Source: a virus. Taken from it: DNA of 38,448 nt. This document shows, one piece after another, positions 1-38,448 of the stretch (position 1 is the stretch's first letter; every line of letters starts with the position of its first letter). The position numbers were made by a program, and so were the translations under genes. The notes below the pieces were generated by a model. That model was not told where the DNA came from, searched no databases, and was given only the letters and a program-made list of their open reading frames with translations. The stretch is taken from the IMG/VR virus record IMGVR_UViG_3300025771_000065, positions 1-38,448 of that record. One strand, 5' to 3'.

Positions 1-1
1 T

Positions 2-127
2 ACTAAAAAGTTCTGGGATCCAATTTTTAAAGATACAGACTTTAAAGAGTTTGTTAAATCCTATTATTCAATTGGTCACAAACCATTATTGGATGTTGAT
101 TTAGATATTGAATCAGAAGATGTTTAA
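2..127 (+). CDS. uvsX: C-terminal end of a UvsX-like recombinase (partial)
   Basis: This is an open frame entering from the left edge, giving 41 residues that end in an acidic tail (DVDLDIESEDV) typical of RecA/UvsX C-termini. The segment around FWDPIFKDTDFKEF resembles the end of phage UvsX proteins. The main support is position: in T4-like phages uvsX lies just upstream of the gene 41 helicase, as here. UvsX would be the strand-exchange recombinase for recombination-dependent replication. Its stop overlaps the next gene's ATG (ATGTTTAA). No catalytic motif is inside the window, so the call is contextual. Confidence 0.55.
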   Translation, partial: TKKFWDPIFKDTDFKEFVKSYYSIGHKPLLDVDLDIESEDV

Positions 128-479
128 TATTACAGAAAACGACTATTCAATTGTTGAAAAAGGAGATAGTGTTTTTCAAGGAGTTAAACTTAAGACTGGA
201 ACGTGGAAAGATGTTATTGTTGTATATGGTCAAGTAGGAGTAAAAGAAAGTCCTGAACTTGACATTGCAACTCTTACATTTAATTATACTGTACAAGATC
301 CAGCTGATTTTAATATTGATGAACTTAATGAAGATGAATCATTTAAAAATTACCTTGGTGCTGTATTGCAATATATAATAACAGATTCTCTAGAATATGC
401 TAGAGAAAATAATTTAGGAGTTATAGGAATTGGAAATAACGAATCAACTACCGACTCACATACTGAATCATCTTCTTAA
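120..479 (+). CDS. Unknown 119-aa protein between uvsX and gene 41
   Basis: I do not recognise a family. The ATG at 120 overlaps the upstream stop by eight bases and is preferred over an in-frame TTG at 108 inside the upstream gene. The protein is acidic, starts MFNITENDYSIVEKG, has alternating beta-like stretches around residues 20-60 and a Ser/Thr-rich C-terminal tail (STTDSHTESSS). It overlaps the helicase start by 50 bases, so the two are probably translationally coupled. Its position between recombinase and helicase suggests a replication or recombination accessory role, which is inference only. Confidence 0.75.
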   Translation: MFNITENDYSIVEKGDSVFQGVKLKTGTWKDVIVVYGQVGVKESPELDIATLTFNYTVQDPADFNIDELNEDESFKNYLGAVLQYIITDSLEYARENNLGVIGIGNNESTTDSHTESSS

Positions 480-1821
480 TAACGAAGAGTACTGTAGAAG
501 AGTCGTACCTTATTTAAAGAAAGAATATTTTGAAGGTACACATAAAACTGTATTTGATTTAATTGTACAATTCGTAGGTAAACATAACAAATTACCAACA
601 TCGAAAGTATTAGAGCTTGAATTAAGAAAGATTAACGCACCAGAAGATGTATTGAATAATGCATCGAGGCTTATATCCGAGATCAATACAAAATCAGATG
701 TTGATACTGAGTATCTTATTCAAGAGTCAGAAAAGTGGTGTAGAGAAAAAGCAATCTATAATGCTATTATGGATTCTATTACTATTATTGATGGAAAAGA
801 TAAAGAGCGAAGTGAAGGTGCTATACCTGAAATACTATCAGATGCTCTTGGAGTTTCTTTTGATCAAGCAATAGGACACGATTATATTGATAACTCAGAT
901 GAACGATTTGAATTTTATAATAAAAAGGAAGATCGTATACCATTTGATCTTGATTACTTTAATAAAATAACAAAGGGTGGTTTACCAAATAAAACATTGA
1001 ATATCGCTCTTGCTGGAACTGGTGTAGGTAAGTCTTTGTTTATGTGTCATTGCGCCGCATCGGTTCTAGAGCAAGGCAAAAATGTTTTATATATCACAAT
1101 GGAAATGGCAGAAGAAAGAATAGCTGAAAGGATTGATGCTAATCTTATGAACCTTCCAATTGAACAATTATCATCATTACCACAAAATGTGTTTACTGAT
1201 AAAATTGGAAAGATAGCTAGATCATCTATTGGAAAACTTATTATTAAAGAATATCCAACGGGTGCAGCACATACTGGACATTTTAGAGCTTTACTTAATG
1301 AATTAAAACTTAAGAAGAACTTTCGTCCCGATATGATTTATATAGACTATTTAAATATTTGTGCATCAAGCCGCATGCGAGGGCTTGGCGGAAGTATAAA
1401 TAGTTATTCATACATTAAAGCTATTGCTGAGGAACTCCGAGGCTTAGCTGTGGAATTCAATGTTCCAATAGTCTCTGCAACGCAGACTACCAGATCAGGA
1501 TATTCAAATACTGATTTAGGACTAGAGGATACATCTGAATCATTTGGTTTGCCAGCAACGGCCGATCTTATGTTTGCTCTTATTTCAACAGAGGAACTTG
1601 AAGAACTGGGTCAATTAATGGTAAAACAATTGAAAAATAGATATAACGATCCAACTAAATTTCGAAGGTTCGTAATTGGAGTTGATCGTTCCCGCATGAA
1701 ATTATATGATGTAGAGGAGTCGGCACAATCTGATATCATGTCTGACATGACACCAGATAAACCGATTAATAAGTTCGGCGTTCGTGACAATCCAGACACA
1801 TTCGCTGACTTCAAAATATAA
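430..1821 (+). CDS. 41: T4 gp41-like replicative DNA helicase (DnaB family)
   Basis: This is the hexameric 5'-3' replicative helicase that works with primase at the phage fork. The 463-aa protein aligns over its length with my memory of T4 gp41. Shared blocks include the N-terminal LKKEYFEGTHKTVF region, the IGHDYID linker, ITKGG, Walker A GTGVGKS (residues 196-202), the MEMAEERIAERIDANLM segment, Walker B MIYIDY with D306, and SESFGLPATAD near 380. The start is a TTG at 430 that gives the T4-like N-terminus; no ATG gives a full-length product. It begins inside the upstream gene. Length matches T4 gp41 (about 475 aa). Confidence 0.95.
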   Translation: MEITNQLPTHILNHLLNNEEYCRRVVPYLKKEYFEGTHKTVFDLIVQFVGKHNKLPTSKVLELELRKINAPEDVLNNASRLISEINTKSDVDTEYLIQESEKWCREKAIYNAIMDSITIIDGKDKERSEGAIPEILSDALGVSFDQAIGHDYIDNSDERFEFYNKKEDRIPFDLDYFNKITKGGLPNKTLNIALAGTGVGKSLFMCHCAASVLEQGKNVLYITMEMAEERIAERIDANLMNLPIEQLSSLPQNVFTDKIGKIARSSIGKLIIKEYPTGAAHTGHFRALLNELKLKKNFRPDMIYIDYLNICASSRMRGLGGSINSYSYIKAIAEELRGLAVEFNVPIVSATQTTRSGYSNTDLGLEDTSESFGLPATADLMFALISTEELEELGQLMVKQLKNRYNDPTKFRRFVIGVDRSRMKLYDVEESAQSDIMSDMTPDKPINKFGVRDNPDTFADFKI

Positions 1822-1832
1822 AGGAGAAATAT

Positions 1833-2018
1833 ATGGATATTTTAAACGTAGCAAAAGATTGGGTACATGCAAGATGGGCTGAAAGAACATCTTGGGATGG
1901 TGGCGTTATCGTCGGTGTCTCTTTGTCTTACCTACTCTTGGGTGGCCTATTAGATTGGGTTGCTTGGCTTGCATTAGCCTATGGTATCTACACTTTTGTT
2001 AAGGCAGAAGTTCAATAA
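1833..2018 (+). CDS. Small membrane protein, 61 aa
   Basis: A clear ribosome site (AAGGAG) precedes the ATG by 7 bases. The protein has a charged N-terminal half (residues 1-23, including WVHARWAERTSWDGG) and one or two hydrophobic segments (about residues 24-56, rich in L, A, V and W). I do not recognise the family. It is the last gene of the helicase operon, since a strong intrinsic terminator follows 26 bases downstream. A role at the inner membrane is inferred from hydrophobicity only. Confidence 0.8.
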   Translation: MDILNVAKDWVHARWAERTSWDGGVIVGVSLSYLLLGGLLDWVAWLALAYGIYTFVKAEVQ

Positions 2019-2043
2019 GAACCTTTTTATAATGAAATATCAT

Positions 2044-2070
2044 GGGGGAGTTTCATACTCCCCTTTTTTT
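2044..2070 (+). terminator. Intrinsic terminator after the helicase operon
   Basis: A perfect 6-bp GC-rich stem (GGGGAG / CTCCCC) with a 7-base loop is followed directly by seven T residues. It separates the helicase operon from the next promoter about 40 bases downstream. Confidence 0.93.
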
Positions 2071-2077
2071 AAAGGCT

Positions 2078-2105
2078 AAAAAACATGCATGTTTTTTGCA
2101 AAAAA
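2078..2105. repeat. Promoter-upstream palindrome, copy 1 of 3
   Basis: A perfect 20-bp palindrome (AAAAAACATGCATGTTTTTT) is followed by GCAAAAAA, so its T-run can alternatively pair with the downstream A-run. Near-identical copies lie at 34702 and 35773. In each copy the GC dinucleotide after the T-run is exactly 33 bases before the first T of the -10 box. It may be a protein-binding operator or an A-tract UP element for the early-type promoter. Confidence 0.85.
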
Positions 2106-2108
2106 CCC

Positions 2109-2137
2109 TGTACATTTATCTCATTCCATAGTATAAT
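2109..2137 (+). promoter_or_regulatory. Early-type promoter TGTACA-N17-TATAAT
   Basis: The -35-like TGTACA (2109-2114) and perfect -10 TATAAT (2132-2137) are 17 bp apart. Transcription should start near 2144, leaving about 22 bases of leader with an AAGGAG ribosome site before the ATG at 2166. The same box pair recurs across the window. Confidence 0.85.
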
Positions 2138-2165
2138 AGTACTATAATTAAATAAGGAGTTATAA

Positions 2166-2378
2166 ATGTCACATCATATAAACGAACAAATCCTCGAAGG
2201 AATATTCGACGAGGTATCAGAAATGAATACAGGTTCTATCTTAAGAGAATTAGAAGGTGGAATGTTCTCAGGAATGTGTGAGTCATTCGATATGAGAGTA
2301 GCTTTTACTGATAGAGATAAAGTCATAGAGCTATTAGTTAATAAAAGATTTGAAGAATTACCGGAGGGACCACAGTAA
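2166..2378 (+). CDS. Unknown small early-type protein, 70 aa
   Basis: First gene behind the palindrome-type promoter, with a strong AAGGAG site seven bases before the ATG. The sequence (MSHHINEQILEGIFDEVSEM onward) is acidic and mostly helical-looking, with no transmembrane segment or known motif. It overlaps the next gene by one base (TAATG), so the two are coupled. Promoter type and small size fit an early host-takeover protein, but no function can be assigned. Confidence 0.8.
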   Translation: MSHHINEQILEGIFDEVSEMNTGSILRELEGGMFSGMCESFDMRVAFTDRDKVIELLVNKRFEELPEGPQ

Positions 2379-2638
2379 TGGATAAGTTTACAGTAAAATT
2401 CGAACATATTGCTACAACAATACCAGAAGAAATAGAGATCAATCAAAATGAATTTGATCTCTTAACAACTAAACCAGTCAATGATAGAAATACATCACTT
2501 GCTTGGACTAGCATGTGGTTAAGAAATACTGCATTGAATTCAAATACTGGTAAATTTGCTGATGAAGATATTGAAGATTGGTTTAATCAATTTTTCTTCG
2601 AAGGTGTATTTAAGAACGGACAATTAAGGAGTCACTAA
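2378..2638 (+). CDS. Unknown small protein, 86 aa
   Basis: Start and stop both overlap neighbours by one base, a tight translational-coupling arrangement. The protein has a KFTVKFEHIATTIPEEIEI beta-like start and an acidic, aromatic C-terminal part (DIEDWFNQFFFEG). The NFEHIAT-like start recurs in the small gene at 36265 (MTMNFEHIATRTP), so the two may share a short N-terminal module. No known family is recognised. Confidence 0.78.
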   Translation: MDKFTVKFEHIATTIPEEIEINQNEFDLLTTKPVNDRNTSLAWTSMWLRNTALNSNTGKFADEDIEDWFNQFFFEGVFKNGQLRSH

Positions 2639-2955
2639 TGAGAGGATCTGCAAACTATGTAATGACAGCACATACTGAATGTGCAGGAGACATGCTTGAG
2701 CTGGAAACAGTTCGTAAAGTAGTTAAAGTAATTAACAGCGAAAATGCTGATATAGAAAAATGGTCTAGGTATAGATTTGAAAATGGCTATAGTAATATAG
2801 AACCTAAAAAGTTACCTAGATATCGGGTTAAATGCCAAGGTAGAGGACCAAGAGCTTCAATTGCAAGAGCTGAGGGTCGCCATCCAAGAGCATATGATCA
2901 ATCAATACCACTCGGTAAATCAAAAAAATGGGATGTATATGTCTATCAAAGATAA
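2638..2955 (+). CDS. Unknown basic protein, 105 aa
   Basis: It is coupled to the upstream gene by a TAATG overlap. The C-terminal half is strongly basic (RYRVKCQGRGPRASIAR and later LGKSKKWDVYVYQR), which would suit nucleic-acid binding or a capping beta-sheet. The family is not recognised. The next gene starts inside its 3' end. The ATG at 2638 is the only sensible start. Confidence 0.72.
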   Translation: MRGSANYVMTAHTECAGDMLELETVRKVVKVINSENADIEKWSRYRFENGYSNIEPKKLPRYRVKCQGRGPRASIARAEGRHPRAYDQSIPLGKSKKWDVYVYQR

Positions 2956-3112
2956 AAAAGTAGCGTACGAAGTTAAAGCAAAACAACCACTGCCAACTAA
3001 TTCAAGTTGGGTGGCAGAATATCTATTTGATTCGCTTAAAAGTGCAATAAAATTTGAAATAGGTATGAGAAAACAAGGTTTTAGAACTGAAATTACGCGT
3101 AAGTTTATATGA
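2933..3112 (+). CDS. Unknown small basic protein, about 59 aa
   Basis: The frame is open from a TTG at 2861, but the ATGs at 2933 and 2939, near the upstream stop, are more plausible starts; I chose 2933. The protein (VAYEVKAKQPLPTNSSWVAE, then a helix and FRTEITRKFI) resembles small beta-alpha phage proteins, but I cannot name a family. Its stop overlaps the ATG of the next gene (ATGA). Confidence 0.6.
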   Translation: MYMSIKDKKVAYEVKAKQPLPTNSSWVAEYLFDSLKSAIKFEIGMRKQGFRTEITRKFI

Positions 3113-3279
3113 TAGAATTTATCATATTTGCTCTTTGTATGGCTGGTGCTTCGTGGCAGGCCTGGCAGGCTGGTATCAAAGAAGGAGCAGAACGCGCAGT
3201 AGAACATTTGCATACTGCTAAAATTATTTCATACGACAATAAAGGAAACATTGTACCTAATAAGTTTTTTGATGTATAA
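3109..3279 (+). CDS. Small membrane-anchored protein, 56 aa
   Basis: An ORF starting with the ATGA overlap of the previous stop. Residues 1-22 form a hydrophobic, Trp-containing segment (MIEFIIFALCMAGASWQAWQ) followed by a charged region (GIKEGAERAVEHLH) and ending NKFFDV. A short N-terminal anchor with a cytoplasmic or periplasmic tail is likely. The promoter boxes for the following cluster overlap its last codons, which fits compact phage coding. Function is unknown. Confidence 0.7.
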   Translation: MIEFIIFALCMAGASWQAWQAGIKEGAERAVEHLHTAKIISYDNKGNIVPNKFFDV

Positions 3280-3291
3280 TACTTATAAATA
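3252..3291 (+). promoter_or_regulatory. Tandem early-type and T4-like late promoters
   Basis: TGTACC (3252-3257), 17 bp and TATAAT (3275-3280) form an early-type promoter. Four bases later the octamer TATAAATA (3284-3291) matches the T4 late promoter read by the gp55 sigma factor. Late transcription would start near 3297 and give a 14-base leader to the ATG at 3311. Late expression suits the candidate capsid-targeted genes that follow. Confidence 0.7.
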
Positions 3292-3310
3292 GATATTTAG
3301 GAATCTGTTT

Positions 3311-4702
3311 ATGAATTTTAGTCAATACTTAGAAGAAGATATTATTACCGAAGCGGTCGCCTTGACACCTGCACAATTAGATGCAAATAATTCTAAAACA
3401 GGTCAACCTCGTATTGATATACTCAAACAATTAATAGTACAGAAAAAACCATTAGAATTAGCAAAGGGTGGTTCTATTATTGTAACAGATATAGAGACTG
3501 CACTTATTCACATTGCTAACTTTAAAAAGAATCCTAATCATTACGGCACTAAAGGTTTTCCCTTAGAAACAGAAGCCGGTACCTATATGTCTAATCAACT
3601 TGCTAAATCAAAAGTATTTGGAGGAGGCGGTGGTGGTGCTGGTAGTGGTTCAAAAGACACAAAAAGAAATGAATCACATAATGCAGTAATGATACATGCT
3701 ATGTTAGAGCATGGTCATAATCAACCTTTAGAGTTTTTTACGAATGATATATTAAAGAATGCACATAAACTCTCAAAGGTAGATGCTAAATGGGATGAAA
3801 TATCCGATATGCCAGATGAATGGATGCTATCATCATATAACATTTCTAAAGAATTAATTAAAAAAGGATTCGTTAAAAAAGGAATGACTATACATCGTGG
3901 TAGTGCAGAGATGATTAGAATATATGCTAAGAAAAATGAAGCATATAAGAACATGGGACTAAGTTCGCTAAAAGATGATAAATGGAATCCAGGTGATGTA
4001 TGGGCGATAGATAAAGGATTTAATATTGAAGATTTAGATAGCTCAAACATTGGAGCATTAAATGGATCAATATTAGAAAACTATTTAAATAGAAGATTAG
4101 TTGGTATATCACTAAAAGGACCAATGACAAAAGATGTTCCAATCAAAGAATTTAATATTGATAAATCATTAATTAAAAGTTATAAGTATCTTGGGTTTGA
4201 ATTAGAAACAAAAGGTGGAAGTTATTGGTCAGCTAAGAATGGATCACTTAGATTTGATAGTGGTGTATTAATGTTCAAAGATAATAAACAATTTGGTAAT
4301 ATTAAAGCAGAAATCAAAGGTAAAAAAGCCAGAGGTGGCGGATTATCTTGGGGAATTATGCATGACTACTTAATTAGGAATGGTCGTAAATATGGATTGA
4401 AACCACATTCAGGATATATCGTAAAACAAGCCAAGAAAATGGCCAAGGGCGATGAAAGAGCAATAAAAGAATATTATATGTACTTCAATCATTTTTATAA
4501 TAATGTATCTTATGATGACTTTAAAAATGAATTAAAGAACAAAGATGGACAATGGATATCATCTAAATTTGCTATTACAATGGTAGCATATCAGTTAGAA
4601 AAATTAGGTGGTAGAAAATTAAATGATACACTGACCAATTTTATTAACTATGCTGGATCTGAATTATCAGAATCTAGTGCATATGTAAAGGCAGGAAAAT
4701 AA
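3311..4702 (+). CDS. Large unknown protein with capsid-targeting-like N-terminus, 463 aa
   Basis: The N-terminus MNFSQYLEEDIITEA carries a possible prohead-protease site (ITE|A, after residue 14) like T4 internal head proteins. A glycine-rich linker lies at residues 104-113. Further on are GMTIHRGSAE (192-200) and KWNPGDVWAID (224-234). The H-R-G-S element recalls the first motif of ADP-ribosyltransferases such as T4 Alt, but I cannot identify the other ART motifs, so this is a weak hint only. The C-terminal 170 residues look helical and basic. It is the first gene after a late-type promoter and overlaps the next start by one base. Confidence 0.8.
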   Translation: MNFSQYLEEDIITEAVALTPAQLDANNSKTGQPRIDILKQLIVQKKPLELAKGGSIIVTDIETALIHIANFKKNPNHYGTKGFPLETEAGTYMSNQLAKSKVFGGGGGGAGSGSKDTKRNESHNAVMIHAMLEHGHNQPLEFFTNDILKNAHKLSKVDAKWDEISDMPDEWMLSSYNISKELIKKGFVKKGMTIHRGSAEMIRIYAKKNEAYKNMGLSSLKDDKWNPGDVWAIDKGFNIEDLDSSNIGALNGSILENYLNRRLVGISLKGPMTKDVPIKEFNIDKSLIKSYKYLGFELETKGGSYWSAKNGSLRFDSGVLMFKDNKQFGNIKAEIKGKKARGGGLSWGIMHDYLIRNGRKYGLKPHSGYIVKQAKKMAKGDERAIKEYYMYFNHFYNNVSYDDFKNELKNKDGQWISSKFAITMVAYQLEKLGGRKLNDTLTNFINYAGSELSESSAYVKAGK

Positions 4703-5943
4703 TGAAATCATTAACTAATTACCTAACAGAAGCCGCAAGTAAGAATACTCATATGACTCATATTGAGGATCTTATTATTGACGGCGGAGTTAAGGGGGCT
4801 CGCCAGGCAATCCTCGCACTCAGATCTCTGCGGGATATGTTGAGCGGTAACACAAAAGCACCTATAGATGTTACTGTCAAGTGGGACGGAGCCCCCGCCG
4901 TATTTGCTGGAATTGATCCAAGAGATGGCAAATTCTTTGTTGCAAAAAAGGGTATATTCAATAAAGACCCTAAGGTATATAAATCACATGATGATATTAA
5001 AGCAGATACCTCTGGTGATTTAACTAAAAAACTTATACTAGCATTTGATCACTTAAAAAATTTAGGCATTAAAGAAGTTATTCAAGGTGATTTTATGTTT
5101 GATCAAAGCGATTTGAAATCGGAGAATATAAATGGAGTTAAACATATTACTTTCCATCCTAATACTATTGTTTATGCTATACCTGATGGTACGCCCCTAG
5201 CAAAAGAGATTAAAACTGCAAAGGTAGGAATAGTTTGGCATACAACATATAATGGTTCAGCCTTTGAAAATATGTCAGCATCTTTTGGCCAAGACATTGT
5301 ATCAAAATTAAAACCATCAAAAGATGTATGGATGGTTGATGCAACATTAAGAGATTTATCAGGTACTGCAACATTAACAAAAGAAGATAGTTTAGTTATA
5401 TCTAAAAAGTTATCAGATGCTGGAAAGATATTTCAAAAGATAGCTTCTAGTACATTAAAAGAAATTGAAAAGAATAAAGAACTAAACCTTATATTAAATG
5501 TATATAATAATTCAAAGGTACGACAGGGACAAAGAATAGTTGATACTAATAAACATGCAAAAGGTTTAATACAATTTGTCACAGATAGATATGCAAAAGA
5601 GATTGGAAAAAGAACATCTCAAAAAGGAAAGGATGTTCAAATACAAAAGCGTGATGAGTTACTTAAGTTTTTTGATCAAAAAAACCTTAAAAATTTAAAA
5701 AGTATATTTGATTTGCAGAATTTAGTCATTGATAGCAAATTAATTATTATAAATAAACTAAATAAACTCTCAAAAATTGGGACGTTCGTAAAAACGAAAT
5801 CCGGATTTAGAGTCACCGGCGTTGAAGGCTTTGTGGCTATAGATCGTATGGAAGGTGGAGCTGTTAAATTAGTTGACCGTATGGAATTTTCAACTAATAA
5901 CTTCAGCAAAGATATAATAAAAGGCTGGGACAATCCTGGCTAA
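4702..5943 (+). CDS. Ligase-superfamily nucleotidyltransferase-like protein (DUF6267-like), 413 aa
   Basis: The protein shows the layout of covalent nucleotidyltransferases (DNA/RNA ligases and capping enzymes). Motif I is K60-WDG in VTVKWDGAPAVF, there is a GDFMF element near 135, motif IV is EGFVAI at E375, and a motif V-like VKLVDR has K389. The likely chemistry is nucleotidylation of K60 and transfer to a polynucleotide end, but no substrate is known. The spacing between motifs is longer than in classic ligases. The N-terminus MKSLTNYLTE|A matches the T4 capsid-targeting and cleavage pattern. I associate this family with DUF6267 of marine T4-like phages, from memory. Confidence 0.75.
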   Translation: MKSLTNYLTEAASKNTHMTHIEDLIIDGGVKGARQAILALRSLRDMLSGNTKAPIDVTVKWDGAPAVFAGIDPRDGKFFVAKKGIFNKDPKVYKSHDDIKADTSGDLTKKLILAFDHLKNLGIKEVIQGDFMFDQSDLKSENINGVKHITFHPNTIVYAIPDGTPLAKEIKTAKVGIVWHTTYNGSAFENMSASFGQDIVSKLKPSKDVWMVDATLRDLSGTATLTKEDSLVISKKLSDAGKIFQKIASSTLKEIEKNKELNLILNVYNNSKVRQGQRIVDTNKHAKGLIQFVTDRYAKEIGKRTSQKGKDVQIQKRDELLKFFDQKNLKNLKSIFDLQNLVIDSKLIIINKLNKLSKIGTFVKTKSGFRVTGVEGFVAIDRMEGGAVKLVDRMEFSTNNFSKDIIKGWDNPG

Positions 5944-5964
5944 AATGGGATACCGAGGATATAA

Positions 5965-7341
5965 ATGTCAATTAAATCATTCAGTGATTTTTTAACTGAA
6001 GACACAAAAGAAGTAGCATTCGTATTTGGAAGATTCAATCCTCCGACGATTGGTCATGAAAAATTATTTGATAAGTTAAAAAATGTAGCTCGTTCCGGAG
6101 CTTATCGTATATATGCATCTAAATCAGTAGATAAAAATAAAAATCCATTATTATTCAAAGATAAAATAAAATTCCTTAGAAAAATGTTTCCAAAACACGC
6201 ACGTAGTGTTATGGCAGATAAAGATGTTCGTAATGTACTCGATGTTGTAGTAAAACTTTACGATCAAGGCTTTACCAAAGTAACAATGGTAGCAGGTAGC
6301 GATAGAGTAAAAGAATTTGATATACTCTTAAACAAATACAATGGTCAAAAAGCAAAACACGGATTTTATAATTTCGAAGGTGCAATAAATGTAGTAAGTG
6401 CAGGGGAGAGAGATCCAGATGCTGAAGGAGCAACTGGAATGTCAGCTTCCAAGATGCGAGCCGCCGCTCAACAAAATGATTTAAATTTATTTTCAAAAGG
6501 GCTCCCATCGAATTTTAATTCAACCGATTTATTTAATGCAGTTCGCAAAGGTATAGGACTTAAAGAATCTCATAGCTTTCGTAAACATGTAGAACTTCCG
6601 CCTGTGTCTGAAACAAGAGAAGATTATATTGAAGGAAGTCTCTTTAAGGTTGGTGATATTGTAAGAATTAAAGAAACAAACGAGCTAGGAGAAATAATTG
6701 TTTGTGGAAGTAACTATGTCATGGTTGAGGCCGAGTCAGTCAAGAAAAGATTCTGGTTAGATGCCGTTGAATTATTTGAAGAAGGTGGTGCAGGAGACTG
6801 GGGAACAATTAAAGGTCTTATGCGATATCTAAAAGATACACCAGGTCAAAAACATTTTAACGAAAAAGAAGATCCAGATATTGGAAAGAAAAAAGGATCT
6901 CAACCAGCTAGTTATCATAAAGGTTTAGGTAAATCTACAAAGCAAAAGCGTGATGCACAGTTTAAAAAACAAGCTAAAATGGACGATGATAATCCAAAGG
7001 CTTATAAACCAGCACCAGGCGATGCTACAGCCAAAACGAAACCATCCAAACATACTAAAAAGTATAAGCAGATGTACGGTGAAATGGCAGAGCATTTAAC
7101 ATTTGAAGATTTTACTATTAATGAGCAGAACACAAAAGCAGCATTAATGAAGAAAGCTGATAAAAGTGGAATTGCTTATGGTATATTAAAGAAAGTATTT
7201 GATCGAGGCGTCGCTGCATGGAGAACGGGACACAGACCCGGAACTACTCCAGTTCAGTGGGGTCTCGCTAGAGTAAACTCATTTATAACAAAAGGAAAAA
7301 CATGGTCTACTACTGATAGTGACCTAGCAAAAAAGGTATAA
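5965..7341 (+). CDS. NMN-adenylyltransferase-like / cytidylyltransferase-fold protein with DUF5824-like C-terminus, 458 aa
   Basis: Residues 17-190 form a nucleotidyltransferase domain with GRFNPPTIGH (T28-x-G-H31, the T/HxGH ATP motif), MVAGSDR near 109 and SASKMR (160-165, the ISSTxxR-like motif). This pattern fits NadM/NMNAT or CTP:phosphate transferases. A small SH3/KOW-like segment (FKVGDIVRIKET) follows near residue 228. The C-terminal about 70 residues (GIAYGILKKVFDRGVAAW, then ARVNSF) look like DUF5824. The N-terminus SFSDFLTE|D fits capsid targeting. The fusion suggests a packaged NAD- or nucleotide-handling enzyme; substrate unproven. Confidence 0.8.
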   Translation: MSIKSFSDFLTEDTKEVAFVFGRFNPPTIGHEKLFDKLKNVARSGAYRIYASKSVDKNKNPLLFKDKIKFLRKMFPKHARSVMADKDVRNVLDVVVKLYDQGFTKVTMVAGSDRVKEFDILLNKYNGQKAKHGFYNFEGAINVVSAGERDPDAEGATGMSASKMRAAAQQNDLNLFSKGLPSNFNSTDLFNAVRKGIGLKESHSFRKHVELPPVSETREDYIEGSLFKVGDIVRIKETNELGEIIVCGSNYVMVEAESVKKRFWLDAVELFEEGGAGDWGTIKGLMRYLKDTPGQKHFNEKEDPDIGKKKGSQPASYHKGLGKSTKQKRDAQFKKQAKMDDDNPKAYKPAPGDATAKTKPSKHTKKYKQMYGEMAEHLTFEDFTINEQNTKAALMKKADKSGIAYGILKKVFDRGVAAWRTGHRPGTTPVQWGLARVNSFITKGKTWSTTDSDLAKKV

Positions 7342-7343
7342 CG

Positions 7344-7748
7344 ATGAAAAATTTTAAAGAAATTAGAGAAAAATATCGCAGCAAATTTCCACCTGCATTA
7401 GTTGCTGCTGCTGTCAAGATTGCTCTTGATATGGGTGGTAATATGACCGGAGCTTATAAAAAGATCGAAAACATGAAGCGAGGATTAGCAGATGATCCTA
7501 TTGTGAAAGATGCTTTAAGACAAGCTAACGAAGAAACTGTAAAAGAAGATGCATCACTAAATAAAGTAATGAAAGTTATTCAAAAAGATCTTAAGAAAGA
7601 AAAAATTAGATCCATGAAAGATTTAGAAAGATATTTAGATTACTCAGGTGGTGATATTATATTTGACATGGAGTCAGATGAAGATAAAGCTAACGATTTA
7701 ATTAATAAAGTTCATGATAAACTTAAAAAACAATTTAAATTAAGATGA
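7344..7748 (+). CDS. Conserved small protein, 134 aa
   Basis: The N-terminal part (KYRSKFPPALVAAAVKIALD and MGGNMTGAYKKIE) is a segment I recognise as recurring in marine T4-like phage proteins, without a known function. The rest is highly charged and helical, ending in KLKKQFKLR. The N-terminus MKNFKEIREKY lacks the L/I-x-E cleavage site seen in neighbouring genes. The start follows the upstream stop directly, and the stop overlaps the next ATG (ATGA). Confidence 0.75.
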   Translation: MKNFKEIREKYRSKFPPALVAAAVKIALDMGGNMTGAYKKIENMKRGLADDPIVKDALRQANEETVKEDASLNKVMKVIQKDLKKEKIRSMKDLERYLDYSGGDIIFDMESDEDKANDLINKVHDKLKKQFKLR

Positions 7749-7978
7749 ACTTAGAAGAAGCATATAGACAACGTATCGCTGAAGATGGTCATGTTGATTC
7801 TGCAAACGTAAAGAATCAATTAACATCTTTAAAAAGAAATGCAGAACAACTCTTAGCACAGATTAAACCTGATTCAGAATATCCATCATGGTGGGTAAAC
7901 AAATTAGTAAAAGCTGCAGATTATTTAGATACTGCAACTGACTTTTTACAAAATAAAGTTGATCAAGGCAAACAATGA
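7745..7978 (+). CDS. Conserved small protein with capsid-targeting-like start, 77 aa
   Basis: MNLEEAYRQRIAE|DG contains an I-A-E cleavage motif identical in type to T4 internal proteins (FIAE|A). The body (about residues 20-72) is a helical module with PSWWVNKLVKAADYLDTATD, a Trp-Trp segment I have seen in many cyanophage and pelagiphage virion-associated proteins. It overlaps both neighbours by four bases (ATGA). A small internal head protein is the working idea. Confidence 0.75.
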   Translation: MNLEEAYRQRIAEDGHVDSANVKNQLTSLKRNAEQLLAQIKPDSEYPSWWVNKLVKAADYLDTATDFLQNKVDQGKQ

Positions 7979-8211
7979 AAAAGTTTAAAGAGTTTAGACA
8001 AGTAGACGAAGCACCATATGTCGCTAATGATATGGAAATTATTCGTTCTATTCTTAAAAAATTAGAAGATGATTTTAGTAAATTATCTTCAAAAAAACAA
8101 TTAGAAAAAGGTTGGCCTAAACTTCAAATGATTGCAAAAGCTGCTGGATATGGTATATCAAAAACAAAACAACAAGACGGACGTACATATAGATACGATT
8201 TAAAAAAATGA
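7975..8211 (+). CDS. Small basic protein, possible capsid-targeting start, 78 aa
   Basis: The N-terminus MKKFKEFRQVDE|A resembles the amphipathic F-x-x-F targeting helix, but the P3 residue at the possible cut is V rather than L/I. The rest is Lys-rich (KKLEDDFSKLSSKKQLEKGW, ending RTYRYDLKK). I do not recognise the family. It is coupled by ATGA overlaps on both sides, in a run of small genes of similar style. Confidence 0.72.
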   Translation: MKKFKEFRQVDEAPYVANDMEIIRSILKKLEDDFSKLSSKKQLEKGWPKLQMIAKAAGYGISKTKQQDGRTYRYDLKK

Positions 8212-8549
8212 TAGGATTTAAAGATTTTTTATTAACGAACCCAGGAATGGAAAAAGATGCACAAATAGCATACAGACGTATGAAAAGACGTAAGTCACAA
8301 GACTATGGTAACGATACAGCTGCAGTAGATTATGAAGAAGGAAAAAATAAAGGCGAATCTTGGGAAGATGGATTTAAAAGAAGAGTTGTAAAAACAACTA
8401 AACCAGAACATAAAGATAAAGGTTATAATTGGCGTATAAAGGGTAAAGATAAAGAAGAAGTTACAATTAAACTCTATAAAACTAAACCTGATTATAAAGA
8501 ATTTGTTAAACAAATGAAGAGAGTTGCAGGACACGAATTCGGTGGATAG
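8208..8549 (+). CDS. Small basic protein, 113 aa
   Basis: It starts MIGFKDFLLTNPG, again an F-x-x-F amphipathic start but with no L/I-x-E site. The protein is rich in Lys and Arg (MKRRKSQDYG, KDKEEVTIKLYKTKPDYKEF), which suits DNA association inside a head or in the cell. The family is not recognised. Its stop lies within the GTG start of the next gene (GTGGATAG). Confidence 0.7.
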   Translation: MIGFKDFLLTNPGMEKDAQIAYRRMKRRKSQDYGNDTAAVDYEEGKNKGESWEDGFKRRVVKTTKPEHKDKGYNWRIKGKDKEEVTIKLYKTKPDYKEFVKQMKRVAGHEFGG

Positions 8550-8904
8550 TTTTTTAGAACATGTTCAAGAAAGATTTGGTTTATACGAAGGTACATATGT
8601 GCCACTAGAACAGCCAATGATTGAACAACCTGAACTTAATAAACCAAAGAGATCTTCTGGTCCAAGTAAGTATGTAGTATATGTAAAGGACCCAAAGACA
8701 GGTAATGTAAAGAAGATTAACTTTGGAGATAAAAAGGGCGGATTAACTTCTAAAATAAATGATCGTGAAGCAGCTCGTAATTTTGCATCACGACATAATT
8801 GTGATACAAAAAACGATAAAACAAAAGCAGGCTATTGGGCATGCAGATTACCAAAATACGCTAAAGATTTAGGATTAAAAGGTGGCGGAAACTATTTTTG
8901 GTAA
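8542..8904 (+). CDS. DUF5872-like protein with capsid-targeting-like start, 120 aa
   Basis: I chose the GTG at 8542, which overlaps the upstream stop, giving MDSFLEHVQERFGLYE|G with an L-Y-E cut motif after residue 16. An in-frame TTG lies at 8524. The conserved domain (residues 36-120) has YVVYVKDPKTGNVKKINFGD, NFASRHNCD and GYWACRLPKYA, a pattern I associate with DUF5872, found in T4-like phages. The Cys and His pairs could bind zinc. Function is unknown; a packaged protein is inferred. Confidence 0.75.
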   Translation: MDSFLEHVQERFGLYEGTYVPLEQPMIEQPELNKPKRSSGPSKYVVYVKDPKTGNVKKINFGDKKGGLTSKINDREAARNFASRHNCDTKNDKTKAGYWACRLPKYAKDLGLKGGGNYFW

Positions 8905-9163
8905 AAACTTTCCTTTTACACAAGAAGGAGAGATCCGTGAATTTCATGTTGATAAACATGATAGTGAGTATGTTTGGCATAGAGATCATGAAGATCGTGA
9001 GATTGAAATATTAGAGGGCGAGGGTTGGCAATTTCAGTATGAGAATGCACTGCCATACCATCTTCAGCCAGGTATGATCTTTGATATACCCCAAGGAGAA
9101 TACCACAGATTAATAAAAGGGTATAATAATCTAAAATGTAGGATAATAAAAAAAGATGGCTAG
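8882..9163 (+). CDS. Cupin-like small protein, 93 aa
   Basis: The start is a GTG at 8882 inside the upstream 3' end. After a short lead, residues 18-90 form a small beta-barrel pattern (HRDHEDREIEILEGEGWQFQ, then LQPGMIFDIPQGEYHRLIKG) typical of cupins, including the G(D/E)-x6-P-x-G-x-x-H-like second motif. The first motif lacks the full His set, so metal binding is uncertain. It resembles small cupin-like proteins in cyanophages. The stop overlaps the next gene by eight bases. Confidence 0.72.
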   Translation: MAETIFGKNFPFTQEGEIREFHVDKHDSEYVWHRDHEDREIEILEGEGWQFQYENALPYHLQPGMIFDIPQGEYHRLIKGYNNLKCRIIKKDG

Positions 9164-9449
9164 GGAATCACAAACAGCTAGATTAGATCGAATTGAAGAA
9201 AAGATCGATAAATTGGCAGATGCTGTTGTTGCTCTTGCACGAGCTGAAGAAAAAATACATACTCTCACCGCATTTAGTAAACAACAATCGGAACAAATTC
9301 AATCAATTATAAATAGAATTGATAAATTAGAACTTGCAGTAAATAGTAATGCAAATACTGTGGGGATTATAAATAAAGTTTTTTGGGTAATTTTAGTTGG
9401 TTTAATATCAGCAATTACCTGGGAAGCTGTAGTTCATTTAGGAAGTTAG
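9156..9449 (+). CDS. Coiled-coil protein with C-terminal membrane anchor (XhlA-like), 97 aa
   Basis: Residues 1-70 form a heptad-like coiled coil (ARLDRIEEKIDKLADAVVAL, then QSIINRIDKLE). One transmembrane helix follows (about 75-92, FWVILVGLISAITWEAVV). This topology matches XhlA-type phage lysis accessory proteins, but the family also includes non-lysis proteins. It lies upstream of the spanin genes, though not adjacent to them. The lysis role is inference. Confidence 0.65.
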   Translation: MARESQTARLDRIEEKIDKLADAVVALARAEEKIHTLTAFSKQQSEQIQSIINRIDKLELAVNSNANTVGIINKVFWVILVGLISAITWEAVVHLGS

Positions 9450-9458
9450 GAGAAAAAA

Positions 9459-9986
9459 ATGAAATTTAATGACGATATTACCTTAAGCATTGCTTCCACT
9501 GTAAGCGACGTTTTAGAAGGTAAAGTAAAAAAAGAGGAAGTTAAATATCCTCATAAAATGTATCATCCCGAAAATGGTAAAGAAGTTGAAGTCAAAGATA
9601 AGGCTGAACACGAAGAATACGCCAAAAAGGGATACGTACACGAAAAGCCAGAAGTAAACGAGGTCGAAGAGCCAAGAGCTAAAGGCGAAAAAGATTTTAA
9701 AGACAAGCATGTTGTTAAAAAATCTGGCGAAAAGGAAGATGGTTCTGTAGTAAAAGAAGCTAAAAAAGATGAGAAGGTCGAAGTTGAAGTCGAAGTAGAT
9801 GACGATGATGAAGACGAAGAGTCTCAAGAAGAGCAATCTGACAAACAAAAGAAATACCAAGCATTCTTTAATAAAGCACTTAAAAAGTTTGGTGTAAAAT
9901 CACCATCTGAATTAAAAGGCGATAAGAAAAAAGAATTTTTTGATTATGTTGATGCCAACTACGAAGCTGACAAGGAAGAAGACTAA
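9459..9986 (+). CDS. Highly charged virion-associated-like protein, 175 aa
   Basis: The start FNDDITLSIASTVSDVLEG resembles an N-terminus common in cyanophage and pelagiphage proteins (a possible V-L-E|G cut is imperfect). A KMYHPENGKEVEVKDKAEHE segment follows. Then comes an acidic run near residues 107-126 (VEVEVDDDDEDEESQEE) and a small helical domain ending DYVDANYEADKEED. Such alternating Lys/Glu composition is typical of internal or scaffold-like head proteins. It has an AGGAG site nine bases before the ATG. Function unproven. Confidence 0.7.
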   Translation: MKFNDDITLSIASTVSDVLEGKVKKEEVKYPHKMYHPENGKEVEVKDKAEHEEYAKKGYVHEKPEVNEVEEPRAKGEKDFKDKHVVKKSGEKEDGSVVKEAKKDEKVEVEVEVDDDDEDEESQEEQSDKQKKYQAFFNKALKKFGVKSPSELKGDKKKEFFDYVDANYEADKEED

Positions 9987-10474
9987 TGAAAGACTATTTT
10001 GTATTTAGACAAGAACTTAATGAAGCTAAAGTCACAATAGCTAAATTAAAAGCTGGTTTAAAAGTTAATGTTATTCATAAAGGTCGTTCAGCTAAAAATT
10101 TTGGCATTGATGGTCAAAATGTTTATGGTGGTAAAGTACAAGTATTAGGAATAGGTATCGTACCATTCGGTAAACCAGTTGAAAAAAGACATGTTATTGG
10201 AAAAGATTGGAAAGATCTAGAAACTAAACATAAAGATATTTGGAAATCAGAAGATATTATGTATGGTCAATTTTGGAATGCAAATGATAGAAAAGATGCA
10301 TTCTTAGAATTAGTAGCTAAAAAATTAAAAATGAAACCAGGCTGGACTTGCTGGGTATGGCAAGTTATTGAGGGTGAAAATAAAGGAAAATTAAGTTACT
10401 GCTATATTGATAGAGATGAAAAATGGTCTGTTACTTTCCTTAATAAGAGCACAGAATTTATTTTAGAATCTTAA
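9986..10474 (+). CDS. Unknown protein with capsid-targeting-like start, 162 aa
   Basis: MKDYFVFRQELNE|A ends in an L-N-E motif that fits gp21-type cleavage after residue 13. The remainder (residues 16-160) looks beta-rich, with GKVQVLGIGIVPFGKPVEKR, an aromatic block (WTCWVWQVIEGE) and KWSVTFLNKSTEF. No known family is recognised. It is the last gene of the long run from 3311, joined to the upstream gene by a one-base overlap, and is followed by a weak promoter-like sequence. Confidence 0.72.
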   Translation: MKDYFVFRQELNEAKVTIAKLKAGLKVNVIHKGRSAKNFGIDGQNVYGGKVQVLGIGIVPFGKPVEKRHVIGKDWKDLETKHKDIWKSEDIMYGQFWNANDRKDAFLELVAKKLKMKPGWTCWVWQVIEGENKGKLSYCYIDRDEKWSVTFLNKSTEFILES

Positions 10475-10490
10475 ATCTGTCATATATAAT
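10462..10490 (+). promoter_or_regulatory. Weak early-type promoter candidate
   Basis: TTTAGA (10462-10467), 17 bp and TATAAT (10485-10490) lie just before ATG codons at 10493 and 10496. The geometry matches the near-leaderless promoters elsewhere, but the -35 box is poor and lies in coding sequence. Confidence 0.35.
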
Positions 10491-10492
10491 AT

Positions 10493-10864
10493 ATGATGAA
10501 AGTATTTGATGAGCTGAATAATAAAAATTTTAAACTTTTTGCAGCAAATAATTATAACAATCCGGAATGTACGGATGTTGAAGAGTTTAAACAAGATCTA
10601 AATAGATTTAAATATCTAAAAAGATTGCTTACTCGATATGAAGAACATAGTGAACTACAAGAGCGATTAATTTTAAATCATCTTATAGTTTTATATAATG
10701 TTTTTGGTATCGAAGCGTGTAATAAAATGATATGGTATAAGATAGATGAAAATCATTATCAGTATATCAAACCATTTTTAGTTTATCTTCACTACTTACC
10801 TGAGGATGAAAAAGTAGATGTTGCAATGGATCCAACAATAGTGGATATATTAAGAGAACTTTAA
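10493..10864 (+). CDS. Conserved helical protein (DUF7207-like), 123 aa
   Basis: The pattern LFAANNYNNPECTDVEEF, then DLNRFKYLKRLLTRYEEH and RLILNHLIVLYNVFG matches a family I know from T4-like cyanophages, probably DUF7207 (name from memory). It is acidic and largely helical, with no membrane segment. Two adjacent ATGs (10493, 10496) begin the frame, and there is no obvious ribosome site, consistent with a short-leader transcript from the weak promoter upstream. The stop overlaps the next ATG. Function unknown. Confidence 0.78.
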   Translation: MMKVFDELNNKNFKLFAANNYNNPECTDVEEFKQDLNRFKYLKRLLTRYEEHSELQERLILNHLIVLYNVFGIEACNKMIWYKIDENHYQYIKPFLVYLHYLPEDEKVDVAMDPTIVDILREL

Positions 10865-11457
10865 TGGGAATTATATCAAGAGCAGGAGATTTATTTTACG
10901 CGTTTCGCTTTTTGAAACTTCTTGTCACTCCGTTCGAGAACACACCAGCATTTGAACTTGGAATCATCGATAAAGATGGTAAGATTCTAAAGAAAGCGGC
11001 TGAACGTCAATCTCCAGAAGAAAAATCAGCCTATACAGTTTTTCATAGACTTGTATTTAATATCAAAAGACTCTTAGCAAAAGTACCTGGTGGTAAATCA
11101 GTTATTGGTAGATATGGTGCAGCTCTATTTCTGATTAAAGAACATACTGGTATGTCTGAAAAAGCAATCATCAAAGCTTTAGAAAAATACTTAGAAACTG
11201 ATTTATCAACAAATCAAATAGATGAAAACACTTGGTATCAGGATTATGAGGATCGTTTATTACCAGGTAATTATATACTACAAACTGATGTGGTATCGTT
11301 AGAAACAGGTGAACCAGTCGCGTATGCAAATCAAAAAGTGGTGGTAGAAGACTTTATAACCCCTGTTGGTAGCTTTAATAATATAAATATATACAGAGTA
11401 AAACATAAAAACACAAATCAATACATACATATAACAAATAGAGATATTAGTAGATGA
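10864..11457 (+). CDS. Conserved T4-like phage protein, 197 aa
   Basis: The N-terminal domain (FYAFRFLKLLVTPFENTPAF, LGIIDKDGKIL, YTVFHRLVFNIKRLLAKVPG) is a pattern I recognise from marine T4-like phages, where it is annotated only as hypothetical. The C-terminal half is beta-rich (residues 130-195). An EHTGMSEKAIIKALEKYLE helix lies in the middle. No membrane helix is evident. It is in operon with its neighbours by ATG/stop overlaps. Confidence 0.78.
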   Translation: MGIISRAGDLFYAFRFLKLLVTPFENTPAFELGIIDKDGKILKKAAERQSPEEKSAYTVFHRLVFNIKRLLAKVPGGKSVIGRYGAALFLIKEHTGMSEKAIIKALEKYLETDLSTNQIDENTWYQDYEDRLLPGNYILQTDVVSLETGEPVAYANQKVVVEDFITPVGSFNNINIYRVKHKNTNQYIHITNRDISR

Positions 11458-11696
11458 TAAAAACTAGAATGACATTCAAAGATTATAATGATATGTGGGA
11501 AGATGCTGCTGCTAATGCTGTAGCACACGGAGGTGTATCAATGCCTGCTGATATGATGCCACTAGATAAAATGAAAAAACATAAAAAAAGAGTCCAAAAA
11601 TCAAGTTATGATGGGAGAACTAAAGAGGGTAGAAAGTTTGTAGAACGTATCCTTGCTAGGAGAAACGCACGTGAAGCATCTAAAAAGATTTCTTAG
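11454..11696 (+). CDS. Small basic phage protein, 80 aa
   Basis: It starts MIKTRMTFKDYNDMWE|DA, an amphipathic start with a weak cut-like site (M-W-E). The C-terminal 35 residues are very basic (YDGRTKEGRKFVERILARRN), a tail seen in small cyanophage proteins placed near this one. DNA binding is plausible. It overlaps the upstream stop by four bases. Confidence 0.7.
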   Translation: MIKTRMTFKDYNDMWEDAAANAVAHGGVSMPADMMPLDKMKKHKKRVQKSSYDGRTKEGRKFVERILARRNAREASKKIS

Positions 11697-11934
11697 TTGG
11701 AAAATATCTATCTTAAAAAGATTATATTATTGGATTAAATCTTTTTTCACAACAACCTATACTATTCAAGTATCTTATGATAGTCAATGGGGAAACGCTG
11801 ATGATAAAGTCTATACAGGCGTAAAATCAATTCAAAAACAAACATTTAAAGAATTAAAATTCATCACTGAAGATAAAAGACCTATACATATAAAGGCAAA
11901 CAGTGGATTGAACTATAAAATCGAGGTAGAATAA
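11671..11934 (+). CDS. Small protein with hydrophobic basic N-terminus, 87 aa
   Basis: I chose the GTG at 11671 because a good AGGAG site (11658-11662) lies nine bases upstream; a TTG at 11653 would place the ribosome site inside the gene. The N-terminal 30 residues are basic and hydrophobic (FLSWKISILKRLYYWIKSFF), like an amphipathic or monotopic membrane helix. A beta-rich domain follows (TIQVSYDSQWGNADDKVYTG). The family is unknown. It directly precedes the spanin pair. Confidence 0.65.
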   Translation: MKHLKRFLSWKISILKRLYYWIKSFFTTTYTIQVSYDSQWGNADDKVYTGVKSIQKQTFKELKFITEDKRPIHIKANSGLNYKIEVE

Positions 11935-12302
11935 TGCAACAATTTTTTCTAGCAATTATCTTAGTACTGGGTTTAGGTACTTGGTGGTTATATGGCGAAA
12001 ATCAAACACTCAAGGAAAATAATTTAAAACTTGAGCTAGCAGTCGAAGAACAAAAAGAAGCCATAGAGGCAATTAAAGAATCATACGAAAGGCAGGGTGC
12101 TGCTTTAAATAATTTATCACAAAAGAATGCTCAGATCGAAGCTGAAATGGCTGGATATCTGGATATCTTTCGTAGACACAATTTAAACATGTTAGCTGAA
12201 GCCAAACCTGGATTGATTGAAAAGAGAATCAATGATGGAACAGTGGCAGTATTTAAGGATATAGAAAATGATAGCAAAAAAATTAGCGATCTTAATAAGT
12301 AG
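11934..12302 (+). CDS. Inner-membrane spanin subunit (Rz-like), 122 aa
   Basis: One N-terminal transmembrane helix (residues 3-20, FFLAIILVLGLGTWWLY) is followed by a long Glu/Lys/Gln coiled coil (22-75) in the predicted periplasmic part, the i-spanin topology. The next gene, a small lipoprotein, starts inside its 3' end, the usual Rz/Rz1 arrangement. Together they would fuse inner and outer membranes in the last step of lysis. A C-terminal NMLAEAKPGLIEKRINDGT block resembles spanin-like genes of marine T4-like phages. Confidence 0.8.
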   Translation: MQQFFLAIILVLGLGTWWLYGENQTLKENNLKLELAVEEQKEAIEAIKESYERQGAALNNLSQKNAQIEAEMAGYLDIFRRHNLNMLAEAKPGLIEKRINDGTVAVFKDIENDSKKISDLNK

Positions 12303-12759
12303 TGTTTTATTAATTCAAGGGTGTAGTACTCTTGGACTTTTAAGTGGTACAAAGAAAATCGAAACGGTAAGTAAGCCCGTGAAAATCGATATTATACAAC
12401 CAACACTACCAAGAGAAATTAACTTAACAGAACCAAAATGGTATGTTGTATCAGAAAAAGCAATTGCAAATCCATGCTTAAAAAATGAAGAAGGTAAAAG
12501 AGATTGTTCACTAGGTAAAGAGAACGATTGGCCTGAAGGATATACATATCTTGACAGATTTTTAGACGAAATGAAAAAACAGAATGGCGGTAAGGTAGTC
12601 TTTGTTGCTACAACCATAGGTGATTATGAAGCCATGTCTGTTAATATGCAAGAGCTTAGAAGATATATTCGCGAACTTGGTGAAGTCGTGGTATATTATC
12701 GCGATGTGACTATTGGTGATGAAAAAGGTGTTGGTGCTGCTATAAAGAAAAATGATTAG
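12268..12759 (+). CDS. Outer-membrane lipoprotein, probable o-spanin (Rz1-like), 163 aa
   Basis: It has a lipoprotein signal (MIAKKLAILISSVLLIQGCS) with the lipobox ending at C19. The start lies 35 bases inside the upstream Rz-like gene, supporting a spanin pair. At 163 residues it is longer than classic Rz1 and has a folded domain (GGKVVFVATTIGDYEAMSVN, then YIRELGEVVVYYRD), so an extra function is possible. It would sit in the inner leaflet of the outer membrane facing the periplasm. Confidence 0.78.
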   Translation: MIAKKLAILISSVLLIQGCSTLGLLSGTKKIETVSKPVKIDIIQPTLPREINLTEPKWYVVSEKAIANPCLKNEEGKRDCSLGKENDWPEGYTYLDRFLDEMKKQNGGKVVFVATTIGDYEAMSVNMQELRRYIRELGEVVVYYRDVTIGDEKGVGAAIKKND

Positions 12760-12973
12760 TATTCTTGTAGCAGTATTCAAAGCAATTCTCACAAAGCTGT
12801 TAACTACATCAGCATTATCTTTTCTACATCCTCATCTACTCAAACTTGACAAGTGGTGCGAGGATAAACTTGGAATTGATCTTATTAAACAAGATCAGAA
12901 ATTCCATGAAAAATACCCACTTGTATCTGCTCGCCTAGAAGAAGTCGAAAGAAGATTAAAAATTAAAAAATAA
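12752..12973 (+). CDS. Small membrane-associated protein, 73 aa
   Basis: The N-terminal segment (ILVAVFKAILTKLLTTSALS, residues 4-23) is hydrophobic with few charges, followed by a charged tail (KLDKWCEDKLGIDLIKQDQK) and a C-terminal EVERRLKIKK. A single N-terminal anchor with a cytoplasmic helical tail is likely. It overlaps the o-spanin stop by eight bases, so a lysis link is plausible; a holin role cannot be shown. An early-type promoter for nrdA starts right after its stop. Confidence 0.68.
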   Translation: MISILVAVFKAILTKLLTTSALSFLHPHLLKLDKWCEDKLGIDLIKQDQKFHEKYPLVSARLEEVERRLKIKK

Positions 12974-12976
12974 CAG

Positions 12977-13005
12977 TGTACAAATCTGCGGATTTGTGGT
13001 ATAAT
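12977..13005 (+). promoter_or_regulatory. Early-type promoter for nrdA, near-leaderless
   Basis: TGTACA (12977-12982), 17 bp and TATAAT (13000-13005, with extended TGG before it). The nrdA ATG is at 13016, ten bases after the -10 box, so the leader would be only about 4 bases and cannot hold a ribosome site. Confidence 0.85.
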
Positions 13006-13015
13006 ATATAATATT

Positions 13016-15319
13016 ATGAATGCAACAACAACTATTAATGTCACAAAAAGAGATGGTACAATACAACCATTTGATTTAGAAAAAGTACATAGAGTTTTAG
13101 AATGGGCAGTTGAAGATATATCAGGCGTATCAATGTCTGAGATAGAATTAAAGGCCAACATTCAATTGTTTGATAAAATAAATGCTTATGATATTCATGA
13201 GCTATTAATTAAATCAGCAGCAGAACTTATTTCAGATCACACACCTAACTATCAGTTTGTCGCAGCTCGTTTAATCTCATACAAAATGAGAAAGGAAGCT
13301 TATAATCAATTTGAGGTTCCACACCTTTTTGAAATTATTAATAAAAATGTAGAATTAGGTGTATATGATAATGAGGTGCTTAAGAATTATACTGAAGAAG
13401 AACTCAACGAATTAAATAATTATATTAAACACGATAGAGATGATTCTTTTACCTATGCAGGTATGGAACAATTTCGTGGTAAGTATTTAGTTCAGGACCG
13501 TAGAACAAAACAAATATATGAGACACCTCAGATCTTGTATATGATGATTGCAATTACACTATTTGCAAAGTATAAAGAAAATAGATTAAAATATGTCAAG
13601 GAGTATTACGATGCGATATCGCAATTTTATATATCGTTACCGACGCCGATTATGGCAGGAGTCAGAACACCAACCCGCCAATTTTCATCTTGCGTTCTTA
13701 TTGAGTCTGGGGATAGCTTGGACTCTATCAATGCTACTAGTACTAGTATTGTTAAGTACATAAGTAAGAAAGCGGGTATAGGTATCGGTGCAGGTTCAAT
13801 CAGAGCTCTAGGTGCCAAGATTGGTGATGGGTCAGTTGTTCATACAGGATTAATACCATTCCTAAAGTATTTTCAATCAGCTGTGAAGTCTTGCTCCCAA
13901 GGAGGTGTACGAGGAGGCGCGGCCACAGTTTACTTACCAGTTTGGCACTATGAGTTTGAAGATTTAGTTGTATTGAAAAATAATAAAGGTACTGAAGAGA
14001 CAAGAGTTCGTCATATGGACTATGCTTTTCAGTTTAACAAACTTATGTACGAAAGATTATTAACAGGTGGTAATATTACTTTCTTCGATCCTAATGATAC
14101 ACCAGGATTATATGATGCTTTCTTTGCTGATCAAAATAAGTTTAAAGAACTTTATGAGAAGTATGAAAGAGCTCATAGTATTAGAAAGAAAACATTACCA
14201 GCTATTGAAGTCTTTTCATCTTTTTTAACAGAAAGAAAAGATACAGGTAGAATATATCTTATGAATGTAGACCATGCAAATGATCATGGTGCATTTGATC
14301 CTAAGGTTGCTCCAATTAAAATGAGTAATCTATGTTGTGAAATAGATCTACCAACCAAACCATTAAATAGTTACGATGATAGAGATGGAGAAATATCTCT
14401 TTGTACTCTTTCAGCAATTAATTGGGGACTTATAAATGAACCATCTGAATTTGAAAAATATTGCGATCTTACTGTGCGTGCTCTTGATGAGTTACTTGAC
14501 TATCAAGGGTATCCAATTTCAGCTGCAGAACGAGGGACTCTTGGTAGACGTCCTCTCGGTGTGGGGATTATAAACCTTGCATATTTCCTTGCAAAACGAG
14601 GATTAAAATATGATGAATCAGCATATAATATTATTGATGAATATGCTGAAGCTTGGTCATATTATTTAATAAAAAGTTCTGCAAACCTTGCTGTTGAAAA
14701 AGGAAAAATAATATATAATAATGATACGAAATATTCTAAAGGAATACTTCCTATCGATACTTATAAAGAAGCGATAGATACACTAGTAGCTAGAAGAGAA
14801 CGTTTACCGTGGAAAGCTTTGCGAAAGCAACTCAGAGATACAGGTATCAGAAACTCTACGTTAATGGCATTAATGCCTGCTGAAACATCCGCTCAAATAA
14901 GTAATAGTACGAATGGTATTGAACCACCAAGAGCTTTGGTATCGTACAAACAGAGTAAAGATGGTGTAATGGCACAGGTAGTACCTGGATATCATCATCT
15001 TAAAAATAAATATGATCTCTTATGGGATCAAAAATCACCAGAAGGATACTTGGCCATATGTGGCATCTTACAGAAATATATCGACCAAGGAATATCCGTC
15101 AATACATCTTATAATCCAGAACATTTTGAGGACCATAAGGTTCCAATGTCTGTAATGATTAAAGATTTGGTGACAGCTTATAAGTATGGATTAAAGCAAT
15201 TATATTATTTTAATACATTCGACGGTGCTGGAGAAATGAAAGAAGACGAACATCATACATATGACAGTGGAACAACACAACAAATTGAAGAAGAAGACTG
15301 CGAAAGCTGCAAAATCTAG
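13016..15319 (+). CDS. nrdA: Ribonucleoside-diphosphate reductase class Ia, alpha subunit
   Basis: The 767-aa protein is very close to E. coli NrdA along its length. It has an N-terminal ATP-cone (VTKRDGTIQPFDLEKVHRVL), radical-site residues N438, C440 and E442 in NLCCEIDLPTKP, redox cysteines C226 (SSCVLIESGDS) and C463 (CTLSAIN), and a C-terminal shuttle pair in CESCKI. The C-terminal pair is C-x-x-C, shorter than the E. coli CESGACKI ending. It reduces NDPs to dNDPs for phage DNA synthesis with NrdB and is re-reduced by the glutaredoxin at 16634. The retained ATP-cone suggests overall activity is allosterically regulated. Confidence 0.98.
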   Translation: MNATTTINVTKRDGTIQPFDLEKVHRVLEWAVEDISGVSMSEIELKANIQLFDKINAYDIHELLIKSAAELISDHTPNYQFVAARLISYKMRKEAYNQFEVPHLFEIINKNVELGVYDNEVLKNYTEEELNELNNYIKHDRDDSFTYAGMEQFRGKYLVQDRRTKQIYETPQILYMMIAITLFAKYKENRLKYVKEYYDAISQFYISLPTPIMAGVRTPTRQFSSCVLIESGDSLDSINATSTSIVKYISKKAGIGIGAGSIRALGAKIGDGSVVHTGLIPFLKYFQSAVKSCSQGGVRGGAATVYLPVWHYEFEDLVVLKNNKGTEETRVRHMDYAFQFNKLMYERLLTGGNITFFDPNDTPGLYDAFFADQNKFKELYEKYERAHSIRKKTLPAIEVFSSFLTERKDTGRIYLMNVDHANDHGAFDPKVAPIKMSNLCCEIDLPTKPLNSYDDRDGEISLCTLSAINWGLINEPSEFEKYCDLTVRALDELLDYQGYPISAAERGTLGRRPLGVGIINLAYFLAKRGLKYDESAYNIIDEYAEAWSYYLIKSSANLAVEKGKIIYNNDTKYSKGILPIDTYKEAIDTLVARRERLPWKALRKQLRDTGIRNSTLMALMPAETSAQISNSTNGIEPPRALVSYKQSKDGVMAQVVPGYHHLKNKYDLLWDQKSPEGYLAICGILQKYIDQGISVNTSYNPEHFEDHKVPMSVMIKDLVTAYKYGLKQLYYFNTFDGAGEMKEDEHHTYDSGTTQQIEEEDCESCKI

Positions 15320-15422
15320 ATATCCAGAAGATTGGCCTGGACAAGATGAATGGGATATGCTTCCAGATCCTGAGGATTTAAAAGTATTTAAGGAATTATA
15401 TGGGAATACTGAAGAGAAATAA
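15261..15422 (+). CDS. Hidden small ORF bridging nrdA and nrdB, 53 aa
   Basis: The frame starts with ATG at 15261 inside the nrdA 3' end, in another frame, and ends inside the first codons of nrdB. Only 80 of its 162 bases are free of other genes, but that intergenic part encodes an unusually protein-like stretch (YPEDWPGQDEWDMLPDPEDL, then KVFKELYGNTEEK). The N-terminus is Lys/Ala rich. It would couple translation of nrdA to nrdB. No family is recognised; a truly coding role needs conservation data. Confidence 0.5.
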   Translation: MTVEQHNKLKKKTAKAAKSRYPEDWPGQDEWDMLPDPEDLKVFKELYGNTEEK

Positions 15423-16473
15423 AAAATCACACTTAGAGCGTAATATGTTCTTTGATGAGAGTGTAGACATCGCAAGGTACGATCAAGTCAAATACCCTCA
15501 GATAGAAAAGATTACAGATAAACAACTTGGTTTCTTTTGGAGACCTGAAGAAGTTGATGTGTCTAAAGATAAAAAGGACTTTCATGAACTCACGCCACAC
15601 GAACAACACATCTTTACCTCGAACCTCAAACGTCAAATTCTATTGGACTCTGTTCAAGGCAGGGCCCCGAACATTGCTTTCCTTCCTATATGTTCGTTAC
15701 CTGAAATAGAAAACTGGATAGAAACATGGTCATTCTTTGAAACAATTCATAGTAGATCATATACACATATTATTCGAAATATCTATGCTGATCCAAGTAA
15801 AGTTTTTGATGAACTCTTAGATGTAAAAGAAATACTAGAATGTGGTAATGATATTGCATATTATTACGATGATCTCATAATTAATAATAATTCAGCAACA
15901 AACAAACGTGAACATAAAAGATCGTTATGGATGTGTTTGCTTTCGGCAAATGCTCTAGAGGGAATACGATTTTATGTTTCCTTCGCCTGCAGTTGGGCAT
16001 TTGCCGAGCTTAAGAAGATGGAAGGTAACGCAAAGATTATTAAGTTTATTGCAAGAGATGAGAATACTCACCTTGCTGGTACAACTGTCATGATTAAAAA
16101 TCTTCTCAAAGAAGATCCAGAGATTGCAAAGATTGCAAAAGAAATGGAACCAGAAGCAATTAAGTTATTTACAAATGTTATCGAACAAGAAAAAGAATGG
16201 GCTCATTATTTATTTAAAGATGGTTCTATGATAGGACTTAATGAAAGTATATTAAAAGATTATGTGGAATGGATTGGTTGTAAACGAATGAGAGCAATTG
16301 GTTTACATTGTCCCTATACAGTTCCACAAATGAATCCACTACCTTGGACAGAAAAATGGATATCAGGTGGTAATGTTCAAGTAGCACCACAAGAAACTGA
16401 AATAAGTAGTTATGTGGTGGGTGGAGTAAAACAAGATGTATCAGAAGATACATTTAAAGGATTAAGTCTATGA
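15400..16473 (+). CDS. nrdB: Ribonucleoside-diphosphate reductase class Ia, beta subunit
   Basis: The 357-aa diiron-tyrosyl radical subunit closely matches E. coli NrdB. Expected iron ligands are visible: D83 (LLDSVQGR), E114 and H117 (FFETIHSRSY), E187 (NALEGIRFY), and E221 and H224 (ARDENTHL). The radical tyrosine is Y121. The C-terminal tail that docks into NrdA is present (ending FKGLSL). It is 80 bases downstream of nrdA with a small bridging ORF between, and the next gene overlaps its stop by four bases. Confidence 0.98.
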   Translation: MGILKRNKKSHLERNMFFDESVDIARYDQVKYPQIEKITDKQLGFFWRPEEVDVSKDKKDFHELTPHEQHIFTSNLKRQILLDSVQGRAPNIAFLPICSLPEIENWIETWSFFETIHSRSYTHIIRNIYADPSKVFDELLDVKEILECGNDIAYYYDDLIINNNSATNKREHKRSLWMCLLSANALEGIRFYVSFACSWAFAELKKMEGNAKIIKFIARDENTHLAGTTVMIKNLLKEDPEIAKIAKEMEPEAIKLFTNVIEQEKEWAHYLFKDGSMIGLNESILKDYVEWIGCKRMRAIGLHCPYTVPQMNPLPWTEKWISGGNVQVAPQETEISSYVVGGVKQDVSEDTFKGLSL

Positions 16474-16637
16474 GTAAGAAAATTTTACAGGCTGTTAATC
16501 TGTCGCCAAGTGAGGCATGGATAGAAAGAATTGTAGATGTACATCCAATGAAACAAGTAGTTATTATGTCATTAGTTCAAATAGCAGTCTTTGGATTTAT
16601 GTTATTATCATTTAAATTAATTGGAGTATTAGTATGA
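16470..16637 (+). CDS. Small membrane protein between nrdB and glutaredoxin, 55 aa
   Basis: The ATG overlaps the nrdB stop (ATGA) and the stop overlaps the glutaredoxin ATG in the same way, so it is a coupled member of the nrd operon. Residues 28-54 (KQVVIMSLVQIAVFGFMLLS onward) form one transmembrane helix after an amphipathic N-terminus (LSPSEAWIERIVDVHP). No family is recognised. Why a membrane peptide sits in a nucleotide-reduction operon is unclear. Confidence 0.75.
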   Translation: MSKKILQAVNLSPSEAWIERIVDVHPMKQVVIMSLVQIAVFGFMLLSFKLIGVLV

Positions 16638-16852
16638 TTGAAATATACGGTAAAACACAATGCCCTTATTGCGATATGGCCAAAGCATTATGCGAGCAAA
16701 AGGGACTCGATTTCGAATATAAACTTTTTGGTGAAGACTTTTCAAGAGAAGAGTTAATGGAAACATTTCCAGGAGCCAGAACATTTCCACAGATTATAGT
16801 AGATGGTCAAAAAATTGGTGGATATGTACAATTAAAAGAACATCTTTCATGA
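16634..16852 (+). CDS. Glutaredoxin
   Basis: The 72-aa thioredoxin-fold protein has the redox motif CPYC (C10-C13) after a beta strand (MIEIYGKTQ). It also has the cis-proline element TFPQIIVDG near 50-58 and a GG-containing GGYVQLKEHL end, typical of bacterial GrxC-type and T4 NrdC-like proteins. It is the likely electron donor to the NrdAB reductase encoded just upstream. It overlaps neighbours on both sides. Confidence 0.95.
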   Translation: MIEIYGKTQCPYCDMAKALCEQKGLDFEYKLFGEDFSREELMETFPGARTFPQIIVDGQKIGGYVQLKEHLS

Positions 16853-16983
16853 TTTTAGAGTGCGAATATTGTTATAATAGAATAGTAATCAAACCAGACG
16901 AAAGAGACGTTAAAATAAACTTCTGCCCTCATTGTGGTGAACCTACAGATGATGATATGGAAGAACTAAATTTTGATGAATGA
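16849..16983 (+). CDS. Tiny zinc-ribbon-like protein, 44 aa
   Basis: Two CxxC knuckles are seen (C5-x2-C8 and C26-x2-C29, the second as CPHCGEP), separated by 17 residues, followed by an acidic tail (DDDMEELNFDE). This is a minimal rubredoxin- or zinc-ribbon-type fold. The start overlaps the glutaredoxin stop and the end overlaps the next ATG, so it belongs to the same operon. A redox, transcription or nucleic-acid role cannot be distinguished. Confidence 0.75.
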   Translation: MILECEYCYNRIVIKPDERDVKINFCPHCGEPTDDDMEELNFDE

Positions 16984-17410
16984 TTGGATATACAAAGGCA
17001 GAAAATTTGAGCCACCAGAAGAGTTTACTCCAGATATTTGGTATGGTTTTGTCTATTGTATAACACATCGAGGTACTGGTAAAAAATATGTTGGTAAGAA
17101 ATTCTTTTGGAGTTCTAAAACATTACCAATCACAAAGACTCGTAAACGCAGAAAAAAGCTTAAAGTAGAATCAGATTGGAGAGACTATTATGGCTCCAAT
17201 AAACATCTGAATGAAGAAGTTAGTAAACACGGTAAAGACTTCTATCATCGAGAGATACTTCATCTCTGTAAAACAAAAGGTGAATGTGCCTATATGGAAA
17301 CAAAAGAACAATTTGATAGAGAAGTATTATTATCAGACGAATATTATAACGGTATAATCAATTGTAGAATAGGTGCAAAAAGTTTAAAAAACATGTGTAC
17401 AAATGACTAA
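16976..17410 (+). CDS. GIY-YIG-like endonuclease family protein, 144 aa
   Basis: I chose the ATG at 16976 over the TTG at 16973. The core has GFVYCITHRGTGKKYVGKKF (V26-Y27 and Y38-V-G), the two halves of the GIY-YIG signature, with the YIG arm followed by a Lys. A conserved-looking Glu is in YMETKEQ (E108), fitting the catalytic Glu. A basic insert lies at residues 53-64. Similar proteins in T4-like phages are annotated as putative endonucleases. It is not inside an intron, so homing is not implied. Confidence 0.75.
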   Translation: MNDWIYKGRKFEPPEEFTPDIWYGFVYCITHRGTGKKYVGKKFFWSSKTLPITKTRKRRKKLKVESDWRDYYGSNKHLNEEVSKHGKDFYHREILHLCKTKGECAYMETKEQFDREVLLSDEYYNGIINCRIGAKSLKNMCTND

Positions 17411-17424
17411 TTATATGGTATAAT
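17396..17424 (+). promoter_or_regulatory. Early-type promoter, near-leaderless
   Basis: TGTACA (17396-17401), 17 bp and TATAAT (17419-17424, preceded by TGG). The ATG at 17436 follows after 11 bases, giving a leader of about 5 bases. The -35 box overlaps the end of the upstream gene. Confidence 0.83.
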
Positions 17425-17435
17425 AATATATTATT

Positions 17436-17855
17436 ATGGCAAAAATTTATAAATTCCCATCAAAAGAAGAGCTTCAAAAGCGTGAGATGTGGAAAGAATA
17501 CGACGATGAAACCAATACATTAAATCATTATAGTGATGAATGTATTGAAGCTTCTCATTTTTTATTAGAGGTATTGGAAGAGTTTATTAATACAGGTGAA
17601 GTATCACCAGATTTTATGGATATGAATTTCAGAGATGAAACAATCCAGGAATCTCGTGATATGTTTGTAGTGGTAAACATGTTAAATGCAATGTTTAATA
17701 GATATTATGGTATGCCTCATGCTCTCCATAGAGAAATGGATAGAGTATATACAAAAATTAAACTCTTATCAACTCAAAACGATCAAGCCAAAATAGATTT
17801 ACAAAAAGAATATGAGATAATATTTGAGCCGGAGGAGCCAGATGATACTGATTGA
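17436..17855 (+). CDS. Unknown acidic protein upstream of RNase H, 139 aa
   Basis: An acidic, helical protein (EYDDETNTLNHYSDECIEAS, then HFLLEVLEEFINTGEV) with no membrane segment and a Glu/Asp-rich end (IIFEPEEPDDTD). I recall similar unnamed genes before rnh in marine T4-like phages, but give no function. There is no ribosome site; translation presumably uses the near-leaderless mRNA. The rnh start lies 14 bases inside its 3' end. Confidence 0.78.
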   Translation: MAKIYKFPSKEELQKREMWKEYDDETNTLNHYSDECIEASHFLLEVLEEFINTGEVSPDFMDMNFRDETIQESRDMFVVVNMLNAMFNRYYGMPHALHREMDRVYTKIKLLSTQNDQAKIDLQKEYEIIFEPEEPDDTD

Positions 17856-18696
17856 TTATAGCCAAATTGCTATTAGTAATATTATTGTACAAAAATTAAA
17901 TGACGAGAACATGATAAGGCATATGATACTGAATAGTATTCGTATGTATAATAAACGATATCGCGATGAATATGGAGAAATGGTTATTTGTGCTGATGGT
18001 ATGAATACATGGAGAAAAGAATTCTATCCATTCTATAAAGCAAATCGTAAAAAGAATCGCGATGAATCATCTCAAGATTGGACTGAAATATTTAGAATTC
18101 TGCATCTTGTAAGAGATGAGATCAGAGATTATTTACCATATAAAGTAATTCATATGGAAGGTGTAGAAGCAGATGATATTATTGGAACTCTTACAATGCA
18201 AACACAAGAGTTTGGTATGGGTGAACCTGTTATGATTATATCGTCAGATAAAGATTTTATTCAATTACAAAAGTTTAATAATGTTAAACAATATAGTCCT
18301 ATACAAAAGAAATTAGTTACAGATTCAAACCCAAGAATGTATCTATTTAATCATGTTATGAGAGGAGATAGTGGTGATGGTATACCTAATGTGCTTTCTC
18401 CTGATGATACATTTGTCACAGAAAGACAACAAACTCCTCTAAGAAAAACAAAAATAGCTGAATGGTTGGATCAATCAGATAATTTAAGAGAAGTGATGGA
18501 CGAAGAGATATATCGTAATTATCAAAGAAATAAAAAGCTTATTGATTTAACAGATATTCCAGAAGATGTGCAACAAAACATTATAAATAATTTTAATGGG
18601 CAAACAAAAACGCCAAATATGAAAGTATTAAATTATTTAATAAAGAAAAGATGTAACAATTTGATTGAAGTCGTGGAGGAATTTTACAATGGCTAA
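17842..18696 (+). CDS. rnh: T4-like RNase H (5'-3' exonuclease, FEN1 family)
   Basis: This is the FEN1-type 5' nuclease that removes lagging-strand RNA primers. The 284-aa protein aligns with T4 Rnh. Metal-binding acidic residues are D5 (LIDYSQIA), D52 (ICADG), E109, D111 and D112 (VEADD), D136 and D138 (SSDKD), and D176 and D179 (GDSGDG). The NVKQYSP and KKLV blocks also match. The ATG at 17842 follows a GGAGGAG site. It is coupled to the previous gene. Confidence 0.93.
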   Translation: MILIDYSQIAISNIIVQKLNDENMIRHMILNSIRMYNKRYRDEYGEMVICADGMNTWRKEFYPFYKANRKKNRDESSQDWTEIFRILHLVRDEIRDYLPYKVIHMEGVEADDIIGTLTMQTQEFGMGEPVMIISSDKDFIQLQKFNNVKQYSPIQKKLVTDSNPRMYLFNHVMRGDSGDGIPNVLSPDDTFVTERQQTPLRKTKIAEWLDQSDNLREVMDEEIYRNYQRNKKLIDLTDIPEDVQQNIINNFNGQTKTPNMKVLNYLIKKRCNNLIEVVEEFYNG

Positions 18697-19117
18697 AAAA
18701 TTAATCTCAGAAGTTTTGGAACAAGCTTCCAAATTATCTAAAAAAGAGGAAAGAGTCGCTTTCCTTAGACAAAATAGATCACCAGCATTACTTGATATGT
18801 TAAGAATCGCATTTGATGACGATGTGGTTACAGTATTACCAAGTGGAGCTCCAACATATCGAAAAGACGATGCACCAGCTGGATATGAATATACTAGTTT
18901 ACATAGAGCACATAGAAGATTTAAATATTTCTTTAAAGGACCAATTGCAAATAGCGTACAACCTTTAAGAAGAGAAGGAATGTTTTTAAGTTTATTAGAG
19001 TCACTACATGGAGACGAAGCCGAATTGCTTATAGCGGCGAAAGATAAGTCGCTAAAATACAAGGGCATCACGAAGAAATTAGTTCAGGATGCCTTTCCTA
19101 ACTTGATTAAAAAATAA
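18689..19117 (+). CDS. DUF6433-like conserved phage protein, 142 aa
   Basis: The ATG at 18689 has a GGAGGA site nine bases upstream and overlaps the rnh stop. The sequence (KLISEVLEQASKLSKKEERV, LLDMLRIAFDD, LHRAHRRFKYFFKGP, REGMFLSLLESLHGDEAELL) matches a family I know from T4-like phages next to rnh, DUF6433 by memory. It is probably a replication- or recombination-associated helical protein. Its stop codon is embedded in a 13-base anti-Shine-Dalgarno match. Confidence 0.8.
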   Translation: MAKKLISEVLEQASKLSKKEERVAFLRQNRSPALLDMLRIAFDDDVVTVLPSGAPTYRKDDAPAGYEYTSLHRAHRRFKYFFKGPIANSVQPLRREGMFLSLLESLHGDEAELLIAAKDKSLKYKGITKKLVQDAFPNLIKK

Positions 19118-19127
19118 GGAGGTGATC
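19115..19127 (+). promoter_or_regulatory. Extended Shine-Dalgarno match without a well-placed start
   Basis: TAAGGAGGTGATC is complementary to 13 consecutive bases at the usual 3' end of 16S rRNA. No ATG, GTG or TTG lies at normal spacing downstream. Only in-frame ATC codons (19128, 19131) are there, and the next ATG is at 19146. Confidence 0.5.
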
Positions 19128-19187
19128 ATCATCTACACTTATATTATGATAGTATTAAATTTAATTAACAAAATTTGGAGAATGCCT

Positions 19188-19346
19188 ATGAGTTTTATTC
19201 AAATTGAAAGACTGAAGAAAGATATTTCTGAAGCACAATATTATCAAAAAAGATTAATTAAAAAAGGGAAGCATGTATTAGCTTATAAGATGGGTAAAAA
19301 GATTGATTACATGTCTCACGCGTTGAATGACATAAAAGCAGTTTAG
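19188..19346 (+). CDS. Small basic protein, 52 aa (possible longer form)
   Basis: The ATG at 19188 has a TTGGAG site seven bases upstream and gives MSFIQIERLKKDISEAQYYQ, a charged helical protein ending ALNDIKAV. The same frame is open upstream from 19122 through a hydrophobic stretch (YTYIMIVLNLINKIW) preceded by a very strong ribosome-binding match. A longer membrane-anchored form from a non-standard start is therefore possible. No family is recognised. Confidence 0.62.
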   Translation: MSFIQIERLKKDISEAQYYQKRLIKKGKHVLAYKMGKKIDYMSHALNDIKAV

Positions 19347-19388
19347 GAGGAACAGGCCGAGAGGCCGTAAGGCCTCTCATTTTACATT
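19345..19388 (+). promoter_or_regulatory. AGGAGG site, GNRA-capped hairpin and start codon in series
   Basis: AGGAGG (19345-19350) is followed by a perfect 8-bp stem GAGAGGCC / GGCCTCTC (19359-19378) capped by a GTAA loop, then ATTTTACATT and the ATG at 19389. It could be a weak terminator (only four T in a row). It could instead be a hairpin that brings a distant ribosome site nearer its start, as described for T4 gene 25. Confidence 0.6.
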
Positions 19389-19943
19389 ATGAATTTGTTT
19401 ATATTAGATAATGATCCAGTGATAGCAGCACAAATGCAATGCGACAAACATGTGCCAAAAATGATTGTCGAATCAGCTCAAATGTTATCTACAGTACATC
19501 GTATGCTCGATGGAGCTATGGAAAGAAGACTGTCTAAGTCTGGTAAAGTAAAAGTACAATATTGGAAATTAAATGACGAAAGAGAAGATATTCTCTATAA
19601 GGCATGTCATTTCAATCATCCATGTACTATATGGACAAGAGAAAGCTGTGTAAATTATACATGGCATTATGAACATTTTATTGCTCTTTGTAATGAATAT
19701 ACATATCGTTATGGTAAAACTCATATGACAGATACTAAATTAAGAGATGTATTAAAGAACAAACCACATAATATACCACACGAAGATAAAATGACACCGT
19801 TTAAATTGGCAATGAAAAGTAATCCTGAATGTATGTTTGAAGATGCTGTAGAATCTTATCGTGCATTTTATCAAACAAAACAAAAACGATTTAATATGGT
19901 TTGGACAAAAAGAGAAAGACCGGAGTGGTTCCATGCAATTTAA
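19389..19943 (+). CDS. Conserved phage protein, possibly pyrimidine-dimer-glycosylase-like, 184 aa
   Basis: The pattern FILDNDPVIAAQMQCDKHVP, KMIVESAQMLSTVHRM, NHPCTIWTRES and CNEYTYRYGKTH is a family I know from many tailed phages. Some annotations call it pyrimidine dimer DNA glycosylase; the short helical D-x-H-x-x-K-M-x-x-E region weakly resembles that family. I cannot confirm the catalytic residues. The start lies directly after a hairpin with no near ribosome site. The next gene begins inside its 3' end. Confidence 0.75.
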   Translation: MNLFILDNDPVIAAQMQCDKHVPKMIVESAQMLSTVHRMLDGAMERRLSKSGKVKVQYWKLNDEREDILYKACHFNHPCTIWTRESCVNYTWHYEHFIALCNEYTYRYGKTHMTDTKLRDVLKNKPHNIPHEDKMTPFKLAMKSNPECMFEDAVESYRAFYQTKQKRFNMVWTKRERPEWFHAI

Positions 19944-20844
19944 ATTTTACGAAAGAAGATATTCCTTTAAAGGTAATTTTGCTTATGCAGCTAACTGTAT
20001 TCGTCATGCACTAGAAATGATGGGTCATACAGAATCAGAAACAGAAGAAGCAGATCTACATATTTACAATCATACATGTAGAGATCTTGAACCTTTTATG
20101 GAAGAGAATGCTATTATCTTTAAACCCACAGCACCAACAAGTAAACACTTTCAAATATGTGATTTAGGATATGCTAATAGTTCTCGTATTACATTTGAAG
20201 AACCAGTTGAATATGAATATCGTAAATATGATAATACTGAATGGAATGAAATTCAGGACATGGTTCAAAGAAGAGCAAATAAGTGGGATGATTCCATAAT
20301 GCTTAAATGGCCAGATGCAAAAGATGTAAAGGATGATCATATACTTATTATTGGCCAAATGCCAGAAGATGAAACAGTCATGGGATTTGGATTTGGTGAT
20401 CATTGGAAAAAGATGTATCAAATTATTGATAAGTTAGATGATTATAATCTTGTGATTAAATTACATCCACGTATTCGTAAAGCAAGTCATCGCATACGTG
20501 ATATAAATAAATGTATAAAAGAATGGGAACTAAGAGGTCATCAGGTGTTTAGTGGTTACGAATCTATACACAGCATTTTACCTCATACGAAAGTAGCTAT
20601 TACAGAAAATAGTACAGCGGGCATCGAATGTATGATGCATGATGTACCAATCATATCGTATGGTTATCCAGACTATCATTGGATAACAAAAGATTTAAGA
20701 ATCCTCACAACACTTCGTAACTCAATAGATGACCTATCTTGGTTTAATAAGGAAAAGAGCCGAAGATTTCTATGTTGGTATGTGTTTGAATATCTGTGTA
20801 GTGATATACCAACAACAATGAATCGATTAGAGGAATTAATATAA
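19933..20844 (+). CDS. GT-B-like glycosyltransferase (capsule-synthesis type), 303 aa
   Basis: The ATG at 19933 overlaps the upstream stop and follows GGAG. The C-terminal half is GT-B-like: ILIIGQMPEDETV (near 130), YNLVIKLHPRIRK, GHQVFSGYESIHSILPH and AITENSTAGIECMMHDVPII. The last is the acceptor/donor E-x-S-T-x-x-E motif of capsular polysaccharide (KpsC/LipB-like) and CDP-glycerol-type transferases. It may modify host surface glycans or phage components; donor and acceptor unknown. No signal peptide, so cytoplasmic. Confidence 0.72.
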   Translation: MQFKFYERRYSFKGNFAYAANCIRHALEMMGHTESETEEADLHIYNHTCRDLEPFMEENAIIFKPTAPTSKHFQICDLGYANSSRITFEEPVEYEYRKYDNTEWNEIQDMVQRRANKWDDSIMLKWPDAKDVKDDHILIIGQMPEDETVMGFGFGDHWKKMYQIIDKLDDYNLVIKLHPRIRKASHRIRDINKCIKEWELRGHQVFSGYESIHSILPHTKVAITENSTAGIECMMHDVPIISYGYPDYHWITKDLRILTTLRNSIDDLSWFNKEKSRRFLCWYVFEYLCSDIPTTMNRLEELI

Positions 20845-21089
20845 TGCCGTTGTACGATTTTGAAAATAAAAAAACAGGTGAGATCGAAGAACATATGGTC
20901 AAACTCGCAGAGTATGATCAATTTTTAATAGATAATCCAGACTTAAAAAGAATAATAAGTCCTGTAGGTATTGATTTTGATGGTGGTAAATCAATATTAA
21001 ATAGAGCGGGCGATGGATGGAAAGAAGTACAAGATCGTATCAAAAGTGGAATGCCTCCTAGGCTCAGAGATAACATCAAAACAAAATAG
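20844..21089 (+). CDS. FmdB-like protein lacking zinc cysteines, 81 aa
   Basis: The start MPLYDFENKKTGEIEEHMVK and the DNPDLKRIISPVGIDF segment resemble the small FmdB-type putative regulatory proteins common in T4-like phages. That family often has two CxxC pairs; none are present here, so the ribbon is degenerate. The C-terminus (GDGWKEVQDRIKSGMPPRLR) is basic. It is coupled to the glycosyltransferase gene by a one-base overlap. Confidence 0.68.
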   Translation: MPLYDFENKKTGEIEEHMVKLAEYDQFLIDNPDLKRIISPVGIDFDGGKSILNRAGDGWKEVQDRIKSGMPPRLRDNIKTK

Positions 21090-21096
21090 GAGTACT

Positions 21097-21228
21097 ATGA
21101 AAATAATATCAAAAGACTTTCACAAGATGATGAAACAAAGTAGAATTCAAAACGTGATTAAAAAGTTTATACCAAAACAAGATGCAAAAAGAAGAACTGA
21201 TAGAACTAATAAACAATCTGCCGACTGA
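21097..21228 (+). CDS. Tiny basic protein, 43 aa
   Basis: The ATG at 21097 follows AGGAG by five bases and lies seven bases after the previous stop. The peptide is strongly basic (MKIISKDFHKMMKQSRIQNV, then KDAKRRTDRTNKQ-like composition), suggesting nucleic-acid or host-protein binding. The next gene starts 47 bases inside it. No family recognised. Confidence 0.6.
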   Translation: MKIISKDFHKMMKQSRIQNVIKKFIPKQDAKRRTDRTNKQSAD

Positions 21229-21418
21229 GGATACAAAAGGAGAACTAGTTGGAATATTCATTGGAAGACATGGTGAGGTGGTTACCACCGATAGTATCCG
21301 TATTGATATGGATGGCGGTCGAGTTATACTGGCTCAAAAGGGATCGGGTCAAGCCGAAGTAAACAAAAACAATTGGCAAAAAGAATTGGAATTTATACGT
21401 AATGCAAAAGCCAAGTAG
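21182..21418 (+). CDS. Small unknown protein, 78 aa
   Basis: It begins MQKEELIELINNLPTEDTKG and continues with a beta-rich part (VGIFIGRHGEVVTTDSIRID, GGRVILAQKG). It lies between the basic peptide and phoH, overlapping both. A weak AAGAAG-type region precedes the ATG. The fold looks compact but is not a known family to me. Confidence 0.7.
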   Translation: MQKEELIELINNLPTEDTKGELVGIFIGRHGEVVTTDSIRIDMDGGRVILAQKGSGQAEVNKNNWQKELEFIRNAKAK

Positions 21419-22085
21419 ACTCAGAATAGAGCATCTTAAAAAATTAGAACCTTTAACAAAGAATCAAGAGATTGTTTTTGATTCATATAATAAAGGTAAT
21501 CATTTAATCTTATCAGGCTCTGCGGGGACGGGTAAAACTTTCCTCGCAACCTACCTAGGTTTACAATCAGTATTGGGAAAAGATCGTCAAGATAAAGTAG
21601 TGATTGTAAGATCAGCATTACCTACAAGAGATATGGGATTTCTTCCTGGTGAAAAAGCAGAAAAAGAAGCAGCATATATGGATCCATATATTGCTATTGT
21701 AAATGAACTATTCCAAGATAAAGAAGGTTGGAGAAAGATGATTCAATTTAAACATATTGAATTTTTAACAACTTCTTTTATCCGAGGTATTACAATAAAT
21801 GATGCTGTAGTAATAGTTGATGAAGCACAAAATTGTACATTCCATGAATTATGTAGTATAATAACTAGATTAGGTGAAAATTGTCGCTTTATATTATGTG
21901 GAGACTATTATCAAAGCGACTTCGTTAAGCAAAGCGAAAAAAGTGGTTTATATTCATTTATAAATATTATTAATCATATGAAATACTTTGATCATATTGA
22001 ATTTGAGTGGAATGATATTGTGCGAAGTGGATTGGTAAGAGACTTTATTATGACTAAAGAAATGTTAGAGAAAAAAGAATTATGA
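21402..22085 (+). CDS. phoH: PhoH-family ATPase
   Basis: A 227-aa P-loop protein of the PhoH family widespread in marine phages. It has Walker A GSAGTGKT (39-46), RSALPTRDMGFLPGEKAEKE after it, Walker B VVIVDEAQN with D140 and E141, and the GDYYQSD motif. It may be an RNA helicase/nuclease-type ATPase, although the phage role is unsettled. Lacking an N-terminal PIN domain, it is the short form. It overlaps both neighbours, forming part of the rnh-to-exonuclease operon. Confidence 0.93.
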   Translation: MQKPSRLRIEHLKKLEPLTKNQEIVFDSYNKGNHLILSGSAGTGKTFLATYLGLQSVLGKDRQDKVVIVRSALPTRDMGFLPGEKAEKEAAYMDPYIAIVNELFQDKEGWRKMIQFKHIEFLTTSFIRGITINDAVVIVDEAQNCTFHELCSIITRLGENCRFILCGDYYQSDFVKQSEKSGLYSFINIINHMKYFDHIEFEWNDIVRSGLVRDFIMTKEMLEKKEL

Positions 22086-22756
22086 ATTTTAAACATGAAC
22101 CAGTAGATCTAGGATATTTTGATTTAACTGCAGAATCAACTGGAAAGGGTCGCTTATACACAGATCCAGATGGAAACAAATATCCTTCAATAACAACAGT
22201 CCTATCAATACTTTCTAGAAAAGCAATACAAGAATGGAGAGCTCGTGTTGGAGAAGAAGAAGCCAATCGCATATCTAGACAGGCTAGTTCTCGTGGAACA
22301 ACTGTTCATAATATAATTGAAAAATATATTGCAAATGATCCCGATTATATTAAAGATGAAATGCCACATAATGTTCAAACATTTAAAGATGTACAACCTA
22401 TATTAGATGAATCTGTGACAAAGGTATATCAACAAGAAGCTCCTCTTTATTCTAAACATCTTGGTGTAGCTGGAAGAGTAGACCTTGTAGGACAATGGAA
22501 AGGTATAGATTCTATTATTGATTGGAAGACATCACGTAAGCATAAAAAGAAAGAATGGATATCTAATTACTTTATGCAATGTGCAGCATATGCAATTATG
22601 TGGGAAGAAAGAACTGGTGTACCTATTAAACAATTAGTTGTATGTATTGCTGGTGATGAAGGACCACAAGTCTTTATTGAAGACCGAGATAATTGGACAA
22701 CCGATTTAATAAATACAATCAACGAATATAAAAGAGAAAAATTCTGGGAGAAATAA
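22082..22756 (+). CDS. PD-(D/E)XK exonuclease (RecB/Cas4-like), 224 aa
   Basis: The nuclease core is visible as TTVHNIIEKYI (H76), GVAGRVDLVG (D134), IDWKTS (D147-x-K149) and QCAAYA (Q166-x3-Y170), the classic RecB-family layout. N-terminal PSITTVLSILSRKAIQEW is typical of phage members. It would degrade DNA in recombination or host DNA breakdown. No Fe-S cysteine cluster like Cas4 is seen. It overlaps the phoH stop by four bases. Confidence 0.88.
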   Translation: MNFKHEPVDLGYFDLTAESTGKGRLYTDPDGNKYPSITTVLSILSRKAIQEWRARVGEEEANRISRQASSRGTTVHNIIEKYIANDPDYIKDEMPHNVQTFKDVQPILDESVTKVYQQEAPLYSKHLGVAGRVDLVGQWKGIDSIIDWKTSRKHKKKEWISNYFMQCAAYAIMWEERTGVPIKQLVVCIAGDEGPQVFIEDRDNWTTDLINTINEYKREKFWEK

Positions 22757-22757
22757 T

Positions 22758-22955
22758 ATGAGTTTTTTATTAGAAGCATTAATTAAAAAACTAGAGGGTG
22801 AAATTGAAGTAGCAAAAGCTAACATTATAGTATATACAAAATCTGCTGTTGGTGTTGGTGAACATAGTGACATTGTTGAAACCATTGAAAAAGAAGTTAC
22901 TAAAATAGCCGAAGCACAAGATAAAATCAACACTATTAAATCATTAAAGTTATAA
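22758..22955 (+). CDS. Small helical protein, 65 aa
   Basis: A short coiled-coil-like protein (LLEALIKKLEGEIEVAKANI, then DIVETIEKEVTKIAEAQDKI). The start follows the exonuclease stop by one base. A late-type promoter octamer overlaps its last codons and belongs to the next gene. Family unknown. Confidence 0.7.
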   Translation: MSFLLEALIKKLEGEIEVAKANIIVYTKSAVGVGEHSDIVETIEKEVTKIAEAQDKINTIKSLKL

Positions 22956-22958
22956 ATA
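22951..22958 (+). promoter_or_regulatory. T4-like late promoter octamer
   Basis: TATAAATA lies 40 bases before the ATG at 22999 and five bases before the early-type -35 box, forming a late/early tandem. Late expression agrees with the capsid-targeting-like start of the HAD protein. Such octamers are frequent by chance in AT-rich DNA, so position is the main support. Confidence 0.55.
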
Positions 22959-22962
22959 GATA

Positions 22963-22991
22963 TGTACATACTACACAAAATGTGGTATAAT
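22963..22991 (+). promoter_or_regulatory. Early-type promoter, leaderless
   Basis: TGTACA (22963-22968), 17 bp and TATAAT (22986-22991, preceded by TGTGG). The ATG at 22999 comes seven bases after the -10 box, so transcription should start within a base of the initiation codon. Confidence 0.83.
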
Positions 22992-22998
22992 ATCTATT

Positions 22999-23604
22999 AT
23001 GATAAGGTTTAACGAGTTTTTAACAGAAGGAAATAAAGGTCTTACGATATTTGATATCGATGATACTATGTTTATTTCAAAAGCTCGTGTTATTGTAAAG
23101 AATAAAAACAATACTAAAGAGAAACCTTTAACACCACAAGACTTTAATAGTTATAAATTGAGTAAAGATGAATATTTTGATTTTGGTGAATTTAAATCAT
23201 CAAAGATATTTTATCAGACAGCAACACCAATTGCACGAATGGTAGCAAAGGCAAAAGCTATTATTAAAAATGCTACGGCAAAAGGTTCAAAAGTAATTGT
23301 TGTGACTGCAAGATCTGATATGGACGATAAAGATTTATTTATTAAAACATTCGAGGCTCACGGTATACCAATGAAGAATGTGTATGTCGAAAGAGCTGGG
23401 AATATGAGTGGTAAAAATAGTGCTGCTAATAAATCAATCATCTTTAAAAAATATTTAAAGACTGATGAATATGCAAGAGTAAGACTCTTTGATGATCATA
23501 AAGAAAATTTGGATGCTTTATTAGATTTACAAAGAGAATTTCCAAATATTGAAATGTTTGCTTATTTAGCAAATAAAAATGGTAGCATAAAAAGAATTAA
23601 GTGA
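22999..23604 (+). CDS. HAD-superfamily phosphatase with capsid-targeting-like N-terminus, 201 aa
   Basis: Motif I is FDIDDT (D19-x-D21-x-T23), followed by VIVVTARSD (motif II Thr) and RLFDDHKENL (motif IV). This matches phage HAD hydrolases related to the polynucleotide 3'-phosphatase and 5'-nucleotidase groups. The first ten residues (MIRFNEFLTE|G) match the T4 internal-protein targeting and cleavage pattern and stand outside the HAD fold. A late octamer and an early-type promoter lie upstream. The substrate is not known. Confidence 0.85.
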   Translation: MIRFNEFLTEGNKGLTIFDIDDTMFISKARVIVKNKNNTKEKPLTPQDFNSYKLSKDEYFDFGEFKSSKIFYQTATPIARMVAKAKAIIKNATAKGSKVIVVTARSDMDDKDLFIKTFEAHGIPMKNVYVERAGNMSGKNSAANKSIIFKKYLKTDEYARVRLFDDHKENLDALLDLQREFPNIEMFAYLANKNGSIKRIK

Positions 23605-23687
23605 TATATAATAGATTAAAAAGTGCAGCCTATGGTGAAGGTAAAAGATATTTTCGTTGGTGGTTGCAATGGACTGGGAGAGTATAG
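23601..23687 (+). CDS. Possible tiny basic peptide, 28 aa
   Basis: A GTG overlapping the HAD stop (GTGA) opens a frame ending one base before the next gene's ATG. The peptide (MIYNRLKSAAYGEGKRYFRW, then WLQWTGRV) is basic and aromatic, amphipathic in appearance. The coupling at both ends is the main support; the small size keeps confidence low. Confidence 0.4.
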   Translation: MIYNRLKSAAYGEGKRYFRWWLQWTGRV

Positions 23688-23688
23688 T

Positions 23689-23970
23689 ATGGCAAAGTGG
23701 CCTAAGTCAGAGCCGTGGAATGGCGGTAAAAGAAAACATTGGTTATTTGATAATGGTTGGGAAATATCATTAGTTAAATTTCCAGGTTCGTATGGATATA
23801 AAAATGGTGAATGGGAATTAGCAATGATGTATGATGGTTTATTCATGGATCCACCCGCTGATAAAATGGAAAATATATTAAATGATTATCATAAAGCCGA
23901 TGAAGGCATTTATGGTTATTTAAAAGATCCTGATGCAGATAGGATTATTGAAATGGTGAGGAGATTATAA
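23689..23970 (+). CDS. Unknown Trp-rich small protein, 93 aa
   Basis: I chose the ATG at 23689 because a GGGAG site sits eight bases upstream; earlier in-frame starts (23623, 23632) overlap the tiny peptide frame and lack a ribosome site. The protein (MAKWPKSEPWNGGKRKHWLF, NGWEISLVKFPGSYGYKNGE, LMDPP-like, DADRIIEMVRRL end) looks globular. No family is recognised. It overlaps the next gene by one base. Confidence 0.68.
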   Translation: MAKWPKSEPWNGGKRKHWLFDNGWEISLVKFPGSYGYKNGEWELAMMYDGLFMDPPADKMENILNDYHKADEGIYGYLKDPDADRIIEMVRRL

Positions 23971-24170
23971 TGCCAATAAAAATAGGAAAATCAATGAGAA
24001 AGGTCGTGCGAGGAGCATCAAGACCTAGCTTTGAATATGAACATGATTACGTTAAGTGTCGAACAAAAGAAGAACTAATCGAAATGTATAATAGCCCTAC
24101 AACAATTCCAAAGAAAAAACAAAAGATTAAAAATGAATTAGTTCGTAGAGGTGGTGTAGTATTTAAATGA
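23970..24170 (+). CDS. Small basic protein, 66 aa
   Basis: A basic protein with MPIKIGKSMRKVVRGASRPS, then EHDYVKCRTKEELIEMYNS and a Lys-rich end (KKKQKIKNELVRRGGVVFK). It is coupled at both ends by one- and four-base overlaps. The middle KCRTKEELIEMY resembles a short helix used in small phage DNA-binding proteins, but this is not a firm match. Confidence 0.7.
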   Translation: MPIKIGKSMRKVVRGASRPSFEYEHDYVKCRTKEELIEMYNSPTTIPKKKQKIKNELVRRGGVVFK

Positions 24171-24322
24171 GTAAGCAAGCGGAATATCGTAGAAAGACTT
24201 ACGGTTTAAGTAATTATAGAAAAAGATTACAAAAGAAAGAACGCAATCGTAGATTAATAGGACTAGGAGTTGCAGTGATATTTTTAATTGTAGCAGGATT
24301 TTTATTTTTTAACAATGGGTAA
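24167..24322 (+). CDS. Small basic protein with C-terminal membrane helix, 51 aa
   Basis: The ORF starts with an ATGA overlap. Residues 1-29 are very basic (YRRKTYGLSNYRKRLQKKER) and residues 30-48 form one hydrophobic helix (LIGLGVAVIFLIVAGFLFF). The positive-inside rule puts the basic part in the cytoplasm, a C-tail-anchored topology. A pinholin or DNA-to-membrane tether are possibilities; neither is shown. Confidence 0.7.
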   Translation: MSKQAEYRRKTYGLSNYRKRLQKKERNRRLIGLGVAVIFLIVAGFLFFNNG

Positions 24323-24440
24323 ATTAAGACAAATAATTAGAAAGTGGATTGATAGAATGATTGAAAAATCATTTCAGCGTCAAGCAGATAAGATTTTTAT
24401 GAAACATCAAGTCAAATATAGGGATAGTGATAATACATGA
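24315..24440 (+). CDS. Tiny basic protein, 41 aa
   Basis: An ORF overlapping both neighbours (eight bases upstream, four downstream). It encodes MGKLRQIIRKWIDRMIEKSF, then a helical basic continuation ending YRDSDNT. It looks like a short amphipathic basic helix. No known family. Confidence 0.62.
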   Translation: MGKLRQIIRKWIDRMIEKSFQRQADKIFMKHQVKYRDSDNT

Positions 24441-24640
24441 CAGCTAAGAACGACATTACAGGAGATTCTATAAAGTCTAAGATCACTAGTAAATCTTATT
24501 TGGATAACTATGATAAGATATTTGGTGTAAAAGCTCGTAAAAAAACACCTTCTCATGCTACTACACAAATACATATAGATAAGACAAAACAAATCCCTAG
24601 ACATTATAAATATAATAATAATATAGAGGAACAACTATGA
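24437..24640 (+). CDS. Small conserved protein, 67 aa
   Basis: It begins MTAKNDITGDSIKSKITSKS, then YLDNYDKIFGVKARKKTPSH. I recall this start (AKNDITGD and YLDNYDxIF) from small T4-like phage proteins of unknown function. The protein is basic and probably partly disordered at the C-terminus (IPRHYKYNNNIEEQL). A late octamer for the next genes overlaps its 3' end. Confidence 0.75.
   Translation: MTAKNDITGDSIKSKITSKSYLDNYDKIFGVKARKKTPSHATTQIHIDKTKQIPRHYKYNNNIEEQL
24605..24612 (+). promoter_or_regulatory. T4-like late promoter octamer
   Basis: TATAAATA lies 24 bases before the ATG at 24637, giving an expected leader of about 19 bases that contains an AGAGGA ribosome site. It precedes a pair of virion-like genes, a sensible place for a late promoter. 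Confidence 0.5.
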
Positions 24641-24903
24641 GTATAGATATAGACGCATTTGATTTTGGATTTACCGCTGTAGATGAAAGCGAATTAGAAG
24701 CGGTACAGAAATTATCAACAGAAGCTTCATCAGTAGCAGCAACATCAGCTGAAATGGAAGATAAGCTTAATAAACTATATAATGCAATATTACCTTTATT
24801 ATCAAATTTAAAAGCAAACCCAGAAAAGGATTATATTTACTGGCCAAATAGGACAGAAAAAGTAGAAGCCTTTGAAGATTTAATATCAGGAATAGTTAAA
24901 TAA
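24637..24903 (+). CDS. Conserved small protein upstream of virion-like gene, 88 aa
   Basis: The start IDIDAFDFGFTAVDESELEA and the later LYNAILPLLSNLKANPEKDY and WPNRTEKVEAF segments match a family I have seen in marine T4-like phages next to structural genes. It is acidic and helical. It is coupled to the next gene by a one-base overlap. A role in virion assembly is inferred from context. Confidence 0.78.
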   Translation: MSIDIDAFDFGFTAVDESELEAVQKLSTEASSVAATSAEMEDKLNKLYNAILPLLSNLKANPEKDYIYWPNRTEKVEAFEDLISGIVK

Positions 24904-25622
24904 TGGCAATACCAACTACTGGACCAATTAAAATGGGAGGTGCTGGAACTAATAGTATCGCTCAAGTCAAAGCAGGTACCGATACAGGTACTCCATCGGC
25001 AGTTCAAAATGTATCATTAAGAGGATTATCTGTTGATGGTGTTAATGATTTTCAATACGTAGGTGGAGCAGCTGTAGATATTGCTGTAGCTGGAAGCTCT
25101 CCTGATCAAACTGCTCCACATAGAATGTCAGAGTTTCGTGGATACGTTCAAACACTAGCTACAACCTATAATAACAGTTTATCTGAAAGCGAATATTCAC
25201 TTGATAGTAATATTATAGTACAACCACAACTTAGAATACAATATGCAAGTGGAAATATTAACGTTAACTGGTATCCCGATAGCGAAAATCCAAGCCCAGC
25301 TGATGGAACACTTGTATATCAAATTGTAAATCCAGCATCTGGATATACTGTAAGAGAAACACATACTGAAACTGGTGATGGACCAAACACTTGGATATAT
25401 TCAAATATACAACCAAATGGTTCAGCAGTTTCGATTCCAACTTCGACTTCTTTTGTGGATTGGCAACCTGAATTTGAATCTGGAGGTGGATATGATGATC
25501 CAGGACAGAATAACTCTACGTTAACGGTAAGTCTTATTTTTGAAAAATCAGGTGAAACAACCTTTACATATAACTTTACACTAGACGTTTCTATAGAAAC
25601 AGCCGGTGAAGGTGGACAATAA
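24903..25622 (+). CDS. Virion structural-like protein, probable appendage, 239 aa
   Basis: The N-terminal region (MAIPTTGPIKMGGAGTNSIA, later DQTAPHRMSEFRGY) has the MSEFRGY-type element found in tail or appendage proteins of marine myoviruses. The rest is a beta-rich domain (NINVNWYPD, LTVSLIFEKSGETTFTYNFT) ending in Gly/Glu. No signal peptide is seen, so it is an assembly-type protein. The lysozyme gene follows after a short gap. Confidence 0.72.
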   Translation: MAIPTTGPIKMGGAGTNSIAQVKAGTDTGTPSAVQNVSLRGLSVDGVNDFQYVGGAAVDIAVAGSSPDQTAPHRMSEFRGYVQTLATTYNNSLSESEYSLDSNIIVQPQLRIQYASGNINVNWYPDSENPSPADGTLVYQIVNPASGYTVRETHTETGDGPNTWIYSNIQPNGSAVSIPTSTSFVDWQPEFESGGGYDDPGQNNSTLTVSLIFEKSGETTFTYNFTLDVSIETAGEGGQ

Positions 25623-25650
25623 TATGTATCATCACTTAAGGAACAAAGAT

Positions 25651-26091
25651 ATGAACATAAATCAATTAAAAGAAACATTAAAAGTTGACGAAGGAGTAGT
25701 TTATGAGATATATAATGATCATCTTGGCTATGCTACATTTGGTATTGGCCATCTCGTGCTTGAAACCGATCCCGAACATGGGCAAACAGTTGGTACCCCA
25801 GTCAGCGAGGAACGTGTTGATGAATGTTTCGAAAAAGATGTACAAACAGTAATAGAAGACTGTAAAAAATTACATGATGGTTGGGATGGCTATCCTGAAG
25901 AGGTGAAACAAGTCATCGCAAATATGATGTTTAATATGGGACTCACGCGCTTGAGCAAGTTTAAGAACCACAACGCAGCGCTGCAATGTGGTGATTGGAA
26001 GGAGGCTGCCAAAGAAGGCAGAGATTCAAGATGGTACAGTCAAGTGACGAACAGAGCCGAAAGGCTGATGAAAAGACTCGAGGAGATCTAA
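25651..26091 (+). CDS. e: GH24 lysozyme / endolysin (T4 e-like), 146 aa
   Basis: The catalytic triad of T4 lysozyme is present at the expected spacing: E14 (KVDEG), D23 (YNDHLGY) and T29 (YATFGIGH). The end (SRWYSQVTNRAERLMKRLEE) matches the C-terminal T4 pattern SRWYxQxxNRAxR. It would cut peptidoglycan at lysis. I use the ATG at 25651, preceded by AAGGA and giving the T4-like start MNINQLKETL; another ATG is at 25624. No signal peptide, so a holin is needed. Confidence 0.93.
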   Translation: MNINQLKETLKVDEGVVYEIYNDHLGYATFGIGHLVLETDPEHGQTVGTPVSEERVDECFEKDVQTVIEDCKKLHDGWDGYPEEVKQVIANMMFNMGLTRLSKFKNHNAALQCGDWKEAAKEGRDSRWYSQVTNRAERLMKRLEEI

Positions 26092-26183
26092 AAAAACCGA
26101 AACATAAAGGTAATTTTTGGTGTCATGAGAGAAAGGACTTTTTCAAATGGGAAGAGTTGATTAATTATAACTATAAGACCTAG
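26031..26183 (+). CDS. Small ORF overlapping the lysozyme end, 50 aa
   Basis: The ATG at 26031 opens a frame 61 bases inside the lysozyme gene, ending at 26183. The part past the lysozyme stop (KPKHKGNFWCHERKDFFKWE, then ELINYNYKT) looks protein-like. No good ribosome site precedes it. The same frame is also -1 relative to lysozyme, but I see no slippery site there. No family recognised. Confidence 0.45.
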   Translation: MVQSSDEQSRKADEKTRGDLKKPKHKGNFWCHERKDFFKWEELINYNYKT

Positions 26184-26195
26184 GAGGTATATATT

Positions 26196-26477
26196 ATGGA
26201 TTTAGCATTCATAGTGATTGGTGGAATAATATTAGTAGCAGGAATTTATGCTGTTTATGATAATTCCAAACCTGCGTCAGGAGTTAGAGCAAGAAACGAG
26301 AAAGGACATTTTGTAAAAGATGATCCTGATACTCATCACAAAAACGAAGCTTATAAAGATGGTAAAACACCAGCTATAAAGAAAGCTCCAGTGAAGAGAA
26401 AACCAGCAGCTAAGAAGCCTGCTGCTAAGAAAGCTCCAACACAACGCAGAACCAGAAAAAAAGCAGCTAAAAAATAA
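26196..26477 (+). CDS. Membrane protein with histone-H1-like tail, 93 aa
   Basis: Residues 1-22 form one transmembrane helix (LAFIVIGGIILVAGIYAVYD). The C-terminal 40 residues are an Ala/Lys/Pro-rich tail with repeats (KRKPAAKKPAAKKAPTQRRT) like histone H1 tails. A strong AGGAGG site precedes the ATG. The topology would let the basic tail bind DNA or acidic polymers close to the membrane. The low-complexity tail could also be a neutral expansion. No homologue named. Confidence 0.75.
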   Translation: MDLAFIVIGGIILVAGIYAVYDNSKPASGVRARNEKGHFVKDDPDTHHKNEAYKDGKTPAIKKAPVKRKPAAKKPAAKKAPTQRRTRKKAAKK

Positions 26478-26499
26478 GTTGTAACAGAACTATTTCTGT

Positions 26500-26507
26500 A
26501 TAAATAA
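26500..26507 (+). promoter_or_regulatory. T4-like late promoter octamer
   Basis: TATAAATA is in an intergenic gap of about 80 bases. Transcription should start near 26513, leaving a 46-base leader that contains TGGAG before the ATG at 26559. Its intergenic place makes chance less likely than for octamers inside genes. Confidence 0.7.
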
Positions 26508-26558
26508 AATAGAAATGGTAAGACATTAATCTTACTATGTAATCTAATGGAGAATATA

Positions 26559-26864
26559 ATGAAAAATTTATTTACTCTGTTCGCTGGATTAGTTCTTATT
26601 ACGAACTGTGCTTCTATTGGAAGCGTCGTAGAAGGAACTAAGGAGTTTACAACTGGAGTTGTTGATGGTGCTGTAAAAGGTACTTCAACTATTGTTTCAG
26701 CTGTAGCTTCTGATGTGGTCTCCACAGGAGAATTCGTCGTTGAAACAGCTGTTGATGTAGGTAAAACTGCAGTCAATACTGGTACTGGAGTTGTTCAAAA
26801 AGCAGCTAACAGAATCGATGAAGAAACTGACAAATTACAAAACCCTCACCCTGAGGGAAAGTAG
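26559..26864 (+). CDS. Lipoprotein, short (0-frame) product, 101 aa
   Basis: The ATG at 26559 has GGAG at good spacing; an upstream in-frame ATG (26547) lies within the ribosome-site region. The signal MKNLFTLFAGLVLITNCAS has a lipobox ending at C17. The mature part is Val/Thr/Ala-rich (GVVDGAVKGTSTIVSAVASD, then VVETAVDVGKTAVNTGTGVV) with glycine-spaced helices like a small entericidin- or YgdR-type lipoprotein. The last codons G GGA AAG form a lambda-type slippery heptamer just before the TAG stop. Confidence 0.82.
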   Translation: MKNLFTLFAGLVLITNCASIGSVVEGTKEFTTGVVDGAVKGTSTIVSAVASDVVSTGEFVVETAVDVGKTAVNTGTGVVQKAANRIDEETDKLQNPHPEGK

Positions 26865-27013
26865 CTTGGTCTCTTTTTCCACAATATCCTAAAGAAAAAA
26901 AGGATATTCTGGAAAAGGAGAGAGTAGTTGAAGAAGCAAAAAATGATATAACTATTATCATTAAAATTGTGAAACGCTACTGTACGCAATATCCGGAAGA
27001 GTGCGAACAATAA
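26855..27013 (+). other. Programmed -1 frameshift site and 50-codon extension of the lipoprotein
   Basis: GGGAAAG (26855-26861) is in the X-XXY-YYZ phase of the lipoprotein frame. It is followed by 8 bases and then a hairpin of about 20 pairs (26870-26890 with 26901-26921, one C-C mismatch, one G-U) around a 10-base A-rich loop. After a -1 shift, reading continues from GTA at 26861 to TAA at 27011-27013, adding 50 residues (VAWSLFPQYPKEKKDILEKE, later KRYCTQYPEECEQ). The -1 frame has no ATG, TTG or early GTG. The long product would be about 151 aa. Confidence 0.72.
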
Positions 27014-27017
27014 TATT

Positions 27018-27046
27018 AAAGGGTCCCGTTCAGGGACCTTTTTTTT
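27018..27046 (+). terminator. Intrinsic terminator after the frameshifted lipoprotein gene
   Basis: A stem GGTCCC / GGGACC (27022-27027 with 27033-27038), extended by A-T pairs, has a 5-base loop and a run of eight T (27039-27046). The last T is also the first base of a late promoter octamer. Confidence 0.92.
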
Positions 27047-27053
27047 ATAAATA
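27046..27053 (+). promoter_or_regulatory. T4-like late promoter abutting a terminator, leaderless
   Basis: TATAAATA begins on the last T of the terminator. With T4 late-promoter geometry (+1 six bases after the octamer), the start site falls on the ATG at 27059. No ribosome site is present. Confidence 0.72.
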
Positions 27054-27058
27054 GTTAC

Positions 27059-27355
27059 ATGGAAGAAGTGTTTCAATTGATATCCGATCTAGGGTTACCT
27101 ATTGCAGGAGCTCTAATTATGGGATTCTTTATATTTACAATCATCAAACAAATATTTGAAGGAATTGTAGATAGTATTAAAACACTGACAATGTTCTGTG
27201 CTTCATTAGAGAATAGAGCCAGAACAATGAGTAATGAAATGGTGAAAATCGATTTACTTGTAAGTAGTGCACTCGAGCTTAGACCAGATATTGAAAGAAT
27301 TGCAAGGGCAGAAAATTTCATTGAAGATGGTAAGCTTGACGTGAGAAGAGATTAA
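27059..27355 (+). CDS. Membrane protein of a conserved pair, 98 aa
   Basis: One N-terminal transmembrane helix (about residues 12-32, LPIAGALIMGFFIFTIIKQI) precedes a helical cytoplasmic or periplasmic part (MFCASLENRARTMSNEMVKI, RPDIERIARAENF). I recall similar pairs of small membrane proteins with this layout in T4-like cyanophages. It is paired with the following gene, which has the same architecture. It could act in lysis or in membrane docking of the curli genes downstream; both are inference. Confidence 0.78.
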   Translation: MEEVFQLISDLGLPIAGALIMGFFIFTIIKQIFEGIVDSIKTLTMFCASLENRARTMSNEMVKIDLLVSSALELRPDIERIARAENFIEDGKLDVRRD

Positions 27356-27356
27356 T

Positions 27357-27623
27357 ATGGAAATTGCAGATTTAATAGCCCAGTATGGGTTTCCAACAGT
27401 TATGGTTGTTGGTTTAGGTTATTTTGTTTACTTTGTTTATAGTTTTATAAACGAACATATAGAACCAGTGATTGAAAAAATGCATTTTCAACTTATTCGA
27501 GTAATAGATCAAATGAGAATGTTAGATCAGGATATAATCCGTCTACAACAAAAAGTAGACACAGTACTAGAATATAAGGAAAATGAAAAGAAGAAGACTG
27601 AAAAAACTAAGAGAACAGAGTGA
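27357..27623 (+). CDS. Second membrane protein of the pair, 88 aa
   Basis: A transmembrane helix at residues 12-32 (FPTVMVVGLGYFVYFVYSFI) is followed by a helix (RVIDQMRMLDQDIIRLQQKV) ending in a Lys/Glu-rich tail (YKENEKKKTEKTKRTE). It parallels the upstream gene in layout (N-terminal helix then coiled segment), so the two may form a heteromer. The csgF-like gene starts 41 bases inside its end. Confidence 0.76.
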   Translation: MEIADLIAQYGFPTVMVVGLGYFVYFVYSFINEHIEPVIEKMHFQLIRVIDQMRMLDQDIIRLQQKVDTVLEYKENEKKKTEKTKRTE

Positions 27624-28134
27624 ATTATTAGTACTCGTTACTCTTTTCGTAATGACTACAATGTCAATTACGCCAAATGTAAGTGCTTCTCCAATCGTAC
27701 ATGAATTTAAAAATCCATCATTTAGTGGTATAGGTACAGGAGCACATTACTTAACAATCGAAAACCAAGAGCATTCACGTAAGAAAGCAATTGAAGAAGC
27801 TCTTGAGTCTGCACGTAAAGCTGCTGAAAGAGAAGCAGAAAATACAACTCTTGCAAAGTTCATTCGTAATTTAGAGAGTAGAATATATGCACAGTTTGCT
27901 AAACAACTCGTTGAGTCAATGTTTAGTAATGATAATCCAGCATCATTTGGTTCTTTTGTATTAGAGGGAAATACTATTACATGGAATCTAGAAGTTGATG
28001 AATCTGGTGTTGAATTTATAAGACTCACGATTGTGGCATCTGATGGTACCACAACCGAAGTTGTTATCCCTGTTGGTACTGGTAATTTTGGACAAGATCC
28101 TGATTCAGGAACTGGGGATGGAACTGTTGGTTAA
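27583..28134 (+). CDS. csgF: Curli assembly protein CsgF-like, 183 aa
   Basis: After a long N-terminal signal region (residues 1-36, ending SASP), the start of the mature protein HEFKNPSFSGIGTGAHYL matches the CsgF start (F-x-N-P-x-F-x-G). In curli systems this part inserts into the CsgG pore and links it to curlin nucleation. The C-terminal domain (FVLEGNTITWNLEV, FIRLTIVASDGTTTEVVIPV) also fits. The middle has an added charged helix (KKAIEEALESARKAAEREAE), and the tail is Gly/Asp-rich. AAGGA precedes the ATG. Confidence 0.85.
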   Translation: MKRRRLKKLREQSELLVLVTLFVMTTMSITPNVSASPIVHEFKNPSFSGIGTGAHYLTIENQEHSRKKAIEEALESARKAAEREAENTTLAKFIRNLESRIYAQFAKQLVESMFSNDNPASFGSFVLEGNTITWNLEVDESGVEFIRLTIVASDGTTTEVVIPVGTGNFGQDPDSGTGDGTVG

Positions 28135-29050
28135 GTATCTTTTAGCAATAATATTAGTTTTACAAGGATGTGCTTCAGTTCCTCGATGGTCTGAAGAGCC
28201 ACAAAACTGTAATCCTGATATGTGGGGTCCAGAATATAATCATGATTTATGGAACTATGCAAAAGCATCTGGTAGAATCTTTACTAAAGCAATGCCATAT
28301 ATTTGTGTAGAGAATCCAGAAGTTGTTAAACTACCTGCTTATATAGAATTATTAAAAATACCACCTGCTGAAAGTATGCCAGTGGTTGCAGTATATCAGT
28401 TTCAAGATAAAACAGGTCAAAGAAAAGCACGACCTGGTATTGCAGATTTTTCAACAGCCGTAACTCAAGGAGGAGTTGAAATGGTAGTTGATGCGTTAAA
28501 AACTGCAGGACAAGGAACATGGTTTCGTGTTGTTGAACGAAATGGAATTGATAATCTAATTCGCGAAAGACAAATTATCCGAAGTGCAAGGCAAGATGTT
28601 GCCAAGCAAGAAGGAGAAGAGAAATACCAAGAATTGAATCCACTCTTATTTGCTGGTATGATTATTGAGGGTGGAATAATTGGTTATGATACTGATATCA
28701 AAACAGGAGGACGAGGCGCACGAACTCTTGGTATTGGTGTGAGTAGACAATATCGTCAAGATGTTGTCACAATAAGTATGAGAGCCGTATCGGTTCTAAC
28801 AGGTGAAGTATTACTTAATGTACAAACTCGAAAAACTATATTTAGTTATGGTACTGGAGGCGATGTATTTAAATTCATCGAGGAAGGTACTCAACTAGTA
28901 GAGTTTGAAGACGGAATTGGTAATAATGAATCAGTGACTTACTCAGTACGAACAGCGATTGAAGCTGCAGTACTGGAATTAATACAACAAGGCCACAGAC
29001 GTGGTTATTGGAAAATAGAGGGTTATAACGAAAATGAAGAAACTAATTAG
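28118..29050 (+). CDS. csgG: Curli secretion pore lipoprotein CsgG, 310 aa
   Basis: The lipobox (LLAIILVLQGC) ends at C18, and the start overlaps csgF by 17 bases. The mature protein follows CsgG closely: VVAVYQFQDKTGQ, STAVTQGGVEMVVDALK, WFRVVERNGIDNLIRERQII, GGIIGYDTDIKTGGRGAR, LNVQTRKTIFSYG and FKFIEEGTQLVEFEDGIGNN. CsgG forms a nine-subunit outer-membrane channel for curlin export. A roughly 70-residue N-terminal insert (with NPDMWGPEYNHDLW) exceeds E. coli CsgG. All channel landmarks I can recall are retained, so it is probably functional. Confidence 0.95.
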   Translation: MELLVKYLLAIILVLQGCASVPRWSEEPQNCNPDMWGPEYNHDLWNYAKASGRIFTKAMPYICVENPEVVKLPAYIELLKIPPAESMPVVAVYQFQDKTGQRKARPGIADFSTAVTQGGVEMVVDALKTAGQGTWFRVVERNGIDNLIRERQIIRSARQDVAKQEGEEKYQELNPLLFAGMIIEGGIIGYDTDIKTGGRGARTLGIGVSRQYRQDVVTISMRAVSVLTGEVLLNVQTRKTIFSYGTGGDVFKFIEEGTQLVEFEDGIGNNESVTYSVRTAIEAAVLELIQQGHRRGYWKIEGYNENEETN

Positions 29051-29768
29051 TTTATTTTTACTTATGTCGACATCATTCGTTTTCGCACAAGCCACTGATG
29101 ATAACGAAATCAATATTACTCAATCTGGTGATACACTTAAGTTGTATATCGATCAGATAGGATTTGGTAACAAGATTGGCGGAGACAATGGTTCATCTGG
29201 ATCATTATCTGGAATGTCAATTACTGGTACTACTCTTGAGTTTGATCTTGATTTTACAGGGAACCAAAACGTTTTGTTTGGTCCAGTTGTCGCAGATAGT
29301 TCTTACTATAAGCTAGACTTTACTGGGGATTCAAACTCAATTGATTGGAACATAGGTTATATCGGTAGTGCTGATAGTTCAAACATTAACTTTGATGTTA
29401 CTGGTGACAGTAATACTTTTGATTTAGATCAAGGTTATGTTTACAGTGCTGAAAGACTAGATGCTGACCTTATATTAATCGGTAGTTCTAATGTTTTTGA
29501 TGTAGATTGGGAAGCTGATGATGTTATATGGAACTTTGATATTACAGGGAGTTCTAATAACATTAACACACTACAGCAAGATGGAGCAAATGAGATGACA
29601 GTTACCTTAAATGGTGACAGTGCTGATATTGATATTAATCAAATATCTGGTACATGTGTTGGATCAAATGCTGCATGTGCTTCTCCAAATGCTTTATTAA
29701 CATTAGATATTACAAGTGATAATGCAATCATTCAAATTAATCAAAAAGATTCGTCTAACGATTCTTAA
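29034..29768 (+). CDS. Curlin-like repeat protein 1, 244 aa
   Basis: A signal peptide (MKKLISLFLLMSTSFVFAQA) precedes curlin-type repeats, starting with NEINITQSGDTLKLYIDQIG (N-x-I-x-I-x-Q-x-G pattern). The middle repeats drift toward a D/F-rich TGxSNxFDxD form (FTGDSNSIDWN, VTGDSNTFDLDQGY, ITGSSNNINTLQQDG), and the end returns to INQ-containing units. It would be a secreted beta-solenoid fibre subunit exported by CsgG. One Cys pair (TCVGSNAACAS) lies near residue 205. It overlaps csgG by 17 bases. Confidence 0.85.
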   Translation: MKKLISLFLLMSTSFVFAQATDDNEINITQSGDTLKLYIDQIGFGNKIGGDNGSSGSLSGMSITGTTLEFDLDFTGNQNVLFGPVVADSSYYKLDFTGDSNSIDWNIGYIGSADSSNINFDVTGDSNTFDLDQGYVYSAERLDADLILIGSSNVFDVDWEADDVIWNFDITGSSNNINTLQQDGANEMTVTLNGDSADIDINQISGTCVGSNAACASPNALLTLDITSDNAIIQINQKDSSNDS

Positions 29769-30873
29769 TTTGTTATTCATCGGTGGGGTCTTTGCTGACC
29801 CCATCGGCGAAATTATAGAGCAAACAGGCTCAACATCACTCATACGCGATAAAGAACAAATTACAGTCACTGCTGCATATCTGCCTGAGATTGAATTATA
29901 CGATACAGCAGAAACTGCAAATGGTAAAATGAAAATTGAGTTTTTAGATAAAGCTCAATTAGATTTAAAAGAACATAGTGAGGTTTATATTGATGAGATC
30001 TATTACGATCCAGATCCTTCACTCTCAAAAATGTCTATGCGATTTACAATGGGAACAGCAAGATTTGCTTCAGGTTCTCTTGGATTAGTCAACAAAGCAA
30101 ATATAGACATACAAACACCCACTGCCACAATTGGTATTCGTGGAACAGATTTTACAACCACCATTGATGAATTAGGTAGAAGTTTAATTGTACTTTTACC
30201 AGATGCAAATGGTGATCCATCTGGAGAAATAACAGTTTCAAATCTTGGTGGAACAATTACACTCAATCAAGCTTATCAAGCAACAATGGTAACTGCATTA
30301 GATAAAATACCAACACAACCAGTACAAATACTTGGTATTACTCCATCGATGATTGATAATATGTTTATTGTCAATCCACCACCTGCTATAAAACAAGCAG
30401 TACAAGAACAAGCACAAGACGATGCAAATTATGATCAAGGCGTATTAGATATAGACTTCTTAGAATATAATGAATTAGATAAAGATATTGATGATTATGC
30501 AGAAGGCGAAGAAGATTTTAATCGTATTGATATTGATTATTTGGCTGGAGACTTTTTACCAGATCTTTTAGATGTCGTAGAAGAATTAGTCAAAACAACT
30601 CAAAAACTTGCAGATGCTCAAGAAGATTCTGGTGGTGGAATGGGGAGTTGGAAAATAGATGGTCAACAATTTGGATTTAATAGTGATAGTAAATATAATA
30701 TCTTTGAAGAAGACGGCAAATTAGTTGTGTTTCGAGATAGTAATGGTATTATAAATATAATTATAGCTAATGGAGGAAATGGCTTTATTAATACTCGTGT
30801 TGATGGATACGAAGGAATATTAACATTTGGAAGTGGAGAAGGAATAGAAATATATGTCAATCAATCAAACTAA
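29722..30873 (+). CDS. FecR-domain secreted protein, 383 aa
   Basis: I use the ATG at 29722; the signal ends at GGVFA before DPIGEI. The FecR domain (about residues 26-170) is recognisable by GKMKIEFLDKAQLDLKEHSE, MGTARFASGSLG and TPTATIGIRGTDFTTTID. The C-terminal part is acidic (DIDFLEYNELDKDIDDYAEG) and ends in a Gly-rich beta segment. In bacteria, FecR-domain proteins often sit next to curlin or CHASE2-cyclase genes, as here. It may bind or template the fibre; unproven. It overlaps both curlin-like genes. Confidence 0.85.
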   Translation: MQSFKLIKKIRLTILNLLFIGGVFADPIGEIIEQTGSTSLIRDKEQITVTAAYLPEIELYDTAETANGKMKIEFLDKAQLDLKEHSEVYIDEIYYDPDPSLSKMSMRFTMGTARFASGSLGLVNKANIDIQTPTATIGIRGTDFTTTIDELGRSLIVLLPDANGDPSGEITVSNLGGTITLNQAYQATMVTALDKIPTQPVQILGITPSMIDNMFIVNPPPAIKQAVQEQAQDDANYDQGVLDIDFLEYNELDKDIDDYAEGEEDFNRIDIDYLAGDFLPDLLDVVEELVKTTQKLADAQEDSGGGMGSWKIDGQQFGFNSDSKYNIFEEDGKLVVFRDSNGIINIIIANGGNGFINTRVDGYEGILTFGSGEGIEIYVNQSN

Positions 30874-31576
30874 AGATACACCACTATTAATTATAGGTTG
30901 GTTAGTATTATTATTATATGTTGGTTTAGCATTTGGTGACGATAATCAAATTACTATTGATCAAACGGGAGGAGATAACTTTTCTTTGAATATTGAACAA
31001 TATGGTGCTAAGAACGAAATTAAAATGTATGATAATTATTCATATTTAAATGGTGCAAATATGTCATTACATTTATATCAAAACAATGATGGAACAAATC
31101 AAAACACAATTGATCTATGGCATTTAGATGGATCAAATAATAGTATTCGTTGGGGTCAGGGTGGTAAACTAGATGATGCATCTGATACAACATTCTATTA
31201 TGATGGAAGCGAAAGCGGTGGTCATTATGCTAACTTAGACATACACGGAAGTAATAATAATGTTTCAGGCTGGCAAGCAAATTCAGGTAATGGAGGTCAT
31301 ACTTACAATCAATTAATCTTTAGTAGTTATAATGATGTGTATGTAGAACAACGAGGTGATGGTGCTAAAACATTAAATCTTACTATTAGCAATGATGGTA
31401 ATGATGTAGAAGTAATTCAAAAGAATACAGGACATACGGCAACAATTAACTTATCAGGTAGCTATGGAACAACATTAAATCTTTTACAACAAGGATATAC
31501 ATCACAAACTTATTCACTTTCACAAAGCTGTGTAACTGTCGGTGGTTGTTCGGTATCAGTCACACAAGGTAATTAA
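30854..31576 (+). CDS. Curlin-like repeat protein 2, 240 aa
   Basis: An N-terminal signal or anchor (LLIIGWLVLLLYVGLAFGDD) is followed by curlin-like repeats: NQITIDQTGGDNFSLNIEQY, GTNQNTIDLWHLDGSNNSIR, IHGSNNNVSGWQ, NDVYVEQRGDGAKTLNLTIS and NDVEVIQKNTGHTATINLSG. It ends SVSVTQGN, with a C-terminal Cys pair (SCVTVGGC). The two curlin-like proteins may be nucleator and major subunit, as CsgB and CsgA are, but I cannot say which is which. An AAGGA site precedes the ATG. Confidence 0.85.
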   Translation: MSINQTKDTPLLIIGWLVLLLYVGLAFGDDNQITIDQTGGDNFSLNIEQYGAKNEIKMYDNYSYLNGANMSLHLYQNNDGTNQNTIDLWHLDGSNNSIRWGQGGKLDDASDTTFYYDGSESGGHYANLDIHGSNNNVSGWQANSGNGGHTYNQLIFSSYNDVYVEQRGDGAKTLNLTISNDGNDVEVIQKNTGHTATINLSGSYGTTLNLLQQGYTSQTYSLSQSCVTVGGCSVSVTQGN

Positions 31577-31989
31577 TGGCATATTCAAAAGAAGTAATAG
31601 AAAGATTTGAAGGAGTCTTAAATAGTCCACAACAATTTTCTGTTGGAAGATTTGATCCTAACGATCCAACAGTAGCAACAGGAATGACTGGAGCTCCAGC
31701 TTGTGGTGATGTAATGAAACTACAATTAAAGATCGATCCAGGTAATGATCGAATTGTAGATGTTAAATTTAAAACATATGGCTGTGGTTCTGCAATTGCA
31801 AGTTCTACAATGTTTGTAGAAATGCTTAAAGGTAATACAATAGAAGAAGCAAAACAAATAAAAGATAAAGATATTGCTGAAGCATTAAATCTACCAGCAA
31901 TTAAATTACATTGTTCTGTATTAGCAGAAGATAGTATAAGAAAAGCAATCGAAGATTGGGAAGAAAAGAAAAATGGAAATAACAAATGA
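31576..31989 (+). CDS. iscU: IscU-type Fe-S cluster scaffold, 137 aa
   Basis: The three scaffold cysteines are in place: C43 (PACGD, with D45), C70 (YGCGSAIASS) and C113 (LHCSVLAE, with H112). This is the [2Fe-2S] assembly core of IscU. Residues 11-30 and the C-terminal tail (EDWEEKKNGNNK) differ from bacterial IscU; I do not see the usual LPPVK HscA-recognition motif. The next gene starts 17 bases inside it. It would help build or repair clusters during infection. Confidence 0.93.
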   Translation: MAYSKEVIERFEGVLNSPQQFSVGRFDPNDPTVATGMTGAPACGDVMKLQLKIDPGNDRIVDVKFKTYGCGSAIASSTMFVEMLKGNTIEEAKQIKDKDIAEALNLPAIKLHCSVLAEDSIRKAIEDWEEKKNGNNK

Positions 31990-32284
31990 AGCAATTGAAA
32001 AACTTATTGAAAAAACTCAGGGAGAATATAATATCATACGCATTGGTGTCACTGGGGGGGGTTGTGCTGGGTATGAATATATTTTTGATTACGAATCCGA
32101 AGTACATGGCGATGACCACGTGTTCGACTACGGTTCCTTCACTGTCGTCATCGACAGCAACTCCTTGCCTTACTTATCTGAAGCAACCTTAGATTATATT
32201 ATACTTGGAATTAATGAATCATTTAAAATCATTAATCCAAAAGAAACTGCATCATGTGGATGTGGTGTTTCAGTAGGATTTTAA
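31973..32284 (+). CDS. iscA: A-type Fe-S carrier (IscA/HesB family), 103 aa
   Basis: The three conserved cysteines of A-type carriers are at C31 (GGGCAGYEYIFDYE) and C95 and C97 (ASCGCGVSVGF). The fold pattern (NIIRIGVTGGGC, DSNSLPYL, TLDYI) is typical. IscA-type genes are known in T4-like marine phages; pairing with IscU in one phage operon is less usual to my knowledge. It overlaps iscU by 17 bases and precedes a small secreted-like protein. Confidence 0.93.
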   Translation: MEITNEAIEKLIEKTQGEYNIIRIGVTGGGCAGYEYIFDYESEVHGDDHVFDYGSFTVVIDSNSLPYLSEATLDYIILGINESFKIINPKETASCGCGVSVGF

Positions 32285-32285
32285 A

Positions 32286-32516
32286 ATGAAATATATATTA
32301 GTATTATATTTTTTAAGCGGAGAAACTGTATTAGATTCTCCAGCCGTCAAAGCATTTGAAACACAAAATCAATGCGAAGCTTTTATTGAGAAAGAAGGTA
32401 TGAAAAAGATGGATATCTATATAAAATATTATAGAGAAAATAAAGATAAAATGAAAGGCGATGAATTACAATTAACTTTAAAATGCCATAGGATACTTCC
32501 TAAATATTTGGTATAA
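32286..32516 (+). CDS. Small protein, possibly exported, 76 aa
   Basis: It has a hydrophobic start (MKYILVLYFLSGETVLDSPA) and two cysteines (QCEAFIEK and LKCHRIL) that could pair if exported. The middle is Lys-rich. The start lies two bases after the iscA stop. No family recognised; a periplasmic or membrane-attached place is only suggested by the N-terminus. Confidence 0.72.
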   Translation: MKYILVLYFLSGETVLDSPAVKAFETQNQCEAFIEKEGMKKMDIYIKYYRENKDKMKGDELQLTLKCHRILPKYLV

Positions 32517-32532
32517 CACAGTATAACACTTT

Positions 32533-34368
32533 ATGAAATATTTAACATCAATTTGGACAACAATACTCTTAGGTATAACACTTTTAGGAGTGCGTATTGC
32601 CGATCCACAGATAGTAGAAGAATTAAGATTAAGTATATTTGATCAATATATTCAATCACTTCCAGTAGAACATTCAGAAGAAATAGTTCTTTTAAACATT
32701 GGTGAAAATTCACTAGAGAAATTTGGTCAATATCCTTGGCCAAGACAATACTATGCACAAATGATTGCTGATTTAAGAAATGCAAATGCTGGTATGATTG
32801 GATTTACAATTATGTTTCCAGAACCAGATAGGTTTGGTGGTGATGAAGTCTTTGCATCATGGGTAAAAGACAATGGTATTATATTAGCTCAAGATGCAGA
32901 TGAGAATGGTAGATCAGAAAAAGCACCTTATGTTGGATATGCAACATTTGGATATGCTGGTGATCCATTAGATTTTACATATCGTTATAAAGGTTTAGTA
33001 ACAAATATAGAATCTTTAGAATCAGGTGCATGGGGTGCAGGATTATTAAATGGAGCACCAGAAGTTGACAATGTAACACGTAGAATACCTTTAATGTCAC
33101 AGGTCAATGGAGATCTTTATCCATCATTTGCTTTAGAAACAGTCAGAGCATTACAAAATAAAAAGAGTTATACAATTAAATTAAATGAAAGTGGTATTGA
33201 GGAAATTATACTTAGACCATTTCAAATACCTACAGATTCAAATGGCAGTATTTGGTTGAAATGGAATACACACTTTACAGAAATAGAATATGATGGTCAA
33301 CCAATAGAAGATTTAAATGGTAAGACTGTTATTGTTGGTGTAACTGCTAAAGGGATTGTACCTCAGACCTCAACTCCAGCTGGATTGCTTTATCCTCATC
33401 AATTACAGGCATCGGCTCTTCAGTCAATAATGTCTGATTCTCCGATATCTCGTCCTCAGTGGACTTTTCAAGCGGAAATAGGTCTAATTCTAATTGGATC
33501 TCTTTTGATTGTATTGAGTATATATTATCTACCGATTTGGATATCATTTGTACTCTTCTTCTTGACTTCGACTGCCGCAACAACTTTATCCTATTACGCT
33601 TGGTACGAATTTTCTATACTCCTCGATTTATCAGCTTCTCTAATAATATATATAATTTTACTGTCCTCAGCGAGCTTTAATAATTTCTATAAACAATTTG
33701 TTTTACGACAACAGATAAAGAAACAATTTGGTACATATGTATCTCCAGACCTAGTCAAACAATTACAGAAAGACCCATCACTTTTAAAGCTTGGTGGAGA
33801 AAGAAAAGAAATGACATTTATGTTTATGGATATATGTGGCTTTACTCCAATATCAGAACATTATAAGAACAATGATGACCCAGAAGGATTAGTGATTCTT
33901 ATAAATAATTATTTAGATACCATGACTAAAATTGTTCTTAAGAATGGTGGAACAATCGATAAATTCATGGGTGATTGTATCATGGCTTTTTGGAATGCTC
34001 CCTTAGATTGTGAGGACCATGCTGATAAAGCTGTACAAACATCTATTGAAATATGCGAAGCAGCAGATGAACTTATACAACAACTTGAGGACCAAGGTTT
34101 ACCTAGGATTGATATTGGTATTGGCATCAATACCGGCACCTGTATCGTCGGAAACATGGGATCAGAATCTCGATTTGACTATTCCGTTATTGGAGATGCC
34201 GTCAACCTTGGGGCTCGACTCGAAGGACAAACACGCAATTATGATGGGGTTCGAGTGTTGTTGGGACCAGAAACTTATCAAAGCTGTCCATCAAGAAAAT
34301 TTTCTGAAGTCGATAGAATCCTCGTTAAGGGAAAATCCGAAAAAGTTACAATATACACACCAATTTAA
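32533..34368 (+). CDS. CHASE2-domain class III adenylate/guanylate cyclase, 611 aa
   Basis: An N-terminal membrane segment, a CHASE2 sensor domain (IVLLNIGENSLEKFGQYPWP, about residues 20-310), three membrane helices (about 312-390) and a class III cyclase domain (425-611) are seen in order. Metal aspartates are D433 (FMDICGFT) and D481 (GDCIMAFW), with K477 before the latter. The transition-state N and R are in GDAVNLGARLEG. K plus a Ser at the second purine-contact site favours ATP. It would make cAMP in response to periplasmic cues; it lies beside FecR and curli genes, as CHASE2 cyclases often do. Confidence 0.93.
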   Translation: MKYLTSIWTTILLGITLLGVRIADPQIVEELRLSIFDQYIQSLPVEHSEEIVLLNIGENSLEKFGQYPWPRQYYAQMIADLRNANAGMIGFTIMFPEPDRFGGDEVFASWVKDNGIILAQDADENGRSEKAPYVGYATFGYAGDPLDFTYRYKGLVTNIESLESGAWGAGLLNGAPEVDNVTRRIPLMSQVNGDLYPSFALETVRALQNKKSYTIKLNESGIEEIILRPFQIPTDSNGSIWLKWNTHFTEIEYDGQPIEDLNGKTVIVGVTAKGIVPQTSTPAGLLYPHQLQASALQSIMSDSPISRPQWTFQAEIGLILIGSLLIVLSIYYLPIWISFVLFFLTSTAATTLSYYAWYEFSILLDLSASLIIYIILLSSASFNNFYKQFVLRQQIKKQFGTYVSPDLVKQLQKDPSLLKLGGERKEMTFMFMDICGFTPISEHYKNNDDPEGLVILINNYLDTMTKIVLKNGGTIDKFMGDCIMAFWNAPLDCEDHADKAVQTSIEICEAADELIQQLEDQGLPRIDIGIGINTGTCIVGNMGSESRFDYSVIGDAVNLGARLEGQTRNYDGVRVLLGPETYQSCPSRKFSEVDRILVKGKSEKVTIYTPI

Positions 34369-34684
34369 ATTTAATTTAAGCGACCCAATTCACCCATATG
34401 CTTGGTATGCATTTTTAGCTCTACAAGCAGCAGATGTTTGGACAACAAATAGAGGTATGGATTTTGATTGTGTATATGAAGCAAATCCTTTATTACCTAG
34501 TGTACCACACAGAGATAGAATAATATTACATAAGCTCTTATTTTTAAGTCCTATTGATATAATGTATAATTATGATTTATTAACCTATCAAGAAATGATT
34601 TTACCTTTTATTTTATCAAATTATGTTGTTTATAATAATCTAGGAGTTATAGATAGAGCAAAAAAACGCTGTCAAAAAAGATAA
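34241..34684 (+). CDS. Small membrane protein overlapping the cyclase end (DUF5658-like), 147 aa
   Basis: The frame runs 128 bases inside the cyclase 3' end and 316 beyond. The free part (HPYAWYAFLALQAADVWTTN, GMDFDCVYEANPLLP, IDIMYNYDLLTYQEMI) has the D-x-x-T-T-N and E-x-N-P signature of DUF5658-like membrane proteins. The start is uncertain: ATG at 34241 has an AAGGA at long spacing, and no closer ATG, GTG or TTG exists. A frameshift from the cyclase would have to be +1, and I see no signal for it. Confidence 0.65.
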   Translation: MMGFECCWDQKLIKAVHQENFLKSIESSLRENPKKLQYTHQFKFNLSDPIHPYAWYAFLALQAADVWTTNRGMDFDCVYEANPLLPSVPHRDRIILHKLLFLSPIDIMYNYDLLTYQEMILPFILSNYVVYNNLGVIDRAKKRCQKR

Positions 34685-34701
34685 TCCATCCATTAAAGGT
34701 C

Positions 34702-34729
34702 AAAAAACATGCATGTTTTTTGCAAAAAA
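34702..34729. repeat. Promoter-upstream palindrome, copy 2 of 3
   Basis: The 20-bp palindrome (AAAAAACATGCATGTTTTTT) followed by GCAAAAAA is identical in its core to copy 1, and the upstream AAAGGTC is shared with copy 3. The distance from the GC to the -10 box is again 33 bases. Confidence 0.85.
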
Positions 34730-34732
34730 CAC

Positions 34733-34761
34733 TGTACATATTCCTAGAAGTATAGTATAAT
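34733..34761 (+). promoter_or_regulatory. Early-type promoter with palindrome
   Basis: TGTACA (34733-34738), 17 bp and TATAAT (34756-34761). A leader of about 22 bases holds an AAGGAG site before the ATG at 34790, as in copy 1. Confidence 0.85.
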
Positions 34762-34789
34762 ATAACTATATTTTCGATAAGGAGTCAAA

Positions 34790-35050
34790 ATGGAAAATTT
34801 ATATAGAGTTTACTTGGACACAGAATCAGAGTCCAAGCTTATTGGTGCATTTCCTAATTTAGGAGATAAAACTACTTTAGATCTTTGCGCTCAAATTGCC
34901 AAAGATACTGATTATGAGATCTGGGCTGCAACACCTTTATCATATGTTGATGCTTGGGGTTTTGCTCGACTCAACATATTTACTAATGGTCACTTTGAAC
35001 CATTCAATGGTTGTAGTAGATCAAAATTAGCAACTGACGTACAATTTTAA
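34790..35050 (+). CDS. Unknown small early-type protein, 86 aa
   Basis: The ATG has AAGGAG eight bases upstream. The sequence (MENLYRVYLDTESESKLIGA, LDLCAQIAKDTDYEIWAATP, AWGFARLNIFTNGHFEPFNG) is globular with mixed alpha/beta features and no known family. It is a single-gene unit, bounded by a palindrome-type promoter and a terminator, suggesting dedicated early expression, possibly at high level. Confidence 0.8.
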   Translation: MENLYRVYLDTESESKLIGAFPNLGDKTTLDLCAQIAKDTDYEIWAATPLSYVDAWGFARLNIFTNGHFEPFNGCSRSKLATDVQF

Positions 35051-35054
35051 TAGC

Positions 35055-35082
35055 GAGGGGTTTACATACCCCTCATTTTGTT
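35055..35082 (+). terminator. Intrinsic terminator with the next promoter's -35 box in its loop
   Basis: A perfect stem GAGGGG / CCCCTC (35055-35060 with 35069-35074) has an 8-base loop TTTACATA and an imperfect T tail (ATTTTGTT). The loop holds the -35 box (TTTACA) of the promoter for the next gene. Confidence 0.85.
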
Positions 35083-35089
35083 GTATAAT
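35061..35089 (+). promoter_or_regulatory. Early-type promoter inside a terminator, leaderless
   Basis: TTTACA (35061-35066), 17 bp and TATAAT (35084-35089). The ATG at 35096 is six bases after the -10 box, so the predicted start of transcription coincides with the initiation codon. Confidence 0.8.
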
Positions 35090-35095
35090 AATAGT

Positions 35096-35545
35096 ATGAA
35101 TATAATTTTTGACATAGATGGAACCATAGCAAATTGCGATCATAGAAGGCATTTTGTTACTGATGGGAATAAAGATTGGAAGTCATTTAGATCTCATACA
35201 AAATTCGATACACCAATACAGCATGTTTGCGATATGGCAAAACAGCATGTGGCTGATGGAGATACAGTCATGTTCGTATCAGCAAGAAATAATTCAGAAA
35301 GAGATATTACAATAAAACAAATACAAGATTGGATTGGTATAGACTCACCTATATTGTTTATGCGTCCAGATGACGACTACAGGCCTGACGATGAATTTAA
35401 AAAAGATGTCCTTATTATTATAAGAGATATTATCGACGGTAATCCAGACGTCGTCTACGATGATCGAAATAGGGTTGTTGATATGTGGAGAGCAAATGGA
35501 GTTAATTGTGTTCAAGTAGTATCAAGAGCAGATGGAGATTTTTAA
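35096..35545 (+). CDS. HAD phosphatase, PNKP 3'-phosphatase-like, 149 aa
   Basis: Motif I is FDIDGT (D6-x-D8-G-T10), with MFVSARN (motif II), MRPDDDYRPDDEFKKDVL and VVYDDRNRVVDMWR (motif IV Asp pair). The R-P-x-D and D-D-R-x-x-V-V-x-M-W-R blocks are typical of the phosphatase half of T4 polynucleotide kinase (PseT) and stand-alone phage relatives. No kinase half is present. The ATG at 35096 gives the natural HAD start; a TTG at 35078 lies before the -10 box and would not be transcribed from it. Confidence 0.88.
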   Translation: MNIIFDIDGTIANCDHRRHFVTDGNKDWKSFRSHTKFDTPIQHVCDMAKQHVADGDTVMFVSARNNSERDITIKQIQDWIGIDSPILFMRPDDDYRPDDEFKKDVLIIIRDIIDGNPDVVYDDRNRVVDMWRANGVNCVQVVSRADGDF

Positions 35546-35764
35546 TTGAATAAAAAAGTACGACAAAGACATAAAGAAACAGCAACCACAGTAGGAACAG
35601 GTTTATTAATTAATTATCCTTTAAACCTTTTCCTCTTATGGTTGTTTATAGATCATTTTAATATCACGGATCCTATTTTATTAGGTACTCTCGTCACACT
35701 ATTAATGACTTTTGTTGCCTATACGAGGATATATTTAATCAGAAAATATTATGAGAAGGACTAG
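35546..35764 (+). CDS. Small membrane protein (DUF7220-like), 72 aa
   Basis: The TTG at 35546 directly follows the upstream stop. A basic start (MNKKVRQRHKETATTVGTGL) is followed by two hydrophobic helices (about 20-38 and 45-62), ending RIYLIRKYYEKD. This arrangement matches small two-helix proteins of T4-like phages that I think are DUF7220. Function is unknown. Confidence 0.75.
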   Translation: MNKKVRQRHKETATTVGTGLLINYPLNLFLLWLFIDHFNITDPILLGTLVTLLMTFVAYTRIYLIRKYYEKD

Positions 35765-35772
35765 CAAAGGTC

Positions 35773-35800
35773 AAAAAACATGCATGTTTTTGCAAAAAAA
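35773..35800. repeat. Promoter-upstream palindrome, copy 3 of 3
   Basis: A6-CATGCATG-T5, one T shorter than the other copies, then GC and seven A. The -35 box is shifted by one base, but the GC-to--10 distance stays 33 bases. Confidence 0.83.
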
Positions 35801-35803
35801 CTA

Positions 35804-35831
35804 TGTACAAATTCTCGCTAGATGGTATAAT
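35804..35831 (+). promoter_or_regulatory. Early-type promoter with palindrome (16-bp spacer)
   Basis: TGTACA (35804-35809), 16 bp and TATAAT (35826-35831). The leader carries AAGGAG before the ATG at 35861. Confidence 0.83.
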
Positions 35832-35860
35832 AGTAATATAAATTGATGATAAGGAGAAAT

Positions 35861-36265
35861 ATGGAATCAATACAATATATACCCTGCACCGATAGCTACT
35901 CAGCAAACGGTACCTCACTCAAAGGTTACATTGAGAATATTACAACTAATCAACTAATTGAGATGTTTGGTGATCCACTAGGTGGAACAACAGACGGCAA
36001 ATGCTCAGTTGATTGGGTTATTGAAACTCAAACTATTACTGAAAATGGAGATACTGATTATGGTATCTTTACTCTTTATGATTGGAAAGGTTCAAGACCT
36101 TCCGATAATGATACACCTTGGACAGTAAATGTAGGTGGTAATAAACTACAAGATTTATGGGACGCTCAAAGAGCATTTGAGCTATTTGAAACAACGGACA
36201 TTCGCTATTCTGCTGATAAAGCATGTATGGCACAAGGTGTCTATCACGAAGCGGAGGTTGCATAA
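35861..36265 (+). CDS. Unknown early-type protein, 134 aa
   Basis: The ATG at 35861 follows AAGGAG by seven bases. The protein (MESIQYIPCTDSYSANGTSL, QLIEMFGDPLGGTTDGKCSV, WVIETQTITENGDTDYGIFT, RPSDNDTPWTVNVGG) is acidic and globular, with a beta-rich core. I have seen similar genes in marine T4-like phages without a function. It is first in a tightly overlapping run of five small genes. Confidence 0.8.
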   Translation: MESIQYIPCTDSYSANGTSLKGYIENITTNQLIEMFGDPLGGTTDGKCSVDWVIETQTITENGDTDYGIFTLYDWKGSRPSDNDTPWTVNVGGNKLQDLWDAQRAFELFETTDIRYSADKACMAQGVYHEAEVA

Positions 36266-36438
36266 TGACTATGAATTTTGAACACATCGCAACAAGAACT
36301 CCATGTAATTGTCAGATGCTTTTATCTGATAAAATATTATGGACACTTGGATTTGAAAACTATGTCACAACAAGAATCATGAATAGATTTGAAATGACAT
36401 GGATTGATTTTGATTATATAGGAGTAAAACATGGGTAA
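36265..36438 (+). CDS. Unknown small protein, 57 aa
   Basis: The ATG overlaps the upstream stop by one base (TAATG). The start MTMNFEHIATRTPCNCQMLL echoes the KFEHIATT start of the gene at 2378, which also follows a palindrome-type promoter. The C-x-C pair (CNC) could bind metal. It ends TWIDFDYIGVKHG and overlaps the next gene by eight bases. Confidence 0.7.
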   Translation: MTMNFEHIATRTPCNCQMLLSDKILWTLGFENYVTTRIMNRFEMTWIDFDYIGVKHG

Positions 36439-36694
36439 ATCATTCGATGAAGTAATGGCTGTACTTAAAGCCGAAAAAGAAAATTACGAGTTTAAACAAA
36501 CTGTAAGAAAGGTTTATAATAGACCTAAATTAACAAAACAAGTTAAAAAGGCTAGAAGTCAAGCACCAGGCCGACTTGATTGTTTTAAAGATGAAAATAG
36601 AACATATTCAGATAAAGAAGTAAGAACCTATTTAGATGGTACATCTTATTTTGAAACTTACAATGCAATGAAAGGATATGATAGTTATGAATAA
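36431..36694 (+). CDS. Small basic protein, 87 aa
   Basis: It starts MGKSFDEVMAVLKAEKENYE, preceded by AGGAG. The middle is strongly basic (KVYNRPKLTKQVKKARSQAP) and the end is acidic and aromatic (TSYFETYNAMKGYDSYE). A nucleic-acid-binding role is possible. Family not recognised. Confidence 0.7.
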   Translation: MGKSFDEVMAVLKAEKENYEFKQTVRKVYNRPKLTKQVKKARSQAPGRLDCFKDENRTYSDKEVRTYLDGTSYFETYNAMKGYDSYE

Positions 36695-36836
36695 TATTAC
36701 AAGAAGAGTTATTGCTTTGAGAGAAGCTCGTGATAGAGCTCAAGACCCAGACTTTAAATTGCTCTGGGATCAAAAGTTAAGAGAATTAATTAAACTTGCA
36801 GAAACAGGAGGAGTTAAAAGTGGGTCAATTCAATGA
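36687..36836 (+). CDS. Tiny helical protein, 49 aa
   Basis: An ORF overlapping both neighbours (eight and seventeen bases). MNNITRRVIALREARDRAQD then FKLLWDQKLRELIKLAETGG suggests two amphipathic helices. The next gene's ribosome site (GGAGG) lies inside it. No family. Confidence 0.65.
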   Translation: MNNITRRVIALREARDRAQDPDFKLLWDQKLRELIKLAETGGVKSGSIQ

Positions 36837-37119
36837 TAAAGTAGAAAGACAAAGGCTTTTATTAGAAGCTGAAGAATGGGCAAGAGATATAAAATCTATG
36901 CAAGCTCATAGTTTAAGTTCAATGTGGTATGATAATAGACCACAAGACACTGCTGATGGTAAGGGTGTTATTGATATTGTTTACAATAATGGTCTTATTA
37001 AAAGAGAATTAGCAGATGGCACAAAGGTTTACTTTGGAGAGAAATTGAAAGGTGATGCGTTAATTGATGCTTATGTAAGAGAAGTTAAACCATCAATAGA
37101 ACAATATATTTTGAAATAA
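36820..37119 (+). CDS. Unknown small protein, 99 aa
   Basis: The GTG at 36820 follows an AGGAGG site eight bases upstream and is preferred over an upstream in-frame start at 36796. The protein has a helical acidic N-terminus (RQRLLLEAEEWARDIKSM), a beta-hairpin-like IDIVYNNGLIKRELADGTKV and a helical C-terminus (DAYVREVKPSIEQYILK). It is last of this operon. No terminator is seen before the next promoter. Confidence 0.75.
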   Translation: MGQFNDKVERQRLLLEAEEWARDIKSMQAHSLSSMWYDNRPQDTADGKGVIDIVYNNGLIKRELADGTKVYFGEKLKGDALIDAYVREVKPSIEQYILK

Positions 37120-37122
37120 CAC

Positions 37123-37151
37123 TGTACAATGATTTGTATATATGGTATAAT
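37123..37151 (+). promoter_or_regulatory. Early-type promoter, near-leaderless
   Basis: TGTACA (37123-37128), 17 bp and TATAAT (37146-37151, preceded by TGG). The ATG at 37161 follows nine bases later. Confidence 0.83.
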
Positions 37152-37160
37152 AGACTAATT

Positions 37161-37520
37161 ATGGGAATGACTAATTTTTACATGGGATCTTTACGATACG
37201 GTCCAACCGGCAAACGAAGAAAAAACCATTTTGCAGGTAGTTCTAAATCTAAACCAATCGAGTTTAAAAAGCATAAGTCTTCTAGGACACAATTAGATAT
37301 TATGCGAGAGCTACAAGCCAGTCAATATAAATCAATTATGGAAGAAGCTGTAGCAAATGGTACATGGGTTAAAATGGACTCTAATGCTACTGCTAAAAAA
37401 GAAAATCCAATTTATACAGGGACGTTAGTAAAAGGTATTGCTACTATGCATAAATCAAATGCAGTACCTATAATTAGTAAAGAAGAAGCAACTGATATAT
37501 CTAGAATGAGGAGAGGATAG
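37161..37520 (+). CDS. Unknown basic protein, 119 aa
   Basis: I set the start to the ATG at 37161, because a longer frame from 37134 would begin upstream of the -10 box. The N-terminus is Gly/Tyr/Lys-rich (MGMTNFYMGSLRYGPTGKRR), followed by a basic region and TQLDIMRELQASQYKSIMEE. It ends EEATDISRMRRG. No family is recognised. It overlaps the next GTG by one base. Confidence 0.75.
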   Translation: MGMTNFYMGSLRYGPTGKRRKNHFAGSSKSKPIEFKKHKSSRTQLDIMRELQASQYKSIMEEAVANGTWVKMDSNATAKKENPIYTGTLVKGIATMHKSNAVPIISKEEATDISRMRRG

Positions 37521-37630
37521 TGGATAAGTTCTTTAGTTTTTTAGAAACAGTTGCTATAGGATTATTTAAATTATTTTGTACAGTTATTATTTGTAGTACA
37601 TTATTAGTAATTGTGCTTTCATGGATATAA
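37520..37630 (+). CDS. Single-helix membrane peptide, 36 aa
   Basis: A GTG overlapping the upstream stop, with AGGAGAGGA upstream, starts MDKFFSFLETVAIGLFKLFC. A hydrophobic helix rich in Ile, Leu and Val follows and ends SWI. It is nearly all membrane-spanning, with two Cys. Confidence 0.65.
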   Translation: MDKFFSFLETVAIGLFKLFCTVIICSTLLVIVLSWI

Positions 37631-37634
37631 TAAT

Positions 37635-37835
37635 ATGGAAACATTTTTAATATTAACAATTTTAATCTTCTTAGCAGATTCACAAATAGAATCAAAAGAA
37701 GAAGTAATACCACCAGTAGAAAAAGTGGTAGAAAAAGAAATATCTGAAAATGCAGTAAACGTTACAGAAGTAATGGCATTAAAAGAGGTATTAGAAAAAG
37801 TTGTAGATTTACAGAAAAAGGAAGGTGAAGAGTAA
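37635..37835 (+). CDS. Small protein with N-terminal hydrophobic segment, 66 aa
   Basis: The ATG at 37635 lies five bases after the previous stop. Residues 1-14 are hydrophobic (METFLILTILIFLA) and the rest is acidic/Lys-rich with coiled-coil character (EKVVEKEISENAVNVTEVMA, LKEVLEKVVDLQKKEGEE). A signal anchor with a coiled tail is possible. An earlier in-frame start at 37611 lies inside the upstream peptide. Confidence 0.65.
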   Translation: METFLILTILIFLADSQIESKEEVIPPVEKVVEKEISENAVNVTEVMALKEVLEKVVDLQKKEGEE

Positions 37836-37969
37836 TGGCAACAATTGTAGGATATATATTTGGAACATTGGTGATAATCATTATGGCTTTAGGAGTTTAT
37901 ATTCAGTCAGTAATGATATCAGAAGAGAAACAAGGTAAAAGAATACCTTTATTTTGGGAAAAGGAGTAA
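37835..37969 (+). CDS. Single-helix membrane peptide, 44 aa
   Basis: An ORF with a one-base overlap to the upstream gene. The N-terminal 28 residues are hydrophobic (IVGYIFGTLVIIIMALGVYI) followed by a charged tail (EEKQGKRIPLFWEKE). It forms a small membrane-protein run with its two upstream neighbours. Confidence 0.68.
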   Translation: MATIVGYIFGTLVIIIMALGVYIQSVMISEEKQGKRIPLFWEKE

Positions 37970-37971
37970 TT

Positions 37972-38283
37972 ATGAGTTATTATGATACAGACGAGATCTA
38001 TAATCAAGTTGGTGATCTCACAAAAGAAGTAATGGCAAAATTTGATGTCATTGAAAGAAAATTAGACGATTTGATTGCGTTAAAAGATGAAGAGAATAAT
38101 GAAGAGATTCATTCATTTCAGCTAAATAATCGTTTTTGTACAGTATTTAGAACACCAGGTGGAACATTTGGTATTAAAATGAAAGTAGATGGAAAGACAG
38201 TTGGTAAGGAACTCTTTCCAGGTAAAAGCGAATCATATGCAGAAGATGCTGCAGAAAATTTCGTACACGGTATAAAGAATTAA
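37972..38283 (+). CDS. Unknown small protein, 103 aa
   Basis: The ATG at 37972 has AAAGGAG upstream. The N-terminal part is a helix (IYNQVGDLTKEVMAKFDVIE) and the C-terminal part a beta-rich domain (RFCTVFRTPGGTFGIKMKVD, then GKSESYAEDAAENFVHGIK) that resembles a small AP2-type three-strand DNA-binding fold, without certainty. No family is recognised. Confidence 0.75.
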   Translation: MSYYDTDEIYNQVGDLTKEVMAKFDVIERKLDDLIALKDEENNEEIHSFQLNNRFCTVFRTPGGTFGIKMKVDGKTVGKELFPGKSESYAEDAAENFVHGIKN

Positions 38284-38287
38284 TTAT

Positions 38288-38337
38288 GACCAGACTGCAA
38301 TCACTACTCCTTATCTTAATTAATATGTGGTCTGGTC
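38288..38337. repeat. Inverted repeat with long loop
   Basis: GACCAGAC (38288-38295) and GTCTGGTC (38330-38337) form a perfect 8-bp inverted repeat separated by 34 bases. There is no T run after it, so it is not a standard terminator. It lies in the gap before an early-type promoter. Confidence 0.5.
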
Positions 38338-38347
38338 GCTCTAACAT

Positions 38348-38376
38348 TGTACATTCACTAAAAACTATGGTATAAT
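38348..38376 (+). promoter_or_regulatory. Early-type promoter, leaderless
   Basis: TGTACA (38348-38353), 17 bp and TATAAT (38371-38376, preceded by TGG). The ATG at 38383 is six bases after the -10 box, exactly where transcription should begin. Confidence 0.83.
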
Positions 38377-38382
38377 ATAATT

Positions 38383-38448
38383 ATGGAAAAATTTATAAAT
38401 GATAATATTTTAAAGATTACAATAATAGTCACACTACCATTGTGGGTG
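38383..38448 (+). CDS. Start of a membrane-like protein (partial)
   Basis: The frame runs off the right edge. The visible 22 residues (MEKFINDNILKITIIVTLPL onward) contain the start of a hydrophobic segment. There is no ribosome site; it is predicted to be translated from a leaderless mRNA. Nothing more can be said. Confidence 0.6.
   Translation, partial: MEKFINDNILKITIIVTLPLWV

Follow-up and report, generated by a model that had tools for sequence, protein, structure and literature searches.

A putative lipoprotein gene in marine viral DNA carries a conserved −1 frameshift signal at its stop codon and belongs to a new gene family; the mechanism is of a known kind, and the gene and its layout are new. 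We are highly confident that programmed −1 ribosomal frameshifting here yields two lipoproteins from one gene, a reading built on comparison of sequences. The gene lies in what we call the window, the whole 38,448-nucleotide stretch of viral DNA that was analysed, which, from its homologues in HTVC008M and Melnitz, represents part of a pelagimyophage-like genome.

In tailed phages, most of the programmed −1 frameshifts known belong to tail and capsid genes. The available phage frameshift tool, like the set it was trained on, deals almost exclusively with tail chaperones (PMC10885494). The original prediction, made from the letters of the window, knew of no precedent in a phage lipoprotein gene next to lysis or curli genes, and no report or description of a programmed frameshift in any phage lipoprotein was found in the freely accessible literature searched. 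The pelagic myophage papers examined (including PMC9004378) mention neither the lipoprotein nor a frameshift.

The gene, its slip site and its two proposed products

All of the features described here lie on the plus strand of the window. The 0-frame ORF (26559..26864), taken from direct reading and an alignment of 23 relatives, encodes a predicted lipoprotein of 101 residues, the short form. Its start is most likely the ATG at 26559, with GGAG, a likely Shine-Dalgarno sequence (26549..26552), 6 nt upstream. The 3′ end reads CCT GAG GGA AAG TAG, the TAG being 26862-26864, and the heptamer GGGAAAG (26855..26861) stands in X_XXY_YYZ phase (G_GGA_AAG) directly against this stop; tail-bearing relatives likewise have a heptamer at the stop. 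An 8-nt spacer, TAGCTTGG (26862..26869), starts with the TAG and leads to a hairpin that is the likely 3′ stimulator (26870..26921).

The −1 frame has a TGA directly 5′ of the heptamer, is open from 26855 to 27010 and stops at 27011-27013; the overlap of the two frames is thus the heptamer exactly. The extension (26862..27013, its first codon using base 26861) is 50 residues long, VAWSLFPQYP...KRYCTQYPEECEQ, and ends in C-x6-C. Direct reading of the −1 ORF bears out the claim that it has no ATG, TTG or early GTG, a single late GTG being its only such codon. Directly past the −1 stop is a terminator-like hairpin, gggtcccgttcagggacc, followed by T8 (27020..27046). The heptamer phase, the 0-frame end and the 8-base spacer had been predicted correctly to the base, as had the coordinates of both hairpin arms and the −1 end at 27013.

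By inspection, the protein has a hydrophobic N-terminus and a cysteine, Cys17, that is invariant in the 23 relatives. Most relatives have LPSC at this place; the window protein has the lipobox-like LITN-C, with N at −1, a position normally taken by S, G or A. There follow 11-residue amphipathic repeats, of a type typical of membrane-surface helices. After Cys17 the hydrophobic moment is greatest at 97-98 degrees per residue, which corresponds to an 11/3 helix, and none of 2000 shuffles reached as high; relative to the other clades, the window clade has an insertion of exactly 11 residues. The 0-frame part and the tail were predicted separately: the former gave a low-confidence structure (pLDDT 48), and the latter one long helix (residues 13-45 of the −1 ORF) with the C-x6-C at its end, at moderate confidence (pLDDT 77). 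Both forms are expected to share the putative lipoprotein signal and the amphipathic helix on the membrane surface, and the C-x6-C of the long form could make a periplasmic disulfide. Pfam, PHROG, PDB-sequence and Foldseek searches returned no family match for the lipoprotein.

The hairpin of the window consists of 12 bp from 26870-26881, a C.C mismatch (26882/26909) and 8 bp from 26883-26890, closing on a 10-nt loop (26891-26900) with its 3′ arm at 26901-26921; its 20 bp total −24.1 kcal/mol. Stability was judged by refolding the stretch after the heptamer with random synonymous codons, the −1 peptide being left unchanged. The natural stretch scored −24.7 against a mean of −7.7 (sd 3.2), and 0 of 2000 synonymous versions were as stable. 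Rfam and tRNA scans of the window gave no matches.

Conservation of the site, the tail and the hairpin

Relatives of the lipoprotein were confirmed by tblastn on 134 marine viral contigs of IMG/VR. No homologue was found by tblastn among 50,697 phage records of the GenBank phage set, which cover cultured phages, nor, at the sensitivity used, in 84,980 prokaryote species genomes. From the loci fetched in several scans, found through the lipoprotein, we extracted 55 distinct alleles, and the design is kept across clades at about 40-50% protein identity. The heptamer is present in all 51 alleles that bear the tail and absent from all four that do not. Its place varies by clade, either abutting the 0-frame stop or separated from it by a single codon: 24 of the 51 have A_AAA_AAG then TAG, 16 have A_AAA_AAG-GAY-TAA/TAG, eight have G_GGA_AAG then TAG, and three have G_GGA_AAG then TAA. 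The predicted GGGAAAG therefore holds for the window and some lineages, but most relatives use A_AAA_AAG instead. The final codon of the heptamer is AAG in 51/51 alleles, though AAG makes up only 20-26% of lysine codons, and every tail ends Y-C-x3-P-x2-C, with Y, C, P and C invariant.

In the tree, the tail-less L203, L205 and L210 share a well-supported group with L199, which bears the tail, and L195 lies next to this group. When L203 is aligned with L196, to which it is also close, its 0 frame is intact, CCAAAAAAGGAC has become CCTAAACAGGAC, and a terminator occupies the place of the tail. L203 is, on this alignment, a natural joint loss of heptamer and tail in a sister lineage.

A reverse search was made with the tail alone, to avoid selecting by the lipoprotein. 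It gave 59 distinct tail alleles (merged by a shorter key than the 55, so that the two sets must not be summed). Each follows a lipoprotein ORF and is read in the −1 frame; none was in frame with its lipoprotein. More divergent lineages were added in this way, one of them on a 250-kb contig. An X_XXY_YYZ heptamer lies 0-2 codons from the stop in 57 of the 59, in one case (L447) as G_GGA_AAC. In L454 and L455 the tail is retained and GAA AAG AAG TAG replaces the canonical heptamer, leaving only an A_AAG slip; this may be either a weak slip site or a decaying one.

Purifying selection acts on the −1 tail. For the stretch after the heptamer, pN/pS in the −1 frame was 0.18 (12 alleles), 0.10 (5), 0.28 (5) and 0.41 (5) in the four larger clades; read in the 0 frame, the same stretches gave, in the same order, 0.65, an undefined value (no synonymous change), 0.84 and 0.93. 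In most clades the variable columns cluster at third positions of −1 codons; within the window clade by itself, changes are too few for this pattern to be judged. As to chance, a strong heptamer falls in the last two codons of 1 of about 320 distinct ends of ORFs of at least 100 aa in the same DNA, lipoprotein alleles excluded. That one end is in the window, A_AAA_AAG GTA TAA (heptamer at 7329-7335); as a second candidate frameshift it was rejected as a chance site, being kept in 0 of 70 relatives. It ends ORF 5965-7341, and its −1 frame enters ORF 7344-7748, an arrangement that resembles a frameshift fusion.

The hairpin is retained in relatives from the clade of the window, and a 3′ structure within about 5-9 nt, as in the window (8 nt), occurs in most, not all, lineages. 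Spacing from the heptamer is mostly 4-8 nt, and from clade to clade the stems have no sequence relationship. Synonymous versions at least as stable as the natural stretch numbered 1/1000 for L103, 0/1000 for L073 and L108, 10/1000 for L197, 3/1000 for L229 and 0/500 for L420 and L449; group 2 values were weaker, as were the predicted hairpins of the clades with A_AAA_AAG before TAG and of the TAA clades. L445 and L448 gave about 40/500, that is, no clearly significant hairpin by this shuffle. Because two to three lengths of stretch were tried per lineage, single values near 0.01-0.05 should not be relied on. Most of the 17 control stretches in the 0 frame showed nothing of note, and one gave 10/1000.

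In one clade the stem shows covariation, with 12 double-change cells against 0 of 500 shuffles, and sliding the partner abolishes the signal; the sequences being related, this is supportive and not proof. RNAalifold found no consensus stem on a mixed group 3 alignment, probably because the stems of its subclades are offset from one another by one base; a count over the named stem was positive. The original prediction proposed aligning homologues and folding the RNA. Both bear it out: a strong slip heptamer and the −1 frame are conserved, and a hairpin stable against synonymous shuffles is found in the window and most lineages.

Proposed mechanism and rival explanations

We propose that ribosomes would read nearly to the end of the lipoprotein, until GGA occupies the P site and AAG the A site and the stable hairpin lies 8 nt ahead. 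In a fraction of them both tRNAs would shift back by one base, to GGG AAA, and a further 50 codons would be read to give the long form, with a predicted junction peptide ...PHPEGKVAWSLF...; the others would reach TAG at once and release the 101-residue form. Slippage, its efficiency and the ratio of the isoforms are inferred. A_AAA_AAG and G_GGA_AAG are highly shift-prone in Escherichia coli (PMC5009743). The tRNA-Lys and ribosomes of the phage's own host may behave differently.

Slippage of RNA polymerase at an A run, rather than of the ribosome, could also shift the frame. Such runs can provoke it, and it may act in group 2, with its GAAAAAAAG (7 A), and in group 3, with 6 A. However, no homopolymer at the site exceeds 3 in the window or in the other GGGAAAG lineages, where the design is unchanged, and polymerase slippage is hardly plausible in the window clade; the A-rich runs, moreover, all finish with AAG, set exactly in X_XXY_YYZ phase at the stop, and there is usually a hairpin beyond them. 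For the family we consider this explanation very improbable. Even less credit goes to a separate small gene with its own start, or with termination-reinitiation at the overlapping stop. The frames do adjoin, and internal ATG codons occur in some of the group 2 tails, but no start-codon position is common to the clades, the −1 ORF of the window is free of start codons save for the late GTG, and the conserved heptamer and 3′ hairpin would be left unexplained.

A sequencing or assembly indel, or decay of a gene once in a single frame, comes to mind with metagenomic contigs, some clades of which have homopolymers at the site. Yet the identical broken-frame design recurs in contigs from many samples, the −1 frame is under purifying selection, and no allele of any relative joins the two parts in one uninterrupted frame, the outcome that the original prediction named as pointing to an indel; this reading is next to impossible. 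The other outcome that the same prediction named as refuting, relatives that keep the lipoprotein and lack the slippery site or the −1 frame, did not refute it either: the relatives of the 55-allele set that lack the heptamer also lack the tail. Two further routes were rejected. For stop-codon readthrough, the 0 frame runs into another stop after a few to a few dozen codons and is not conserved there; the +1 frame mostly closes early, with no selection seen. From these patterns, sequencing error, readthrough and independent initiation are effectively excluded. The predicted −1 signal thus has behind it a conserved site, frame and structure, selection on the −1 codons, and joint loss.

Function, context and comparison with known systems

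In the window clade the gene precedes a block of holin-like, CsgF and CsgG genes. Group 3 has it after a curlin-repeat gene and before a CHASE2/cyclase-like gene, and group 2 elsewhere. Neither lysis nor curli genes are therefore a constant neighbour, and the neighbourhood noted by the original prediction, accurate for the window, says less about function across the family. Directly upstream in the window, 26196-26477 encodes a protein of 93 aa with an N-terminal TM segment and a Lys/Pro/Ala-rich tail, for which Pfam and PHROG gave no match. Between the lipoprotein and CsgF are two adjacent TM proteins (27059-27355 and 27357-27623), both of PHROG 18771 with weak holin similarity. Further away, 11934-12302 (Rz-like i-spanin) and 12268-12759 (lipoprotein o-spanin) overlap as a pair, and 32533-34368, named by eye, is a CHASE2-like and adenylate/guanylate cyclase-like ORF whose homologue lies downstream of the group 3 lipoprotein. 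In eight loci (L421, L445, L450, L452, L454, L457, L458 and L459) a secreted or membrane protein with a weak match to PF18902 (DUF5658) is encoded near the lipoprotein; the N-terminus of this neighbour, YYCDNNPEIC, has a YCxxNPxxC motif in common with the frameshift tail.

Probably, although our confidence is low, the long form would equip a minority of the molecules with a module for binding or cross-linking, within an assembly that modifies the envelope for lysis or for blocking superinfection. A part in the lysis apparatus, as a lipoprotein that disrupts the outer membrane and whose long form is the active minority, is a tentative suggestion. It draws on the position of the window gene between a lysozyme (PHROG endolysin/tail lysozyme) and holin-like TM proteins (a weak PHROG holin match), and on the proposal that the phage CsgG/CsgF block may be a lysis timer (PMC9004378). 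A separate Rz/Rz1-like spanin pair is, however, encoded at 11934-12759 (PHROG 739 and 812), and in other clades no recognised lysis gene adjoins the lipoprotein gene. An equally speculative role is that of a superinfection exclusion or surface-masking lipoprotein whose tail is the specific binding part. Outer-membrane phage lipoproteins can block receptors, T5 Llp being an example, and a small gene with its own terminator and a variable genomic position would fit; against it, searches of Pfam, PHROGs and PDB found no similarity to known families.

Taken more broadly, we think it likely that this is a large, undescribed marine-phage family in which the long form arises by a −1 frameshift at the stop codon, the G_GGA_AAG and A_AAA_AAG sites have been re-invented or exchanged several times, and a fixed ratio of membrane-anchored isoforms is placed in the envelope of the infected cell. 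The family is common in marine viral contigs and comes from uncultured phages. It is important to remember that gene callers miss the tail, which makes this C-terminus invisible in ordinary annotation. Natural site variants, including the joint loss, make the signal directly testable, and a frameshifted lipoprotein offers an entry to host-envelope modification by pelagic myoviruses.

Among known systems, lambda gpG/gpGT shares the heptamer G_GGA_AAG, the −1 direction, the C-terminal extension and the setting in a tailed-phage gene. It is a tail assembly chaperone, whereas here the product is an unrelated envelope lipoprotein, the site abuts the stop and the frames overlap by the heptamer only. 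The gene does not fall in the tail chaperone family, having no PHROG or Pfam match and lysozyme, holin-like and curli genes as neighbours. E. coli dnaX resembles groups 2 and 3 in its A_AAA_AAG with a 3′ hairpin a few nt downstream; its shifted product is the shorter one, in contrast to the longer one here, and its upstream Shine-Dalgarno stimulator is not established for the lipoprotein gene.

The curli block of the pelagimyophage HTVC008M and the methylophage Melnitz (Kyanoviridae) has homologues in the window of its small membrane protein, CsgF, CsgG, curlin-repeat and FecR genes, but these two phages lack the lipoprotein at the corresponding place. Rz/Rz1 spanins are also a case of a small phage lipoprotein and compact coding in two frames; Rz1 has a start of its own within Rz, in a different frame, whereas here there is one start and a frameshift, and no i-spanin adjoins the lipoprotein as it would an Rz1-type o-spanin. 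The lipoprotein gene works like lambda G/GT and dnaX and is a member of neither gene family.
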